Shown: piece after piece, positions 1-64,000 of the stretch | Position numbering within the stretch: position 1 is the first letter of the stretch | How the letters are laid out: the number at the start of each line of letters is the position of its first letter | Position numbers and translations under genes: made by a program | Notes under the pieces: generated by a model | What the model saw: the letters and a program-made list of their open reading frames with translations, nothing else | Told to the model about the DNA's origin: nothing | Database searches by the model: none | DNA from: Acidobacteriota bacterium | Lineage (GTDB): Bacteria; Acidobacteriota; Terriglobia; Terriglobales; Acidobacteriaceae | DNA length: 64,000 bases | NCBI GenBank assembly: GCA_021813745.1 | Contig: JAKAJO010000090.1 | Span: 1-64,000 of the forward strand | Direction: 5' to 3'

Positions 1-752
1 ATCTCAAGATGCCGGGCTATCCCAAGCCGGGGCCCGAGGTGCCGCGGCCTGACGAGGTGAGGGACTTCAAGACTTTGTACGCGGAAAACTGCGCAGGCTG
101 TCATGGTGAGAATGGCCGCAACGGAGCGGCTTTGCCGCTGAATAATCCGGCCTACCTGGCGATTGCAGGAGAAGCGAATCTGCGAAAGGTGACGGCCGAT
201 GGCGTGAAAGGCACCCTGATGCCGGCGTTTGCGCAGAGCGCTGGTGGAATGCTGACGGAGCAGCAGGTGGAAGTCCTGGCGAAGGGTATGCTTTCGACCT
301 GGGGTAAGCCCGCGGAGTTTGCCGGCGTGATGCTTCCGGCATATGCGGATCCCGCGCCCGGCAATGCGACCAACGGGGAGAAGGTGTTTGTGGCTGCGTG
401 CGCGCGGTGCCATGGCGCAGATGGAACCGGAGTGAAGGTAGCGGAGGGCCAGGCAGTTCCGGCGGGTGCGACGAAGGACACAATTCTGGACGCATCGGCC
501 CTGGCGCTGGTGAGTGATCAGGAGCTGCGCAGCCTGATTCTGGGCGGACGGCCGGATGAGAATGTTCCTGACTGGCGCACGTACCTCACTGGGCCGGGTG
601 CGCGTGCGCTGAGTTCACAGGAGGTGAACGATGTGGTGGCGTGGATCGCCTCGCACCGCGAAAGCGCCGCAGGCCTGCCAGCACAGAGCATGATGGGCGG
701 CACAACCGCAAAGCCCGGCGACAAGGCGACGACGCAGAAGGAGACGCGATGA
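1..752 (+). CDS. Diheme cytochrome c, 5' end outside the window
   Basis: Carries electrons in the periplasm, probably as the cytochrome c subunit of the bc-type complex encoded just downstream. Two heme-binding CxxCH motifs are visible, CAGCH at residues 28-32 and CARCH at 131-135 (counted from the ATG at 9), each followed by a class I cytochrome c fold with a candidate Met ligand (for example LMPAF). The frame is open to the left edge, and the readable protein has no signal peptide although it must be exported. The ATG at 9 is therefore probably internal and the true start lies upstream of the window. The stop overlaps the Rieske start by ATGA, so the genes are translationally coupled. Function of the family is clear; the partner assignment rests on gene order. 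Confidence 0.85.
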   Translation, partial: LKMPGYPKPGPEVPRPDEVRDFKTLYAENCAGCHGENGRNGAALPLNNPAYLAIAGEANLRKVTADGVKGTLMPAFAQSAGGMLTEQQVEVLAKGMLSTWGKPAEFAGVMLPAYADPAPGNATNGEKVFVAACARCHGADGTGVKVAEGQAVPAGATKDTILDASALALVSDQELRSLILGGRPDENVPDWRTYLTGPGARALSSQEVNDVVAWIASHRESAAGLPAQSMMGGTTAKPGDKATTQKETR

Positions 753-1414
753 GCACAAGCCCCGAACAAGGCATTCCAACCCAGGCGGACGAATTCAAGG
801 AGAGCGCGGCAATCACGGCAGCCAAGGCTGCAAAGCACAGCCGTAGGGCTTTCCTATTTAAGCTGTCGCTGGCTTTGAATGGAGCCGTAGGCGCGGTGGT
901 CGCAGTGCCGATTCTCGGATACTTGCTTGGACCGGCATTGAAGAAGAATGCAAGCTACAACTCGTGGGTGTCTCTGGGGTCGATCAGCGAGTTTCCGGAA
1001 GGCGAGACGCGATTGGTGGATTATCGCAACCCGACGACAACAGTGACCGATGGCATGACAGGAAATGCAGCGTGCTGGGTGCGTCATATAGAGGGAAAGC
1101 AGTTCCAGGTGTTTGCCATCAACTGCGCACATCTGGGATGCCCTGTGCGGTGGTTCCCGCAGTCACGGCTGTTTCTGTGCCCGTGTCATGGCGGTGCGTA
1201 CTACGAAGATGGATCGCGGGCATCGGGTCCGCCGGAGCGGGGATTGTTTGAATACAACTACACGGTGGCTGGCAACCACCTGCTGATCGAGGCCGGATCG
1301 CTACCGACATTGTCTACCGAGGCATGCAACAGAAAGAAGCCGCTTATTCAGATTGAGCCGCATGCGCCGGAGGGCGTGGTGGCCGAGGATGCACGTTCTG
1401 CGAGGTCGTCGTAA
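749..1414 (+). CDS. Rieske iron-sulfur protein of a cytochrome bc-type complex
   Basis: This 221-residue protein is a membrane-anchored [2Fe-2S] subunit that accepts electrons from quinol. Box I (CAHLGC, C126/H128/C131) and box II (CPCHGG, C144/C146/H147) hold the four cluster ligands and the disulfide cysteines. Residues 31-60 form a signal anchor preceded by an arginine pair (SRRAF), as in Tat-dependent Rieske proteins. The start at 749 overlaps the preceding stop (ATGA) and leaves a normal N-terminus; longer in-frame starts lie inside the cytochrome c gene. The stop overlaps the cytochrome b start (TAATG). A tail of about 45 residues follows the Rieske fold; I do not recognise it. Confidence 0.9.
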   Translation: MSTSPEQGIPTQADEFKESAAITAAKAAKHSRRAFLFKLSLALNGAVGAVVAVPILGYLLGPALKKNASYNSWVSLGSISEFPEGETRLVDYRNPTTTVTDGMTGNAACWVRHIEGKQFQVFAINCAHLGCPVRWFPQSRLFLCPCHGGAYYEDGSRASGPPERGLFEYNYTVAGNHLLIEAGSLPTLSTEACNRKKPLIQIEPHAPEGVVAEDARSARSS

Positions 1415-2934
1415 TGGAAAGCCCGAAGGGGAAAAAGAGCACGAGCATCAAATTGTTTAACTGGTTTGAAAGCCGGCTGGGGCTGGCGAAGCCGCTGACG
1501 GAAGCGGCACAGCATCCGACCCCGGAGCGGAGCGCAAGCTGGTGGTACGTGTTCGGCAGCGCGGCGACGGTGCTGCTGATGCTGCAGGTAGTGACGGGCA
1601 TTCTGCTGGCGCTGGTCTATTCGCCGTCCGCCGGCGAGGCCTGGAGCAGCCTGCAATTTCTGAATCACAACGTGACGCTGGGATGGTTCTTGCGCGCGAT
1701 GCACGGCTGGGGATCGGATTTCATGATCGCCATCGTGCTGATTCACCTGGTGCAGGTGTTCCTGTTTGGCGCATACAAGTTTCCGCGCGAGCTGACGTGG
1801 ATCATCGGCGTGTTTCTTCTGCTTTTAACGCTGGGCATGGCATTCACCGGCCAGGTGTTGCGCTTTGACCAGGACGCATATTGGGGCCTGGGCATCGGCG
1901 CCTCTATCGTGAGCCGCATCCCCCTGGCAGGCGGGCCGATGGTGCACCTGTTGCTGGGCGGCCCCATCGTGGGCGGCACAACGCTGACGCGGTTCTTCGC
2001 TCTGCACGTCTTCATCATTCCGGGAACCTTGCTGGTGCTGGTTGGACTGCACATCTGGATGGTGCTGCGGCTAGGCATCAACGAGTGGCCGATGCCGGGA
2101 CGGATTGTGAGCAAGGCCAGCTACGTGCAGGAATACCATGAAGCGACGCACAAGGACGGCATTCCGTTTGTGCCGGATGCGGCATGGAAGGATGCTGTAT
2201 TTGCGGCCGCGATTCTTTTGTCTGTGATGGCGTGTGCGGCACTGCTGGGACCCATTGGGCCCACCGGTCAGCCGGATCCGACGATTATTCAGACGGCGCC
2301 GAAGCCGGACTTCGCCTTCCTGTGGCTCTATGCCGTGCTGGCCTACCTGCCGCCGGAGCTGGAGACACCCTTTCTTTTCCTTGCTCCGATTGTGGTAATC
2401 GGGGGCATGCTGCTGTTGCCCTTGGTGGCCGGTGAAGGTGAGAAGCACTGGTCCCGCCGTCCTGTCGCGGTCGTGATGGTGGCAGTGATCGCGGTGACGC
2501 TGGGTGCGTTTACGCGATTGGGCACCTATACGCCATGGAGCCCGCTGATGAATGCGTGGTCCGGGGATCCCATTCCAACGCGCTACCTGAGTGGACGCTC
2601 GCCGCTGGAGCGCGAGGGCGCGCTGGTCTTGCAGAACAAACAGTGCCGCAACTGCCATGCCCTGGGCGGTGAAGGTGGCATGCGCGGGCCGGCGCTGGAC
2701 AACATCGCCGCGCGCATGACTGAAGACCAGATGATTCGCCAGGTTCTGCAGGGCGGCGGAAATATGCCGGCTTATGGAAAAGCGTTGAGCCCGGAGGAGA
2801 CGCGCGCGCTGGTGAGCTTTCTGATGACTCTGCGCGGAAAGGATCTGTCGCCGGCGCAGGACTATTCGCGGCAACTGACGGGCACAAGTGCCGCCACGCA
2901 ACCCGCCGTAGAGAATGGAGCGCGAGTCCAATAA
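1414..2934 (+). CDS. Cytochrome b fused to a C-terminal cytochrome c domain
   Basis: The 506-residue protein is the quinol-oxidising membrane subunit. The N-terminal half has the four-helix cytochrome b core with paired heme histidines (in MHGWG and VLIHLV, then in ALHVF and GLHIW). It continues into subunit-IV-like helices at about residues 255-380. After the last helix, residues 395-480 form a class I cytochrome c domain with CRNCH at 411-415 and a candidate Met ligand in GNMPAY. Covalent b-c fusions occur in some bacterial complexes, and this one places a third c-type heme in the operon. It overlaps the Rieske gene by 1 nt, and the CtaG-like gene follows after 3 nt. Confidence 0.88.
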   Translation: MESPKGKKSTSIKLFNWFESRLGLAKPLTEAAQHPTPERSASWWYVFGSAATVLLMLQVVTGILLALVYSPSAGEAWSSLQFLNHNVTLGWFLRAMHGWGSDFMIAIVLIHLVQVFLFGAYKFPRELTWIIGVFLLLLTLGMAFTGQVLRFDQDAYWGLGIGASIVSRIPLAGGPMVHLLLGGPIVGGTTLTRFFALHVFIIPGTLLVLVGLHIWMVLRLGINEWPMPGRIVSKASYVQEYHEATHKDGIPFVPDAAWKDAVFAAAILLSVMACAALLGPIGPTGQPDPTIIQTAPKPDFAFLWLYAVLAYLPPELETPFLFLAPIVVIGGMLLLPLVAGEGEKHWSRRPVAVVMVAVIAVTLGAFTRLGTYTPWSPLMNAWSGDPIPTRYLSGRSPLEREGALVLQNKQCRNCHALGGEGGMRGPALDNIAARMTEDQMIRQVLQGGGNMPAYGKALSPEETRALVSFLMTLRGKDLSPAQDYSRQLTGTSAATQPAVENGARVQ

Positions 2935-2937
2935 AGG

Positions 2938-3780
2938 ATGACATCTGCCATACAGGCCGTGATGGACGACTGGGATGTGCCAGTTTGGTTGACCCTGGGC
3001 ACGGTAGTCACCTCAGTCGTCTATGTGCGCGGATGGCTTGCTCTTCGCAGGACGCGACCCGAGCAGTTTAATGCAACTCGGCTTCTGTTCTTCCTATCTG
3101 GCATGGCGACCCTCTGGATCTCAATTGGTTCGCCGCTGGACGCCTTCGCCGATGTACTGCTGAGCGCGCACATGGTGGAACATCTGATCCTGATGATGGC
3201 AGTGCCGCCGCTGGTGCTGCTGGGCTTTCCCGTGGTGCCGCTACTGCGCGGCCTGCCTCGCGTTGTGCGGACCGGCGTTGCAGGCCCCTTGTTGCGCGTG
3301 AAAACGCTGCGCAAACTGGTCCATGGGCTGGTGCATCCTCCGGTGGCATGGCTGGCGATGAATGTCACCCTGCTGGCTTGGCACGTCCCCGGAGCCTACG
3401 ACCTTGCTCTCGAAAACGAGACGATTCATGATATCGAGCACCTTTGCTTCTTGTTCGGAGCGATGCTGTTCTGGTGGTGCATTGTGGAGCCATGGCCCTC
3501 GACGCGGAAGCCATATCACTGGGGCATGCTGCTTTACCTGGTGACGGCAGACTTTGTGAATACGGGGCTCTCGGCGTTTCTGGCATTCTGCAATCGGCCG
3601 GTGTATGCCTTCTACGTGGAGCATCCGAATCCATTTCAGATTCAACCCGTGCCTGATCAGGTGCTGGGCGCCGTGGTGATGTGGGTGTTTGGATCTCTGG
3701 CCTACCTTCTGCCGGCAGGCATCATCACGATGGGGCTTCTGCAACCGGCGCGGAAACCGCGCATGCTGCACCAGGCCTAA
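2938..3780 (+). CDS. CtaG-type cytochrome c oxidase assembly membrane protein
   Basis: A polytopic membrane protein of 280 residues resembling the caa3-oxidase CtaG family, which supports copper-centre assembly of heme-copper oxidases. Several hydrophobic helices carry conserved-looking histidines (HMVEHL, AWHVPG, HDIEHL), consistent with metal handling. It starts 3 nt after the cytochrome b-c gene and so appears to be the last gene of the respiratory operon, although no oxidase subunits lie in the window. The ATG at 2938 has its AAAGG directly against the codon; the ATG at 2962 has a better-spaced AGG and is an alternative. The family call is fairly secure, the copper role is inferred. Confidence 0.78.
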   Translation: MTSAIQAVMDDWDVPVWLTLGTVVTSVVYVRGWLALRRTRPEQFNATRLLFFLSGMATLWISIGSPLDAFADVLLSAHMVEHLILMMAVPPLVLLGFPVVPLLRGLPRVVRTGVAGPLLRVKTLRKLVHGLVHPPVAWLAMNVTLLAWHVPGAYDLALENETIHDIEHLCFLFGAMLFWWCIVEPWPSTRKPYHWGMLLYLVTADFVNTGLSAFLAFCNRPVYAFYVEHPNPFQIQPVPDQVLGAVVMWVFGSLAYLLPAGIITMGLLQPARKPRMLHQA

Positions 3781-3850
3781 GTAGCAATTGCTTCCCTTCC
3801 CATCCGCGTTCCCAAGTGGCAATGCCGCGAAAAATTTTGCGCCCCCTGCT

Positions 3851-3866
3851 AACTAATCCTTTAGTT
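3851..3866. promoter_or_regulatory. Perfect palindrome upstream of blaI, candidate BlaI operator
   Basis: AACTAA-TCCT-TTAGTT is a perfect 6-4-6 inverted repeat, 66 bp before the blaI start. A TATA-rich stretch (TCTATAGG, 3872-3879) follows directly and could be the -10 region. BlaI/MecI repressors bind short inverted repeats over their own promoters, so autoregulation is a reasonable inference. Confidence 0.5.
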
Positions 3867-3932
3867 GTGTGTCTATAGGGGTGTAAGCAGGTCGTGTTCA
3901 ATCCTCAATTCGTTTAAAACAAGGGACTTGCA

Positions 3933-4352
3933 ATGCCCCCAAAGAAATCCAACACGCTGACGGAAGCCGAACTGAGATTGATGAAGATCCTGTGGCGGCG
4001 GGGCGAGTCGGCGGTTACGGACCTTGTGGCCGCGATGCCGGAGGGGGAGACTCTGGCATACAACTCCGTGCTGACGACAATCCGAATTCTGGAACAGAAG
4101 GGGTATGTGGAACACCGGCAGGAAGGCCGCGCATTCATTTATCGACCGTGCATCAAAGAACATGAGGCAAGTCAGACGGAGATACGGCATGTGCTGAGCC
4201 GCTTCTTCGGAAACTCGCGAGAGAGGTTGCTGCTGTCGTTGCTGGATGATGAGCAAATTTCACCCGAGGAGTTACGTCGACTGAAGCAGGCGATTCAGCA
4301 GGCTGCACCCGATGCGCCAGAGAACGATGCGCCGGAAGGGGTGTCGCGATGA
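3933..4352 (+). CDS. blaI: BlaI/MecI family transcriptional repressor
   Basis: This 139-residue winged-helix repressor has the family pattern: LTEAELRLMKILW at the N-terminus, the recognition region with NSVLTTIRILEQKGYV, then a dimerisation and cleavage region (RHVLSRFFGNS). Such repressors are inactivated by proteolysis when the partner membrane metallopeptidase senses a signal. The partner overlaps it by 4 nt (ATGA). A palindrome at 3851-3866 is a likely operator. In this lineage BlaI pairs often regulate genes unrelated to beta-lactamase, and no beta-lactamase is nearby, so the target regulon is unknown. The htrA gene 33 nt after the partner is a candidate member. Confidence 0.88.
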   Translation: MPPKKSNTLTEAELRLMKILWRRGESAVTDLVAAMPEGETLAYNSVLTTIRILEQKGYVEHRQEGRAFIYRPCIKEHEASQTEIRHVLSRFFGNSRERLLLSLLDDEQISPEELRRLKQAIQQAAPDAPENDAPEGVSR

Positions 4353-5893
4353 TGGCGCATGGAGCAGTGATCGCCTGCGAGGCTGCGCTGGTGGGCCTTG
4401 GAGAGAGGCTCGACGTCATGTTTCATGCGGTGGCGCGATTTGCGGCGCCAGTGGCGGTGACGGCTCTGTGGCAGGGAGTAGCAGTGGCCGGGGCGCTGGC
4501 CCTGGTGTTTCGCCTGGCGCCGCGGGTGCCTGCTTCGCATCGATTTGCGGCGTGGGCTGCGGGGTTTGTTGCCGTGACGGCGCTGCCTCTGGCGCCGCTG
4601 TGGCTGCATGCAGGGGGCAGTGGAGAGCGCAGTGTCGTGGCGGTTGCGGGAGCGACCCACCAGCCGTGGCTACAACTGGACCTGCGGTGGAGTGTGGCCA
4701 TTGCGTCCCTGTGGGCGGCTTTTTCTCTGCTACGAGCGGTGGATCTGGTGGTCCACACGGCGCGCGTGCGGCGGCTTTGGAAGCGGGCGATGCCGGTGAC
4801 TCTGCCGAGCCTGATGAGTGGAAGGGATGGGTGGTTTGGGCTGCGACGGAGCATTCAGATTTGTTCGACGCTGGATCTGGACAGGCCGAGCGCGATCGGA
4901 TTCCTTTCCCCGCGGATTTTGCTGCCGGGATGGCTGCTGGAGCGGCTAACTCCTGCGGAGTTGGAACAGGTGGTGATGCACGAAGCCGAACATCTGCGGC
5001 GCGGCGACGACTGGACCAACTTGCTGCAGAAGTTCTGCCTGGTTTTGTTCCCTTTGAATCCGGGGCTGTGGTGGATGGAACGACAACTTTGCCGCGAGCG
5101 CGAGATGGCCTGCGATGAGGGAGTGGTTCGACAGACCCGCGCGCCACGCGCTTACGCAGCCTGTCTGGCGAGTCTGGCTGAACGTGGGTTGGCGCGGCGG
5201 GCAGAGGCACTGTCGCTGGGTGCGTGGCAACGGAGGCCGGAACTGGTGAACCGAGTCCATCGCATTCTGGCGCGGCGGCCTGCGCTGAGCCCGCTGGCGA
5301 CCGGGGCTTTCCTGGCCGTGGTGGGATGCGGGCTCGTGGTGGGTTCCGCGGAGTTGGTGCAGTGTCCACAGCTTGTGGCATTTGTGCCGTTGCAGATGCA
5401 GAGCAATGTGGCGCCGTTGTTACCCAAGGCTGAGGCGTATGCCCAAGCGCGAGCGGCGGCTCAGTTGGCGACTCCATTGGAGTTGCAACAGAGAGCTGGA
5501 GCGCACCGAGAGCGTGCCATGGCCGTGAAGGCGACGGAATCGCACATGGACTCGATAGCGCAGGCTGAGCGCATGGTACCGCTGCAGGAACAGGGCCCAA
5601 CCCGAGCCGAAGCGACCCGCGCGGTCATGCCGAATCGCCCGCAGGCGCACGCGGAACAAGGCCAGGCGATGATTCTGACGGCGTGGGAGCAGATGGAGAT
5701 TGTGCGAATTCCCGTGGCTCAGCAGTCGGCAGGAGAAGACGTTGTGTTGCCGGATGAAGGGCGCGGCACGGCGCAGCCTGTGCAACAGTTCACGATCACG
5801 CGACTGATCTTCCGCGTGATTCCTCATCAGCAGGTTCAGAGGCCGGCCGAACCGCCAGTGGCGCGGGATGGCTGGCTCGTACTTCAACTTTAA
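4349..5893 (+). CDS. M56 (BlaR1-type) membrane metallopeptidase, signal sensor
   Basis: Zinc protease of 514 residues, predicted to relay an external signal by triggering loss of the BlaI repressor. Hydrophobic helices lie at about residues 30-50, 60-85, 110-130 and 315-335. The HExxH motif is HEAEH at 211-215, followed by the M56 pattern NPGLWWMERQL and the downstream CDEG. The C-terminal 170 residues after the last helix are rich in Ala, Gln and Glu and do not resemble the penicillin-binding sensor domain of staphylococcal BlaR1. The ligand is therefore probably not a beta-lactam bound by that domain. The gene starts inside blaI (ATGA overlap). Confidence 0.82.
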   Translation: MMAHGAVIACEAALVGLGERLDVMFHAVARFAAPVAVTALWQGVAVAGALALVFRLAPRVPASHRFAAWAAGFVAVTALPLAPLWLHAGGSGERSVVAVAGATHQPWLQLDLRWSVAIASLWAAFSLLRAVDLVVHTARVRRLWKRAMPVTLPSLMSGRDGWFGLRRSIQICSTLDLDRPSAIGFLSPRILLPGWLLERLTPAELEQVVMHEAEHLRRGDDWTNLLQKFCLVLFPLNPGLWWMERQLCREREMACDEGVVRQTRAPRAYAACLASLAERGLARRAEALSLGAWQRRPELVNRVHRILARRPALSPLATGAFLAVVGCGLVVGSAELVQCPQLVAFVPLQMQSNVAPLLPKAEAYAQARAAAQLATPLELQQRAGAHRERAMAVKATESHMDSIAQAERMVPLQEQGPTRAEATRAVMPNRPQAHAEQGQAMILTAWEQMEIVRIPVAQQSAGEDVVLPDEGRGTAQPVQQFTITRLIFRVIPHQQVQRPAEPPVARDGWLVLQL

Positions 5894-5926
5894 CCAACAC
5901 AAACAGAATCAAGATGGAGGGTTGGC

Positions 5927-7486
5927 ATGTCTGAATCAACTAATTCATTAGTGGCAAAATCGAAGCGCCTGGTTATTCCTGCGGGCGCAGCGGCGGCAGC
6001 GTTTTTGGGGGTCGTGCTGCTGGTGGGGCACCGGACGGCGCAGGCGGCCAGCAGCGCTGCAATGCCGATGGACGACAGCAGCGTCTCGTCGCTGGTGGCG
6101 CTGGACGATGCAGTAGAAGCGGTCGCAGCGCGCGTAACACCGGCAGTGGTGAGCGTCAGCGTAACGGCGAAGGTGAGTCCGGACCAGGCCATGTCGGATG
6201 GTGGACAAGGACAACAGCAATTGCCGCCTGGGTTCCAGCAGTTCTTTTTCGGCTCTGGGTCCCCATTTGGCGGTCAAGGCATGCCTCAACAACCGCAGGT
6301 GGAACATGGCATTGGGAGCGGCATCATCATTTCTCCGGATGGTTACATCCTGACGAACCATCACGTCGTCGACAATGCGACCCAGATTCGGGTGACGATG
6401 CATGATCGCCGGGTCTTCCCGGCAAAACTGGTGGGTGTGGATACGTTGAATGACCTGGCGGTGATCAAGATTGACGCAAAGAATCTGCCGAGCGTTCCGT
6501 GGGGCGATTCGACGAAGCTACGGCCTGGACAGACGGTGTTGGCGTTTGGCAGCCCGTTCGGATACTTCCAGTTTTCAGTGACGCGCGGCATCATCAGCGC
6601 ACTGGACAGGCCGAATCCGTTTACGGACAATCCGCGGCGGCCGGGTGATTTTATCCAAACCGACGCGGCAATCAATCCGGGCAACTCCGGCGGACCCCTG
6701 GTGGATGCCCATGGCGAACTGATTGGCATCAACACGTTCATCATCACGAACAGCGGCCAGTTTGCGGGCGCGGGCTTTGCGATTCCATCGCAAATTGCGC
6801 GAGCATCGGCCGAATCCATCATTAAGACAGGGACGGTGCAACATGGTTACCTGGGCATCGCGATGAATGACGTAACGCCGGACAATGCGAGCTTCTTTTC
6901 CCTGCCGGATGCGAGCGGCGCGATTGTGAGCCAGGTAACGCCGGACTCCCCGGCAAGCCGCGCGGGTTTGAAGACGGGCGACGTGCTGCGTGAGTTGAAC
7001 GGAAAGAAGATTGTGAACGGCAGTGCTCTCCAGGTGGCCGTGACGCAGATTGCGCCGGGCAATACGATTGAGCTCGGCATTCTGCGGAATGGAAAGCCGG
7101 AGACGGTCAATGTTCAGGTGGGAAAGTACCACGCCAATACGGAGGTGGCTGATAACGGCAGCGCGGGTAACGGACAGCACGCACGCCTGGGGCTCGGGGT
7201 TGGCAACCTGACATCAGATGTGCGGCAGCAGTTCAACATCCCCTCGCAAGTGGATGGGGTGGCCATTGAGAGCGTGCGGCCCGCAAGCCCTGCGGACGAT
7301 GCGGGCCTGGCGCCGGGGGATGTGATTCTTGAGATCAACCGTAAGCCGGTGCACAGCGCGGACAGCTTTGTGAGCAATGTCCATGCATTGCCGGCCGACA
7401 AGGACATTCTGTTGCTGGTGTGGTCGCATGGAGGTGCGAGCTATCGGGTGGTCCACCCGTCAGCGAGCACAGACAACGGCATGTAG
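5927..7486 (+). CDS. HtrA/DegP-type periplasmic serine protease with two PDZ domains
   Basis: Cell-envelope quality-control protease or chaperone of 519 residues. One N-terminal hydrophobic segment (about 17-35) serves as signal peptide or anchor. The trypsin-like domain shows the triad His146 (TNHHVV), Asp176 (NDLAVI) and Ser254 (GNSGGP). A Gly/Gln-rich loop at about 91-125 resembles the LA loop. Two PDZ domains follow at about 300-395 and 410-510. The gene has a good ribosome site (GGAGGG) and lies 33 nt after the M56 gene, so it may belong to the BlaI-controlled unit; this is inferred from spacing only. A terminator hairpin follows the stop. Confidence 0.92.
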   Translation: MSESTNSLVAKSKRLVIPAGAAAAAFLGVVLLVGHRTAQAASSAAMPMDDSSVSSLVALDDAVEAVAARVTPAVVSVSVTAKVSPDQAMSDGGQGQQQLPPGFQQFFFGSGSPFGGQGMPQQPQVEHGIGSGIIISPDGYILTNHHVVDNATQIRVTMHDRRVFPAKLVGVDTLNDLAVIKIDAKNLPSVPWGDSTKLRPGQTVLAFGSPFGYFQFSVTRGIISALDRPNPFTDNPRRPGDFIQTDAAINPGNSGGPLVDAHGELIGINTFIITNSGQFAGAGFAIPSQIARASAESIIKTGTVQHGYLGIAMNDVTPDNASFFSLPDASGAIVSQVTPDSPASRAGLKTGDVLRELNGKKIVNGSALQVAVTQIAPGNTIELGILRNGKPETVNVQVGKYHANTEVADNGSAGNGQHARLGLGVGNLTSDVRQQFNIPSQVDGVAIESVRPASPADDAGLAPGDVILEINRKPVHSADSFVSNVHALPADKDILLLVWSHGGASYRVVHPSASTDNGM

Positions 7487-7498
7487 GGCAAGTGTGCT

Positions 7499-7540
7499 GA
7501 AGGCCGCAGGGGCTGAACTCCGCTGCGGCCTTCGCATTTT
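7499..7540. terminator. Intrinsic terminator between htrA and the convergent AmmeMemo gene
   Basis: A perfect 11-bp stem (GAAGGCCGCAG at 7499-7509 with CTGCGGCCTTC at 7523-7533) closes a 13-nt loop and is followed by GCATTTT. It starts 13 nt after the htrA stop. The T-tract is short, so strength on the plus strand is moderate. Confidence 0.7.
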
Positions 7541-7567
7541 GGTGCATGGATACGAACCGGATTTTCC

Positions 7568-9115
7568 CTAACCAGGCGGAATTGCCGGCGGGATGAGCGG
7601 CTCATCCTCGTTCGAGCGGAAGACGATTGCCGTGAAAGCGAAGATGTCTGTGTCGTCACTGGTCCAGGCGCTGCGCGCAAGACCAGCCTTTGCACAGGTT
7701 TCCTCGAGGAAACGAAACGCATCCCACTGTTGTTCCGCTGCAACCTGCGGAAGAAGCAGGCCCTGCTGATCGCGATTGCGAATGAGCAGTCCATCCCTTC
7801 CGACGTGGATCTGGTGAACATTCTGAATGCGCCGCATCGGGGAAAGAATTGATATCTCGTAAGAGAGGGTAGGCAGCTCTTCAACGGTGACCGGCCGAAA
7901 ACGTGGATCGTGTTTCGCGGCGAGGACCGCGACATCGCGCACAGTGCGGTAGAGTGGGCCATTCCCAGCGGTATATCCGACGCAACCGCGCAGTTGATCA
8001 TACGAATGCAGCGTGACAAAGACGCCACGTGCCTGCTGCAACGCAGTACTTGTGGGGGGATCCAGTTTGACGGGGCGCTCGCCGCGCACCGCGGCTTCAA
8101 CGGCGCGGCGGGCGATGTGGAGCAACGCGTCCTTCTCTTCCCTGCTGAGGTCAAACTCGGGCTTTTCGGGCGGTGCTTGGGGTGCTTTGAGAAAGACAGC
8201 CGCAGCGTAGCCAACAACATTGGCGCGGTCGCCCGATACATCTCCAGACTGGCCATAGCGCAGGACCCTGGCCTGCGTGGCACCGAGGCGCTCGGCCGCA
8301 ATCATGGCACTTACGATGGGGCCGCCCCCACATGCCTCCCAAAGCTGGGCCTCAAAGTTGCGAGACATGGTGGCGTAGTCCCAGGCTTCAAGGGCCGCGA
8401 GGGTGCGATGGTCCATCACGGAGGCGCTCTCCGACGGGAAGTAGTGGGACAGATCAGAACTGGCAACGATGAGTGTCTTCCGCCTTGGAAGCGGGTCTTC
8501 TTGGCGGGATAGATTCTGTTCGTCAAGCAGGGTGGCCAAGGCGCCGCCCAAGCTACGGCAACTTGCATAGGATTGATCCCCCATGATGATGGGAACGAGC
8601 GAGAAGGGACCAAGAACATGTTGCAACCAGGGTAACTGGACTTCGATGGCGTGCTCGCTGGCTTCCGCTGAAGCAAGATGCGCCTGCCCGGAGAGGCGAC
8701 TGTGGGGATCGGCATCGACGAGGCGATGAATGAAGTCCTTGTCGACAGGAATCACGCCGAGTGGTGTTTCATATCCGTCGCCCTCGTACACAGATGTGAA
8801 GCGAACGGAAACAAAATGGGACGGCGCGATGACGATGACGCGCTCATACCCATGTCCTTTAACTGCGGCATACGAGAAAGCTGCTATGGGACCGGAATAG
8901 ACATAGCCAGCGTGGGGCGCAAGGAGGGCCAGGATTTCACCCTGAAGCGGCTGCATATCGACATCCGCCAGCATGACGTCCATCATTCCCTTGAGACGAA
9001 CCGGATCGGAAGGATAGAAGGCCCCGGCAACTCCAGCCTCGCGGATGGCCTGAACCGCAGTGGCACCCAAGCCGCCTGTTTCACGCGCATCGGGATGTAA
9101 TCGTAACAGTGCCAT
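7568..9115 (-). CDS. AmmeMemoRadiSam proteins B and A fused (MEMO + AMMECR1)
   Basis: This 515-residue protein joins two domains. Residues 20-290 match the MEMO1 family (AmmeMemoRadiSam B), with metal-site histidines in LAPHAGYVYSG, IAPSHF and SSDLSHYF. Residues 335-515 match AMMECR1 (protein A), with VFVTLH, LRGCVGY, HDPRF and the DTDIFAF end. The two are often separate genes; here one chain guarantees a 1:1 ratio. The biochemical role of the three-part system is not established to my knowledge. The start at 9115 has a clear AAGGAGAG; the in-frame start further upstream would run toward the radical-SAM gene. It lies 50 nt downstream of that gene in the same direction. Confidence 0.88.
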   Translation of the reverse strand: MALLRLHPDARETGGLGATAVQAIREAGVAGAFYPSDPVRLKGMMDVMLADVDMQPLQGEILALLAPHAGYVYSGPIAAFSYAAVKGHGYERVIVIAPSHFVSVRFTSVYEGDGYETPLGVIPVDKDFIHRLVDADPHSRLSGQAHLASAEASEHAIEVQLPWLQHVLGPFSLVPIIMGDQSYASCRSLGGALATLLDEQNLSRQEDPLPRRKTLIVASSDLSHYFPSESASVMDHRTLAALEAWDYATMSRNFEAQLWEACGGGPIVSAMIAAERLGATQARVLRYGQSGDVSGDRANVVGYAAAVFLKAPQAPPEKPEFDLSREEKDALLHIARRAVEAAVRGERPVKLDPPTSTALQQARGVFVTLHSYDQLRGCVGYTAGNGPLYRTVRDVAVLAAKHDPRFRPVTVEELPTLSYEISILSPMRRIQNVHQIHVGRDGLLIRNRDQQGLLLPQVAAEQQWDAFRFLEETCAKAGLARSAWTSDDTDIFAFTAIVFRSNEDEPLIPPAIPPG

Positions 9116-9165
9116 CAGGCCTCTCCTTTCATCGTGCGCGATAGCGCCTTGAGGGCATTTCGCAT

Positions 9166-10332
9166 TCAATCGCTCCACACTCCTGGAATGGCTCCATGGC
9201 AATATGGGCAGGCATTGTCGGCGATCAACATCTGGCGGATCTCGTATCCGCTGCGCTGCACGAGGAGCCGACTGCAGTGTGGACAGTAAGTATTCTCCGC
9301 GGGGTGGCGAGGCACATTGCCAATGTAGACAAAGTGGATACCTTCTCCGAGAGCGATCTGGCGGGCGCGCTCGAGCGATGCGACCGGCGTTGGAGGCAAG
9401 TATGCTAATCGATAGTCGGGAAAAAACTGGGAGAAGTGCAGGGGTATGTCATGCCCCAGATTCGCTTTGATCCAGCGCGCGAGTGCAGTCAGCTCCTTAT
9501 CGCTGTCGTTGAGTGTTGGGACAAGCAGGTAGACGATCTCTGTCCATTTTCCCAGCGAGACAAGCGCCACCAGAGTTTCGAGCACGGGCTTGAGCTGACC
9601 GATAACGACCTTGTAGTAGTAAGCATCTGAAAATGCCTTGAGATCAATTTTGACGGCATCCATGCGACCGTAGACGGACGGCAGCGCATTTTTGTGTATA
9701 TATCCATTTGAAATTGCGATCGTATGGATGCCGTTCTGGTGCGCAACGTCCGCAGTCTCGATGACAAACTCACTGGCTACGATGGGCTCGGTATAGGTGA
9801 ACGCGATGGTAGGGCAGTTCGACTGCCGCGCGAGAGCGACGATCTTCTCCGGAGGTAGATATTGACTGGGTACATCTTCGGGCCGCGCCTGCGACAGCTC
9901 CCAATTCTGACAGAACCTGCAATGTACGTTGCAGCCCGCTGTGGCAATGGAGAATGCGACACTGCCGGGCATGTAGTGGAAAAGCGGCTTCTTCTCCACG
10001 GGGTCCACGTGGGCAGCGCAGACGCGCGAGTGAACGAGAGTATAAAGGGACCCGCGGCGATTCTCGCGCACGCCGCAATCGCCCCGAACACCTTCCCGGA
10101 GGTTGCACTGACGCGGACACAAGGTGCAGCGGACTCTGCCATTTGGCAGTTTGCGATAGAAGCGGGCCTCGACGATGAACTGGCTGTCCTCACTTGAACC
10201 GGAAGAAGATTTGAGCCTGGCCGAACTGCCGAAGCCTGCAGAATTGTCGAGCACGGCGACGCTCTGCGACGGGGCGCAAGACGAAGGTAAGCCCGTTTGC
10301 GGAGTTTGACGTGGAGGAGATTTGGCTGCCAT
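9166..10332 (-). CDS. AmmeMemoRadiSam system radical SAM enzyme
   Basis: A radical SAM protein of 388 residues. The cluster motif CxxxCxxC is at C134/C138/C141, inside GCNVHCRFCQNWE, typical of this subfamily and its pyruvate-formate-lyase-activase relatives. A cysteine-rich segment lies before it (C69, C72, C76, C86), and two CxxC pairs at the C-terminus (CPHC, CPYC) look like a zinc ribbon. The first 55 residues are low complexity. The ATG at 10332 is preceded by GGGAGG at proper spacing. It is the first gene of a two-gene unit with the fused MEMO-AMMECR1 gene. The substrate is unknown. Confidence 0.88.
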   Translation of the reverse strand: MAAKSPPRQTPQTGLPSSCAPSQSVAVLDNSAGFGSSARLKSSSGSSEDSQFIVEARFYRKLPNGRVRCTLCPRQCNLREGVRGDCGVRENRRGSLYTLVHSRVCAAHVDPVEKKPLFHYMPGSVAFSIATAGCNVHCRFCQNWELSQARPEDVPSQYLPPEKIVALARQSNCPTIAFTYTEPIVASEFVIETADVAHQNGIHTIAISNGYIHKNALPSVYGRMDAVKIDLKAFSDAYYYKVVIGQLKPVLETLVALVSLGKWTEIVYLLVPTLNDSDKELTALARWIKANLGHDIPLHFSQFFPDYRLAYLPPTPVASLERARQIALGEGIHFVYIGNVPRHPAENTYCPHCSRLLVQRSGYEIRQMLIADNACPYCHGAIPGVWSD

Positions 10333-10832
10333 GCGGAACCTCCCGTGTGTCCGGGATGGGCTCTGTTCCCTACCGACAGGGTGGAGCTCCGTCGGTTTGC
10401 GGCAACTAAATGGAACAGCCGCCAGCACACGTGAGATATCGTGCGCTGGTAAGGACGTACCTCTCAGTGACCCCAGGCACAGTGATGAAGCAGGATCTCG
10501 TTGGAGAGACGAACGTATGGACGGCGCTGCAAAGAGCTTGTAGCTGTTGGTGAAAAAAGGAGTTGCTTCTACTCTTCATCGCATTGGGGAGTGGGAGCTG
10601 CCGATGCCAGTGAAGTTTGTTGTTGCATTTTTTGGAGTGAATTGCGAAAATTTTGACATGCAAGCTTTCTCCTGTTGTCGCCTTTGTATGCCGCTGCGCG
10701 CGCAGAGGTGACCTAGGCTTGTAAGCTTGCACCACCCACCAAGGTTCATCGACGCCCGCGTTGCAGAGTAATCTGCCGCGGGATTTTTGTATTCCCAAAA
10801 GAAATTCGAATCCATTGCAACAAAGAGGAACC
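10333..10832. other. 500-bp non-coding region between divergent operons
   Basis: This stretch separates the radical-SAM gene from the reductase gene and must carry both promoters. I see no convincing gene; the small frames here lack ribosome sites and family motifs. TTGACA at 10653-10658 could be a -35 element for the reductase, but no -10 box at 16-18 bp is visible. The 170 nt between it and the reductase start would form a long leader. I could not match it to a known riboswitch by eye. Confidence 0.4.
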
Positions 10833-12536
10833 ATGAGTCCGGATGCATCCTTTGCAAAAGAGACCAAGGCGCAGCGCGCGGAGCGTCTGAAGCGCGAAAA
10901 GAATCCCTGGGAGGCCTTTGACGAAGTACGCACATTTGCTCGAGCGGGCCGCGCCAGCGTGGTGCCGGAGTGGGCATCGATGTACTTCAAGTGGTGGGGG
11001 GTATACACGCAGGGCGACGGCGTGGGCGCGACGGGGGGCAAAGGCGGCGAAGGGTTGGCGTCAGACTACTTCATGATGCGCATTGGAATCCCGAACGGCA
11101 TTGTGTCGTCGCACCAGCTGCGAGTGATTGCGGGGTTGACCCGCAAGTATGCGCGCAATCTGGCGGACATCACGGTGAGGCAGAATATTCAGCTGCACTG
11201 GCTGACTATCGAGTCACTGCCGGAGGTGGTGGATGCGCTCAGCGCGATCGGTCTTTCACCAAAGGGTGCGTGCGGCGATGTGGTGCGCAATGTGACGGGA
11301 TGCCCGCTGGCCGGGATTGATTCGGATGAGTTGATTGACTCTGGACCACTGGCGGTGGAGGTGGCACGACTGCTGACCGCCAATCCTGAGTTTGTGAACC
11401 TGCCGCGCAAATTCAAAATCTCAATCACAGGGTGCCCGACGTGGTGCAATTACCCAGAGATCAATGATGTTGCGTTGACACCGGTGGTACACGATGGGCA
11501 GGTGGGCTATTCACTGCGCGTTGGCGGCGGACTTTCAAAAGAGCCACATCTTGCGATTCGGATCAACGCATTCATCCTGCCGGACCAGGCGCTCTGCGTC
11601 GTACGCACCGTTGCGGAGATCTTCCGGGATCAGCAAGGTCTGCGCGAAAGCCGAGATCGAGCCAGGCTCAAGTATCTCTTCTTGAAGGAAGGCTGGACAC
11701 CGGAAAGTTTTCTTGAGGAGTTGCAGAGGCGACTCGACTTCCAGCTTCTTCCAGGCGTGCCGGAACAGGTGCCGGATGAGACGCTGCGCGACCATGTGGG
11801 CATCCATCGTCAAAAGCAGCCAGGGCTGAGTTACGTCGGCGCGTCCGTGCTGCGCGGACGTATGACTGGAGATCAGCTGGACGCAGCGGCTGAACTAGCG
11901 GAGCGCTATGGCAGCGGGCAGTTACGAGCAACGACTTCTCAAAATCTGATCTTTATCGACATTCCGAACGATAAGGCGCCGGAGCTGGCCCGCGAGTTGG
12001 GCACGATCGGGCTGCATGTTGAGGGGTCAGTCTTCTGGCGTGGCGCAGTGGCCTGCACGGGCACGGAATTCTGCAAGCTGGCGATCACTGAGACAAAAGG
12101 GTTCACGCGGTGGCTGGTGGAAGAGCTGGAAGAGCGCTTGCCGGAGTTTGATCAGCTTCTTCGTCTGCACGTGACAGGCTGCTCGAACGGATGCGGACAG
12201 CATTGGATTGCAGATATTGGCATGGAAGGCAAGAAGATTAAGCATGACGGGAAGATGGTCGATGCATATTACTTCTGCCTGGGCGGGGCAGTAGGCCAGC
12301 ATGCAGGGATCGCGCGGCCCGTTGGGTATCGTAGCCCCGCGGCTGACGTGCCGGATGCGATCGAGCGACTTCTGCGACAGTACCTGACGAGCCGTAGTGA
12401 GGGCGAGAATCTGCGCGCGTGGTTCCAACGGCACCCCAATGACGTGCTGCGTGCCTATCTTGCAGGAGGAGAGTTGCCTGCTGTGGAAAGAGACTTGCCG
12501 CCCACAGGGAAAATTCCGCTGGCCGTTGCGGATTGA
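10833..12536 (+). CDS. Ferredoxin-type assimilatory nitrite/sulfite reductase
   Basis: Six-electron reduction of nitrite or sulfite in the cytoplasm, using siroheme and a [4Fe-4S] cluster. The 567-residue length fits the single-subunit ferredoxin-dependent enzymes. Both ferredoxin-like half domains are present (RQNIQLHW and TSQNLIF regions). The cluster and siroheme cysteines are C408-x5-C414 (CTGTEFC) and C450-x3-C454 (CSNGC). Start at 10833 has AGAGGA; the earlier in-frame ATG at 10761 has none. The siroheme synthase gene follows 10 nt later, which supports cofactor co-supply. Sequence motifs alone do not let me separate nitrite from sulfite as substrate; no nitrate or sulfate assimilation genes are adjacent. 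Confidence 0.85.
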   Translation: MSPDASFAKETKAQRAERLKREKNPWEAFDEVRTFARAGRASVVPEWASMYFKWWGVYTQGDGVGATGGKGGEGLASDYFMMRIGIPNGIVSSHQLRVIAGLTRKYARNLADITVRQNIQLHWLTIESLPEVVDALSAIGLSPKGACGDVVRNVTGCPLAGIDSDELIDSGPLAVEVARLLTANPEFVNLPRKFKISITGCPTWCNYPEINDVALTPVVHDGQVGYSLRVGGGLSKEPHLAIRINAFILPDQALCVVRTVAEIFRDQQGLRESRDRARLKYLFLKEGWTPESFLEELQRRLDFQLLPGVPEQVPDETLRDHVGIHRQKQPGLSYVGASVLRGRMTGDQLDAAAELAERYGSGQLRATTSQNLIFIDIPNDKAPELARELGTIGLHVEGSVFWRGAVACTGTEFCKLAITETKGFTRWLVEELEERLPEFDQLLRLHVTGCSNGCGQHWIADIGMEGKKIKHDGKMVDAYYFCLGGAVGQHAGIARPVGYRSPAADVPDAIERLLRQYLTSRSEGENLRAWFQRHPNDVLRAYLAGGELPAVERDLPPTGKIPLAVAD

Positions 12537-12546
12537 GGAGGGGCTT

Positions 12547-13908
12547 TTGGAACTGCTGCCAATTTTTCTAAAGCTTGAGGGTCGGCACGGCTTGCTGGTG
12601 GGAGCTGGACAAGTTGCGTTGGAAAAGATCGGCAGCCTGCTGCGAACCGGAATTCAATTGCGCGTTGTGGCACCCGAGGCCCGACCGGAAGTGCGGCAGC
12701 TGGCTGCGGAAGGCAAGCTGGAGTGGTTGCAGCGCCCATTTGAAACAGCAGACCTGGATGGCAACTTTCTAGTGATTGCGGCGACAGACCGGGCGGACGT
12801 GAACGCTGCGGTATACCAGGGCGCGGTGGAACGGAACATCCCCTGCAACAGCGTGGACGATATTCCCAATTGCGACTTCTTCTTTGGGTCGGTTGTGCGC
12901 CGCGGCGACCTGCAGATCGCGATCTCAACGGCGGGAGAGAGTCCAGCGCTTGCCCAGCGGCTGAGACGGGAGATCGACGAACAGCTTCCGGAAGATCTGG
13001 GGGCGTGGCTCAGCGCACTGGGCACACTGCGGCGCGAGGTTCTGGCGACGCATCCGCGCGGAGAGGAGCGCAAGCTGCTGCTGCACACATTGGCACAGCG
13101 CCAGATTTGCGACTCGCAGGACTGCGCCACGCGCAGGCTGGCTCGTGCTCCATTGGGGGTGCACAAAAAGGGCCATGTGTATTTGACGGGAGCTGGTCCG
13201 GGCGATCCCGATTTGTTGACCGTGAAGGCGCTGCGCGTGATTCAAACGGCAGAGGTGATCTTGCACGACGACCTGGTTCCGCCAGAGATTCTTGATCTGC
13301 GCGCGCCGGGTGCGGTCATGGTGAACGTGGGCAAGCGCTGCGGACTGAAGAATATTACCCAAGAAGAGATCAACGCTTTGATGGTGGAGCATGCCCGAGA
13401 CGGGCGCAAGGTGGTGCGGCTCAAGAGCGGCGATCCACTTCTATTTGGCCGCGCGGCAGAAGAGATGGCAGCGCTGCGCGAGGCTGGAGTTCCGTTTGAA
13501 GTGGTCCCTGGAATCACCGCAGGCTTTGCTGCGGCAAGTTCTCTGGGCTGCTCCCTGACCAGCCGCATGGCGGCCTCAAACGTGATTCTTTCGACGGGCC
13601 ACCACGCGCAATCCCATCATCATGCACCGCTGCCGGCGATGGAGGATGCAACGCGGGTTGTGTACATGCCGGGCCGCGACTTGAACCTGCTGGCACTGGA
13701 GTGGATGCAAGCGGGGCTGCCTGCGGAGTTGCCGTGCGCGGTGGTCTCGCGGGCTTCGCAGCCGGACGAGAGGATCTGGACCTCGACACTTGGCGATCTA
13801 GGCTCATTGGAGGCCGTGGAGGCTCCCAGTCTGCTCATTGCAGGCTGGGCCATTGAGGAGATCTGCGCTGAGGGTGCGCGCAGGCCTGCTTTGTCTGTGC
13901 GGGCTTGA
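12547..13908 (+). CDS. cysG: Siroheme synthase (precorrin-2 dehydrogenase / uroporphyrinogen-III methyltransferase)
   Basis: Makes siroheme for the upstream reductase. Residues 1-200 are the CysG N-terminal dehydrogenase and ferrochelatase part, with the NAD-binding LLVGAGQVALEKI and ATDRADVN. Residues 210-450 are the uroporphyrinogen-III C-methyltransferase, with YLTGAGPGDPDLLTVKA, the VRLKSGDP motif and VPGITAG. The start is TTG at 12547, preceded by GAGGAGGGG at ideal spacing; the longer ATG/GTG frames overlap the reductase heavily and add unrelated residues. Length 453 is normal for the fused enzyme. The methyltransferase end lacks nothing obvious, and the pair with the reductase is a clear functional unit. 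Confidence 0.9.
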   Translation: MELLPIFLKLEGRHGLLVGAGQVALEKIGSLLRTGIQLRVVAPEARPEVRQLAAEGKLEWLQRPFETADLDGNFLVIAATDRADVNAAVYQGAVERNIPCNSVDDIPNCDFFFGSVVRRGDLQIAISTAGESPALAQRLRREIDEQLPEDLGAWLSALGTLRREVLATHPRGEERKLLLHTLAQRQICDSQDCATRRLARAPLGVHKKGHVYLTGAGPGDPDLLTVKALRVIQTAEVILHDDLVPPEILDLRAPGAVMVNVGKRCGLKNITQEEINALMVEHARDGRKVVRLKSGDPLLFGRAAEEMAALREAGVPFEVVPGITAGFAAASSLGCSLTSRMAASNVILSTGHHAQSHHHAPLPAMEDATRVVYMPGRDLNLLALEWMQAGLPAELPCAVVSRASQPDERIWTSTLGDLGSLEAVEAPSLLIAGWAIEEICAEGARRPALSVRA

Positions 13909-14014
13909 CCGGGACGACATGCGGCAAGCTAAGATGGGCGCGATTCAGCTTCCCAATCCTTGAGCGTGGCTCACCGCGCAGTGACCTGCCGGACTGGCCG
14001 AGCGGAGAGACATA

Positions 14015-16366
14015 ATGCCATCGGGCAGACAAAGCAGTGTGAGGGTTCACGCCTGGAGTGTTTGGGCGCTCTTGAGTGCGTGCCTTGGAGCAACTGCGTG
14101 TGGTGGCGGCGGTTTTGGCCAGTCAGGTTCTTCATCCACCACTTATGTGCTTTCCATCAAGTCTGTGAATCCGGCCAGCGGCGCAACCATCTCAGCAAGC
14201 CCGGCGGACAACCACGGTACATCGAGTGGAACGACGAGCTTCAGTCTCACTTACAACTCCGGCACAACGGTGACATTGACTGCAGCAAACACGGCAGGAG
14301 CAAACAGATTTTCCTCCTGGTCGGGATGCTCTTCCACCCAGGGACCCTCCTGCACGGTGCTGCTGAATGCCAATGAAACGGTCACGGCAACTTACGCCGT
14401 TCCCGCCATCACGTCGGTCGTCCTCTCACCCAGCCCCGCTGCAGTAACGATTGGTGGCACTCTGCAATTTACAGCCACGGTGACTGGAAATGGGAATTTC
14501 TCCAGCGCTGTGAGCTGGACTGTCAGCGCTCCTGCGGGAAGTTCCGTCAGCCCCGGAGATATTGATTCCAATGGTCTGTACACCACGCCCTATCCGGCGC
14601 CACCAACCGTGACGGTGACCGCGACCAGCGTGCAGGATCCGACGGTGTCTGGCAGTGTGAATGTGGCGCTTAATGCGCCGGCCGCCGCAACGGGCCCGGC
14701 GCTGAGCGTGGATGCAGGCAACCAGACTCATGCGATTAGTCCATACATTTACGGGATGAATGCGTGGCAACTCGTCTCGACAACTGCGAAGGCAGCGAAT
14801 ATCACCATCGATCGCTGGGGTGGTGACGCGACGACACGCTATAACTATCAACTGGATGTGACCAATTCAGCATCGGACTGGTACTTCGAGAATCAGTATG
14901 GGCTCCCCGGAGGCTCACAGAGCAATAGCAGCTTTAATGCGCAAGTTGCAGCCGACAGAGCGATCGGCGCCCGCACAATCGGCACCGTTCCGGTGCTGGG
15001 CTGGATTGCGAAGGACGGGACCTCTTGCAGTTTTCCAGTTTCTACATATCCCAACCAGCAGCAAGTGGACGGCGGCCGAAATTGTGGCAATGGAGTGTAT
15101 GCGCAAGGAGTGAACGGTTGCACAAGCGCCCAGGGATGCGACATCACTGGGGTCAATCCAACATCCACAAGCGTGGCTGTGAATGCAACCTGGGCCGGCC
15201 AATGGGTTACGTATCTCGTTAGCCAGTTCGGAACGGCCGCGAACGGCGGCGTGGCGATTTACGATCTTGACAACGAACCCAGCTGGTGGGATGCCGTGCA
15301 TCGCGATGTGCATCCGAGTCCTTTCACCTACGACGAGGTGACGAACAATGGGCTTGCCGTGGCGGCGGCCGTAAAAGCGTCGGATCCAACCGCGGAAGTC
15401 AGCGGTCCGGTCATGGATTATTGGTGGGATTACTTCTATTCGAAAAAGGACATCGAGGAGGGATGGAGTTCGGGTCCCTGCTATGAGCCGTGGGATAACC
15501 CGGTGGATCGCGAAGCACATGGCGGGATTCCCTTTATCGAGTACTATCTGGAGCAATTCGCTGCCTCCCAGGCAAAGAACAACGTGCGCTTGCTGGATTA
15601 TCTTGATCTGCACACCTATTTCGCAGCGGACAATCTCGGGTTTGCACCGGCAGGGAATACCACGGCCCAGCAGGCGCGACTTAACTCAACGCGCGTCTTC
15701 TGGGATCCCACCTACACCGATCCCAACTATCCTCAGCCGAACTACGTAACGGATGCGAACTACACATCGAACTGTACGACTCCGTTGCAGGCTCCGCAGA
15801 TCATCCCCATGATGCACCAGTGGGTGAACGCAGACTATCCGGGGACCAAACTCGCCATTACCGAATACAACTGGGGCGGACAGGAGTCAATGAACGGCGC
15901 ATTGGCCCAGGCCGACATTCTGGGCATTTTCGGACGCGAGGGCCTGGATCTTGGCACGCTGTGGGGTGCACCCGATCCTGTAAAGCAGGTGCCCGGCGTC
16001 ATGGCATTTGAGGTGTATCGCAACTATGACGGCGCCGGAGCCGTGTTTGGCGATATGGCGCTGGCATCGAGCAGCGGCGATCAGAGCAAGCTGGCGGTTT
16101 ACGGAGCCTTGCGCACGTCGGATAATGTTGTGACCGTGGTCGTGATCAACAAGACCTATGGGGATTTGAGCGCGACTTTGTCACTCGCCAACCTGACGCC
16201 CAATGGTGCGGCAAAAGTCTGGCTTTACAGCAATGCGAATCTGGCCGCCATTGTGCCTGAGGCGGACCTGAATGTGACCCCGCCAAGTGCGGGGGGCACG
16301 ACGAGCCTGATGACGGCAACATTTCCGGCGCAGTCAATTACGGTTCTCGCGATCCCAAAGATGTAG
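14015..16366 (+). CDS. Secreted GH44-like glycanase with Ig-like domains
   Basis: A 783-residue exported protein. The N-terminus has a signal peptide with possible lipobox cysteines at C23 (LSAC) or C29 (ATAC) and a Gly-rich linker. Residues 45-125 resemble a beta-repeat module (SSWSGCSS...VTATYA) and 130-220 a bacterial Ig-like domain. The catalytic part, about 230-700, has GH44 signatures: [22 protein letters not shown] and SDWYFEN. Candidate acid/base is Glu421 (LDNEPSWW) and nucleophile Glu617 (AITEYNW). A C-terminal beta-sandwich ends the protein. GH44 enzymes cut beta-1,4-glucans such as cellulose or xyloglucan; the exact substrate cannot be read here. GGAGAG precedes the start. Confidence 0.85.
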
Positions 16367-16466
16367 CCGGATCAACCGCGCCTTGCGGACCTTCAGCCCT
16401 TTATACTGGAGTGTTTGCGGCCCTTTTCACGGCAACCGCTGGCTTATCCCATCCGAGGAGAAGATC

Positions 16467-17333
16467 TTGTCTCAGGCAGAGATTGGCATTATTGGCGGGA
16501 GTGGACTTTACTCCATGCCCGGATTCACGAATGTGCGGGAAGAGCGAGTGGAAACACCGTTCGGAGAGCCTTCCGATGCATTCGTGCTGGGTGAACTGGA
16601 AGGCCGCAAAGTCGCCTTTCTTGCGCGCCATGGCCGCGGGCACCGCATTCTGCCGTCTGAGCTGAATTTCCGCGCCAACATCTACGCCTTCAAAAGGCTG
16701 GGCGTGGAGCGGATTCTGTCTGTCTCTGCCGTGGGCTCGCTGAAAGAGGAGCACAAGCCGACAGACTTTGTCGTTCCGGACCAGTTCATTGATCGCACTT
16801 TCCATCGGGTGTCTACCTTCTTTGGCGAAGGAATTGTAGGACACGTCGCTTTTGGCGATCCCGTATGCGCGACGGTTGCTCAAACCGCTTTCAAGGCGTG
16901 CGGCGCTGTGGGTGTTTCGTGCAAGCTGGGTGGCACCTACGTATGTATGGAGGGTCCGCAGTTTTCAACAAAGGCTGAGTCGAACCTGTATCGCAGCTGG
17001 GGCGCCGACGTGATCGGGATGACGAATTTGCAGGAGGCCAAGCTCGCACGGGAGGCGGAGATCTGCTACGCAACGGTGGCCATGGTAACGGACTATGATT
17101 GCTGGCGTGAAGGCCATGACGCGGTGACGATTGAAGAGATTGTCGCCGTGCTGCACCAGAATGCGGACAACGCCGCAAAGGTGGTGAAAGCAGCGGTTGC
17201 CGCAATGCCCCGGGAGCGAGCCTGCGCCTGCGCAACAGCCGCGAAGTTTGCCGTGCTGACCCAGGCAGATGTAATCCCGCAGGCAACCAAGGATAGGCTA
17301 AAGCTGCTGTTCGGCAAGTATCACAACTGGTAG
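16467..17333 (+). CDS. mtnP: S-methyl-5'-thioadenosine phosphorylase
   Basis: Phosphorolysis of methylthioadenosine to adenine and methylthioribose-1-phosphate, the first step of methionine salvage. The 288-residue length matches the trimeric MTAP family. Visible motifs are [10 protein letters not shown] (phosphate loop), [48 protein letters not shown]. The start is TTG at 16467 with GAGGAGAA eight bases upstream; the ATG at 16383 would add residues not found in the family. A TATACT at 16402-16407 may be the -10 box. A PfkB kinase gene follows 52 nt later. The later salvage genes (mtnA onward) are not in the window. Confidence 0.92.
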
Positions 17334-17385
17334 GACTGGCAGGTAAGGGCGGAACACTGCTCACTTCAAAAAGACAAGGACTGAC

Positions 17386-18309
17386 ATGGCGATTACGGTG
17401 GTTGGCAGTGTTGCGTTTGACTCAATTGAATCCCCGGCAGGACGCTGCGAGCGATGCCTGGGAGGCGCTGCAACGTACTTCTCGCTGGCGGCGAGCTACT
17501 TTACAGATGTGCGCGTGATTGCCGTGGTCGGTGAGGATTTTGGCGCAGAAGAGGAGCAGGTCTTTGCTTCGCATGACATCGATACCCAAGGGATCGAGCG
17601 AGCGGCCGGCAAGAGCTTTTTCTGGCAGGGCTCGTACTTGGAAAACTTAAATGAGGCAAAGACGCACGCCACGGAATTGAACGTCTTTGGAAGCTTTGAA
17701 CCGAGGATTCCCGATTCGTACCGCGACTCCGAGTTCCTCTTCCTGGCAAATATCGATCCCATTCTGCAGAGGCGCGTACGCGAGTCAATGCCACAGGTAA
17801 AGCTGGTTGCTGGCGACACAATGAACTACTGGATCAAGGATCACAAGCCAGCCTTGCTGGAAGTCTTGAAGGGCCTTGATGTGCTGCTGATCAACGACAC
17901 TGAGACGCGTATGCTGGCCCAGAACAGCAATCTTGTCCAGGCGGCACGGTCCGTGTTGGGCATGGGGCCGCGCATGCTGGTGGTCAAGCACGGCGAATAT
18001 GGCGCAACCGCCTTTCACCGCAGTGCAGAGAGTGGCGTAGGCGCAAAGCCATTCCGCGCGCCGGCGCTTCCACTTGAGCATGTTGTGGATCCGACGGGAG
18101 CGGGCGACAGCTTTGCCGGAGGCTTTTTTGGATATCTGGCCTCGCAGCCCGATATCACTCCGGCTGCTTTTCGACGTGCAATGTTTTACGGCAGCGTGAT
18201 GGGCTCGTTCACGGTGGAGCGGTTTGGCACGGAACGACTGGAACAGCTCTCCCGCGACGAGATCGACGCACGCTTCGATTTGTTTCGAGAGATTACGCAC
18301 CTTGACTGA
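17386..18309 (+). CDS. PfkB-family carbohydrate/nucleoside kinase
   Basis: ATP-dependent kinase of 307 residues. The family anion-hole and catalytic motif DPTGAGDSFAGG is at about residues 225-237, with the base Asp in GAGD; the N-terminal GGAATYF region is also typical. AAGGA precedes the ATG. It follows the MTA phosphorylase on the same strand with a 52-nt gap. Adenosine- or ribose-type substrates would suit that neighbourhood (adenine or ribose salvage), but PfkB proteins vary too much to name the substrate. The next gene overlaps its end by 8 nt. Confidence 0.85.
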   Translation: MAITVVGSVAFDSIESPAGRCERCLGGAATYFSLAASYFTDVRVIAVVGEDFGAEEEQVFASHDIDTQGIERAAGKSFFWQGSYLENLNEAKTHATELNVFGSFEPRIPDSYRDSEFLFLANIDPILQRRVRESMPQVKLVAGDTMNYWIKDHKPALLEVLKGLDVLLINDTETRMLAQNSNLVQAARSVLGMGPRMLVVKHGEYGATAFHRSAESGVGAKPFRAPALPLEHVVDPTGAGDSFAGGFFGYLASQPDITPAAFRRAMFYGSVMGSFTVERFGTERLEQLSRDEIDARFDLFREITHLD

Positions 18310-20083
18310 GCAGTTGCCAGCAGAGCGGAGTTGCTCGCGAAGGGAGCAACAGACAGTTCTGGGTTTGAGCGCCGCATTGTCGATCGTGGCATTTGCATGG
18401 GGATGGGAACATCATGCCCTGCTGAATTATGGCGACGCAGTGGCCCATCTGCACATTGCCCGCCGGGTAATTGATTCCCATCGACCGGGACTGGAGCAGC
18501 TCGGCTCGGTTTGGTTGCCGTTGCCCCATCTGCTCCTCATCCCGTTTGTCGCTGTCTACCGATGGTGGGCTGACGGTATTGCCGGCGCCGTACCATCCAT
18601 GCTTGCGTATCTCGCGGCGTGCACAGGCATCTATCGGCTGGCGCGAGCATGGCTTCGCCCTCTTCCCTCTTGCCTGGCTCTTGCTTTCTTCGCATTGAAC
18701 CCAAATCTGCTGTATCTGCAAACGACGGCCATGACCGAGCCGCTGTTTCTTGCAGAGTTTATCTGGATTGTTTTGCTACTCGTCGAGTGGCGCAAGCGAC
18801 TTGAGGCGGATGCGGACTCTGCCACGCGGAGACTATGGCCAATCGCCTGCCTCCTGATTGCCGCTATCTTCACCCGCTATGATGGCTGGATCCTTGCATT
18901 GCTGGCGTGGACCGCCATTGGCATCCTGCTGTTGCGGCAGGGGAGGCTGCGATCTCCGGCTTTCTGGCTGGCGAGTCTCGCGATTGTGGCATCTCCACTG
19001 GTCTGGTTTGCCTATAACGCGCAGGTCTACGGCGACTGGCTGGACTTTGCGCGAGGACCCTACTCCGCACAAGCGATTGAGCTGCGGACGGCTAAACCGG
19101 GCGGGCCGCCCCATCCTGGCTGGCACGATCCCTGGACTGCACTCCACTACTTTCTGAAGTGCGCTGAGTTGGATGCGTCGCCGCAAGCTGGCACCACGGC
19201 TCTTCTGGTGGTGAGCCTGCTGGGAACGGCGTGGGGCTGGATCGAGGCACACCGCCGTGCGTTCACATGGGCGCTGCTGCTTTGGTTGCCTGTTCCCTTC
19301 TACGCCTATTCGGTTGCTTACGGATCTGTCCCGATCTTTATTCCGCCTTTGTGGCCGCATTCCTGGTACAACACACGTTATGGTATGGAAGTGCTTCCCG
19401 CTTTTGCGCTGAGTCTCGGGTTTGGGGCCCGCGTTGTGCTGAGTGCAATCCATGAGTTCAAACCGCGCTGGGTGAGCGTGACAGCGTGCGTGCTGTTTGC
19501 TGGAGTCGGAGTGAATCAGTGGTTGGTTCTGCGAACCCGGCCGCTCACCTATGAAGAAGGGGTGAAGAATGTGGAAGCTCGCAGACTCCTGCTCGAAGAA
19601 ATTCCGCCTCTCCTTCGAAAGTTATTGGCATCGCGACCAGGCGGCGAAATTCTGATGGAAACATCAGTCTATCCACAGCTTGTCACGGAGACAGGCATCC
19701 CGCTGAAACAAACGATCAACGAAAGCGACAAACAGTTCTACAAGGCGGCACTGGCGGCACCGGCGGCCACAGCAGCCATTGTCGTAGCATTTGATGGTGA
19801 TGACGTGGATCGCGCAGTGAAAAAGCATCCAGAGAATTTAAGGATGATGGGCCGTTTTCATGCGCCCGGACAACCAGTTGCTACGGTGTATATCTCGACA
19901 CTGCGGGCAGCTGAACAACCGGCGAGCTCGGTGATAGCATCGGGCAAGAGCGTTCCGGACACAGACAGCATAAGTACCGATGAGATTCACAATGATCGAA
20001 GTTTGCGAACTCTACAGCCGTTGCGTGCTTTAGACCTGAATCAGGGCTGGCAAATTTCCGCAATGCAGCAGAGCAAAGCTTGA
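18302..20083 (+). CDS. GT-C fold membrane glycosyltransferase (GT39/ArnT-like)
   Basis: Large polytopic membrane protein of about 593 residues with ten or so hydrophobic helices in the first 430 residues. The acidic motif LNYGDAVAHLHIAR in the first periplasmic loop corresponds to the catalytic Asp region of polyprenyl-phosphate-sugar-dependent transferases. A soluble C-terminal domain of about 150 residues follows. Such enzymes move a sugar from a lipid carrier to lipid or protein at the outer face of the membrane; donor and acceptor are unknown. Start is uncertain: TTG at 18302 overlaps the kinase stop, TTG at 18314 is an alternative, and neither has a strong ribosome site. Confidence 0.72.
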   Translation: MTEQLPAERSCSRREQQTVLGLSAALSIVAFAWGWEHHALLNYGDAVAHLHIARRVIDSHRPGLEQLGSVWLPLPHLLLIPFVAVYRWWADGIAGAVPSMLAYLAACTGIYRLARAWLRPLPSCLALAFFALNPNLLYLQTTAMTEPLFLAEFIWIVLLLVEWRKRLEADADSATRRLWPIACLLIAAIFTRYDGWILALLAWTAIGILLLRQGRLRSPAFWLASLAIVASPLVWFAYNAQVYGDWLDFARGPYSAQAIELRTAKPGGPPHPGWHDPWTALHYFLKCAELDASPQAGTTALLVVSLLGTAWGWIEAHRRAFTWALLLWLPVPFYAYSVAYGSVPIFIPPLWPHSWYNTRYGMEVLPAFALSLGFGARVVLSAIHEFKPRWVSVTACVLFAGVGVNQWLVLRTRPLTYEEGVKNVEARRLLLEEIPPLLRKLLASRPGGEILMETSVYPQLVTETGIPLKQTINESDKQFYKAALAAPAATAAIVVAFDGDDVDRAVKKHPENLRMMGRFHAPGQPVATVYISTLRAAEQPASSVIASGKSVPDTDSISTDEIHNDRSLRTLQPLRALDLNQGWQISAMQQSKA

Positions 20084-20117
20084 GGCATGGTTTGAACTTG
20101 AAACACCGGGAGGCACA

Positions 20118-20930
20118 TTGATTCCCTTTTCCAAGGCACATGCCTGCGGAAACGATTTTTTGATCGTGACCGAGGATGCGGCGCGAGGCTGCGACTTGGC
20201 CGAATTGACACGTCGTCTTTGTGCGCGCAACACAGGTGTAGGTGCGGACGGCATCGAGTTTTTCTCGTGGACCGGGCCTGATTCGGGCCGGATTCGATTG
20301 CACAATGCTGATGGATCGGTTGCAGAAATCAGTGGAAACGGAACACGTTGCGTAGCGGCGTGGATGGCAGCGACGACAGCGGCCGCGGCGGAAAGTGAAC
20401 TGCGGATTGAAACCGATGCCGGATTGCGCGTATGCCGCGTGAACAAGGTGCTCGGCTCTGCGGGGAATTCCTTTGAAATTACGACCGGAATGGGCACGCC
20501 TGTGGCATCGGTCAGCGTGGTCAAGCTGGCTGATGGTGAGCAGATTGCTGGCGCTACGGTCTCAATGGGCAATCCGCATTTTGTAATCGCGGTTGAGAGT
20601 GCGGATTTCGTGGTTGCGGGCAAGGACTGGCAGGAGATCGGCGCGGAGATCTGCACGCACCCGGATTTTCCAAAGCAAACCAATGTTGAGTTTGTGCGAG
20701 TTCGCCATTCCCATGAGATCGAGATCAGAATCTTCGAGCGCGGCGTTGGCCCTACGACCTCGTCTGGGACAGGCACGTCTGCTTCGGCAACGGCTGCGAT
20801 TCTCTACCATGGCTGCGCATCGCCGCTGAAGGTGATTGCGCCAGGCGGAGCGCAGACCGTGGAATGGAATGGCGGCGAGCTTATGCTCACAGGCCCAGCT
20901 ACCTTGATTGCACGGGGCGAGGCCTGGTGA
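20118..20930 (+). CDS. Diaminopimelate epimerase-like protein with Ser at both catalytic Cys positions
   Basis: The 270-residue protein has the two-lobed DapF fold: HACGNDF at 8-14, HNADGS at 62-67, GNGTRC at 73-78, MGNPH, and the second-lobe GTGTSAS. DapF interconverts LL- and meso-diaminopimelate with two cysteines (C73 and C217 in Haemophilus influenzae). Aligned by eye, the first is Ser72 (ISGNG instead of CGNG) and the second Ser216 (SSGTG instead of ACGSG). The Glu after GAG is Pro212. Substrate-binding Asn residues look conserved. The start is TTG at 20118 behind GGGAGG. The stop overlaps ldcA (TGATG). It may be a divergent epimerase or have another role in murein peptide metabolism. 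Confidence 0.75.
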   Translation: MIPFSKAHACGNDFLIVTEDAARGCDLAELTRRLCARNTGVGADGIEFFSWTGPDSGRIRLHNADGSVAEISGNGTRCVAAWMAATTAAAAESELRIETDAGLRVCRVNKVLGSAGNSFEITTGMGTPVASVSVVKLADGEQIAGATVSMGNPHFVIAVESADFVVAGKDWQEIGAEICTHPDFPKQTNVEFVRVRHSHEIEIRIFERGVGPTTSSGTGTSASATAAILYHGCASPLKVIAPGGAQTVEWNGGELMLTGPATLIARGEAW

Positions 20931-21874
20931 TGGCTCAAGACCTCACTCCGCTGTTGGCGATTGAAGCGATCCCACAAGATGCTGAGATCTGCGTGATTTC
21001 ACCGGCATCCTACGCAACTGCTGAGCGGATGCAGCGCGGCCTGGAACAGTTGGTGGCGCTCGGGTACCGGCCGCGCTGCACGCCCCACACACAGACGCGC
21101 GGCCCACTCTACTTCGCGGGAACCCAGGAACAACGGCTCAGCGATCTACACGCTGCCTTCAACGACCCGCACGCGAGCATCGTGGCCTGCGTGCGCGGCG
21201 GATATGGCTCCAACTACCTGCTCGCAGGGCTTGATCTTGACTTGATTCGCAGACACCCCAAGCCCTTCCTTGGCTACAGTGATTTGACAGGTATCCAACT
21301 GCACCTGCTGGATACGCTGGGCCTGCCTGCATTTCATGGCCCCATGGTGGCGGCTGACTTCTATCTGGAGGACGGCGTGCATCTGGCAAGCTTGAAGGCC
21401 GCGCTGGGCGGAATCCCCTATGCCGTGGGGGAGGATGAAGGGCTTCGGTCGCTGAAAGCAGGGAAAGCACGGGGCATGCTCTATGGAGGATGCATCAGCA
21501 TACTGACCTCGCTCCTTGGGACGCGATGGGAGCCGCGGACGGAGGGCAAGCTGCTGTTTCTGGAAGACACCGGAGTCAAGCCTTATCAACTGGACCGCAT
21601 GCTGTGGCAGTTGCGGAATGCTGGCAAATTCAACGGAGTCAAAGGAATCGTGTTTGGCGAGATGCGTGACTGCGCCTCCCACGGCGCTTCAGACGACTTG
21701 CTATGTCATTCCATTGCGCAGGCGCTTGAAGGCATTGATGTTCCGATGGCGATCGGGTTGCGCAGCGGCCACGTATCTCGGCAGAATGTGACACTCACTT
21801 TTGGCGCGCAAGCCGAGCTAGAAGTCGATTCAAATGTACGGCTCACATTGCTGGAACCGGTGGTACGCGCATGA
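20930..21874 (+). CDS. ldcA: LD-carboxypeptidase (murein tetrapeptide carboxypeptidase, S66)
   Basis: Removes the terminal D-alanine from recycled murein tetrapeptides in the cytoplasm. The protein has 314 residues. The nucleophile is Ser117 in LGYSDLT, and VRGGYGSNYLL upstream forms the oxyanion and fold signature. The C-terminal half contains the GGCISILTSLLGT, FLEDTG and GLRSGH motifs that carry the Glu and His of the triad. The start at 20930 overlaps the preceding stop; the stop overlaps mpl by ATGA. Placed between a DapF homologue and Mpl, it fits a murein-peptide recycling unit. Confidence 0.9.
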   Translation: MAQDLTPLLAIEAIPQDAEICVISPASYATAERMQRGLEQLVALGYRPRCTPHTQTRGPLYFAGTQEQRLSDLHAAFNDPHASIVACVRGGYGSNYLLAGLDLDLIRRHPKPFLGYSDLTGIQLHLLDTLGLPAFHGPMVAADFYLEDGVHLASLKAALGGIPYAVGEDEGLRSLKAGKARGMLYGGCISILTSLLGTRWEPRTEGKLLFLEDTGVKPYQLDRMLWQLRNAGKFNGVKGIVFGEMRDCASHGASDDLLCHSIAQALEGIDVPMAIGLRSGHVSRQNVTLTFGAQAELEVDSNVRLTLLEPVVRA

Positions 21875-23289
21875 GCCGGCATATCCATTTGAGCGGCATC
21901 TGCGGAACCGCAATGGCATCACTTGCAGGATTGTTGCAATTGCAGGGTCATCGTGTGACCGGCTCGGACAAGGCCGCGTATCCGCCAATGAGCACCCTGC
22001 TCGCAAGCCTTGGTATTCCTGTGGCAGAGCCGTATGCCGCAGCGAATCTGGATCCGCATCCGGATCTGGTGGTGATTGGCAACGCGCTTTCCCGGGGCAA
22101 TCCGGAAGTCGAGATGATCCTCGACCAGCGAATCCCTTTCACTTCAATGGCGGCATTGCTGCGCGATGAATTTCTCAAAGGGCGTGAGTCGCTGGTTGTT
22201 GCCGGAACCCACGGAAAGACGACCACGACGAGCATGCTGGCGTGGATCTTTCAGGTCGCTTCAAGGAAGGACCCGGCGTTTGAGCCTTCTTTTTTGATCG
22301 GCGGTGTCGCGGAAAATTTCGGATCCAGTTTTCAATTGCGGCCGACACGCACCTTCATTGTGGAAGGCGACGAGTACGACACGGCCTTCTTCGATAAAGG
22401 ACCGAAGTTTTTGCATTACTTTCCGGACGCAATGATTCTGACGCACGTTGAGTTCGATCATGCGGATATCTACGCCGATCTGGACGCAGTGAAGACGGCG
22501 TTTAAGCGGCTCGTGAATCTGGTGCCGGGACGCGGCCGGATTGTGGCCTACGATGCTAGCCCGAATGTCTCCGAGTGCGTGCAGCGTGCCTTTTGCCGCG
22601 TAGAGCGATACGGCTTCAGCGCGGCCGCCGACTGGCAAATTCGCAATTTGCGACAGGAGGCTGGTGTTTCGCGTTGGAACGTTTGGCATGACGGGGTGCT
22701 CTGGTCGGAGTTCGCAATGCCCCTGGCAGGCGAGCATAATGCACTGAATGCCACAGCCGCAGTGGCACTGGCAGCAGGTCAGGGAATTCCACCGCCGATA
22801 ATCGCAGAGGCAATTGCGAATTTCAAAAGCGTCAAACGGCGGCTTGAAGTGCGCGCCGTTGTGAATGGAATCTCCGTTATTGACGACTTCGCGCATCATC
22901 CGACGGCGATCCGCGAGACACTGCGCGCCTTGCGTGTGGTCTATCCGGGTGCGCGGCTTTGGGCTGTGCTGGAACCACGCTCGAACACGCTGCGACGCAG
23001 GGTCCTGGCGGACGATCTGGTTCAGAGCCTGCGTCAGGCCGATCGCGTGGTGCTTGCCGGGGTTTACCAGCAGCAACGCATTCCTGACGGGGAACGACTT
23101 CACCCTGAAGAAGTTGTGGATGCGCTGCAATCCAGTGGCACGCCTGCGGCCCTCTATGAGAATGCGGATGCCATCGTGGCAGCGCTTGTGCCACAACTTC
23201 AATCGGGCGATGTGGTCGCGATCCTGTCAAATGGAGGCTTCGACGAAATTTATGAGAAGCTGCCGGCACGCCTCCGGGAGTCGCAATGA
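21871..23289 (+). CDS. mpl: UDP-MurNAc:L-Ala-gamma-D-Glu-meso-DAP ligase
   Basis: Mur-ligase family enzyme that attaches the recycled tripeptide directly to UDP-MurNAc. The 472-residue protein begins with the Rossmann motif HLSGICGTAMASLAG and has the ATP loop GTHGKTTTTSM, then EGDEYDTAFFDKGPKF, which is characteristic of Mpl rather than MurC. HVEFDHADIY and the C-terminal DDFAHHPTAI follow. It overlaps ldcA (ATGA) and plsC (ATGA), so the set is translationally coupled. Together with LdcA it forms the last two steps of murein tripeptide recycling. Confidence 0.93.
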   Translation: MSRHIHLSGICGTAMASLAGLLQLQGHRVTGSDKAAYPPMSTLLASLGIPVAEPYAAANLDPHPDLVVIGNALSRGNPEVEMILDQRIPFTSMAALLRDEFLKGRESLVVAGTHGKTTTTSMLAWIFQVASRKDPAFEPSFLIGGVAENFGSSFQLRPTRTFIVEGDEYDTAFFDKGPKFLHYFPDAMILTHVEFDHADIYADLDAVKTAFKRLVNLVPGRGRIVAYDASPNVSECVQRAFCRVERYGFSAAADWQIRNLRQEAGVSRWNVWHDGVLWSEFAMPLAGEHNALNATAAVALAAGQGIPPPIIAEAIANFKSVKRRLEVRAVVNGISVIDDFAHHPTAIRETLRALRVVYPGARLWAVLEPRSNTLRRRVLADDLVQSLRQADRVVLAGVYQQQRIPDGERLHPEEVVDALQSSGTPAALYENADAIVAALVPQLQSGDVVAILSNGGFDEIYEKLPARLRESQ

Positions 23290-23996
23290 TCACGTCGCTG
23301 TTGATGCTGGCCACAATCGTTTCGTTGAGCCTGCCTGCAGCCATTGTCTTTATTCCCTGGGCTGTCCTGACGGGCAATGCCACGCCACTTTACAACGCCG
23401 CACAGCGCATTGTGAGGGCCAGTTTCACCGTGGGACGGATCCGGGTGGTGACATCAGGGCTTGAACATGTTCCGGCAGGAACCGCCTGCATCTTCATGGC
23501 GAACCATGTTTCAAACCTCGATCCACCAACGTTGATCCCGCGGATTCCGGGACGCACTTCCGTTTTCCTCAAGCGCTCCCTGATGAAGATTCCCGTTCTT
23601 GGGTATGGGATGAAGCTGGGGGAGTTTATTCCGGTAGACCGGGATGGCCGTGTGGACACCGCCATTCAGAGCGTACGGGCCGCAGAACGAGTGCTGCAAA
23701 AAGGGCTGCACATTACGACATTTGTGGAAGGCACGCGCTCGCGGGATGGGCGCATGCTGCCTTTCAAGAAGGGGCCTTTTTACCTTGCCATGGAGACCGG
23801 AGCACCGTGTATTCCTGTATCGATTCACGGGACAGAGACGATGATGGCAAAAGGCAGTCTCAAGATCCAGCCAAGCACGGCCTATCTCACGTTTCATCCT
23901 CCCGTGTTTCCGCGAGATTATGCAGCGCGGGATGAGTTGATGAAGGCCGTCCGGACGTCAATTGCCTCCGGTTTACCCGAGTGGATGCGCACCTAG
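23286..23996 (+). CDS. plsC: 1-acyl-sn-glycerol-3-phosphate acyltransferase
   Basis: Second acylation of phospholipid synthesis at the inner membrane. The protein has 236 residues, one N-terminal hydrophobic segment (about 5-25), the catalytic HxxxxD in NHVSNLDP, and the substrate motif FVEGTRSRDG. A third motif, GAPCIPVSIHGTE, follows. It is the last gene of the dapF-like/ldcA/mpl unit, overlapping mpl by 4 nt, and faces the SPOR gene across only 11 nt. Confidence 0.9.
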   Translation: MITSLLMLATIVSLSLPAAIVFIPWAVLTGNATPLYNAAQRIVRASFTVGRIRVVTSGLEHVPAGTACIFMANHVSNLDPPTLIPRIPGRTSVFLKRSLMKIPVLGYGMKLGEFIPVDRDGRVDTAIQSVRAAERVLQKGLHITTFVEGTRSRDGRMLPFKKGPFYLAMETGAPCIPVSIHGTETMMAKGSLKIQPSTAYLTFHPPVFPRDYAARDELMKAVRTSIASGLPEWMRT

Positions 23997-24007
23997 GAGA
24001 CTACCTG

Positions 24008-24712
24008 TCAGGGTTGCACTTCGGCATTGTAGCCATCGCCTTGCAGCTTCTGACTCATCTCGTTGGCTTGTGCCCGCGTCGCCAAAGGTCCGATCCGCAC
24101 ATGAATCATGCCGTCAGTGGATTCCCGAGCGGAGACGGCATTATAGCCATGCTGGTGAAGCGCATTGACGAGTGCCCTGGCATCCTGCACTTGGGAAAGT
24201 GCCGCAATCTGCACCATAAATCCCCCTGTTTGTGACGCAGGATTGGAAACCGTGGGAGTTGGCGAGGGTGACGCAGTCGCGCTTGTCGCAACTGCGGTGA
24301 TGGGCAGCGCCGGTTTGACAATGGGCTCATCGCCGGAGGCGGCAGGCGCCCCAGCCGCTGGAGCATAGGAAGTGAGTGCGTTATCGGCTGGAGATTGATC
24401 TCCTCCAAAAGGCTTCGGAGTTGCCGTTTCGGCTGGCTCCTGGGGCGTGGAAGGCAGAAGGCCCGCAGCGAGAGGCTTGGAGAGTGTGCTTGCCATCGCG
24501 GTGGGGGCAACCTGCCCGTCTGCGGTCTGCTTGACAGTGGAGGCCTGCGCCGTGGTCCCAGATCGGCCAATCGTCAAGCCAAGCCAGAAGCACATAACGC
24601 AAAGCAAAAGAACACAGATACCGACGCCAATCAGCAACGCCGGTCCGAGCGTGAACTCCCGTTCGCCTTCCTGATCCGTGAGGTCAAACTCTCTGCCGAT
24701 TCCTGTCCGCAT
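24008..24712 (-). CDS. SPOR-domain membrane protein
   Basis: A bitopic membrane protein of 234 residues. A short cytoplasmic head is followed by a helix at about 23-48, then a Pro/Ala/Thr-rich periplasmic linker to about residue 155. The C-terminal SPOR domain (GFMVQIAAL...ARALVNALHQHGY...RIGPLATRAQANEMSQKL) has the typical repeat and binds denuded septal glycan in characterised homologues. A role in division or cell-wall remodelling is inferred from that. AAGGA lies before the start. It is 104 nt downstream of the slipin gene on the same strand and may be read through from it. Confidence 0.87.
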   Translation of the reverse strand: MRTGIGREFDLTDQEGEREFTLGPALLIGVGICVLLLCVMCFWLGLTIGRSGTTAQASTVKQTADGQVAPTAMASTLSKPLAAGLLPSTPQEPAETATPKPFGGDQSPADNALTSYAPAAGAPAASGDEPIVKPALPITAVATSATASPSPTPTVSNPASQTGGFMVQIAALSQVQDARALVNALHQHGYNAVSARESTDGMIHVRIGPLATRAQANEMSQKLQGDGYNAEVQP

Positions 24713-24816
24713 CCATCATCCTTAGTCCGTGCATTCAATCTGTTGATCGCGCGCCTTGCGCTTACTTGGCAGAATACGTGTTGTCTGCCCGTTTATGGAA
24801 GCAGCCAGCTTGCAAA

Positions 24817-25611
24817 TCATGACTTTGGTTTCGGCTCGGCATCGCCGGCAGCACCGGCACTGAGCTTGTTGAGAAGAGAGAGCATTTCAACAGGCAGCGG
24901 GAAGATGATCGTGGTGTTTTTCTCGACGCCGATCTCCGTGAGGGTTTGGAGATATCGCAACTGGAGCGTGATGGGCTGAGTCGCGAGCAAGGCAGCCGCA
25001 TCGACAAGTTTCTGCGCAGCGTTGAATTCGCCTTCGGCGTGAATGATCTTCGAACGCTTTTCGCGCTCGGCCTCGGCCTGCTTGGCCATCGCCCGCAGCA
25101 TCTGTTCGGGAAGATCAACCTGTTTGACTTCAACAGAAATGACTTTGACGCCGAAGGGTTCTGTGCGCTGGTCAATGATGCTCTGAATGCGAAGGTTGAG
25201 CTTGTCGCGATGGCTGAGAAGCTCGTCCAGCTCCACTTCGCCCAGGACAGACCTCAGCGTTGTTTGCGCAAACTGAGACGTCTGATAGACGTAGTTCGAT
25301 ACTTTGATCGCGGCGGCATTGGGATCAACTACGTAAAGAGTAACGACCGCATTGACCTTGATGGTGACGTTGTCGCGCGTAATTACATCCTGCGGGGGAA
25401 CTTCGAGAACCTCCTGGCGCAGGGAGATGCGAATCATCTGGTCGATTGGGCGGAAGACAAGGATGATTCCGGGACCTTTAGGCGTGGGCAGCGCACGACC
25501 AAGACGAAAGATTACGGCTCGTTCGTAGTCGCGCAAGATCTTGATGGAATTGAACAGGTACAGGACTACGATGACAACAAAAACAAGAAATGGAATCGGC
25601 AGATCGGACAT
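24817..25611 (-). CDS. Slipin (SPFH/Band 7 membrane protein)
   Basis: A stomatin-like protein of 264 residues. One N-terminal hydrophobic hairpin (5-22) is followed by the SPFH domain ([31 protein letters not shown]) and a coiled-coil region with [16 protein letters not shown]. Slipins form oligomers in membrane microdomains and are substrates or partners of NfeD proteases. It is 45 nt downstream of the NfeD gene, the standard arrangement. GAGGAAAGG precedes the start. Confidence 0.93.
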
Positions 25612-25656
25612 GGACCTTTCCTCACTCGCTTGGATTCTACTCCTGCACTAAACCCC

Positions 25657-26997
25657 TCAGACAGGCGGCTTCCCCGCTGGAGAAGTCTCGGAGGGCTCGA
25701 CCCGAAGCAGGTACTCCTGATGTCCTACGACGCGCAATGGCGTTCCGGGTGCGACATTTGTGACAGCCTCGGCCAACCAGATCTCGCCATCGACCAGGAC
25801 GTGGCCCTGCGGTGACAGAGGCTCCATGGCGGAGGCCAGCTTGCCAACGAGGGCATCGGGGCCGAGGCGCACCTTCAAACGACGAGCTCGCATGGCAAGG
25901 CGCATCAGCAGAACCGTGATGATACCGAATGCCAGACTGACTCCGATTGCCACCCAGGGACTGACTCCCAACTGGGGTACGGGCGCGGCAACCAGCGTGA
26001 GGGTTCCGAAGGTGAGGCAGACGATGCCGGCAATCGCGAGTGCGCCATGGCCGCCGAATTTGGCTTCAAGAACAATCAGGACAAGGGCTGCAACGAGAAG
26101 GAGTACCGCTGTATAGCGAATCGGAAGAAGATTCAATCCGAAGATGGCGAGCAACACCATCAACGTGCCAAGCGCGCCGGGAACGATCGTGCCGGGGGTA
26201 TTGAATTCGAGATAGATGAGCAACGCCCCGGTCACGAGGAGCAGAAGAGCGATATTGGGATCGACGAGCCATCCGAGCAGAGTTTCGCGCAGTGTGAGCG
26301 GGATGGTTTGGATACGTGCCCCAGCCAGATGCAGGGTCTGCTGGCTGCCGTCCATGCGAGTAATGACGCGACCATCAATCGCGGCCAGTAGCTGCGCGTC
26401 GCTGGATGCGGTCAGGTCAATCAGGTGCTGGTTGAGAGCTTCCTCCGCAGTATAGGAGTGGGAAGACTGAACAGCGGCTTGCGCAGCGTCTGCGTTGCGA
26501 TGACGGCGGGTCACGTAGGAGCGCAAAAAGGCCTCGGCGTCGTTGACGATTTTTTCGTTCATCGTGGCGTCAACCTTGCCGAATTCCAAAACCGGATGGG
26601 CTGCGCCGGCATTGGTTCCAGGAGCCATTGCCGCGATGTCTGCAGCTTCCAAAAGAAAAAATCCAGCTGAACCCGCGCGCGCTCCGGCGGGGGCCACATA
26701 CACAATCACGGGAACGCGTGAGCTGAGGATAGAACCGGCCATAGCTCGTGTGGACTCGAGCAGTCCCCCGGGCGTGTTGAGCTCGACGAGGAGGGCTGCG
26801 GCACCGCTGGAATTTGCAAGGGCAATAGCCCTCTCGAGCGTTCCCGCGCTGACCGGCTGGATGGTGTCATCAAGAACCAGACGTTCGACCAGTGGCTGCT
26901 GAGCGAGCATCGTGGTGCATGAAGCGAACGCCAGCGCGCATGCTGCGGCCGCATGGATGGCCCGCATCCAACTCCAACGAATCCCGCGCTGAAGCAT
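25657..26997 (-). CDS. NfeD1b-type membrane serine protease (ClpP class)
   Basis: The 446-residue protein has a signal peptide (to about 32), a ClpP-like protease domain with NTPGG and a Ser110/Lys149 candidate dyad (GARAGSAGFF and MNEKIVND), four membrane helices at about 245-370, and a C-terminal NfeD OB-fold (385-446). Archaeal homologues cleave the C-terminus of stomatins. It sits directly before a slipin gene. The start at 26997 is 22 nt after the TPR gene stop and follows a G-rich ribosome site; the longer frame overlaps that gene. Confidence 0.88.
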   Translation of the reverse strand: MLQRGIRWSWMRAIHAAAACALAFASCTTMLAQQPLVERLVLDDTIQPVSAGTLERAIALANSSGAAALLVELNTPGGLLESTRAMAGSILSSRVPVIVYVAPAGARAGSAGFFLLEAADIAAMAPGTNAGAAHPVLEFGKVDATMNEKIVNDAEAFLRSYVTRRHRNADAAQAAVQSSHSYTAEEALNQHLIDLTASSDAQLLAAIDGRVITRMDGSQQTLHLAGARIQTIPLTLRETLLGWLVDPNIALLLLVTGALLIYLEFNTPGTIVPGALGTLMVLLAIFGLNLLPIRYTAVLLLVAALVLIVLEAKFGGHGALAIAGIVCLTFGTLTLVAAPVPQLGVSPWVAIGVSLAFGIITVLLMRLAMRARRLKVRLGPDALVGKLASAMEPLSPQGHVLVDGEIWLAEAVTNVAPGTPLRVVGHQEYLLRVEPSETSPAGKPPV

Positions 26998-27019
26998 GGC
27001 TTTCACCCCCGCGCAAGCC

Positions 27020-28597
27020 CTATGGTTTCGATCCGGCCTGCGATTCAAGCTGCCGAATCAAATCCTGCGCTGCTTTATTGCCGGGGTCAAGTTGCAGCAC
27101 CCGGGCAGCCTCTGTTCGTGCTCCGGCCAGATCGCCAGTGCGTTGCCGGACCTGGGCCAGACCCAGGTGCGCGCTGGCCAGTGTTCCATCCGCCTCAATG
27201 GCGGACTGGAAGAGCCTCTCTGCCTCGAGAATCAACCCGCGGTTGAGATAGTCCTGGGCCTGACCGGCCAGGCGCACAGCCCGGTCGTGCGGCGTTAACG
27301 CCGAGAGGCGCATGGCTTCCATCTGATCCATCACAATGGCTGCCTGACGAAATGCCGCTTCGTCAAAGGTTCGCACAATGCGCTCCAATGGATCGGGCCG
27401 GGCATCACCGGCCGAACCAGCGGTGGCTGCCCGTGCAGGCGTCTTCCAGACGTTCAGCAAATCCTGCGCCTCACTATCATTGGGGCGCAGCTTGAGGCAT
27501 TGAGTCATCTCAGCGATGGCCTCCTGGGCCGCCCCGTGATGCATGAGACTTACGCCGAGGTTGAAGTGGTAGTCGGGATTCCCTAGATCGGCGCTCACGG
27601 CCTTGCGAAACAGATCGGTCCCATCATGACCCTGGCGGCTGACTGCAACACCTTCGTTGTTGAGCACCTCGGCCAGCGGCAGCTCGCGTGCGACGTTATG
27701 AAAGGCACTCTCAGCCTGCGCGTAACTCCCGGAGAACAGCAGGGAGAGACCGCGATAAAAGCCTGCCTCGAGGGCATCGGAACTGCCTCCCCGCACCTTG
27801 GCAAATGCCACTGCGGCCGCCTCGTATTGTTGACCGTTGTAGTCTTCGCGCCCCAGGGCCATCCAGGCAGGGGCAAAGTCCGGGCTTAGACTCACGGCTT
27901 TGTTCAGGTGGCGGAGGCGCTCCGCATGATCCGGTTCGGTAATGCCGCGGATGTATTGCTCAAATGAATCGAGGCGGAGTCCCTTGCCAGCAGCAATAAA
28001 CGTGTCTTCCGCAACGCTGAAATGCGGATCCAGCTGACGCGTGAGCTGCCAGGCTAGTCCGTCAAAGACGTCGATCAGGCTATGCAGATCGCCACGGGAT
28101 GTGACGGGTAAACCCATGCGGAGATCCGGAACGTCGATGATGCGCGCTTCCGCAACGATGTCTTTACCGTCCGTGGAGTAGCTTCCAACAATGATGGAAT
28201 CAGCATCCAGGGTCTGTGCAAGCTTGAGGGAGCTGGCCCGGGAGGGTTGGAAGTTTTCGGGCAGGCCGAGGTGGTTGAGGGCGTAAACGCGGTCCACACG
28301 GCTCATCGGAGAAAAACCCGCGGAGACAAATCGGCTGCTCAGGAGCGAGGCGGCGGCTTCGCGGATCCAGTCCAGACTCGGCTGACCCGTCCGGTTGTCA
28401 AAGGGAAGCACCAGCAGAATCCGCGCACGATCGGCGGTCGAGCTCGCTGGGGTGACTTGTTGCTGGGCACGGACGAGGACCGGCAGAGAGGCGCACAAAA
28501 AGAGCAGTGCCGCGCTCAGAAAGTGCGAGAGCGCGACGCGGAAGCGCGATGAAAACAGAGAAGACACAACAAGCCTGATTATAGGGGGTCGGGCCAT
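27020..28597 (-). CDS. Exported TPR protein with a TolB/FlgO-like N-terminal domain
   Basis: About 525 residues. The N-terminus carries a signal peptide (hydrophobic to about 48). The next 150 residues (ILLVLPFDNRTG, LDWIREAAASLLSSRF, DADSIIVGSY) resemble the CsgG/FlgO-type fold seen in adenylate-cyclase-associated and TPR proteins. At least six TPR-like repeats follow, for example NPDYHFNLGVSLMHHG and ASAHLGLAQVRQRTG. Probably a periplasmic scaffold; no enzyme motif is seen. The ATG at 28597 is chosen because the signal peptide begins there and it lies 31 nt after the preceding glycosyltransferase stop; the ribosome site is weak. Confidence 0.75.
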   Translation of the reverse strand: MARPPIIRLVVSSLFSSRFRVALSHFLSAALLFLCASLPVLVRAQQQVTPASSTADRARILLVLPFDNRTGQPSLDWIREAAASLLSSRFVSAGFSPMSRVDRVYALNHLGLPENFQPSRASSLKLAQTLDADSIIVGSYSTDGKDIVAEARIIDVPDLRMGLPVTSRGDLHSLIDVFDGLAWQLTRQLDPHFSVAEDTFIAAGKGLRLDSFEQYIRGITEPDHAERLRHLNKAVSLSPDFAPAWMALGREDYNGQQYEAAAVAFAKVRGGSSDALEAGFYRGLSLLFSGSYAQAESAFHNVARELPLAEVLNNEGVAVSRQGHDGTDLFRKAVSADLGNPDYHFNLGVSLMHHGAAQEAIAEMTQCLKLRPNDSEAQDLLNVWKTPARAATAGSAGDARPDPLERIVRTFDEAAFRQAAIVMDQMEAMRLSALTPHDRAVRLAGQAQDYLNRGLILEAERLFQSAIEADGTLASAHLGLAQVRQRTGDLAGARTEAARVLQLDPGNKAAQDLIRQLESQAGSKP

Positions 28598-28628
28598 GAC
28601 GAAGCGGGGATCATAAAGGCGTGCGGCT

Positions 28629-30218
28629 TCATTGGACACTCGCCTGAAACTGGCGGTTGAAGCGGATGAGCGCGACCCACATTCCCTGCTCGTCTTGTTC
28701 CCAGACGAGCCTTCCTCCAAGGCGGTCAGCGATGGCGGCCGGAGAAAGATCGTGATGGAGGCCAAAGTACTGCTCGTCGAGAGCACGACTGCGCGGGCCG
28801 AGGGTGAAGATCGGAGAAGGGGGATCGTACTTGGTCGAGAAGACCAGTGCCGCAGAGTATTTGCCCGGCACGGCGGCGGCGCGGTCAATCTGCGCTGGGG
28901 TGAAATCCTCGATCGGAAACACGGCAAAGGGATGCGAGACGTAGCCGAGTTCCGGACGGGTAAGCGCGTCGGTCATGGGCCAGGCCGACAGCACAGTAGC
29001 GGCTGGATAGCGCGCGTTGAGTTGAGCAATGCCCTCCACTTCCATGCGCGTCATGCGCGCATATTCCAGATTATCTTCGGGCGCAAAGCCGTAGGGCGGG
29101 TTCACAAACAAGCCAACGATGAACGCGCCAGCGACGAGCGATGTAAGAGCCGGCCAGAACGGCGCACGCTGATAGAGAGTGACGACTGCGGTCAAGATGA
29201 CCAGAGGAAACATGGGCAGCAAATAGCGTGTGAGCAGCGCGCCGCCCAGAAGGCTGAAGAGTGCTGCGTTGACGATGAGGAGATAGAAAATGGACTGCGC
29301 GTCCTCAGAGAGGATTCCAGGACGCGGACGAGCGTCAGAACCGTTCCGCACCGGCAAGAGTAAGGCAGCAATTGCCATAGAGACCAGCACGAAGAGGTTC
29401 ATGTGCGCTGTGAGATGGAGAACCCGGTGGCCGAACGCCGCGAGAAAGCGGATGGGCGTGAGAGTGGACTCCGCGTTGTAACGAAGGAACTCCGGATTAC
29501 CGAACAAAAAGCCGGTCCTGCTGTAGTGCCATGCATACCAGCCGCCAAGTGGCAGGATCACGGAACAAAGCCAGGCGGCCTCACGAAGCATGAGCGAGCG
29601 ATTCTGCCGAGACGCCTTGCGCGCATGCCAGAGGCGCAGCACCGCTAGCGCCAGAGGAACAACAACCGCAGTTTCCTTGCAGAGTGCCGCTGCCATAAAC
29701 CAAGCGGTCGCAGCGCGCGGATTGCGACGCGCGGCCGGTAGGGCGTAGACAAGCCCCCACAGCGTGCATGCGGCCGCAAAGATGTCGGCGTGAGCGAGGC
29801 TGCTCTGTGCAAACCAGACCGGATAGAGCGCTGTCAGTATGACCGTCCACAGGGCGACAGCAGGCGCAGAAACAAGACGCAAGGTGAGGCGCCAGACAGC
29901 AAGCAGGCCCACTGATGCCACCACCAGCACGACCTCACGCGTGACCTCAGGAGAGAATCCGAAGAGCTTCCAGCAGAGGGCGAGATAGATGCTTGGAAGC
30001 GGCGGGTGAGCGTTGCTCAGCGTGGATGTCGGGATCAGCGATCCCGTACGAAAGAAGTCCCAGGCAGCAGGAATGTAATAGCCTGCCTCATCCCAATAGT
30101 AGGGCAGGCGGAGAAGCGTGAAATGACTGGCATAGAGAGCCGCCAAAAGGATGGGATACACCATCCATGAGGGAAGCGGAGCTTCCATTCGAGGCTCAAG
30201 CCGATGTTTCCGACGCAT
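28629..30218 (-). CDS. GT-C membrane glycosyltransferase (ArnT/PMT-like)
   Basis: A membrane protein of 529 residues with about eleven hydrophobic segments. The first periplasmic loop has YYWDEAGYYIPAAWD, the DE-type catalytic motif of GT39/GT83 transferases. SNAHPPLPSIYLALCW downstream is also typical. It presumably transfers a sugar from a polyprenyl-phosphate carrier; acceptor unknown. It is the first gene of the minus-strand set leading to the TPR protein, NfeD and slipin. AAGG precedes the start. It has no close resemblance by eye to the transferase at 18302 beyond the shared fold. Confidence 0.8.
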   Translation of the reverse strand: MRRKHRLEPRMEAPLPSWMVYPILLAALYASHFTLLRLPYYWDEAGYYIPAAWDFFRTGSLIPTSTLSNAHPPLPSIYLALCWKLFGFSPEVTREVVLVVASVGLLAVWRLTLRLVSAPAVALWTVILTALYPVWFAQSSLAHADIFAAACTLWGLVYALPAARRNPRAATAWFMAAALCKETAVVVPLALAVLRLWHARKASRQNRSLMLREAAWLCSVILPLGGWYAWHYSRTGFLFGNPEFLRYNAESTLTPIRFLAAFGHRVLHLTAHMNLFVLVSMAIAALLLPVRNGSDARPRPGILSEDAQSIFYLLIVNAALFSLLGGALLTRYLLPMFPLVILTAVVTLYQRAPFWPALTSLVAGAFIVGLFVNPPYGFAPEDNLEYARMTRMEVEGIAQLNARYPAATVLSAWPMTDALTRPELGYVSHPFAVFPIEDFTPAQIDRAAAVPGKYSAALVFSTKYDPPSPIFTLGPRSRALDEQYFGLHHDLSPAAIADRLGGRLVWEQDEQGMWVALIRFNRQFQASVQ

Positions 30219-30248
30219 GATTTTGACCTTGGCAACCGGTGAAACAGG

Positions 30249-30554
30249 TTAGTTCACCGGTCCCTGGGAGAAGCCATGGCTCTGCGGTTCCAAGTTCAGG
30301 GTCCCAAAGGCCTGTTCGTACTGAGCGAGGTTCTGACCCAGCACATTCCAAAGTGCCTTGGCCTGCTGTGGGCTCAGATAGATGGCCTGATGGTTGCGGA
30401 TGGTGACTTTGTCGGGACTCTCACTCGTTGCCAGACCAAAGACGAGTAGAAAATCCCAGACACTGACGCGTACCTGGACGCTGTTTGCGTAGGATTCGCG
30501 GTAGTCGGCGGCCTGCTCAAGGTTCATTTCGGGCTGCGGTGCGGAAGGACTCAT
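30249..30554 (-). CDS. DUF3467 protein
   Basis: A small soluble protein of 101 residues matching DUF3467: YANSVQVRVSVWDFLLVFG, then DKVTIRNHQAIYLSPQQAKALWNVLGQNLAQYE. The family is small, widespread and of unknown function; structures are beta-rich. It lies between the glycosyltransferase gene (downstream, 30 nt away) and tRNA-Leu (upstream). AGGGA precedes the start. Confidence 0.85.
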   Translation of the reverse strand: MSPSAPQPEMNLEQAADYRESYANSVQVRVSVWDFLLVFGLATSESPDKVTIRNHQAIYLSPQQAKALWNVLGQNLAQYEQAFGTLNLEPQSHGFSQGPVN

Positions 30555-30633
30555 GGTGTCCCTAGATTAACGTGCCGGAGCTGGCACGACGAGGAGATCG
30601 TCAGAACCGCCAGGCAGGACAGGAAATCAAGGT

Positions 30634-30718
30634 TGGTGCGGAAGGCGGGACTTGAACCCGCAAGCCTTTTGGGCGCTAGCTCCTAAGGCTAGTGTGTTTG
30701 CCATTTCACCACTTCCGC
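30634..30718 (-). tRNA. tRNA-Leu (anticodon UAG)
   Basis: Class II cloverleaf, 85 nt including an encoded CCA end. The acceptor stem pairs GCGGAAG with CTTCCGC, discriminator A. The anticodon stem CTAGC/GCTAG closes the loop CTTAGGA, giving anticodon TAG (plus-strand 30683-30685). A long variable arm (CGCCC...GGCTT) and T-arm GCGGG/CCCGC with TTCAAGT loop are intact. Confidence 0.95.
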
Positions 30719-30907
30719 ATGCCCCTGGGACAGCGCGGGAAGAGAATGCCAGCCATCTGGCTGCGCTGCCGGCGCTTCTCCCTTGCGTATCAGTGTAGAA
30801 GGATGCGGGGCGGGTTGCAATCAGAAGACTACGAAGCGACCCCCTCGATTAGCTGCGGCCGCGGTGGGCGCTGCAAGCGAGTGCCGCGCCATCTGCCGCG
30901 CGGTTAC

Positions 30908-32278
30908 TCATCTGCGATTGGCTTTTCTCTGGCGCTTGTCCTTGTACATCGCTTCGTCGGCGCGTTTCACCATCTCGGGGAGCATCTCAGTGGAGTAATG
31001 CTCCGTGGTGACGTGGCCGATGCTGAAGCTGAGCGGAAATTTGCGATCGGCTTGTTTGTTATGTTCCTCGGCCATGGCGCGGAGTCGCTGCGCGGCGATC
31101 TCAATGCCGACCATGCTGAATTGTCCGGCAATGACAAACTCGTCGCCACCGAAGCGTCCCTTGACATCGCCCTCGCGAAAGCAGATCTGCACAATCTCGC
31201 CCGTCTCTGCCAGGTAAGCTGAACCAACCTGATGGCCCTGCTGGTCGTTGATCTGCTTCAGTCCATCCAGATCGAGGAACAGCACGGAAAAGGGCTGTTG
31301 CGCGCGCCGCGCAAGGCGTAACGTATGCTCCGCGAGGAGGTAAAACCCTCGCATATTGTAGAGTCCGGTCAACTCATCTCGCAGCGTGAGATCGTGAATC
31401 TCCTTTTCCATTTCATTGATGCGCCATACCACGATGAGAAGAAAGAGCAATGCGATGGCGACCGCCAGAGCGGTCAGAATGGCTGCAGCAAAGTGCTCGG
31501 GCAGGAGCCTGCGAAAGCCGCTCTGGGCTTCAATGGTCTCGCGGACAAAGGGCCAGACAAGCAACACCGGAGCAAACCTGCGCGCAATTCTGCTCCCGAT
31601 TCCGCTGCCCAGAAAGATGGAGAAGACTCCGACCTCTGCTTGCCGAAAGACCACAACCGCCGTGAGAAGAACGAGACAGAGCAGAGCAAGCGGGGCGATC
31701 AGGTTGTCGCTGGTCAAACCAAAGAGCCCCAAAGTACCGAAGAGACTCTGCGAAATGAGAATCAAAACCAGAACGCCGAGGCCAACGACAATTGAGTCCG
31801 CGGCGACTCTCATCCACGCGCCTTGAAACTGCAGAAGGAACAATACAATGGAAAGCGCAAAGAAGGCGACGACAGCCTGCAAGCCGCCGCTGCCCGCGAC
31901 CAGAACCCCCTGTGCGTTGGTTGGAAAGCTGTAGGTCAGGACTGGGAGATGCTTCATGTTGGCCAGAAGATTGGCTGCCATAAGGATGGCAGGAATCAGC
32001 GCCACAAAGCGTCCTGCTCGAACGACGAAAGCCGGATTATGCGACTCGGTCAAGATCAGACTGAAGGCACAGAACAGCGCACTGAGCGCAATGGGAAGAC
32101 TGATAGTGGGCAAGATGACGGGTAACTGGTCAACCACTGAAGGTTCAATCCAGACCGTAACCGTGTAGAGAGTGGCGATGAAGACGAAGCCTAAAAAGAT
32201 TCTCTGCACCAGAAGCAGTCGGCGCTGCCATGCGGGGTCGGGTTGGCCAGGCGGCAGAGTCGCAGGAGGCAGGGTCAT
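30908..32278 (-). CDS. Membrane-bound diguanylate cyclase (GGDEF)
   Basis: Makes the second messenger c-di-GMP from two GTP. About eight hydrophobic helices occupy residues 18-285, followed by a short linker helix and a GGDEF domain (about 295-450). The active loop reads GGDEF, and an inhibitory site RxxD (REGD) sits five residues before it, so product inhibition is expected. DLDGLKQINDQQGH is intact. There is no recognised ligand-binding domain besides the membrane part, so the signal is unknown. The gene lies 182 bp downstream of an amidohydrolase gene on the same strand. Confidence 0.9.
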   Translation of the reverse strand: MTLPPATLPPGQPDPAWQRRLLLVQRIFLGFVFIATLYTVTVWIEPSVVDQLPVILPTISLPIALSALFCAFSLILTESHNPAFVVRAGRFVALIPAILMAANLLANMKHLPVLTYSFPTNAQGVLVAGSGGLQAVVAFFALSIVLFLLQFQGAWMRVAADSIVVGLGVLVLILISQSLFGTLGLFGLTSDNLIAPLALLCLVLLTAVVVFRQAEVGVFSIFLGSGIGSRIARRFAPVLLVWPFVRETIEAQSGFRRLLPEHFAAAILTALAVAIALLFLLIVVWRINEMEKEIHDLTLRDELTGLYNMRGFYLLAEHTLRLARRAQQPFSVLFLDLDGLKQINDQQGHQVGSAYLAETGEIVQICFREGDVKGRFGGDEFVIAGQFSMVGIEIAAQRLRAMAEEHNKQADRKFPLSFSIGHVTTEHYSTEMLPEMVKRADEAMYKDKRQRKANRR

Positions 32279-32460
32279 GGTGGTCGCTCAGTACAATTCG
32301 GCGGCATCAAAGCACAAAAGGGGACCCAACTGCTTGGGCGAATCCCGATTTGGCCGCTCATTTTGGAATATCAGATTTGCCGCACTTGGATAAGAGGAAT
32401 CCACAGCCGGAAACTCAATCGATACTATGCCGAAAAAACTGAGATTGCCGCCTTCGACGC

Positions 32461-33318
32461 TCAACAGGACTGATGCTCAGAGGCTTGGTCGATGCGATAG
32501 ATGCGGGCGCAGGCGCCTCCAAGAATCGAGTCGCGCTCCGACGCACTGAGCGGCTGGATGTAGTCCATTCCTATCGCCATCACAGAGCCGTAATCTCCAC
32601 TCAAGGTACAGACCGGCCAATCGGACCCAATCATCAGACGCTCAGGGCCAAATGCCTCGAGTGCGACTTCGAGGTAAGGCAGGAAGTCCTCGCGGCGCCA
32701 GGCATTCCAGCGCGCCTCAGTCACCATGCCGGAGAGCTTGCAGGCGACATTGGGGCATCGGGCCAGCTCCCGCAGATCCCTGCTCCAGGGTTCGATCTGC
32801 CCTTTTGCGATCAAGGGCTTTGCCAGATGATCAAGCACAAACTGCTGGTTGGGAAAGGCGCGGACGAGTTGCACCGCGAGAGGCAAGTGCCGAGGATAGA
32901 TGAGGATGTCGTAGACAAGCCCGTGCGCGGCAAGCCGACTAATTCCCCTCTTGAACTCCGGACGCAGCATGAAATCGTCCTCTAGCTCATCCTGCAAAAC
33001 GTGGCGGAGGCCGACCAGACGCCGATGAGGGACAAGCTCGTTGAGCTGGGCATCAAGTTGCGGAGAGCACAGGTCGGCCCAGCCCACGACGCCTTGAATC
33101 AGAGGATGGCTTGCCGCAAGTTCCAGCAGCCAACGTGTCTCGTCGAGGGTTTGGCGTGCCTGCACGGCAATGGAGGCATGGATGTGATTCTCATGCAGCA
33201 GTGGCGCCAAATCGTCCGGGAGAAAGTCGCGCTTCAGCATCTTCATTGCATCGCTGATCCACGAATACTCGAGAGGGTTGTACCGCCAGAAGTGCTGGTG
33301 CGAGTCGATTCGAATCAT
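32461..33318 (-). CDS. Amidohydrolase family lactonase (L-fuconolactonase-like)
   Basis: A TIM-barrel metal hydrolase of 285 residues. The first-strand HxH motif is in DSHQHFWRY, and later motifs FVLDHLAKP, CKLSGMV and IGSDWPVC are those of the COG3618-type lactonases that hydrolyse sugar lactones. The exact sugar is not readable. The ATG at 33318 begins the family N-terminus (MIRIDSHQHFW); longer frames add unrelated sequence. No other sugar catabolic genes are adjacent; an ABC-type permease gene diverges from it. Confidence 0.82.
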   Translation of the reverse strand: MIRIDSHQHFWRYNPLEYSWISDAMKMLKRDFLPDDLAPLLHENHIHASIAVQARQTLDETRWLLELAASHPLIQGVVGWADLCSPQLDAQLNELVPHRRLVGLRHVLQDELEDDFMLRPEFKRGISRLAAHGLVYDILIYPRHLPLAVQLVRAFPNQQFVLDHLAKPLIAKGQIEPWSRDLRELARCPNVACKLSGMVTEARWNAWRREDFLPYLEVALEAFGPERLMIGSDWPVCTLSGDYGSVMAIGMDYIQPLSASERDSILGGACARIYRIDQASEHQSC

Positions 33319-33509
33319 CCTGGACCCGATTTTCGCAGGCGGTGAGGCCGGAGGCAAACCCTGAAGTGGCCATTTCCGGATTTCTGTGAGGCTAGCCGCA
33401 CGGAAGCAATATGATGGAAGGTGGGAACACCCCCTCAGGCTCTGCGCGCTCTGGTGAAATCTTCTCGAAGCAAGGCTGCAGAACGGCGCATCTGAATCAA
33501 GTGGACGGC

Positions 33510-34784
33510 ATGAATCCAGTCGAACAGGCACGTCAAAGCGCCTTCCAGCAAACGCTGCTGAGTGCGCGCCGCACCATGCTGATGAGCGAGGTGATCAAGC
33601 TCGCGATCGACAGCTTTCGCGCGAGCAAGCTTCGTTTTGCCTTGACAGCGCTGGGCATGGTGATTGGCACCGCATCCGTCATCCTCGTGGTAACGATTGG
33701 GTTGACGGGACGGAGATTCATCCTCGACGAGATTCAAAAAATCGGCACCAATATGATCGAAGTGGAGTACTCCGGTGGGGGCGCCACCGGCGCGGAGAAT
33801 ATTCTCTACAACGATTACCTGACCCGGGAAGATGAGACGGCGGTCCTGAGTCAGGTGCCGAGCGTGCGATATTCCTCCCCTATGTTGGAGATGCACGACC
33901 GCATCAGCTTTGGCGGGGGCGTGGTCAAGGACACGCTTGTCCTGGGCGTCAGCCCGCAATACAAAGACGTGCGAAACCTGATTGTGTTGTCGGGCAGGTT
34001 CTTTGACGATCAGGATGAAAAGGAACATATTAAATGCGCGGTTGTAACAGTGCCCTTTGCGCGCGCAATGTTTGGCAGTCCGCAAGAGGCGATCGGCCAG
34101 ACTTTTTCAATCAGCAGGATTCCGTTCACGATCATCGGCACATTCAAAGAGAGCGTCGATACCTTTGGACAGTCGGAAATTTCTGATCAGACGATCCTGA
34201 TTCCCTACTCGGTGGCGCGCTACTTCACGGGCACGGACACCGTGAAGCAGATTTTTTTCTCCATACGCAATATGGACCAGGTACCGGAGGCATCGAGGGA
34301 TATCCACCACGTCATCGCATCGCGTCACAAGAAAAATTCCGTCTACACCGTATTCAACATGACGGAGCTGCTGAGTACGGCGGCATCAATCTCCAATATC
34401 CTGACGGCAGTCCTGGTGATGGTGGCCGCGGTCACTCTCGCGGTGGGGGGCGTTGGCATCATGAACATCATGCTCGCCAATGTCCGGTCGAGAATCCGTG
34501 AGATTGGGATCCGGAAGGCTTTGGGCGCCACCTATCGGGAGATCAAGCTGCAGTTTCTTGCGGAAGCCGTGATCATTTCACTGACTGGCGGAGTCATCGG
34601 CATTGTCGTTGGACTGGCGGTACCCCTGTCGGTCCGGTTTTTCACGGACTATCAACTCCCCGTTTCACCATGGTCGGTCGTCATCGCACTGATCGCTGCA
34701 ACCTTGGTTGGAGTGCTCTTTGGCACCGTACCGGCGACACGCGCGGCACAACTGGATCCCGTCGAATCACTAAAGTATGAGTAA
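33510..34784 (+). CDS. MacB/FtsX-type ABC transporter permease without an adjacent ATPase
   Basis: A 424-residue permease of the mechanotransmission type. The first helix (about 45-65) follows FRASKLRFALTALGMVIGTASVI. A large periplasmic domain spans about 70-285, and three C-terminal helices lie at about 300-415, with GGVGIMNIMLANVRSRIREIGIRKALGA, the FtsX-domain signature. Such permeases work with a MacB/LolD-type ATPase to move substrates or act on the periplasm. No ATPase gene is present on either side. Start at 33510 is a choice; 33411 and 33576 are also possible. A small membrane ORF overlaps the stop by 8 nt. Confidence 0.8.
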   Translation: MNPVEQARQSAFQQTLLSARRTMLMSEVIKLAIDSFRASKLRFALTALGMVIGTASVILVVTIGLTGRRFILDEIQKIGTNMIEVEYSGGGATGAENILYNDYLTREDETAVLSQVPSVRYSSPMLEMHDRISFGGGVVKDTLVLGVSPQYKDVRNLIVLSGRFFDDQDEKEHIKCAVVTVPFARAMFGSPQEAIGQTFSISRIPFTIIGTFKESVDTFGQSEISDQTILIPYSVARYFTGTDTVKQIFFSIRNMDQVPEASRDIHHVIASRHKKNSVYTVFNMTELLSTAASISNILTAVLVMVAAVTLAVGGVGIMNIMLANVRSRIREIGIRKALGATYREIKLQFLAEAVIISLTGGVIGIVVGLAVPLSVRFFTDYQLPVSPWSVVIALIAATLVGVLFGTVPATRAAQLDPVESLKYE

Positions 34785-34929
34785 CGTTCCTGTGCAGAAG
34801 CCGGATGACGATCCACCGCCCGCAAGCGGGCCCAACCTTGTGTTGCTCTATAGCTTGCTCGCCCTGGCCATCATTGCGGCAATGGGAATCGCGCTTCTGA
34901 TTGTCCGCCCATTTTATCTGCGCCACTGA
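34777..34929 (+). CDS. Small single-pass membrane protein, unrecognised
   Basis: This 50-residue ORF starts inside the permease gene (ATG at 34777, permease stop 34782-34784). A polar, Pro/Asp-rich head of 20 residues (KPDDDPPPASGP) is followed by a strong hydrophobic helix (LVLLYSLLALAIIAAMGIAL) and the tail RPFYLRH. The overlap suggests coupled translation, and the composition is that of a real membrane peptide; it may be an accessory to the permease. Its last 59 nt run antiparallel to the Trm112-like gene. I recognise no family. Confidence 0.55.
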   Translation: MSNVPVQKPDDDPPPASGPNLVLLYSLLALAIIAAMGIALLIVRPFYLRH

Positions 34930-35104
34930 AGCGGCACCTATGGGCGATCAGGACGGGAATGCCGTCTACCACGGGAAATAAGCATGCGCAGGCGACGCAC
35001 CGCAGGCCGTCGGGATCCGCGCGCAGGGCGCCTAAGCAAACAGGACAGACGACAATATCGGCCCATTCTCCGATCGTTGCCGGATTGAGGCGCGTTTGGC
35101 TCAT
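34871..35104 (-). CDS. Trm112-like zinc-binding protein
   Basis: This 77-residue protein has the Trm112/UPF0434 pattern: a CPVC pair at the start, then GLRCVACACLFPVVDGIPVLI with the second CxxC. In eukaryotes and archaea Trm112 activates methyltransferases; the bacterial role is less clear. It is 24 nt downstream of plsX on the same strand. The C-terminal codons overlap a small plus-strand ORF. Confidence 0.8.
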   Translation of the reverse strand: MSQTRLNPATIGEWADIVVCPVCLGALRADPDGLRCVACACLFPVVDGIPVLIAHRCRFSGADKMGGQSEARFPLPQ

Positions 35105-35128
35105 AAGATCTGGGCTGCAAGGAACAAA

Positions 35129-36181
35129 TTACTGAATGACCGCCTCGGTGCCGTCATCGGAACCGGCATGCTTGCGCTGTGGGCGCTTGGCAAACTCAGC
35201 TTCAATGCTTTCATTTGTGCCTGCCTTGGCAAACTCCTGGGCGACGCGAATGCCGTTGTAGATCGCCACGTCGTTGGACGAGCCATGGCCAATGATGCAA
35301 ACGCCGCGCACGCCCAGCAGCGGCGCACCACCGTACTCGGTGTAGTCCAGCCGGCGGCGAAAGTCATTGAATGCACGACGCGAGAGCAGCGCCCCCACTT
35401 GAGCCGTCACTGTACGGGTGAGGGACTCACGCAGCACGTCGCGTACAAAGCGGCCGATGCCTTCACTGGTCTTCAGGGCCACGTTGCCGACAAATCCATC
35501 GCAGACAATGACGTCTGCATTGCCGTTGAAGATGTCACGGCCTTCCACATTGCCAATGAAATGGATCGGAAGCGCCTTCAGGAGCGGATAGGCCTCGCGG
35601 GTCAGGTCGTTCCCTTTGGTTTCTTCCTCGCCGATCGAGAGAAGGCCGACACGAGGCTGCCGAATCTTGAGCACACTGCGGGCATACATCTCGCCCATCA
35701 CGGCGAACTGCTCGAGGTTTTGCGCCTTGCAGTCCACGTTCGCGCCAACGTCGAGCAAAACGCAGGGGTTGCCCTTCGAGGTGGGCATGGGCGTCGCCAG
35801 CGCTGGGCGGTCCACGCCGGGCATAGCGCCCAGGACCATCTTGGCGGTCGCCATGGCAGCGCCGGTGTTGCCGGCCGTAACAAATCCGGCGACCTTGCGC
35901 TCGCGAACCAGCTTCAGACCCACACGCATGGAACTGTCCCGCTTTGAGCGGACAGCGTGCGCTGCCTTTTCGCCCATCCCGATGCGCTCTGAGGCATGGT
36001 GAATGACAATCGGCAGGTCTTCATTTTCCAGATGCTCATCGAGTAGATCGCGCAATTCCGGCTCGGGCCCAACCAGATGCACCCGCACGGGCAGTTGCCG
36101 GCAGGCGAGAATCGCCCCCCGAATCTCCGGCTCGGGAGCCTTATCGGAACCGACTGCGTCCAGCGCGATGTCGATCAACAT
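35129..36181 (-). CDS. plsX: Phosphate acyltransferase PlsX
   Basis: Converts acyl-ACP to acyl-phosphate for phospholipid synthesis. The 350-residue protein has the PlsX signatures [53 protein letters not shown] and GHGSSND. The start at 36181 is 11 nt after the rpmF stop, the usual rpmF-plsX arrangement; a longer frame overlaps rpmF. Ribosome site is weak, which is common for coupled genes. Confidence 0.95.
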
Positions 36182-36192
36182 GGTCGGAGGTG

Positions 36193-36381
36193 CTACTTGG
36201 CAGCTTCTTTGGTTTCCAGCACGGTACGGCCCTTGTAATCGCCGCACTTGGGGCAGGCGCGATGAGGAAGCTTCTTTTCATGGCAGCTGGGGCATTCAGA
36301 AAGGCCCGTGGCGGTCAGAAAATCGTGCGCGCGGCGGTTAGCGGTACGGCGCGCAGAGTGGCGCCTTTTTGGATTCGGCAT
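36193..36381 (-). CDS. rpmF: 50S ribosomal protein L32
   Basis: A 62-residue zinc-binding ribosomal protein. [20 protein letters not shown] is the family N-terminus, and the cysteines in [18 protein letters not shown] make it the zinc (C+) form. AAAGGAA precedes the ATG at 36381. It lies between yceD and plsX. Confidence 0.97.
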
Positions 36382-36488
36382 GATGCAATTCCTTTCGTGT
36401 CGCTTCCCGATCTCCTTCCGGATCAGGACCATACACGGTCCTCACTGCCGTCTGGCGCGTTCGGGACACCCAAAGTCTCGGGGGTCGT

Positions 36489-37040
36489 TCAGGACTTGAT
36501 CCGGCTGCGAAGCCCTGAAAGCGCCTCCCAGCGGGGGTCACTCGAACCCTCTTCGCAGGTGCACGCCTCAAGGTTGCGGTTCTTTCCGCAGCGCGGGCAA
36601 AGCCCTTTGCAGTCAGGCTTGCACAGCGTTTTGGCAGGCATTGACAACAGCACCTGCTCACGCAGCACATCCTCAAGCAAAAGACCGTCTCCTTGATAAT
36701 AACCGATTTCTGTCTCCTGCGCTGAGATGGCCCGCTCCGGAGCGCCACCATCTGCGCCGACCGGGCGGAAAATCAGGTCATACTCGCCAGCGAGAGGCAC
36801 CCTGACGGGCTCAAGACACCGGGCACAAGGGGCGGTAACCACTCCCTGGAATCGGCCCCGGAGACGGATGTCGGCGATAATCTCGCGCGGTCCACGGTGC
36901 TCGTGAATGACCTCAGCTCTTCCCGCAACCGACAGCGCACCCTCCTGCTCAGCCTCCGCACCCAGATCAACCGCTCCCGGAGCCAGCTCCAGATCGTAAT
37001 CAACCGGTTCTTTTTCGAGATCATTTACCGTGAATTCCAT
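36489..37040 (-). CDS. YceD/DUF177 family protein
   Basis: A protein of 183 residues ahead of rpmF, as in most bacteria. The core motif GVVTAPCARCLEPVRVPLAGEYDLIFRP and the C-terminal cysteine cluster (LCKPDCKGLCPRCGKNRN) define DUF177; homologues are linked to 23S rRNA accumulation. The ATG at 37040 gives the family N-terminus (MEFTVNDL); longer frames add unrelated residues. A gap of about 107 bp separates it from rpmF, and it probably starts the yceD-rpmF-plsX-Trm112 group. Confidence 0.9.
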   Translation of the reverse strand: MEFTVNDLEKEPVDYDLELAPGAVDLGAEAEQEGALSVAGRAEVIHEHRGPREIIADIRLRGRFQGVVTAPCARCLEPVRVPLAGEYDLIFRPVGADGGAPERAISAQETEIGYYQGDGLLLEDVLREQVLLSMPAKTLCKPDCKGLCPRCGKNRNLEACTCEEGSSDPRWEALSGLRSRIKS

Positions 37041-37105
37041 AGGTGAGAGCTTACCGCATAAGCTGGGGATCGTGTTTCGACACAGGCCCAGGACTCGCGC
37101 GAGGG

Positions 37106-37654
37106 TCAGGAGCGGGTGCCTGACGCTGTTTCGGATTCCAGGCCCTTGCGAATTTCTCGGACTTGGCGGGCATGCCGCTCGGGGTGGGCGGCAATAAGAA
37201 GCAGAATTTCGTAGCAGTTGACGGGGGACGGAATCAGTGGATGGTCCGTTCTCCATCCGCGCAATTCGCCATTGAATTGCTCAAGCCAATGCAGCGTTTC
37301 GGCACGTGCCTGGTCGAAGTCGGCGAGCGCATCCTGCCAGCTCTTAAACCGATTCGCGGGCCGGACTTCGTCCGGCGCCTCGATTCTTTGCTTACGATCG
37401 GCGGCACGCTGCGCAAGGATGGATTCCCTGGCCAGGTTGGGCCCTGTAGCGTCGCCACGTTGGGCCCGTCTCAGACGGTTCAAAAGGTCGCGCTCCGAAA
37501 CGGCCACGTGCTCGATGCATTGCAGAATCGACCACCGACCGTTCCTTGGAACTCGCCGTGCGAGGGCATCGTCCACACCGTCCAGCTCGGCGTGCAGTGC
37601 ACGACTGCCTACTTCCAGGCTATTCAGCAATCCAGGTTTGACTGACTCCTTCAA
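37106..37654 (-). CDS. DinB-like four-helix bundle protein
   Basis: The 182-residue protein resembles the DinB/YfiT superfamily: SILQCIEHVAVSERDLLNRLRRA carries the first metal-ligand-type His and HPERHARQVREI the C-terminal pair. These proteins are metal-binding hydrolase- or thiol-transferase-like enzymes of mostly unknown substrate. The start is TTG at 37654 with GGAGGT upstream at tight spacing. It precedes yceD with a 65-nt gap on the same strand, and could be co-transcribed. Confidence 0.75.
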   Translation of the reverse strand: MKESVKPGLLNSLEVGSRALHAELDGVDDALARRVPRNGRWSILQCIEHVAVSERDLLNRLRRAQRGDATGPNLARESILAQRAADRKQRIEAPDEVRPANRFKSWQDALADFDQARAETLHWLEQFNGELRGWRTDHPLIPSPVNCYEILLLIAAHPERHARQVREIRKGLESETASGTRS

Positions 37655-37722
37655 CTGACCTCCATGCGATTGCGCACTGCGCTCTACCCACCCAGCGGGT
37701 TAGACTCCCTGGTGCATTTCAT

Positions 37723-37760
37723 CCGGGCTGCATGGTGTGTGCAACTTCCTTGAAGCCCGG
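37723..37760. promoter_or_regulatory. Hairpin in the tnaA leader
   Basis: CCGGGCT (37723-37729) and AGCCCGG (37754-37760) form a perfect 7-bp inverted repeat with a 24-nt loop, ending 20 nt before the tnaA start. No TnaC-like leader peptide is recognisable. Function unknown. Confidence 0.35.
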
Positions 37761-37780
37761 TATATTGCCGGAGCCAGTGT

Positions 37781-39136
37781 ATGCCCATCAAGACGATTAT
37801 TGAGCCATTCCGCATCAAGAGCGTTGAACCCATCCGCTGGACAACACGGGCCCAGCGCGAGGCTTTGCTCATGGCCGCCCACTACAACCTCTTTCTGCTG
37901 CCGGCTGATGACGTGCTCATCGACCTGCTGACCGACTCGGGCACTGGAGCCATGTCCACGCACCAGTGGGCCGCGATCATGGAAGGAGACGAGAGCTACG
38001 CAGGCAGCCGCAGCTTTGAACGGTTCCGCCGCTCCGTGCAGGATATCTGCGGCTACACGCACGTGATTCCCACGCACCAGGGACGCGCGGCCGAGCGCAT
38101 CCTTTTTGGCGTGGCCTGCAAAAAAGGCGATGTGGTGCCAAATAACACGCACTTCGACACGACCCGCGCCAACGTCGAATTTGTGGGCGCGGAAGCCGTC
38201 GATCTGGTGATTCCAGAAGGCCGCCAGCCTTCGCTGCAGCATCCCTTCAAAGGAAACATGGATGTTGCGGCGCTGGAAGCGCTGATCGAACGCGTCGGTC
38301 GTGAGCGGATTCCGCTCGTCATGCTCACCGTGACCAACAACTCCGGCGGCGGCCAGCCGGTCTCGATGGAAAACGCCCGGCAGGTGAGCACGGTCTGCAG
38401 GCGTCATGGAATTCCGCTTTACTTTGACGCGTGCCGGTTCGCCGAAAATGCCTGGTTGATCAAACTGCGTGAAGAGGGCTATGCGGACAAGTCGCCGAAG
38501 GAGATTGCGCAGGAGATGTTCCGCCTGGGCGACGGTTGTACCATGTCCGCAAAAAAGGACGGTATGGCGAACATCGGAGGCTTCCTCTGCACCAACGACG
38601 ATTTGCTTGCACAACAGGAAAAAGATCTGCTCATCCTGACCGAAGGCTACCCGACCTATGGTGGGCTGGCGGGACGCGATCTGGAAGCAATCGCCGTAGG
38701 CCTGCAGGAGGCGCTGGAAGAGGATTACCTCCGCTATCGGATCGCATCAACGGCCTACCTGGGACAACACATTGCGGCCGCGGGCGTGCCCATTGTGCAA
38801 CCGCCCGGCGGCCATGCGATTTACATCGATGCTCGCGCTTTTCTGCCTCACATCCCCGCACATCAGTTTCCGGGTGTAGCGCTGGCAGCGGAGCTCTACC
38901 TTGAAGGCGGCGTGCGCGCGGTCGAGATCGGAACCCTGATGTTTGCCGGTGCGGCACAGATGGACCTGGTACGGCTGGCGATGCCGCGACGCGTCTACAC
39001 ACAAAGCCACGTGGACTACCTGGTCGAAGTGATCCTGGAAGTCTGGAAGAAGCGCGAAAAACTGCGCGGGATGCGGCTCACGCATGAAGCACCGTTCCTG
39101 CGACACTTCACGGCGCATCTTGAGCCTCTTGCCTGA
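37781..39136 (+). CDS. tnaA: Tryptophanase (tryptophan indole-lyase)
   Basis: PLP enzyme cleaving L-tryptophan to indole, pyruvate and ammonia. The 451-residue protein has the beta-eliminating lyase fold with MSAKKDGMANIGGF (Schiff-base Lys), FDACRFAENA and TEGYPTYGGLAGRD. The specificity region reads VRAVEIG as in E. coli tryptophanase; tyrosine phenol-lyases have MERG with the phenol-binding Arg, so tryptophan is the likely substrate. GGAG precedes the start. A leader hairpin lies upstream. No tnaB-type tryptophan permease is adjacent; a TauE-like transporter follows 156 nt later. Confidence 0.88.
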   Translation: MPIKTIIEPFRIKSVEPIRWTTRAQREALLMAAHYNLFLLPADDVLIDLLTDSGTGAMSTHQWAAIMEGDESYAGSRSFERFRRSVQDICGYTHVIPTHQGRAAERILFGVACKKGDVVPNNTHFDTTRANVEFVGAEAVDLVIPEGRQPSLQHPFKGNMDVAALEALIERVGRERIPLVMLTVTNNSGGGQPVSMENARQVSTVCRRHGIPLYFDACRFAENAWLIKLREEGYADKSPKEIAQEMFRLGDGCTMSAKKDGMANIGGFLCTNDDLLAQQEKDLLILTEGYPTYGGLAGRDLEAIAVGLQEALEEDYLRYRIASTAYLGQHIAAAGVPIVQPPGGHAIYIDARAFLPHIPAHQFPGVALAAELYLEGGVRAVEIGTLMFAGAAQMDLVRLAMPRRVYTQSHVDYLVEVILEVWKKREKLRGMRLTHEAPFLRHFTAHLEPLA

Positions 39137-39292
39137 ATCCATCGCATCAGGTGATCCATATCACACATGCCACGCAAAACAACCAGGCGCTCAATTCAGG
39201 CATCTTGTTGGGAAGTGGAATGATTCCCGCCACTCGGCGCACCCCGCCACGCCAGTGCATACTCAAAGAGAAAGGCGAGCAGGAATTACTGA

Positions 39293-40132
39293 ATGACAGC
39301 TATTACGTTTACGCTGTTGGTTGGGAGTATCTCCGCACTGGCAGGTTTTCTTGGTGCTTTAACTGGACTGGGTGGCGGCGTCGTCATTGTGCCTGTTCTA
39401 ACGCTTGCCCTCGGCGTCGACATTAAATACGCGATTGGCGCATCCCTCGTTTCTGTGATTGCCACATCATCCGGCGCCGCCGCGGCCTATGTTAAAGAAG
39501 GCTATTCCAATATCAGGATTGGCATGCTGCTGGAGATCGCCACAACCATTGGCGCAGTGATTGGTGCCTATCTTGCAGGATTCACCAGCACGCATATCAT
39601 CGCAATCATCTTCGGCCTCGTACTGGTCCAGTCTGCCTACCAATCCCTGTTCAGTTCCAATGGAATTGCAGATAATCTGGTGAACTCCGACAAATTGGCA
39701 CGGTGGCTGCGCCTAGGGAGCGACTTTCCACTGCGCGGCACACGCCAGGAGTACGGCGTTCAAAATGTCCCGACCGGGTTTGGACTCATGTTCGGAGCCG
39801 GCGCGCTTTCAGGCTTACTGGGCATTGGTTCCGGAGCAGTGAAAGTCATCGCGATGGATCGAGCCATGAAGATTCCGTTCAAGGTTTCCACCACGACCAG
39901 CAATTTTATGATTGGGGTCACTGCGGCAGCCAGCGCGGGTGTGTATCTGAGCAGGGGCTACATTGATCCACGGGTCGCCATGCCGGTCATGCTGGGTGTG
40001 CTTGCCGGCGCATTTCTCGGAACAAAAGTCCTCGTTCATGCTCCCGTGCGATTGCTTCGCATTGTTTTTGGCCTGGTCATCGCGGTCCTGGCAATTGAGA
40101 TGATCATCAATGGGATCACAGGAAGGGTATAG
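39293..40132 (+). CDS. TauE/SafE family membrane transporter
   Basis: A membrane protein of 279 residues with eight hydrophobic segments. The family's duplicated motif is visible: GFLGALTGLGGGVVIVPVLTLALG in the first half and GALSGLLGIGSGAVKVIAMD in the second. Members export sulfite, sulfoacetate or other organic anions; the substrate is not readable. The DUF1634 gene follows after 5 nt, a common pairing. Confidence 0.88.
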   Translation: MTAITFTLLVGSISALAGFLGALTGLGGGVVIVPVLTLALGVDIKYAIGASLVSVIATSSGAAAAYVKEGYSNIRIGMLLEIATTIGAVIGAYLAGFTSTHIIAIIFGLVLVQSAYQSLFSSNGIADNLVNSDKLARWLRLGSDFPLRGTRQEYGVQNVPTGFGLMFGAGALSGLLGIGSGAVKVIAMDRAMKIPFKVSTTTSNFMIGVTAAASAGVYLSRGYIDPRVAMPVMLGVLAGAFLGTKVLVHAPVRLLRIVFGLVIAVLAIEMIINGITGRV

Positions 40133-40137
40133 GACGC

Positions 40138-40503
40138 ATGGATGACGTTCGGCTGGAAACGTTTATTGGCAACCTGCTGCGGGCAGGAGTTCTGCTGGCT
40201 GCGTTCGTCGTGCTCTCCGGGGGAATCCTTTACCTGTTGCAGCACCACGCCGCCACATTGAGCTATGGTCACTTCACACTTGAGAGCACTGCACTACGTT
40301 CGCTGGCTGGCATCGTGCATCTAGCCCTGCACGGCAACAGCCTGGGTATTATGCAGTTCGGACTGGTGCTGCTGATTGCCACACCCGTAGCGCGCGTTGC
40401 ACTGGCGGTGGCAGGTTTCTACCTGGAGCACGATCGTCTGTATGTGGTCATCAGCCTGATAGTTCTGGCTGTGCTGCTCTATAGCCTCATTGATGGCCAC
40501 TGA
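40138..40503 (+). CDS. DUF1634 membrane protein
   Basis: A 121-residue protein with three hydrophobic helices (about 12-35, 60-85, 95-118), matching DUF1634 (LGIMQFGLVLLIATPVARVALAVAGF). It usually accompanies TauE/SafE transporters and is presumably an accessory subunit. AGGA lies before the ATG, and the gap to tauE is 5 nt. It converges on kdsC with 14 nt between the stops. Confidence 0.85.
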   Translation: MDDVRLETFIGNLLRAGVLLAAFVVLSGGILYLLQHHAATLSYGHFTLESTALRSLAGIVHLALHGNSLGIMQFGLVLLIATPVARVALAVAGFYLEHDRLYVVISLIVLAVLLYSLIDGH

Positions 40504-40517
40504 ACTCGCCCCTTCGT

Positions 40518-41186
40518 TCAAGACAGATCGCCACCTCTGCCAATATCCATCGAGGGAGAGATCGGGTTACTTTCGTCGATGTACTCTTCGATCACCTTGC
40601 TCAGGATGCCCTTGGCTTCGAGGATGAATTCGACCGCATCGCGCGCTGCGCCGTAGCCGCCTGCATTCGGCGTGATGTAATGCGCTGCATCCTTCACCTG
40701 CTTGCGGGCGTTGGCCACGGCTACCGCAAATCCACACTCACGCATCACGGGCAGATCGATGACGTCATCCCCCACATAAGCAATCTCATCCAAAGTAAGG
40801 CCTTCCTTCGCCATGATTTCCCTGACGGGCCGCATTTTGAAGGCTTCTCCCATGTAGACGAACTCAAGTTTCAGATCGCGCGCGCGTGTAGCCACCGTCT
40901 CGCTGATGCGCTTGGTGATGACGCCGCACTTCATACCGCCCAGGCGGGCTAGCGAGATCGCGGTTCCGTCGTGCGCGCTGTAGCCTTTGGCTTCGGTCAT
41001 TGTGGCCGAGTGCACGCCAAAACCAATCTGGCCGCCTTTCTGTTCCAGTTCTGCCTGCCGCGATGCAGATGCTTGTGAAGAGCCCGCTGAGGGCACAAGC
41101 CAGATGGTTCCATCCGTTAAGACACCATCCACATCAAAAAGTACGACTTTGATTCGCCGGGCACGGTCCTGAGGAGTGAGGTTCAT
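40518..41186 (-). CDS. kdsC: 3-deoxy-D-manno-octulosonate 8-phosphate phosphatase
   Basis: HAD phosphatase of 222 residues, producing KDO for lipopolysaccharide. DxD nucleophile motif is in LFDVDGVLTDG, and the late motif is YVGDDVIDLPVM. VITKRISETVATRARDL matches the KdsC pattern. A Ser/Ala/Gln-rich insert of about 25 residues after the first motif is longer than in E. coli KdsC. A C-terminal extension of about 20 residues is present. The other kds genes are not nearby. It implies an outer membrane with KDO, consistent with an acidobacterium. Confidence 0.85.
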   Translation of the reverse strand: MNLTPQDRARRIKVVLFDVDGVLTDGTIWLVPSAGSSQASASRQAELEQKGGQIGFGVHSATMTEAKGYSAHDGTAISLARLGGMKCGVITKRISETVATRARDLKLEFVYMGEAFKMRPVREIMAKEGLTLDEIAYVGDDVIDLPVMRECGFAVAVANARKQVKDAAHYITPNAGGYGAARDAVEFILEAKGILSKVIEEYIDESNPISPSMDIGRGGDLS

Positions 41187-41237
41187 TTTTCGATTCTACC
41201 TGCTCCAGTCGTGGCACCGATCCGCGACAATGAACGT

Positions 41238-41435
41238 ATGGAGCACAAGACATCCGCAGCCCCCGCCGCTCTCGCGCCGGAAGACTATTACATCGACGGC
41301 GACTCCATGGTATTTACCGCGGCATTTCACTTGAAGCGAGGAAGCTGCTGCGGATCAGGTTGCCGTCACTGCCCCTACGGAAACTCTCCGTCAGAAGCAA
41401 AGCCCGAAACGTCGTGGAGCACGAAAAAAGCTTAG
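41238..41435 (+). CDS. DUF5522 cysteine-rich small protein
   Basis: A 65-residue protein with YYIDGDSMVFTAAFHLKRGSCCGSGCRHCPYGN, the DUF5522 pattern with four or five clustered cysteines, likely metal-binding. Function unknown. The ATG at 41238 is preferred over a GTG at 41211; neither has a clear ribosome site. It diverges from kdsC. Confidence 0.75.
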   Translation: MEHKTSAAPAALAPEDYYIDGDSMVFTAAFHLKRGSCCGSGCRHCPYGNSPSEAKPETSWSTKKA

Positions 41436-41557
41436 AATGGGCCACTTTTTCGTGTGCAATCCCTCCGAATGGGATGTAAGCTTTCTGCGCAGGTTGAAGC
41501 ACGTCTGGCTGTTCGCGTCAGTGCATCTCCCTCTTTCGCGTGTTTAAGGAGGAATCT

Positions 41558-41809
41558 ATGCATTTGCTTTGGTGGATTCTTGTTGGCCTCATCGCGGGGT
41601 GGGCCACAGGAAAAATCATGCGGGGTGGCGGATACGGATTTTTTGCGGATGTTGCCTTAGGCATCGTCGGAGCCATTGTGGGTGGTTTCCTTGCCGGCAT
41701 GATTGGACTTTCGCGATCGGGCGGAATCATTTACACCATCCTTGTGTCCCTCGCAGGGTCCATCCTTGTGGTTTATCTCTTTCGCTTGATCACACGAAAG
41801 AGCAGCTGA
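41558..41809 (+). CDS. GlsB/YeaQ/YmgE family membrane protein
   Basis: A small membrane protein of 83 residues, also called transglycosylase-associated protein. Three hydrophobic glycine-rich helices are seen, with LIAGWATGKIMRGGGYG and LGIVGAIVGGFLAGM typical of the family. Members are often stress-induced; the molecular role is unknown. A very strong TAAGGAGG lies before the ATG at 41558, suggesting high translation. Confidence 0.9.
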   Translation: MHLLWWILVGLIAGWATGKIMRGGGYGFFADVALGIVGAIVGGFLAGMIGLSRSGGIIYTILVSLAGSILVVYLFRLITRKSS

Positions 41810-41842
41810 CTCCCAAGCTGGTTACAAACCAACGCCTCCATG

Positions 41843-41881
41843 CTCATGGGCAAAGGCCTTCTGAGAACCTTCGCCCATGAG
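41843..41881. terminator. Strong hairpin downstream of the GlsB-like gene
   Basis: CTCATGGGC (41843-41851) pairs perfectly with GCCCATGAG (41873-41881), with further AAGG/CCTT pairing inside. It begins 34 nt after the stop. No T-tract follows, so intrinsic termination is uncertain; it may protect the mRNA end. Confidence 0.4.
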
Positions 41882-42167
41882 TAGTTGTGAGTTCAGAGAC
41901 AGAAGCATGTCTGCAATCCGCCTTTGATCTGCGTCATCTCATCAGTCTGCTCCCACGGAAGCTCTCCCCCAACGGTCCCCTGCGGAAGTGCGACAGGTTG
42001 AAACTGTCTCTACCGAGGACAGGGACATTGCTCGATAACGAAATCTTCATCCTCCTGGGATCTCTTTCTGCTTGCAATCCGGAATGGAGCATGTTAACTC
42101 TGAAGTCAATACCTTTCTGGTATCTATCAGAAAGGCCAGATTACGGGCCACCTGCTGGAGCGAGCAC
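41882..42167. other. Non-coding region upstream of the XRE regulator
   Basis: With the preceding hairpin this makes about 360 bp between genes. A 94-codon frame from 41887 has no ribosome site or family motif and overlaps the XRE start, so I do not call it. The only structure seen is the inverted repeat at 42112-42135. Confidence 0.45.
42112..42135. promoter_or_regulatory. 8-8-8 inverted repeat upstream of the XRE gene, candidate operator
   Basis: CCTTTCTG (42112-42119) and CAGAAAGG (42128-42135) are perfect inverted arms around an 8-bp spacer, 32 nt before the regulator start. HTH-XRE dimers commonly bind such sites to control themselves; an RNA hairpin is the alternative. Confidence 0.45.
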
Positions 42168-42518
42168 ATGATGAAGATTGGCACAACGATTCGCGCTTTT
42201 CGCCTACAGAAGGGCCTTTCGCAAGGCGATATCGAAAAGAAAACAGGACTGCTGCGTTGTTACCTGTCCCGCGTGGAGAATGGACATACCGTTCCGTCTC
42301 TCGACACTCTTTCAAAGATTGCGACGGCACTCGATCTGCCCATCTCGCAATTCTTCTCAGAAGAAGCACCGGGGCGCAGCTTGAGCACGCAGAAATTCTC
42401 CGATGACGAGCTGCGCTTTTTGACCCAGATTCGGCGCTATTCCAGCAACCTGAACGAGAGCGATCGCAGGTTGCTCCTCGCGATGGTCAAAAAGTTTGCG
42501 GCTACAGCAACGCGGTAG
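42168..42518 (+). CDS. XRE-family helix-turn-helix regulator
   Basis: A 116-residue DNA-binding protein. The HTH is at about residues 5-60: TIRAFRLQKGLSQGDIEKKTGLLRCYLSRVENGHTVPSLDTLSKIATALD. A C-terminal helical tail of about 40 residues with no sensor domain follows. The ATG at 42168 (or 42171) with GGAG upstream gives the normal short N-terminus. It is monocistronic; an inverted repeat at 42112-42135 may be its own operator. Targets unknown. Confidence 0.85.
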   Translation: MMKIGTTIRAFRLQKGLSQGDIEKKTGLLRCYLSRVENGHTVPSLDTLSKIATALDLPISQFFSEEAPGRSLSTQKFSDDELRFLTQIRRYSSNLNESDRRLLLAMVKKFAATATR

Positions 42519-42569
42519 CCGCACTTCCCCTTTGAGTCTCCTTCGGAACCATCGGCCTGCCGAACGGGC

Positions 42570-43532
42570 TCAGACGTCGTTACCCAGGTGAAAGATCGGT
42601 TCAACCCCGTGACCGCCCGCCAGGAGCGCCTGTTCCTCTTGGGGCTCAAGGGGCCTGTAGCTCTGCGCGACATCCATCGCCAGCCGGAAGTACCGCTCGT
42701 CTCCGGGCGGGATGGCTGCCGTAATGGGATGCCCTAGAGTCCAGCGCAGGCCCAGTGATGCTTCATCCGGAAACGCTGCCGGCTGATACCAACACTTGGG
42801 TTCTGGATGGTTCTGCTTCATGTCGGCGGGCCAAACGGTCTTGGCCATGCTTTTCAGGGCGAGGATACCCATTCCCTTCTCTTGCGCTTTCTTCAAAATC
42901 TGCGGACCAAATCCTGCCTGGGTAAAGAGCAGCCAGTTCAGCGGAAAGAGAATCGTGTCGAAGGGATAGCGATCCATGGCGGCCACCGCAGTCTCTGCAG
43001 AGTGGACGGAAAAACCGATATAACGAATTTTGCCTTCCTTCTTTGCTGCTTCCATGGTTTCCATGGCCCCGCCCGGTCCCAGCACGGTGTCCAGTTCGGT
43101 CATCTTGGTCAGGGCATGGAATTGATATAAATCAACATGATCCGTCTTAAGCAGGCGCAGGGATTCCTCGAGCTGCTTCCTTGAGTCGTCTTTCTTGCGG
43201 CCCTCTGTCTTGCAGGCCAGAAAGCAGTTTTTGCGATAAGGAGCAAGCGCGGGACCGAGCCGTTCTTGCGCGTCACCATAGCTCGGAGCAACGTCAAAAT
43301 AGTTGATGCCGCGATCCACCGCTTCTGCGACGATGTTGTTTGCCTCGGAGGTCGTCTCGTTCATCACAACGATGCCCCCAAAGCCGATGATGGAAAGATG
43401 TTCCCCCGTCCGGCCCAGCGTCCGGCGCGCAATGGGTCGAGTCACGGTCTTTGCATTTGCAGATAGTGTTTGCGTGGATGCCACGGCGGCGGCTGTGATG
43501 GCAGCAGATTGAAGAAATGCACGGCGTTCCAT
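42570..43532 (-). CDS. Exported aldo/keto reductase
   Basis: An oxidoreductase of 320 residues with a Tat-like signal (MERRAFLQSAAITAAAVAST, twin Arg near the start). The TIM-barrel AKR motifs follow: GFGGIVV, INYFDVAPSYGDAQERLGPAL (Asp, Tyr), FLACKTEG (Lys) and LYQFHAL (His), so the catalytic tetrad is intact. The substrate is unknown. AGGAGG lies before the ATG at 43532. Export of an NADPH-dependent enzyme is unusual but common among annotated proteins of this subfamily. Confidence 0.83.
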   Translation of the reverse strand: MERRAFLQSAAITAAAVASTQTLSANAKTVTRPIARRTLGRTGEHLSIIGFGGIVVMNETTSEANNIVAEAVDRGINYFDVAPSYGDAQERLGPALAPYRKNCFLACKTEGRKKDDSRKQLEESLRLLKTDHVDLYQFHALTKMTELDTVLGPGGAMETMEAAKKEGKIRYIGFSVHSAETAVAAMDRYPFDTILFPLNWLLFTQAGFGPQILKKAQEKGMGILALKSMAKTVWPADMKQNHPEPKCWYQPAAFPDEASLGLRWTLGHPITAAIPPGDERYFRLAMDVAQSYRPLEPQEEQALLAGGHGVEPIFHLGNDV

Positions 43533-43649
43533 GAATCGCCTCCTGCGGGATGGAAGAATCGGATTCGAACCCGAACGCCCCCATTCTTGCACAATGGGAA
43601 AATCATTACCAAGTCATACGACGCCGATGTCGTAAGACGCGGCGATCCA

Positions 43650-44507
43650 TTAGCCTGGCAACTGCGCCAGGAAAAATCCGAACAAGACCAGAACGCTGAC
43701 AATCAGGCCCACCGCGATACGCATGCGCTCAGTGAAAAGCCTCCGCGGCGATCCGAGTCGGGGCACAAGGGGCATGGCAAACAAGATGCCGGAGCTGAAG
43801 CCGCCAAGATGCGCCATGTTGTCGATACTCAGGCCCGACCCAATGACCCGCGTGCCGATGCTGATGGAGAAGCCAATCACAAGATTGATCGCCGCAAAAT
43901 AGATAACCGACTTGCGCAACTTTCTTAGCTCGATGGGAGGTACCGGAAGGCGAGTCGACTTGAGCAGCACAATGAGCACGCCGGCAATGCCGAAGACTGC
44001 GCCCGATGCGCCCGCGCCCACTGGCCCATAGGCCACCAAACCCACGCCTCCCTGGCCGTGATACTCCACCCAGTTCACAAATGTGGACAGAAGATTGCCG
44101 GCGGCTCCGGTAAGGATGTAGGCCACCGCCACACCAAAGGAACCGAGAAGGGGCTCGGCAAGCAGTCCCAGGTTCCAGAGACACCACATGTTGGTGGCCA
44201 GATGCAGCAGGCCCACGTGGACAAACATCGCAGTGACAATGCGCCACCATTGACCGCCCAGCAGAACGGCACCGGCGTTGTCCGCACCCCAGGTCAAAAG
44301 CTGATCTGCACTGGGACTTGACATACCCACGCCGCCAAACGCCATGCCAAGAAACACCAGGCAGTTGATGCCAACGAGCGCATACGTTGCCGGCGACGCA
44401 GCCCACCGCGATCGCCGCCGCACGGGATGTGCGGGGGCGCCAAACTCCTGACCAGGAGGCAGAAGCTCCGGTTCAGGCATGGATGAGTGGGGGTCCATTC
44501 CTATCAT
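43650..44507 (-). CDS. Rhomboid family intramembrane serine protease
   Basis: The protein of about 285 residues has six or seven membrane helices. The catalytic Ser169 is in GAGASGAVFG and His233 in DNMAHLGGF. HVGLLHLATNMWCLW is the L1-loop and helix 2 motif, with the oxyanion Asn. It cleaves membrane proteins within the bilayer; substrates are unknown. The start is uncertain among 44507, 44498 and 44480. It diverges from purH. Confidence 0.87.
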   Translation of the reverse strand: MIGMDPHSSMPEPELLPPGQEFGAPAHPVRRRSRWAASPATYALVGINCLVFLGMAFGGVGMSSPSADQLLTWGADNAGAVLLGGQWWRIVTAMFVHVGLLHLATNMWCLWNLGLLAEPLLGSFGVAVAYILTGAAGNLLSTFVNWVEYHGQGGVGLVAYGPVGAGASGAVFGIAGVLIVLLKSTRLPVPPIELRKLRKSVIYFAAINLVIGFSISIGTRVIGSGLSIDNMAHLGGFSSGILFAMPLVPRLGSPRRLFTERMRIAVGLIVSVLVLFGFFLAQLPG

Positions 44508-44677
44508 CGTAATGCATTTTGGGTCCTGCAACTTACCTCGCGTTGCGAGGGTGGAAGCCATCCCGCTCGGAGGCAGGTCCGCCCAGCCGAACGGTTTACT
44601 CTGTTATTTGGCCCTTTCTGCCGGAATTGCGACGAGGATTCTCTCCGCGCAGCCGTTGGGTCACAAGGAGCAAGCAA

Positions 44678-46252
44678 GTGGGCACTGAAAAGCGAATTCG
44701 CCGCGCACTTTTAAGCGTGACTGATAAATCGGGTCTGGTGGAATTTGCCCGGATTCTAGCCGGTTTCGATGTGGAGCTGATCTCCACCGGTGGCACGGCC
44801 CGCGCCCTGCGCGAAGCTGGGCTCGAAGTACAGGACATCAGTGACCTGACCGGGTTTCCTGAGATGCTGGATGGCCGGGTCAAAACGCTGCATCCGCGCG
44901 TGCATGGGGGACTTCTATATATCCGCGGGAACCCGGAGCATGAGGCCGCCATTTCGGCACACGGCATCCTGCCCATCGACATGGTCATCGTCAACTTGTA
45001 TGCGTTTGAGAAAACCGCCGCTCAGCCCGGCGTGTCGTTCGGACATCTGATTGAGAACATCGACATTGGCGGACCCTCGATGGTTCGTTCTGCCGCGAAG
45101 AACTTTGAAGATGTCGCCATCGTGACGCGTGTGGGCGACTATCCCGTCCTCATCGAAGAGTTGCAAGCCTCCCACGGATGCCTGAGCCGCGCGACGCGCT
45201 GGCGCCTGGCGCAGCAAGCCTTCGCCACAACGGCCGCTTACGATACCGCAATCGCTAACACGCTGGAACGGATCGTTGAGACACCCGTGCCAGGCGAACC
45301 TCCAATGACGAATGACAGCGCCCTGCCCTCCACATTGCGCATCAACATGCCGATGGCGCAGTCGCTGCGCTATGGCGAAAATCCGCATCAACACGCCGCG
45401 CTTTACACAGATGGAACGGGCCTTGGCGTAGCGGGCGCCACGCAACTGCAGGGCAAGGAGCTCAGTTACAACAACCTGGTGGATCTGGATGCCTGCTGGG
45501 AATTGACGCGTGAGTTTGATGAGCCCATGGTCGCCATCATCAAGCACACCAACCCATGCGGCGCGGCAACCGGCGCATCCGTCCTGGAAGCCTACCAGCG
45601 GGCGCTGGCCTGCGACCCAGTCTCCGCCTTTGGTGGCGTAATTGGGATCAACCGCATCGTCGATGGCGCAGCAGCGGAGGAGATCGCCAAGCTGTTTGTG
45701 GAGGCGATTGCGGCTCCGGGCTTCACGCAGGAAGCCAAGGATCGTTTTGCGACCAAGAAAAATCTTCGTCTCGTCGAAGTACGTCAAACTACTCCCCGAT
45801 TTGTCATCAAGCAGGTTTCGGGCGGACTCCTTGCACAGGATGCAGATACGGCACGGGTTACGGAATCCGAGATTAAAGTGGTGACTTGGCGGCCACCCAC
45901 CGCAGAAGAGTTGCGCAACCTGTTGTTTGCCTGGCGCGTATGCAAGCATGTGAAATCCAATGCGATTGTCTATGCCCGCGATAATCAAACTGTGGGGATT
46001 GGCGCCGGACAAATGAGCAGGGTGGATGCCGCCCGGTTTGGCGCGCAGAAGGCCGTTCTGTCTCTCAATGGAACGGTTGCCGCATCAGACGCTTTTTTCC
46101 CGTTCCCCGATGGGCTGGAAGCAGTTGCGGCGGCTGGCGCCACTGCGGTCATTCAACCCGGTGGCTCGGTCAAGGATCAGGATGTGATTGCTGCGGCGGA
46201 TCGCCTGGGCCTGGCCATGGTCTTTACTGGGATTCGCCACTTCCGCCACTGA
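44678..46252 (+). CDS. purH: Bifunctional AICAR formyltransferase / IMP cyclohydrolase
   Basis: Last two steps of purine synthesis. The 524-residue protein has the N-terminal MGS-like cyclohydrolase domain ([46 protein letters not shown]) and the C-terminal formyltransferase domain ([35 protein letters not shown]). The start is GTG at 44678 behind AAGGAG; the earlier frame overlaps the divergent rhomboid promoter region. Complete by eye. Confidence 0.95.
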
Positions 46253-46295
46253 AGTTGGTGCGGAGATGTTTGGCCGTCTTGGACCGGCAAAAATT

Positions 46296-46378
46296 GCCGC
46301 GGGGCGTCTGCGTCGCGGCACGGTCCAGGCATCCGTGCCGGATTGCGATGCCATCCAACCAGAAGGCCGCGGGGCGTC
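46296..46378. repeat. Two 13-bp direct repeats 70 bp apart
   Basis: GCCGCGGGGCGTC occurs at 46296-46308 and again at 46366-46378, in the 269-bp non-coding gap between purH and the TPR gene. No other feature is seen in this gap. Confidence 0.5.
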
Positions 46379-46521
46379 AAATTACCGACGAGAGCAAGCA
46401 TCCGCAACAATTCGAAGGTAAAATCGTCATTAAGTATGGGCGTGGTGCTCTCGGACCCTCTGCCATCCACCTTTCGACCAATCTGGATGGAGCGCAGGCG
46501 GGTTCTTCCGGCTCGAAAGGC

Positions 46522-48681
46522 ATGGATTCCCCAAGGATGAAGAAACTAATTCGCTACCAGACAATAACTTGGACGCTTTCAGCCGCTGCGTTTTTCTTTG
46601 TTGCAGGTGCGGTCCATGGCCAGATGCCTGCGAAAAATGCAACGCCAGGCGGGACGCCGGTGGCGAACTCAGCCAAGAGCCCGGACCACGTAGGTGCCTC
46701 GGAATCTGACCGCGCCAAGGCGTATTTTCACGACGCTATGGCGGCTGTTTATGAAGATGAAGCGATCTCGACCGGTCAGCCGGAGTACGTTGCGCATGCG
46801 ATTGAGGAGTACAAGTCCGCTCTGAATGGTGACCCAACCTCCCCTTCGTTGAATAATGCACTCGCAGATCTCTACTTAAGGACGGGGCAAGCGCAGCAGG
46901 CCGCTGCAACAGCACGTGCGTTGCTCAAAGCACATCCAGATGATCTGGATGCACACAAGCTGCTCGGCCGTATCTATCTGCGGCAATTGAGCGAGGCGCA
47001 GAATGCCGTCTCGTCGTCTTCGCCGTCGGGCAACGTTCTGGATGAAGCGATCGCCGAGTTTGAGAAGATCGTAGCGCTCCAGCCGAAATCCGTCGAAGAC
47101 CACATGGTGCTTGGTCAGCTTTACAACGTAAAGCACGAATCTGCCAAGGCCGCGGACCAGTTTCAGATTGCGCGCAGTATCGAGCCGGACTCTGAGGAAG
47201 CCATTCTGAATCTTGCCCGCCTGTATGCGGAAAACAACGACGTGGCGCATGCAGCGAAGGTGATTGAAGATGTCCCGGCCGCGGACCGCACTGCCAAGAT
47301 GGAATCGGCGCTGGGCGCAGCTTACGAACAACTGAAGGAGCCGAAGCAGGCTATTGCCGCCTATCAGCGGGCGGCCAACCTGGATCCCGGCGACCTGCGG
47401 GTGCTGAATGCGCTGGCACAATCCTTGCTGAACGACGATCAGCTCGATGGCGCGCTCAAGGCTTATCAGAATCTTGCCAATGCAGATCCCGAGGATACAG
47501 GAGCCCTGATCCACATCAGCGAGATCCAGCGCAGGCAGGGCAAGTATGAAGATGCCCTGGCGACGATTCGCAAGGCCGTGCAAAAGGATCCGGATTCTCT
47601 TGAAGCGGGATACAACGAAGGATTGCTTCTCGATGTGTTGGGACGCTACGACGAAGCGGTGAAAGTCTATCAACACATGGTCGACCTGACTTCTCACGCC
47701 AACGGGGCTTATACGGCTGAAGAGAAGAATAACCGCGGAATCTTTCTGGATCGACTTGGCGCCCTGTATCACGAGGAGAACAAGACCGATCTCGCCATAG
47801 CAACCTACCAGAAGCTGATTGAACTGGGTGGCGATCAGGCGCTGAGGGGCTATCAGGGAGAGGTCGATACCTATCGCGACGCCAAGATGTTCGACAAAGC
47901 AATCGATGTGGCCCGTAAGGCAGTCGCGACCGACCCCAAGAACAACGATCTGAAGTTAATGCTGGCGGGCGAACTTGCCGATCAAGCCAATCCCGATGAA
48001 GGCATCGCACTGGCCAAGAGCCTTCTGAACAATAGCGACAAGGACCGCGTGGTGTGGCTCACTTTAGCCCAGATTGACATACGGCTGCGACGCTGGAAGG
48101 ATGCGGAGGACGCCCTCAATAAGGCAGCCGCCCTGACGACAAAGAAGGATGACCGCGTCTACGTTCTTTTCCTGCGCGGCGCCCTGGCCGAACGCCAGAA
48201 GCATGATAGCGAAGCGGAGCAGTTCTTCCATCAGGTACTGGACATCGATCCTAACAATGCAATGACGATGAACTATCTGGGTTACATGTACGCGGACAAG
48301 AGCACTCATCTGCCCGAGGCACTGAAGCTCATCCGCAAAGCCGTGGAACTTGACCCCATGAACGGCGCTTACCTGGACTCGCTTGGTTGGGTGTACTTCA
48401 AGATGGGGCAATATGAACTGGCCGAAGAGAACTTACGCCAGGCCGTTGAGCGCGATCAGACCGACCCAACAGTGCATGACCACCTCGGCGATCTTTACGA
48501 GAAGACGGGTCGCATTCGGCTGGCCGCGGCGCAGTGGGAATTGTCGCTGAACGAGTATGCCAAGTCAGCGCCGGCGGATGTGGAAGCATCAGACGTCGCG
48601 AAAGTGCAGCACAAACTTGAGAATGCGCGCGTGAAGCTGGCTAAGGAAGACAGCCTCATCGCTCCCGCAAAGCCCGAGTAG
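46522..48681 (+). CDS. Exported TPR-repeat protein
   Basis: About 719 residues, with a signal peptide (LIRYQTITWTLSAAAFFFVAGAVHGQ) and then about fifteen TPR-like repeats through the whole length, for example SLNNALADLYLRTGQAQQAA, GAYLDSLGWVYFKMGQYELAEENL and VHDHLGDLYEKTGRIRLAA. The C-terminal region resembles exported TPR proteins of Gram-negatives that end in a LGYMYADKST type motif. Probably a periplasmic or outer-membrane scaffold. The start could be 46522 or 46537; GAAAGG precedes the former. A bidirectional terminator follows. Confidence 0.82.
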   Translation: MDSPRMKKLIRYQTITWTLSAAAFFFVAGAVHGQMPAKNATPGGTPVANSAKSPDHVGASESDRAKAYFHDAMAAVYEDEAISTGQPEYVAHAIEEYKSALNGDPTSPSLNNALADLYLRTGQAQQAAATARALLKAHPDDLDAHKLLGRIYLRQLSEAQNAVSSSSPSGNVLDEAIAEFEKIVALQPKSVEDHMVLGQLYNVKHESAKAADQFQIARSIEPDSEEAILNLARLYAENNDVAHAAKVIEDVPAADRTAKMESALGAAYEQLKEPKQAIAAYQRAANLDPGDLRVLNALAQSLLNDDQLDGALKAYQNLANADPEDTGALIHISEIQRRQGKYEDALATIRKAVQKDPDSLEAGYNEGLLLDVLGRYDEAVKVYQHMVDLTSHANGAYTAEEKNNRGIFLDRLGALYHEENKTDLAIATYQKLIELGGDQALRGYQGEVDTYRDAKMFDKAIDVARKAVATDPKNNDLKLMLAGELADQANPDEGIALAKSLLNNSDKDRVVWLTLAQIDIRLRRWKDAEDALNKAAALTTKKDDRVYVLFLRGALAERQKHDSEAEQFFHQVLDIDPNNAMTMNYLGYMYADKSTHLPEALKLIRKAVELDPMNGAYLDSLGWVYFKMGQYELAEENLRQAVERDQTDPTVHDHLGDLYEKTGRIRLAAAQWELSLNEYAKSAPADVEASDVAKVQHKLENARVKLAKEDSLIAPAKPE

Positions 48682-48711
48682 CGGACCCACTTCATTCACT
48701 TCATCGCAGGA

Positions 48712-48754
48712 AAAAGCGGCAAGTTCTGAATAGGCCTCAGAACTTGCCGCTTTT
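48712..48754. terminator. Bidirectional intrinsic terminator
   Basis: An 18-bp perfect stem (48712-48729 with 48737-48754) has a 7-nt loop ATAGGCC. The outer ends are AAAA on the left and TTTT on the right, so each strand reads a GC-rich hairpin followed by T residues. It lies between the convergent TPR and sugar-binding protein genes. Confidence 0.92.
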
Positions 48755-48806
48755 CATTCCCAGGTGTCCCGGCCCGCAAGCTGAAGCGAGCCAAGCTCAC
48801 TCCACA

Positions 48807-49793
48807 TCACTTGGCCTGCCCCGCAGCGGTCTGATAGAGATCGAGATTCTCTTTGTCCACCAGCGTCGTCCCCGTGTCGACAAAAACAGGATAGGGAGAC
48901 AAAGGATCGGAGGCGTAGTCCTTGGTCAGGCTCGGAGGTGGATTATGGAAGATCTCATCCAAAGCCTTGAGCCCGAAATAGCCCATCGTAAAGGGCTTTT
49001 GTGCAATGGTGGAGTCAATCGTTCCTGCCTTGATGCCATCCAGCGTGTCCTGATTCGCATCCCATGCAATCAGAACGCGATCGGTTAGATTGGCTCGTCG
49101 GACGGCATCGGAGACCGGCTTGCCACAGGCCGACTCCAGACAGACAATGGCATCGATTTTCTTTGGACCTGTCAGCGCAAGATACTCCTGCGCCTTGTCA
49201 AAGGCAATGCGCGGATCGCTCTTGGTGTCCACCGTATCGACAATGTGAATGTCAGGCCGGCTCTCCAGCTCATCCTTGAAGCCCCGCATGCGATCTTCGA
49301 TGTTCGGCTGCCCAGCCAAAGTGAAGAAAACGACGTTGCCTTTGCCGCCTAGCTTTTCGATCAGCCGCTTGCCACCCATTCTTCCGGCTTCGATATTGTT
49401 GGTTCCGATGAAATAGAGCCGGTGGCTTCCGGGATCATCGGAGTCGATGGTAATCACCGGAATCCCTGCCTGTACCGCCGCGTCAATGCCCGACTGAAGG
49501 GCGCTCACGTCGGCCACTGAGATAAGAATGCCCGCCGGCTTGGCAGAAGTGGCCTTTTGCAGCTCACTTAACTCTGCCTGAGGATCGTAATTGTCCGGGC
49601 CGACCACCCGGGCAGTGACCCCATACTGGGCTGCGGCGCGATTGAAGCCAGCCGCCACGGACTTCCAATAGGGCAGGGCCGAGTTGGCGCTGACCATGTA
49701 AAAAACTTCCTTCTGCGAGTGCCGCTGGCAGCCAGACATGCAAACCACTCCAAGAGCCAGTGCACCCCACCCAATCCGTTGGATGATCTTCAT
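48807..49793 (-). CDS. Periplasmic sugar-binding lipoprotein (RbsB-like)
   Basis: A type I periplasmic binding protein of 328 residues with a lipobox at the N-terminus (CMSGC). Characteristic segments are ALPYWKSVAAGFNRAA, LISVADVSALQSGIDAAVQAGIPVITIDSD and NNIEAGRMGGKRL. Such proteins feed ribose, xylose or similar sugars to ABC importers or act in sensing. No permease or ATPase lies beside it. GGGAGGGG precedes the start. The terminator at 48712-48754 ends it. Confidence 0.87.
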   Translation of the reverse strand: MKIIQRIGWGALALGVVCMSGCQRHSQKEVFYMVSANSALPYWKSVAAGFNRAAAQYGVTARVVGPDNYDPQAELSELQKATSAKPAGILISVADVSALQSGIDAAVQAGIPVITIDSDDPGSHRLYFIGTNNIEAGRMGGKRLIEKLGGKGNVVFFTLAGQPNIEDRMRGFKDELESRPDIHIVDTVDTKSDPRIAFDKAQEYLALTGPKKIDAIVCLESACGKPVSDAVRRANLTDRVLIAWDANQDTLDGIKAGTIDSTIAQKPFTMGYFGLKALDEIFHNPPPSLTKDYASDPLSPYPVFVDTGTTLVDKENLDLYQTAAGQAK

Positions 49794-50040
49794 CTTCCCC
49801 TCCCTGGTCCAGATTTGGGAATCTTGCGGACACCGGACTTCAGCTCCCGATGCCCCTCGCGAAAAGTTCGGCAGGATGGTACTCCCGGCTGAGCCCCGTT
49901 GTCCAATGGAGACCTTAATTTACGACAATGCCAGCCCTGACTTCTTGCCAGCAGTGACTTGGCTCACAATGCACGGCATGGCTGCATGGACCGCGGTAAC
50001 TGGGGTATAAGGGGACATAGACGCCAGGTTGCGACGAAGA

Positions 50041-51201
50041 ATGCACAGACTGTCCAATCCGCCTGCACAACTCCCGGCTGGCATCGCCGTGGAGGCGGAT
50101 GGTGCGCTTGCGGCCCGTGCATACGCCGAGCCTGATCATCCTTATCGGACCCCGTTTGCACGAGACAGCGCCCGCATTCTGCACGCTCGCGCTTTTCGAC
50201 GTTTGGCAGGAAAGACCCAGGTCTTCAACAGGTTGCCGGGGGAGCGGACCAGCGATCACTTTCGCAGTCGCCTGACTCACACGCTCGAGGTCGCGCAGAT
50301 CTCCCGCACTCTGGCGCAGGCGCTGGGACTGAACGCCGAGCTGGCTGAAGCACTCGCTCTCACTCACGACATTGGCCACCCGCCATTTGGTCATGCAGGG
50401 GAAAAGGCGCTCGATCGTGCCTTGCGTGCCTACGGTCTGAGCTTTGATCACAACCTGCACGCCTTGCGGATCGTAACCTGGTTTGAAGAACGGTACGCAG
50501 ACTTTCGGGGTCTCAACCTGACACTGGGAGTCCGGGAAGGCATCATCAAGCATTCCCATGACTATGCGCCGGCAAGCCATCCTGATCTGGCCGACTATTT
50601 TCTTGATCTGTTCCCGCCGCTCGAAGCCCAACTCATCGACTTAACCGATGAGATTGCCTATTTGACGGCCGATCTCGACGATGGCCTTGATTCGGGGATC
50701 CTATCCCTGGACCACGTTCGGGAAGAGGTTGCCCTCTTTCGAAGATGCCACGATGCAGTGCTCGCCAAACATCCCACGGCTCCTCCCAGGCTGACTGCGA
50801 ACGAAGCGCTCCGCAGCATGTTGAATGCTCTGGTCACGGATTTGCTCGAAGAGGTTCAGCGCAGAGTGCAGAGCCAGGGTGCCACAACCCTCGATGCCAT
50901 TCGCCAAGCGCCGGCGCGGATTGCGGCGCTGAGCCCTTCAATGGAAGCTGACCGCGCCACGGCCAAGGACTTCCTGTATTCCGCTCTCTACAATTCGCCA
51001 TTGATGATCGATGCTCATCACCATGCCGACGAGGTCGTCTCGGATCTCTTCACGTCGCTGATGGAGGATCCTTCCGGCCTGCCGCCCGATCACCTGCAGC
51101 ACATTGCCTCACAAGGGCTGGCGCGCACAGTCGCTGATTATCTTGCCGGCATGACAGATAGCTATATTGAACAGGCCTGGCTTCGCCTTCATTCTGAGTG
51201 A
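50041..51201 (+). CDS. dgt: Deoxyguanosinetriphosphate triphosphohydrolase-like protein
   Basis: The HD-domain dNTPase of 386 residues removes triphosphate from dGTP or other dNTPs. Motifs are RDSARILHARAFRRLAGKTQVF at the N-terminus, SRLTHTLEV, and LTHDIGHPPFGHAGE with the HD metal ligands; DEIAYLTADLDDGL supplies the last Asp. It is the shorter form without the E. coli insert. Start at ATG 50041; an in-frame TTG at 50029 is possible. Confidence 0.9.
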   Translation: MHRLSNPPAQLPAGIAVEADGALAARAYAEPDHPYRTPFARDSARILHARAFRRLAGKTQVFNRLPGERTSDHFRSRLTHTLEVAQISRTLAQALGLNAELAEALALTHDIGHPPFGHAGEKALDRALRAYGLSFDHNLHALRIVTWFEERYADFRGLNLTLGVREGIIKHSHDYAPASHPDLADYFLDLFPPLEAQLIDLTDEIAYLTADLDDGLDSGILSLDHVREEVALFRRCHDAVLAKHPTAPPRLTANEALRSMLNALVTDLLEEVQRRVQSQGATTLDAIRQAPARIAALSPSMEADRATAKDFLYSALYNSPLMIDAHHHADEVVSDLFTSLMEDPSGLPPDHLQHIASQGLARTVADYLAGMTDSYIEQAWLRLHSE

Positions 51202-51315
51202 ACCATTCGACCCGGCCAGTTGTACCAATTTTTGCTGAATCTGTGGTGCGTCGGGCACGCGGCACTTAGCCGAATAGCAACGAGCCCAACCGAACGTGCC
51301 CGCGCCTTCACCCCA

Positions 51316-52341
51316 CTACTGAACTGTTCCCTGGGGACGCAGGCGACGAAGATCCAACGCACATTCAACGGCATTCTGGGCATAGAGACGCAGATTGTCG
51401 GAGGCGGCCCAGAGCCAAAAGCGGGAGCATTCCCCCGGATTCCTTTCGCTGGGCTCTGGACGCAATCGAATGAGCACATCATTTTGCCCGGTCGCAGCTA
51501 GATTTGATGGCGAATCGGTGTCTTCGAGGACAAGATCCAGGTGATCTCCTCCCATTGCTTCTTCTAATGCGGTGATTGCAACGAGACGATCCATCTCCAC
51601 GGCAATGGAGAATGTGTGTCCGTGAAAGACCGGCGCCTGAATCGCCTGCAGCGAAAGAGCGCGGGCTGTCTGGCCAGCCAGTGCGTTGACGTGGCGACGA
51701 ATCCGTGTCTCCGATGACTTCAGGCTGGCGACCGCCCCCTCGCCAAAGCCGGAAAGCAGATTGTAGGCCGACTGCGCATCGTAGATGACCTTGGGCAGCC
51801 CTTGAAAGCTGAGCAGGTTCACGGTCTGTTGGTGGAGTTCGTCCAAAGCGCCTCGACCAAATTCGCTTGCAGGCAACAGCAACGTGGCCGATGCCGACCG
51901 CACCGGCGCAATCTGTCCAAGGCGTTCAAGAATCAGGGCCAGGACGATGGCGGCCGGATGCGCCGGAACGATGGCTGGAGTGAACAGGTCTGCACTACCT
52001 GCGTCGTGGCTTATCCTTGGGGCCCGCACCAAAACACCGTTTTCCTGATCAAGCGCCCCGGTGAGATCGAGCACGGTAGAGCCGGCCCGCAAAGCTTGAT
52101 GCCAGTACTTGCGGGTGAGGGACTCGCCGCCACAAAAAAACGTAAAGTCCATATGCTCGAACGCATCTGCGCCCATCGAATGCACAAACGTAATCTCGTC
52201 GCCCACCTGATAGAGTTGGCCTTCTGCGTCTTCCTCGTCCATCAGCACAACGTGACTGGCCCCAAGGGGCGAGTCAGAGAGCGCGTCTTTCAATTCTTTG
52301 CCCAACAGGGTCGCTGCACCAGCAATTGCAATTCTGTACAC
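51316..52341 (-). CDS. Usg-like aspartate-semialdehyde dehydrogenase homologue lacking the catalytic Cys
   Basis: The 341-residue protein has the ASADH fold: IAIAGAATLLGKELKDAL (NADP loop), FFCGGESLTRKYW and a dimerisation domain with VFHGHTFSIAVEM near its end. The nucleophile segment, normally NPNCST, reads VPAHPA with His128 in the Cys position. Normal thiol catalysis is therefore not possible, as in Usg-type paralogues of unknown function. It is 25 nt downstream of pssA, so it is the third gene of psd-pssA-usg. Confidence 0.78.
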   Translation of the reverse strand: MYRIAIAGAATLLGKELKDALSDSPLGASHVVLMDEEDAEGQLYQVGDEITFVHSMGADAFEHMDFTFFCGGESLTRKYWHQALRAGSTVLDLTGALDQENGVLVRAPRISHDAGSADLFTPAIVPAHPAAIVLALILERLGQIAPVRSASATLLLPASEFGRGALDELHQQTVNLLSFQGLPKVIYDAQSAYNLLSGFGEGAVASLKSSETRIRRHVNALAGQTARALSLQAIQAPVFHGHTFSIAVEMDRLVAITALEEAMGGDHLDLVLEDTDSPSNLAATGQNDVLIRLRPEPSERNPGECSRFWLWAASDNLRLYAQNAVECALDLRRLRPQGTVQ

Positions 52342-52366
52342 AAGATCCTCTTCACGTTACAGCAGA

Positions 52367-53263
52367 CTAAGAACGGGTGGCAGAGTGGGATTCGCTTGGG
52401 GGGGAACCCGCTATGCTATCCGCTTCCATGGAGAAGCGGCGACGCCTGGACCACGAATAAGCCGCTCGCGCCCAGATGCCTGAAAACATGTATGCAAGAG
52501 CTCCGAGGAAGAGTACGACCTGAGAGTAGCGAATGCTGACGTAAGTTATGACCGAAAGCAAAAGCAGCAACTGAAATGGGTGCCTTCGCGTCAGGTTGAT
52601 CTCTTTGCCAGACCAGAAACGCCACGTACTGACCATGAGGAATCCGGTGAAACCCACGAGCAAGAGCCACGGAATAGCGACCCACCACGCCTGTACCGGA
52701 ATCCCATAGCAAAGATGAATGGTCGACGCGAGCAACCCAGCAGCCGCCGGAATCGGCATGCCGACGAAATATTTCCGGCCCGGCCTGCCCGGATTGCGTG
52801 GCTGCGCATCGTGGCTGATATTGAAGCGAGCCAACCGCGAAGCCCCGCCAATCAGGTAAAGAAAGCAGATGAACGCTCCAGCCTGGATCAGATGCAGGCG
52901 GAGCTGGGGATTGATTGAATCGGGGAGAAAATGAAAGCCCCAGACAAAAGCCAGAAGGCTGGGCGCCACTCCGAAAGTGATGACGTCGGCCAAAGAATCC
53001 AGCTCTTTGCCGAAGTCGCTGCAGGTGTTGGTCAGGCGTGCGATGCGGCCGTCGAGAGCATCAAAGGGAATCGCGAAGAGGATGGCGATCGCCGCCCAGT
53101 CCAGATGCACCTCCGCATTGCCGCTAATGGCCGCCAGCGTCTGCGTAATGGAAAAATAACCTGCGCCAATGTTGCCCGCCGTGAAAAATGACGGAAGCAG
53201 GAACATCCCGCGCCGCAGCCGCGCCTGCGCTCGTTGCCGGGCCAGGACAGCGTCGCGATCCAT
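52367..53263 (-). CDS. pssA: CDP-diacylglycerol-serine O-phosphatidyltransferase
   Basis: Makes phosphatidylserine from CDP-diacylglycerol and serine in the membrane. The 298-residue protein has about eight helices and a full CDP-alcohol phosphotransferase motif: DGRIAR, eight residues, then G-x3-D-x3-D (GKELDSLAD). The start at 53263 overlaps the psd stop (TGATG), with GGAGG upstream. Followed by the Usg-like gene. Confidence 0.93.
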   Translation of the reverse strand: MDRDAVLARQRAQARLRRGMFLLPSFFTAGNIGAGYFSITQTLAAISGNAEVHLDWAAIAILFAIPFDALDGRIARLTNTCSDFGKELDSLADVITFGVAPSLLAFVWGFHFLPDSINPQLRLHLIQAGAFICFLYLIGGASRLARFNISHDAQPRNPGRPGRKYFVGMPIPAAAGLLASTIHLCYGIPVQAWWVAIPWLLLVGFTGFLMVSTWRFWSGKEINLTRRHPFQLLLLLSVITYVSIRYSQVVLFLGALAYMFSGIWARAAYSWSRRRRFSMEADSIAGSPPSESHSATRS

Positions 53264-53961
53264 CACTTCGCGCCTCCGCCTTGCGAACCTGAGGGAAACA
53301 ATCTCCCCTGAGCTGGAGTGAGGCTTGAATCGCCGGAGACTTGAGACTTTGGCATCGCAGCCAGAACACTGGCCCCGCCCCGCACGCGCTCTCCAACCTT
53401 GACTCGCAGCTCCGCTTCAGCAGGCAGGATTACATCCACGCGCGACCCAAACTTGATGAGGCCCACGCGTTGCCCGCGCTCCACACGATCTCCCTCGCGG
53501 TAATTGAAGACGATGCGACGGGCCAAAAGTCCGGCAATCTGCTTGAAGGTCACTTCATATCCCGAGCCTTGAACCGTGACCACGTTCTGCTCATTACGTT
53601 CCGCTGAGGCGGGATTCATTGCATTGAGATACAGACCCTTCTGGTAGCGCACGGAAGTAAGAACTCCGGCAATCGGCGAGCGGTTTACATGAACATCAAA
53701 AACGCTGAGAAAGATGCTGATGCGCTGGCGGGGGCCACCCGGAGTGTCAATGGAAACCGTCTCTGTCACCAGTCCGTCCCCTGGCGAAACAATAAGGCCC
53801 ACTCCGTCGGGTATTGCACGCTCAGGGTCACGGAAGAACCACAGGAAAAAAGCCGCGAGAAGAACCGGGATCAGCGCCCACGCCCAGCCGTGGGTAGCCC
53901 AGACCACCGCTCCCGCCACCACCAACAGAGTCAACCCGTAAATGTAACCGTCACGAACCAT
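53263..53961 (-). CDS. psd: Phosphatidylserine decarboxylase (short type)
   Basis: Converts phosphatidylserine to phosphatidylethanolamine. The protein of 232 residues is the short archaeal/bacterial type with an N-terminal membrane helix pair (about 5-45). It has [27 protein letters not shown] and the self-cleavage site IKFGSRVDV, where the Ser becomes the pyruvoyl group. It is coupled to pssA by a 1-nt overlap. Start at 53961 has GGGGA; a TTG at 53970 is in frame. Confidence 0.93.
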
Positions 53962-54086
53962 AGTCCCCAACGATTATACGGTTCAACCCCGGTGGAGGGC
54001 CGCACACAAGCACACTCAAAGTGCCGTGAGCGGCGCAGGTAACCTCGCCGTCCGCTGCACACCCGCCCGCTTCCCAGGGATTCGCG

Positions 54087-54296
54087 CTACACCGCAACCG
54101 CTAAGCGATGCTCCAGTGCGAAAATCAGATCTTTGGCGTGAAGCTTGAGCTTCTTCAGGCGGACCTCTTCGAGCTGCTCTTCGGCGGACAGATAGGGCTT
54201 TTGAAGCAACTCTTCCAACCGCTGAGCGTAGCGACGGTGTTCGGTGTGCAGACGTTCAAGTTCTTCGCTCAGCGTGGAATCCTTGATCTCATCCAT
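54087..54296 (-). CDS. Small DUF465-like coiled-coil protein
   Basis: A 69-residue soluble helical protein: LSEELERLHTEHRRYAQRLEELL, then LEEVRLKKLKLHAKDLIFALEH. The pattern of a short helix, a break and an LKKxKLxxKD helix is that of DUF465 (YdcH). Function unknown. The ATG at 54296 has GGAGGTG upstream at good spacing; the longer frame adds unlikely sequence. Confidence 0.72.
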   Translation of the reverse strand: MDEIKDSTLSEELERLHTEHRRYAQRLEELLQKPYLSAEEQLEEVRLKKLKLHAKDLIFALEHRLAVAV

Positions 54297-54440
54297 CAAG
54301 CACCTCCATGGGTTGTAGAACATTAACATATAGCGCCAGCCGCCCCCTTTGAGCAAGCGGGAATCTGACAGAAAAAGAAGCGCAGCTGTGGAATTTGGCG
54401 TTCGGCGCCAACTTGCGTGATGAGCGTCACTCAGAAGCAA

Positions 54441-54947
54441 TCAAGTATGAGGAACGTCCGTCGCAGCGCACTCTTTGAGGCGAATCTGCATGAGGATGGC
54501 ATCTTCTGGCGGGTCAGCGTAATAGCGCAGCCGGCGCGCTGTTTCGCGGAATCCCAGCTTCTGATACATACTCAGCGCCGGTTGGTTGGACGCACGAACT
54601 TCCAGCAGGGTCTCGGTCACCTGCCTCCTGCGCAGCTCGTTAGCCAGAGCGTTCCACAGGGCTTTCGCCACACCTTGCCGTTGAAATACCGGGGCAATGC
54701 CGATGCATTCCAGCTCCGATTCCGGAGGGACCATGCCGACCACGGCAAATCCGGCCAGCGCTTCCGTCCCGGTTGCCACTGCGCCAAAAGCAATGCGCTG
54801 CGGCAACGTGCCGGGCGTCAGGGCGGCAAGGTAGGCTTCACGGGACCACCGAGGCATCTCAGGGAGAGACGCTGCAATCGCAAGCATGGAGTCGAGGTCG
54901 GACACGGTCATCGGCCGGATCCTGAAACCCGGACTGCCCGGTCTCAT
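54441..54947 (-). CDS. rimI: GNAT acetyltransferase, RimI type
   Basis: The 168-residue acetyltransferase has the acetyl-CoA motif ECIGIAPVFQRQGVAKALWNAL and the C-terminal LLEVRASNQPALSMYQKLGF typical of RimI, the N-terminal acetyltransferase of ribosomal protein S18. It overlaps tsaB by ATGA; the tsaB-rimI pairing is widespread. Confidence 0.85.
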   Translation of the reverse strand: MRPGSPGFRIRPMTVSDLDSMLAIAASLPEMPRWSREAYLAALTPGTLPQRIAFGAVATGTEALAGFAVVGMVPPESELECIGIAPVFQRQGVAKALWNALANELRRRQVTETLLEVRASNQPALSMYQKLGFRETARRLRYYADPPEDAILMQIRLKECAATDVPHT

Positions 54948-55636
54948 TGTGGCCTCGGCGTTGAGGTCGATTCAGGGTCTGGATCCCCGAAGATCTCCGC
55001 GTCAGAGCGCCGCAGGTAATGGCCATCGAGAGTCGTCAAATCGTCAAAAGCTTGAGGAATCAGGCGCGGATGCGCGCAGGAGAGTGCGTCCCAGGCCGTG
55101 GGAGGCTCGGTGCGAATCGGCTGGACTTGAGGCCATGCCGAAAGCACCAGGGACTCCGCCGCGTCACACACGGCGATCTGGGCGGGCGACGGAAGCTTAG
55201 CCAGTTCGGCCGCTCCGGCAAGCTGTTCCCGCGGCTCGTAGCCATGCTCCGGGAACCGCAAAAAGATCTCATGTCGATGCGCGTCCAGTGCTGCCGCAGT
55301 GGTGCCGGCCTTGTGCGCCAAAACGGCCAGACGCGAGATCGCAATGAGAGGGATGCCTGTGGGCTGGACGAGACCCTTGGCTGCGCTGAGGCCGACGCGC
55401 ACTCCTGTGAAACTGCCGGGCCCGGCAACGACAACTAGGGCTGCCAGGCTGCCCAGCGTTTGTCCTTGGCTTGACAGCAGCGCGGCCACCGCGCTGACCA
55501 AAGTCGCGGAGTAGGTTCGCCCGGCAAGCTCCCTCTGGTCAAGCAGTTCCAGACGACCGTCCCTCTGCCGCGCAAGGGCTACGGAGCCGTCGGGTCCGCA
55601 GGTATCAATTCCGAGCAGGAGCGTGGGTTCCGGCAT
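54944..55636 (-). CDS. tsaB: tRNA threonylcarbamoyladenosine protein TsaB
   Basis: Non-catalytic partner of TsaD in tRNA t6A synthesis. The protein of 230 residues shows LLGIDTCGPDGSVAL, VVVAGPGSFTGVRVGLSAAKGL and LDAHRHEIFL, all TsaB signatures. It starts 9 nt after the trans-sulfuration gene and overlaps rimI, so the three form one operon. Confidence 0.93.
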   Translation of the reverse strand: MPEPTLLLGIDTCGPDGSVALARQRDGRLELLDQRELAGRTYSATLVSAVAALLSSQGQTLGSLAALVVVAGPGSFTGVRVGLSAAKGLVQPTGIPLIAISRLAVLAHKAGTTAAALDAHRHEIFLRFPEHGYEPREQLAGAAELAKLPSPAQIAVCDAAESLVLSAWPQVQPIRTEPPTAWDALSCAHPRLIPQAFDDLTTLDGHYLRRSDAEIFGDPDPESTSTPRPQ

Positions 55637-55645
55637 AGTGTGCCG

Positions 55646-56794
55646 CTAGGCGACGGCCAGGGCTTGCGCCAGGTCCTCGATCAGGTCTTCCTTATCTTCG
55701 ATGCCGATCGAAAGTCGAATTGTGCCCTGAGTGATACCGGCCGCTTCCCTTTCCGCATCCGTCAGCGCTGCATGGGTCGTTGTCGCAGAGTGCGACGCCA
55801 ATGATTCAACCCCGCCAAGCGATTCTGCATTGAGGAAGATCTTGAGCGCGCCAAGAAAACGGCCCGCAGCTTCTCTGGATCCAATATCGAAACTCATCAT
55901 GGAGCCAAAGCCCTTTTGCTGGCGCAGGGCAAGCTCGTACTGGGGATGGCTCTTGAGACCTGGATAGGCCAGCCGGCTTACCTTCGGATGCGCAAGGAGG
56001 AATTCCGCAACGGCCCTTCCGTTTTCCTCATGCTGGCGAATGCGGAGCGGCATGGTTTTGATGCCTCGCAGGACCAGGAAGCACTCAAACGGCGAAAGGA
56101 TAGCTCCTGCGGCCTTCTGGACCAGCAGAAACCGCTCTTTATGTTCCGGCTTGGAGCCGATGAGCGCACCGCCAATGCCATCTGAGTGGCCATTCAGATA
56201 TTTCGTCGTCGAGTGCATCACGATATCCGCGCCCAACTCGATCGGCCGCTGAAGCACAGGCGACATGAATGTGTTGTCGACGCTGACCTCAATGCCGTGC
56301 GCATGCGCCAACCGGCTGATGGCAGCGATGTCACTCAGGACCATGCGGGGGTTGCTGGGTGTCTCAATATGTATAAGCTTTGTGTTCGGGCGGATGGCCG
56401 CTTCAACGGCCTTCAGATTGCTTGTATCGACGTACTCGATCTGGATGCCGTAGTGGCTCACAATCTGATTGAAGAGACGCACCGTGCCTGCATACACATT
56501 GTGGGAGCACAAAAGATGGTCTCCGGCACGCAACATCGCCACCAGGGCCGAGATTGCCGCCATTCCACTGGCAAATGCATGGCCGCTCGTGCCTCCCTCC
56601 AGGGTGGCAAGGGCCATCTCAAGCCGGTCGCGTGTTGGATTTCCGGCGCGAGAGTAGTCCCATCCGCGATCCGTGCCGATCCCGGTCAGCTCGAAAGTGG
56701 ATGAAAGGTAAAGCGGCACGTTCACCGCACCCGTCTGAGGGTCCGGATGCTGGCCGGCATGCACGGCTAGAGTCGCGTACTTGTATGGGGACAT
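55646..56794 (-). CDS. Cys/Met-metabolism PLP enzyme (cystathionine gamma-synthase/lyase family)
   Basis: Trans-sulfuration enzyme of 382 residues. Motifs: YLSSTFE, YSRAGNPTRDRLE, SHNVYAGTVRLF, ETPSNPRM, VDNTFMSPVLQRP and HSTTKYLNGHSD with the PLP-binding Lys. The ending SLGGVESLASHSATTTHA and LSIGIED is normal. I cannot separate gamma-synthase, gamma-lyase or beta-lyase activity from sequence by eye. First gene of the operon with tsaB and rimI. Confidence 0.87.
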   Translation of the reverse strand: MSPYKYATLAVHAGQHPDPQTGAVNVPLYLSSTFELTGIGTDRGWDYSRAGNPTRDRLEMALATLEGGTSGHAFASGMAAISALVAMLRAGDHLLCSHNVYAGTVRLFNQIVSHYGIQIEYVDTSNLKAVEAAIRPNTKLIHIETPSNPRMVLSDIAAISRLAHAHGIEVSVDNTFMSPVLQRPIELGADIVMHSTTKYLNGHSDGIGGALIGSKPEHKERFLLVQKAAGAILSPFECFLVLRGIKTMPLRIRQHEENGRAVAEFLLAHPKVSRLAYPGLKSHPQYELALRQQKGFGSMMSFDIGSREAAGRFLGALKIFLNAESLGGVESLASHSATTTHAALTDAEREAAGITQGTIRLSIGIEDKEDLIEDLAQALAVA

Positions 56795-56913
56795 GATGAG
56801 GTCTTGGGGTGCTCCTGCCTTTAGATTACCGCGATAGAGGCATGCGAGTCAGCCGCTCGTGTCAAGGGACGGCATGACCAGCGGTACAAGCGCAGGATCA
56901 ACACTTTCGATCG

Positions 56914-57978
56914 TTACCGCGGGTTTGAGCTCCGCTTGGGCGATCGCACCGACGGGAAGTATCCAGTACGAGTTCGCACCACCAGCTTTCCCATGCCTGG
57001 AGCCTCGGCTGTAACCAGCACACGGCGGAATCCCGGCACGCTGCTCGGCTTGGTGGAGTGATAGCCAATCGTGTACTGACTACGAATATCGCGTGCCACC
57101 TCGGCGGCGATGTCGTCCACCTGTTCCATCGAATGTGGAAAATATGCCACACCTCCGGTTTCGGTCGAGAGCATTTCCAGTGCCCGACGCGCATGGCGCA
57201 CCTCAGAGCGCGTCATCTCATCGCCGAACAGAAGGCCGATCGAATAAATCTCCGGTCCGGAGAGCTGCTGGACCCGGCGAATGGTCTGCTCCAAGGTCAA
57301 GGTTGAGGCGTTATCTTCGCCATCGGTGATAAGGATCAGAACCTGCTTGGGGCGTTTGGCGTCGGCCGCAAGCTTATCCGCCGAGGCCACCACAGCGTCG
57401 TACAGAGCCGTCCCGCCCCTGGACTCGATATGCGAAAGCCCATCCCGCAGCCGGTTCACATCGGAAGTGAAATCCTGATCAATATAGGCCTCATCGGAAA
57501 AATTGACCACGAATGCCTCATCCTGGGGATTGGAGGCTGCGATCAGGTCAAGGGCGCTCTTATTCACTGCCGGGCGCTTTTTCGACATGGAGCCGGAGTT
57601 GTCGACCACCAGGGCGATGGAGACCGGCAGATCAGTGTGCTGAAAACTGATAATGGTCTGCTTCACACCATCTTCATAGACCTGGAAGTTGTCCCGATTG
57701 AGATTCTGGACGATACGGTTTCCCTGAAGGACCGTTGCGCTCAGCTCCACCTCTTCTACGTCCGTCCGCAGAACATATTGGCCGGCTTCTTTCTGAATGG
57801 GCTTGCCCGATCCCAAGGGTTCAGGAGGCTCCGCATCCGGAGAGCGCACCGGATCGCGGTCCACCATCACTGGCGGAGCCTGAGTCGGTGCAGGAACAGG
57901 TTGCGTTTGCTGGGCATAAAGCGGCAGCGCAGTTGCAACCAGCATCAGGGTGAAAAGGGCGTTATTGCAAAGGCGCAT
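56914..57978 (-). CDS. VWFA-domain exported protein (acidobacterial VWFA-related type)
   Basis: About 354 residues. A signal peptide (to about 22) and a Pro-rich linker are followed by LRTDVEEVELSATVL...NRDNFQVYEDGVKQTI, the pre-VWFA region of the acidobacterial type. The VWFA domain has the MIDAS motif DNSGSMS, then TALYDAVVASAD and ITDGEDNAS. The end (QYTIGYHSTK...VRTRTGYFP) is shared with the upstream gene. Function unknown. It starts inside that gene's end (17-nt overlap), so the two are coupled. The ATG at 57996 is an alternative start. Confidence 0.83.
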   Translation of the reverse strand: MRLCNNALFTLMLVATALPLYAQQTQPVPAPTQAPPVMVDRDPVRSPDAEPPEPLGSGKPIQKEAGQYVLRTDVEEVELSATVLQGNRIVQNLNRDNFQVYEDGVKQTIISFQHTDLPVSIALVVDNSGSMSKKRPAVNKSALDLIAASNPQDEAFVVNFSDEAYIDQDFTSDVNRLRDGLSHIESRGGTALYDAVVASADKLAADAKRPKQVLILITDGEDNASTLTLEQTIRRVQQLSGPEIYSIGLLFGDEMTRSEVRHARRALEMLSTETGGVAYFPHSMEQVDDIAAEVARDIRSQYTIGYHSTKPSSVPGFRRVLVTAEAPGMGKLVVRTRTGYFPSVRSPKRSSNPR

Positions 57979-59032
57979 AATATCCCGTACGTGCATGGAC
58001 CGTCAGAGGTGGCAATCCCGGAGGAGGATCGAGCTTCACTTTCAATTTACGCCACTTGCCGTCGCGGTTCAGATCCTTGGGAGAATATCCAATCACATAC
58101 TGGTTGCGCAGCTCAGTGGAGATCTTCTCCGCGATATCGCCCATCTCGGAGATATCGTCGACCCGGTACATTCGACCACCGGTTTGCTCGCTCAGTTCAT
58201 TGAGGAGCGCAGGGCCCGCCCGTTCTTCGGGGGTCGCTGCGTAGGGATCAAAGATGCCAATGGAATACAGCACCACGTCAGATTCCCGCACTTGTGCCCG
58301 CACCTCCCCTTCAGTGAAGCGCGAACGGTTGTCTCCACCATCGGAAACAACGAGCAAGGCTTTGCGCTCATGCCGAGCCTCTCGCATCTTAATGAGGCTG
58401 TAGTAGATCGCGTCCAGGAGCGCAGTCCGGTGGCCGCTGCGCACCGTGGCCAGGCGCGCCTGGATATCGTCGACCGAACTGGTGAAATCCTCAATCAGTT
58501 CAGGGCGGTCATTGAAACCCACCACGAAGAACTCGTCTTCCGGGTTGGCCGTTTTGATGAATTGCAGGATAGACGCGCGAGCCCGGACCAGTTTGGACGT
58601 CATCGAACCTGAAAGGTCAAAGATGATCCCGATCGAGACGGGTGCATCTTCGCTGGCAAATGACGTGATTTTTTGCTGCCGCCCATTTTCATAAATCTTG
58701 AAGTCGTCCTGTTCGAGTCCGGTGACCAGCCGGTTCATGGGGTCTGTGACAGTAACTGGCACCAGCACCATGTCCACGTTCATGCGCAGCATTGCCCCTG
58801 GCCGGGCGTGCAGGGCAGCCGGGCCCGTAAGGGGCTGCGCTTCTGCTCCGGCGGGCTCCGCCTTGGAGGCAGGCGTGGCTGAGGCGGGCGGCGCCACGGT
58901 GGTCTTATTGAGAGGATCTTCCTGTGCGCCGGCCCCCAGCGGAATGGCAAGCCAGATGAGCGCGGCAAAGCAGATGGTCCTGCTCAAGCCAGTCAAGGTT
59001 TGATTCAGACGCCGATTGGGGAACATCCTCAT
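57962..59032 (-). CDS. VWFA-domain exported protein (acidobacterial VWFA-related type)
   Basis: About 356 residues with a signal peptide (to about 36) and the same layout as the next gene: MNVDMVLVPVTVTD...LEQDDFKIYENGRQQKI, then a VWFA domain with a modified MIDAS DLSGSMT, TALLDAIYYSL, VSDGGDNRS and the end QYVIGYSPKD...HARTGYYAP. The pair appears to be an old tandem duplication. VWFA domains of this group probably bind metal-dependent protein partners in the periplasm. Start at 59032 is uncertain (59026 also possible). Confidence 0.83.
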   Translation of the reverse strand: MRMFPNRRLNQTLTGLSRTICFAALIWLAIPLGAGAQEDPLNKTTVAPPASATPASKAEPAGAEAQPLTGPAALHARPGAMLRMNVDMVLVPVTVTDPMNRLVTGLEQDDFKIYENGRQQKITSFASEDAPVSIGIIFDLSGSMTSKLVRARASILQFIKTANPEDEFFVVGFNDRPELIEDFTSSVDDIQARLATVRSGHRTALLDAIYYSLIKMREARHERKALLVVSDGGDNRSRFTEGEVRAQVRESDVVLYSIGIFDPYAATPEERAGPALLNELSEQTGGRMYRVDDISEMGDIAEKISTELRNQYVIGYSPKDLNRDGKWRKLKVKLDPPPGLPPLTVHARTGYYAPLQ

Positions 59033-59251
59033 TTTGCACACTCGAGGTTGAGGCTGATACTAGCATGCCCACAAGAAGGCTCTGCCGCAATCTACTTTTG
59101 CACCACGGACCCATTTGCATTGGGTCAAACTCCGGGAGTTGTCTGTGACTGCTCAGTTACAATCGAGCCTGAACTCCCGGCTCAAGTGCGCGCGCCGGAG
59201 AATGCCTCTGGGCGCAAACTCCACCGTTTCAGCGGGGAACAGAACCAACGT

Positions 59252-60577
59252 ATGGCCAGCATCTATCCATTCCGTGCCTGGCGCTACCATCCATCGTCAG
59301 TCCGTCTGGACGACGTGGTTACGCAGCCGTACGATAAGATCTCGCCCGCTTTGCAGCAGGCCTATTACCAGCGCAGCCCATATAACATGGTCCGCATTAT
59401 CCTCGGCCTGCCTGAACTGTTTGACGCAGAACGCCAGGAGAGCGTCTACACCCGCGCAGCCAGAGACTTTGCGGCATGGCGTTCCTCGGGGGTTCTCATC
59501 CAGGAAAAGGATCCCTGCATCTATGCCTATTCCCAACGCTTTACAACGCCAGGTTCCGAGACCGTTCAGGAGCGGCGCGGATTTATCGCTCTGGGAAAGC
59601 TCCAGGAGTATGCAGATCAGGTGGTCTTTCGACATGAGTTGACACTTTCAAAGCCGAAGAGCGACAGAATGCACCTGCTCCAGGCAACCCGCGCCCACTT
59701 TGGCCAGATCTTCATGCTTTACTCAGACCCCGCCCGCACCATCGAAAGCATGCTGTACGATGGGTGCGCGACGCCTGATCTCGAAGTTACCGACGATTTT
59801 GCGGTGTTGCACAAAGTGTGGCGTATCAGCGACCCCGCAACCATCCGACTGCTCGTCGCCGCGATGGCGGACAAGAAGCTGATCATCGCAGACGGCCATC
59901 ACCGATACGAGACTGCTCTGCAATATGCACGGGAACATGCCTCCTCAAGTCTTGCTTCGGGAGAGCACAGTCCGGGCCAGCTTCCGCAGCCTCTCCGCCC
60001 TGAAGCCGCCGCCATGATGACCTTTGTGAATATGGATTCTGATGGACTTGTCATCCTGCCAACCCATCGTGTTTTGCATGGTTTGCAAGGCTTTGACGCC
60101 GCTGGCTTCTTACGGGCCGCGGCAGCGATGTTCATAATCGAGCCCTTGGAAGGGGCAGGGGCAAGCGAGTGGCTTGCAAAACTTCGCGGCACGGCAAACC
60201 CGGCCTTTGTTGCCGTGACAAGGGCAGGAGCCTGGTTGCTCCGATCAAAACCGGAGGTGGCACAGACTGCGCTCGCTGACATTCCCGAGCATCAACGACG
60301 GCTTGATCTGGTTCACCTGCATACTCTCATCCTCGACCGCCTTCTCGGACTCAATCCGGAAAGAGTGCGCGAGCAGACGAACATTCGCTATCTGCGCGAT
60401 GCGGCTGAAGCCGTCCAGCAAGTACGAAGCGGTGATGCAGATCTCACATTTCTGACGAATCCCGTTCCAATGGAGCAATTACGGGAGGTTGCCTTCGCTG
60501 GCCAGGTGATGCCCCAGAAATCGACTGACTTTTACCCGAAGCTCCTGAGCGGCCTAACAATCTATGCGCTGGATTAG
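59252..60577 (+). CDS. DUF1015 protein (SerK-like ADGHHRYET family)
   Basis: A soluble protein of 441 residues. DUF1015 signatures are visible: PFRAWRYHP at the start, VVTQPYDKISPALQQAYYQRSPYNMVRIILG, and IIADGHHRYETALQYARE in the middle. A distant member in archaea is a free-serine kinase; the bacterial function is not established. The ATG at 59252 gives the family N-terminus. It overlaps the amidase gene by 14 nt and begins a four-gene envelope operon. Confidence 0.85.
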   Translation: MASIYPFRAWRYHPSSVRLDDVVTQPYDKISPALQQAYYQRSPYNMVRIILGLPELFDAERQESVYTRAARDFAAWRSSGVLIQEKDPCIYAYSQRFTTPGSETVQERRGFIALGKLQEYADQVVFRHELTLSKPKSDRMHLLQATRAHFGQIFMLYSDPARTIESMLYDGCATPDLEVTDDFAVLHKVWRISDPATIRLLVAAMADKKLIIADGHHRYETALQYAREHASSSLASGEHSPGQLPQPLRPEAAAMMTFVNMDSDGLVILPTHRVLHGLQGFDAAGFLRAAAAMFIIEPLEGAGASEWLAKLRGTANPAFVAVTRAGAWLLRSKPEVAQTALADIPEHQRRLDLVHLHTLILDRLLGLNPERVREQTNIRYLRDAAEAVQQVRSGDADLTFLTNPVPMEQLREVAFAGQVMPQKSTDFYPKLLSGLTIYALD

Positions 60578-61241
60578 ATGGGCACTCATAGGGGCTACTT
60601 TGGTGGCCCTGCCAATCCTTGCGCAGAACGCGCCCCCTGCGCCCTCGACGCGCTTTGTTGCCGTGCTCGACCCTGCCCATGGAGGGACCGATGGGGGAGG
60701 AAGGCTATCGAGCGGTCAGTTGGAGAAGACTGCGACCCTCGCCCTCAGCGTTCGGCTACGCTCCCTGCTGAATGCGCGCGGCATCAGCGTGGTCACCACT
60801 CGCGAGTCGGACGCGACGCTCGATTCTGATCGACGGGCCACCCTTGCCAATCACGCCAAGGCTCAGCTTTGTTTGAGCCTGCATGTCAGCGAGAGCGGAT
60901 CCGGCGTCCATCTCTTCGTGTCTTCTTTGGCACCGGCTCCAGAAGTGCAGTTTCTGCCTTGGAAGACCGCCCAGGCCGCATGGATTACCCGGAGTCTCGC
61001 CCTGGCGGGAGCGCTGAACTCAGCGGTGGCTCACGCCGGATTGAACGTTACGCTCGGGCGCACGGCGCTCCCCGGACTCGATAGCATGACCTGCCCCGCC
61101 GTTGCAGTGGAACTTGCTCCAGAACGAGCCTCGGACGGATCCGTCGTCGCCGAGCCGGACGACGCAAGCTATCAGGCCAAGGCTGCGACCGCTCTGGCTG
61201 CAGCTGTCCTTGAATTCCGCTCGGAGCCGCGCCAGCCATGA
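60564..61241 (+). CDS. N-acetylmuramoyl-L-alanine amidase (Amidase_3)
   Basis: A secreted zinc amidase of 225 residues that cuts the MurNAc-Ala bond. Signal peptide to about residue 21. Zinc ligands are His39 (DPAHGG), Glu54 (QLEKT) and His107 (SLHVS); Glu183 (VAVELAPE) is the catalytic candidate. The protein is short, without a binding domain, and the loop after His107 is brief. It overlaps DUF1015 upstream and the GerMN gene downstream by 4 nt. Confidence 0.8.
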   Translation: MRWIRWALIGATLVALPILAQNAPPAPSTRFVAVLDPAHGGTDGGGRLSSGQLEKTATLALSVRLRSLLNARGISVVTTRESDATLDSDRRATLANHAKAQLCLSLHVSESGSGVHLFVSSLAPAPEVQFLPWKTAQAAWITRSLALAGALNSAVAHAGLNVTLGRTALPGLDSMTCPAVAVELAPERASDGSVVAEPDDASYQAKAATALAAAVLEFRSEPRQP

Positions 61242-61864
61242 TTCCCCGCTATCAGAAGGTCCTCTTTGTCCTGCTGCTGGCAGCCTCGCTTGCAATGGCC
61301 GGGATTCTTTGGCATCTGCGCAACCGGGCGCATCAGCGAATGCTGGCAGGGGAAGACTCAGCGCCCACCCAGGCGCCAGAGGTTGAACCCGCCGAGCAGG
61401 CGACACTGGTGGCAGCCAACGACGCGGATGGATCGCTACTCGCTCAGGAACGGTCACTCCCCCTGCCGGAGGATCCAGGAACGCGGGCTCGCGTGTTGCT
61501 GGGTAAATTGCTTGATCTCTATGCGAGTCCCGATTCCGCGCATCCTGTTCCCGGCGGCGCGGCCGGTATCGCGCAAGTCTTTTTATTGCCGGCACAAAGC
61601 GCTCAGGATCCCTTGCCCGCTGACACCGAGTTGGCGGTGGTGAATCTCACAGGTTCATTCGCTGCCAATCATCCCTCCGGCATTGAAACGGAGACACTCA
61701 CTGTGTTGTCCATTTGCGCAACATTGCGCGCCAACTTCCCGCACGTCGCACAAGTCCGATTCCTGGTCGATGGCCAAATGCGTCCGACGCTGGCGGGGCA
61801 CGCGGATCTGACCCGCACGTATCTCACGGTCAACGCCGTGCCGACTGGAGCTTCGAATCCGTGA
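61238..61864 (+). CDS. GerMN-domain membrane protein
   Basis: A 208-residue protein with an N-terminal membrane anchor (about 7-25) and a GerMN domain in the C-terminal half: VFLLPAQ, ELAVVNLTGSFAANHPSGIETETLTVLSICATLRANFPHVAQVRFLVDGQ. In Bacillus, GerM acts in spore and cell-wall assembly; in non-sporulating bacteria it is thought to work with amidases. Here it follows an amidase and precedes murI, both with overlaps. Confidence 0.82.
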   Translation: MIPRYQKVLFVLLLAASLAMAGILWHLRNRAHQRMLAGEDSAPTQAPEVEPAEQATLVAANDADGSLLAQERSLPLPEDPGTRARVLLGKLLDLYASPDSAHPVPGGAAGIAQVFLLPAQSAQDPLPADTELAVVNLTGSFAANHPSGIETETLTVLSICATLRANFPHVAQVRFLVDGQMRPTLAGHADLTRTYLTVNAVPTGASNP

Positions 61865-62700
61865 TCAACTCTTCCACACGGCCAACGATTGGCGTTTTCG
61901 ATTCGGGCTTTGGCGGCCTGACTGTGCTGCAGGCCCTTTTGACGTATCTTCCAGGTGCGCGATACGCCTTTCTGGGAGACACGGCGCGACTCCCTTACGG
62001 CTCCAAGTCGCGCAGGACGATTGCGCGGTATGCGATCGAGAGCGCGCATTTCCTCGTCCGGGAGCAGGGTGCGGAGTTTCTTGTGATCGCCTGCAACACG
62101 GCCAGCGCACTGGCGCTCGATGCCATTCAGGACGCCGTGCCTGTTCCCGTCCTCGGAGTGATCGAGCCCGGCGCCAAAGCTGCACTCGAGGCCTCCAGGA
62201 CAGGAGACGTGCTGGTGATCGCGACCGATGCCACGGTCCAGAGCCACGCCTATGCCTCCGCATGCCATGCGCGGGGCTTGAGAGCCGTCGAAAAGGCTTG
62301 TCCCCTTCTGGTGCCTCTGGTTGAAGAAGGGTGGACAAATCATCCGATAACTGCGGAGGTAATTCGCATCTACCTGGATGAACTGTGGGCGGAGGCCACC
62401 CAGAAGGCAATGCATCCGGATGCCCTTGTGCTTGGATGCACCCATTACCCTTTGCTGCGGCCTCTGATTGAGGCGGCTGTGCCGCCCGGAGTGCAGGTCA
62501 TCGATTCCGCAGCAGCGGCAGCGCATGCGGCAGTATTGCAATTTAACGGCCGTGCTGCGGCTCATCCCGCTTCCAGCGGAGAGCAGCAAACCGAGATTCA
62601 CTGTTTTGCCACGGACTCTGTGGAGAAATTCGAACGATTGGGATCGCGCTTTCTGGGGCGGCCGGTCGGCAAAGTCGGCCTGGTTGATCTGGGCGGATGA
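61861..62700 (+). CDS. murI: Glutamate racemase
   Basis: Provides D-glutamate for peptidoglycan. The 279-residue protein has IGVFDSGFGGLTVL, DTARLPYGSKS, and the two catalytic cysteines Cys78 (ACNTAS) and Cys193 (GCTHYP). The start is GTG at 61861, overlapping the GerMN stop (GTGA); the earlier ATG is deep inside GerMN. Last gene of the operon. Confidence 0.94.
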   Translation: MINSSTRPTIGVFDSGFGGLTVLQALLTYLPGARYAFLGDTARLPYGSKSRRTIARYAIESAHFLVREQGAEFLVIACNTASALALDAIQDAVPVPVLGVIEPGAKAALEASRTGDVLVIATDATVQSHAYASACHARGLRAVEKACPLLVPLVEEGWTNHPITAEVIRIYLDELWAEATQKAMHPDALVLGCTHYPLLRPLIEAAVPPGVQVIDSAAAAAHAAVLQFNGRAAAHPASSGEQQTEIHCFATDSVEKFERLGSRFLGRPVGKVGLVDLGG

Positions 62701-62795
62701 AGGTTCGTGACCTGCGCGGGTAGTGGGTCAGTTTCGTTTTCCACAGTCCCGTACAGTACTGGAACGGAGACTGACGTGCTTTGGCGGAGGTGTGT

Positions 62796-63695
62796 ATGAT
62801 TGCGCCTAAGCCGAAAAAGCCGATTCGATTTACTCCTGCTCTACCAAAGCTAGATTATTCGGCATACCGGCCCCGGAGAAAGCCTGTGACCGTCGCCGCC
62901 GGGTTTGTTTGTGAAGATGGCGTGTTGCTCTGCGCGGATACCAAGATCACAACTAGCATCAAAACGAACGAATCGAAAATAGCCGAATTCGTTAGCAATG
63001 ATCGCCAATGTGCTCTTACCTTCGTCATGTCTAGTGATGATCTCAACTTTCCACGCTCTGCTATCAATGCCTGTTTCGAGTATTTAAGCGAAGCCAGCTT
63101 TGCCACTTCGACAATGGAGCAGGTTCGTAACGCAGCGCAGACCCCACTGGCTGAGTTTTACCGCGATCACATTTATCCCCATCCTGACCGCACGCCACAG
63201 GCCGTATTTCAGCAGTTACTTTTAGGGATATGGTTACGGGGGGAAACAGCCCTTTTCCGACCTCACGAAACTCTGCTTATGCCAGTGGAAACCTTTGAAT
63301 GTATCGGGAGCGGAGCGATAATTGGCAGGTACATAGCTGGACAATTTAAGAAGACTGGAGGATACCCCAAATCCCTACAAGAAGCAGCCCTCTTAGCCTC
63401 GTCCATCATTGAATCATGCATAGAGTATGACGAACATTGCGGGGGTGAAGCTGAAATGGTTGTAATGCACAATGACGGTCGGATTGAATCTATTGAGAAC
63501 TCAGTTCTTTATCCAGGGCGCGAATTTCTCGAATTGCTTCAGTACCATGACTGGAAAATGCTACGCGCATTAGCCGCACAAATCCCGACCGACGAAGAAA
63601 TAGACTCAGCTCTGGAGAATCATTCGAGAGATGTGAAAGCTGCTTTAGAGGAACGCAAGGCGATTTTGAATATACTTCGGGAGCACCGGCGTTAG
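62796..63695 (+). CDS. Proteasome-like Ntn-hydrolase homologue
   Basis: A 299-residue protein. Residues 31-65 ([20 protein letters not shown], then NESKIAEF) resemble the first strands of proteasome beta subunits and HslV, including the Asp and the Lys after the second strand. The helical stretch about 80-125 ([15 protein letters not shown]) fits the same fold. The catalytic N-terminal Thr would map near Thr32, so a 30-residue leader would need processing, or the protein is not a self-processing peptidase. The gene is AT-richer than its neighbours (24 and 28 G+C in two sampled 60-nt lines, against 34 in murI). GGCGGAGG precedes the start. Its stop overlaps the convergent transposase. Confidence 0.55.
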
Positions 63696-64000
63696 GCGCT
63701 TTCCCCGAGCGCCTTGCGTAGAATCTTCCAGTCATTCTTAGACGACTTGGCCACTGGCTTGGGCAGAAGTGCGATCAAGTCGTCAACGCTCCACGGCGTA
63801 GACGCCAATCCTGCTTCCATCGCGGGCGTGACTCGCAAAGACTGATGAACCCGGCAAAAGTTGTAATGCATGTAGTGAAGTGCAACCGCGTGGGCATGAT
63901 TCGCAGCCTTCTTCGAGAATCCGTTTGTGAGCCGCGTAAACCGGCGAGACGACATTCTCAGGGTCAAGTTCTGGCGCTCCACATAGGATGTGCTGACGTG
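63692..64000 (-). CDS. Transposase C-terminal part, IS1-like DDE type, truncated by the window edge
   Basis: The open frame runs off the right end. The visible 102 residues are the end of a DDE transposase: [30 protein letters not shown], then [26 protein letters not shown], typical of IS1-like and related transposases where this segment carries the last catalytic Glu region. The element presumably continues to the right. No clear terminal inverted repeat is seen in the last 300 bp. It abuts the low-GC Ntn-hydrolase gene. Confidence 0.8.

Follow-up and report, generated by a model that had tools for sequence, protein, structure and literature searches.

The DapF-family protein encoded in the window (the whole stretch of acidobacterial DNA that was analysed, 64,000 nucleotides) carries serine at both positions that are occupied by catalytic cysteine in diaminopimelate (DAP) epimerase, and it is probably a genuine LL/meso-DAP epimerase that uses Ser72/Ser216 in place of the Cys73/Cys217 acid-base pair. 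This reading is based on the predicted fold, the intact set of DAP-binding residues, the constancy of the two serines, the occurrence of the protein as the sole DapF in its genome, and the lack of DAP dehydrogenase in its relatives. We also lean, though only slightly, towards the broader view that much of the phylum makes meso-DAP by a cofactor-free Ser/Ser epimerase, which would overturn the paired-cysteine rule, and that this type had more than one origin, with Cys/Ser forms adjoining one of them.

The features of the locus are collected in Table 1. The start of the LdcA-like gene was inferred to be the ATG that overlaps the DapF stop codon (TGATG, read at positions 20924-20936), the mechanical start of this open reading frame being at 20864. 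Four-base overlaps (ATGA) also connect the LdcA-like gene with Mpl and Mpl with the PlsC-like gene, and because of these stop/start overlaps the four genes from dapF to the PlsC-like acyltransferase are likely translated in series. The coupling of the gene to LdcA and Mpl, which the original prediction had described as operon partners, is thereby confirmed. Upstream of the cluster, window positions 14015-16366 hold a 783-aa open reading frame with the look of a secreted protein.

Table 1. Genes and active-site codons at the dapF locus of the window.
Feature	Position	Strand	Basis
Ser/Ser DapF-family protein, 270 aa, TTG start	20118..20930	+	TIGR00652, PF01678 (two domains)
Ser72 codon AGT (catalytic Cys73 position)	20331..20333	+	Alignment with E. 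coli K-12 DapF
Ser216 codon TCT (catalytic Cys217 position)	20763..20765	+	Alignment with E. coli K-12 DapF
Pro212 codon CCT (Glu213 position)	20751..20753	+	Alignment with E. coli K-12 DapF
LdcA-like LD-carboxypeptidase (S66)	20930..21874	+	PF02016 and PF17676 above cut-off
Mpl, UDP-MurNAc:L-Ala-gamma-D-Glu-meso-DAP ligase	21871..23289	+	TIGR01081, 441.8 bits (cut-off 388.7)
PlsC-like acyltransferase	23286..23996	+	PF01553, 95 bits
Membrane-type protein, glycosyltransferase-like by eye only	18224..20083	+	No family above its cut-off
PfkB-family kinase	17386..18309	+	PF00294, 77 bits
Methylthioadenosine phosphorylase (MTAP)	16383..17333	+	TIGR01694, 328.6 bits (cut-off 274.85)

The window protein scored 190.4 bits against TIGR00652 (cut-off 114.65) and 150.6 bits against PF01678 (cut-off 34.7), the latter being the only Pfam model that matched it at E <= 0.001. 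The alignment with E. coli DapF bore out the substitutions listed in the original prediction, namely serine for both catalytic cysteines and proline for the active-site Glu, as well as its description of the remaining active-site frame as intact, with the GND, NADGS, MGNPH, and GTG motifs all present. The Glu213 position is not diagnostic, as Arabidopsis DapF has Ala there. The Cys/Cys pair and the Cys-containing PROSITE motif of DapF (the motif as quoted in the accessible part of PMC8225329) are lacking in the window protein due to Ser72 and Ser216. Judged by its sequence, the protein is a DapF-family homologue and not a canonical DapF. Since it lies far above the DapF cut-off, automated annotation conceals the Ser/Ser question.

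The distribution of the substitutions was determined using two collections of genes. The first set comprised 111 loci, in which separate records may share genomes: 29 from relatives, 80 from named Acidobacteriota records, and the window's own gene in two copies. The first site was Ser in all 111 loci and the second site was Ser in an open frame in 110. The remaining locus (L091) has an in-frame stop just before the second serine motif, with the Ser following in the same frame, due to either an assembly base error or a nonsense mutation. The second collection consisted of 247 genomes sampled across the phylum, each at least 90% complete; PF01678 was present in 241 of these, and from 182 of the 241 the dapF gene was fetched and both catalytic columns were read. 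There were 106 Ser/Ser, 70 Cys/Cys, 4 Cys/Ser, and 2 truncated genes among the 182, and no gene of the Ser/Cys type. When grouped by family, 36 of the 69 families read had Ser/Ser only, 26 Cys/Cys only, 4 Cys/Ser only, and 3 (f25, f30, and f43) both Ser/Ser and Cys/Cys; the DapF types replace one another across families. The Cys/Ser DapFs (L158, L243, L277, and L310) are natural half-way forms. Matches were also present in 104 plasmid records, of which six were read, giving five Cys/Cys genes and one gene from Sphingomonas. The latter (L425, plasmid p1 of Sphingomonas morindae), when viewed by eye, is of the Cys/Ser type with Asp in place of Asn11 (motif GDDF), and is possibly an altered or dead paralogue.

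For the analysis of the substrate site, 213 Ser/Ser proteins were aligned, which included the 111 of the first set (two of them the window's own gene, and L091 with its stop read through) and a further 10 from family f1. The long or gappy Ser/Ser rows L284, L290, and L314 as well as the Ser/Ser protein L291 were kept outside the 213. The DAP contacts given for Anabaena DapF in the accessible part of PMC12039745 are Asn13, Asn66, Asn164, Asn197, Glu215, and Arg216, which match the E. coli columns N11, N64, N157, N190, E208, and R209, and all six are kept in the window protein. Within the Ser/Ser set N63, N152, N189, and E207 were each present in 213/213 proteins and N12 and R208 each in 212/213, an invariance that is partly kinship because 121 of the 213 proteins belong to the first set or to family f1. 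All six residues were also kept in the divergent rows L284, L290, and L314; the separate protein L291 has Val for Asn152. In the Acidobacteriota Cys/Cys DapFs, Val (GVPH) occupied the DAP-binding Asn157 position in 51 of 68 proteins. These Cys/Cys proteins (L152, L249, and most others) often have one extra residue in the RGVEGET loop and form a separate DapF subfamily. The kept contacts for the free distal amino and carboxyl groups would favour free DAP over a murein peptide as the ligand of the Ser/Ser proteins.

Conservation of at least 93% among the Ser/Ser proteins was found at 39 columns, and only at columns 72 and 216 did they depart from every one of the four reference enzymes (DapF of E. 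coli, P. aeruginosa, Arabidopsis, and C. glutamicum). The position of E. coli Arg82 was Ala in 198 of the 213 proteins and the residue preceding Ser216 was Ser in 176; both may be compensating changes in the native Ser/Ser proteins. A conserved cysteine elsewhere in the protein was rejected as a substitute for the lost pair, since Cys35 and Cys78 are conserved yet common in canonical enzymes and Cys10 is present in only 114 of the 213.

The AF2 model of the window protein, calculated from a 31-row alignment, had a mean pLDDT of 96.3 and the two-lobed DapF fold. Its best structural match was 9mro_A (Z 34.7, rmsd 2.3, 258 residues), tied with 3ejx_D (Z 34.4, rmsd 2.2, 259 residues), and both are, by their titles, DapFs in complex with DAP analogues. 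The folds of proline racemase and hydroxyproline epimerase ranked below DapF. An O-ureidoserine racemase was the third match (Z 33.4), and therefore the fold does not fix the substrate. This closeness lends some credit to a different reaction or substrate (e.g., dehydration, as by the Ser/Thr 3-hydroxyproline dehydratase, or racemisation of an amino acid derived from murein), an alternative not far from the one raised in the original prediction, and so does the proline racemase superfamily, where according to the accessible text of PMC4113996 loss of Cys can accompany another reaction, as in that dehydratase. We nevertheless consider this alternative very unlikely, as the DAP contacts, including those recognising the free distal amino acid, are kept, which would be unexpected after a change of substrate, and as the gene is near-universal and usually single-copy, unlike a patchy accessory catabolic gene.

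The codons used for the two serines were compared in the 194 distinct Ser/Ser gene sequences that remained after identical ones had been removed. Ser72 was encoded by TCN in 109 genes and by AGY in 85, with at least six switches between the classes on the tree, and Ser216 by TCN in 183 and by AGY in 11, with at least two switches. The TCN and AGY sets are not one base apart, and the main Ser/Ser group is without any row of another type. The pattern indicates that serine itself is under selection at positions 72 and 216. Pairwise dN/dS had a median of 0.12 (93 pairs). Chance, a frameshift, or an assembly error as the source of the serines is ruled out by the 111-locus set together with this low dN/dS. 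The retention of serine through codon-class switches exceeds what would be asked of residues that only shape the site of a DAP epimerase whose base is water or another residue (e.g., His154, Glu207, or Thr213). Glu207 and Thr213 are each found in 213/213 Ser/Ser proteins, as such an enzyme would lead one to expect; the same candidate residues occur in Cys/Cys enzymes, however, and the His154 column is variable (His in 164, Gln in 38, and Val in 6 of the 213), and we regard this possibility as more unlikely still than a changed reaction.

Rows L284, L290, and L314 (Ser/Ser) and L320 and L327 (Cys/Cys) were dropped as long or gappy from the trees and from the codon, dN/dS, and column counts, and the truncated L281 and L322 were dropped from all trees. 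In a 194-row quick tree the 117 main Ser/Ser rows formed one group (support 77), which adjoined the DapFs of E. coli, P. aeruginosa, and Arabidopsis and not the Acidobacteriota Cys/Cys group. A 61-row tree inferred under a mixture model placed two rows of f25, a family that we guess to be Geothrix-like, elsewhere; a constraint holding together all Ser/Ser rows except L291 was not rejected under the same 61-row mixture model (p 0.885). L291 (genome G041) is a Ser/Ser protein inside the Acidobacteriota Cys/Cys group, where it adjoins Cys/Ser proteins. From this placement it would follow that the second-site serine arose more than once, and the Cys/Ser forms may be intermediates.

Neither PF01678 (no second protein in genome G000, 92% complete) nor a 28-row profile (remaining matches at E 0.28 or worse) revealed another DapF in the window's genome. 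Across the phylum, 225 of the 241 genomes had one or two half-domain PF01678 matches, as a single protein would give. Among the other 16 are seven f25 genomes in which a Ser/Ser gene is joined by a third PF01678 match, probably a divergent Cys/Cys copy of DapF; the Ser/Ser DapF would therefore not be the sole enzyme there. In four of the seven f25 Ser/Ser genes (L174, L209, L213, L217, L224, L228, and L252) SGDG replaces SGNG.

A need for meso-DAP was inferred from LysA, present in 40 of 41 relatives, and from MurE, whose DNPR motif (which we take to be the DAP-type signature) was found in 23 of 23 genomes read. Among the known kinds of DAP epimerase, the window protein is thus the only candidate in its genome, which is 92% complete and for which this need is presumed. 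DAP dehydrogenase (PF16654) was rejected as an alternative route because it was found in 0 of 41 relatives. In the phylum sample it was matched in 2 of 247 genomes, both times partially; the two genomes belong to genus g49 of f30, and all seven DapF genes that could be read in this genus are Cys/Cys. DapL was likewise rejected as a general route, being found in at least 10 of 247 genomes (E <= 1e-80; a lower bound, as no more than 7 candidates per genome were scored out of up to 15). The original prediction had held that a double-serine protein should not be a normal epimerase, which is not favoured by the lack of a canonical dapF in the genome and by the usual occurrence of one DapF in the phylum. 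It had also named normal epimerase activity combined with the absence of any other dapF as the outcome that would speak against it, and the absence of another dapF is what the search of the genome returned.

No PF01678 match was found in six of the 41 relatives and in six of the 247 genomes sampled across the phylum, and a sensitive profile gave no credible match in these. LysA was kept in five of the six DapF-less relatives and the DNPR-type MurE in the five DapF-less genomes looked at. Incompleteness alone would be expected to account for about 4.4 absences among the 41 relatives vs the six observed. Two DapF-less genomes are harder to dismiss, namely G268 (100% complete, 40 contigs) and G040 (100%, 360 contigs): if they are truly without DapF, another source of meso-DAP exists and the sole-enzyme argument is weakened. 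The joint loss of dapF and Mpl in G011, G013, G017, and G022 was set aside as a functional link to recycling because the dapF locus coincides with a contig break in G011 and G017 and because G013 and G022 yielded no SPFH neighbour. In G011 (L371:1-1787) a transposase-like remnant, recognised by eye, and two tandem PlsC-like genes lie at the expected Mpl end, where the contig starts.

The genomic context of dapF varied among genomes. LdcA and Mpl were located beside dapF in almost every f1 locus whose flanks were long enough, and neither was seen in the 10 f2 loci within the 1-1.5 kb per side that was examined; PlsC was a neighbour in 7 of these 10. A homologue of the membrane-type protein was encoded immediately upstream of dapF in most f1 loci and in 9 of 10 f2 loci, and a PfkB-family gene was found near Ser/Ser dapF in other families as well. 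Neighbours elsewhere were HtrA-like proteases, PBP4, M20 hydrolases, DapL, PfkB, and MTAP. The M20 neighbours scored under the DapE equivalog cut-offs and were not counted as proof of DapE. In 40 neighbourhoods of about 7-13 kb each, dapA, dapB, dapD, and lysA were never found beside dapF, and DapL was found there once. In that locus (G220, L415:5399-7465) a divergent dapF with Ser at the second site lies immediately upstream of DapL (612 bits), which is followed by a SAM hydrolase-like gene; the DapF has an unusual insertion and its first site is lost at the contig end. The varied neighbours are more in keeping with a housekeeping role than with a gene dedicated to recycling, without amounting to proof. 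The peptide-acting role that the original prediction had suggested is not favoured, given that the 213 proteins show almost no variation in the residues for the free amino and carboxyl groups at the distal end of DAP, and that the adjacency of LdcA and Mpl is local.

With DapF (TIGR00652, PF01678, EC 5.1.1.7) the window protein has in common whole-length homology, the predicted fold, the DAP-binding residues, and a near-universal, usually single-copy gene; it differs in having Ser at both catalytic Cys positions, and the E. coli Arg82 position is mostly Ala in the Ser/Ser set. A double-Ser enzyme cannot use the published thiol/thiolate mechanism, in line with the view of the original prediction that DapF needs its Cys pair. 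The H. influenzae DapF mutants C73S and C217S (PDB 2q9h and 2q9j), both among the structural matches, have Ser at one of the same positions, but they are engineered single mutants and not a natural double-serine protein. HisR and CntK, like the O-ureidoserine racemase, were further structural matches of the model. The DapF-like racemases PddB, HisR, CntK, and DcsC share the two-base design and act on other substrates. CntK and DcsC use a Cys/Cys pair. PddB and HisR do so too according to the accessible parts of their descriptions, in which the Cys-to-Ser mutants of HisR have greatly reduced activity and those of PddB less than 0.1% activity left, with similar said of M. tuberculosis DapF (PMC8225329).

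A precedent for serine in this role comes from the accessible part of PMC4113996, which describes a 4-hydroxyproline epimerase of the same fold that has Ser93 and Cys on opposite faces. This Ser-Cys epimerase and the Ser-Thr 3-hydroxyproline dehydratase resemble the window protein in fold and in having Ser for the first Cys, where it is taken as catalytic; unlike the window protein, the epimerase retains one Cys, the Ser-Thr enzyme is a dehydratase, and the substrates are prolines. No Ser/Ser epimerase appears in that part of the account of the proline racemase superfamily. Among the matches listed in open papers, to which the literature search was confined (subscription literature lay outside its scope), no title referred to a Ser/Ser DapF and nothing concerned the wall DAP isomer of these bacteria.

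The near-dead Cys-to-Ser mutants and the genomes without DapF count against Ser/Ser catalysis. Together with the translational coupling to LdcA and Mpl in the family of the window gene, they are also what speaks for a DAP-binding protein that is not an epimerase (a sensor, carrier, or regulator of murein recycling), with an unrecognised enzyme making meso-DAP; genomes that have LysA and MurE yet no DapF suggest that another source of meso-DAP may exist. We consider this rather unlikely. It would require an unrecognised epimerase in 36 of the 69 families read, and none in those that have a Cys/Cys DapF, the linkage to LdcA and Mpl is not general, and the conservation of the catalytic frame, including the residues around both serines, is that of an enzyme.

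If the protein is a Ser/Ser epimerase, as we favour, the distal half of DAP would be gripped by Asn63, Asn152, Asn189, Glu207, and Arg208, and the proximal carboxylate would be seated at the N-terminal ends of a pair of helices, one beginning at Ser72 and the other at Ser216. One of the serines, its pKa lowered by the helix dipole and backbone NH groups, would take the alpha proton, and the other would return a proton from the opposite face. The cost would be the formation of an alkoxide, serine being the poorer acid, and the stronger base may partly repay it in the case of a very weakly acidic C-H. C. glutamicum DapF is inactivated by a disulfide (accessible part of PMC5296763), which a Ser/Ser pair could not form, and freedom from it would, speculatively, suit aerobic life in soil.

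Cofactor-independent racemases are the textbook example of a thiol/thiolate pair that removes a very weakly acidic proton. The double-serine version of what is normally an essential enzyme of cell-wall and lysine synthesis is the only copy found in the host and in many relatives, and either serine performs a job thought to need cysteine or an unrecognised enzyme performs that job. A natural Ser/Ser protein under strong selection, with 106 sampled variants, makes it directly testable whether the residue must be cysteine. If the protein is inactive, an undiscovered source of meso-DAP must exist in these bacteria; if it is active, it would be immune to disulfide inactivation of the C. glutamicum type and probably also to thiol-directed inhibitors of the aziDAP type.
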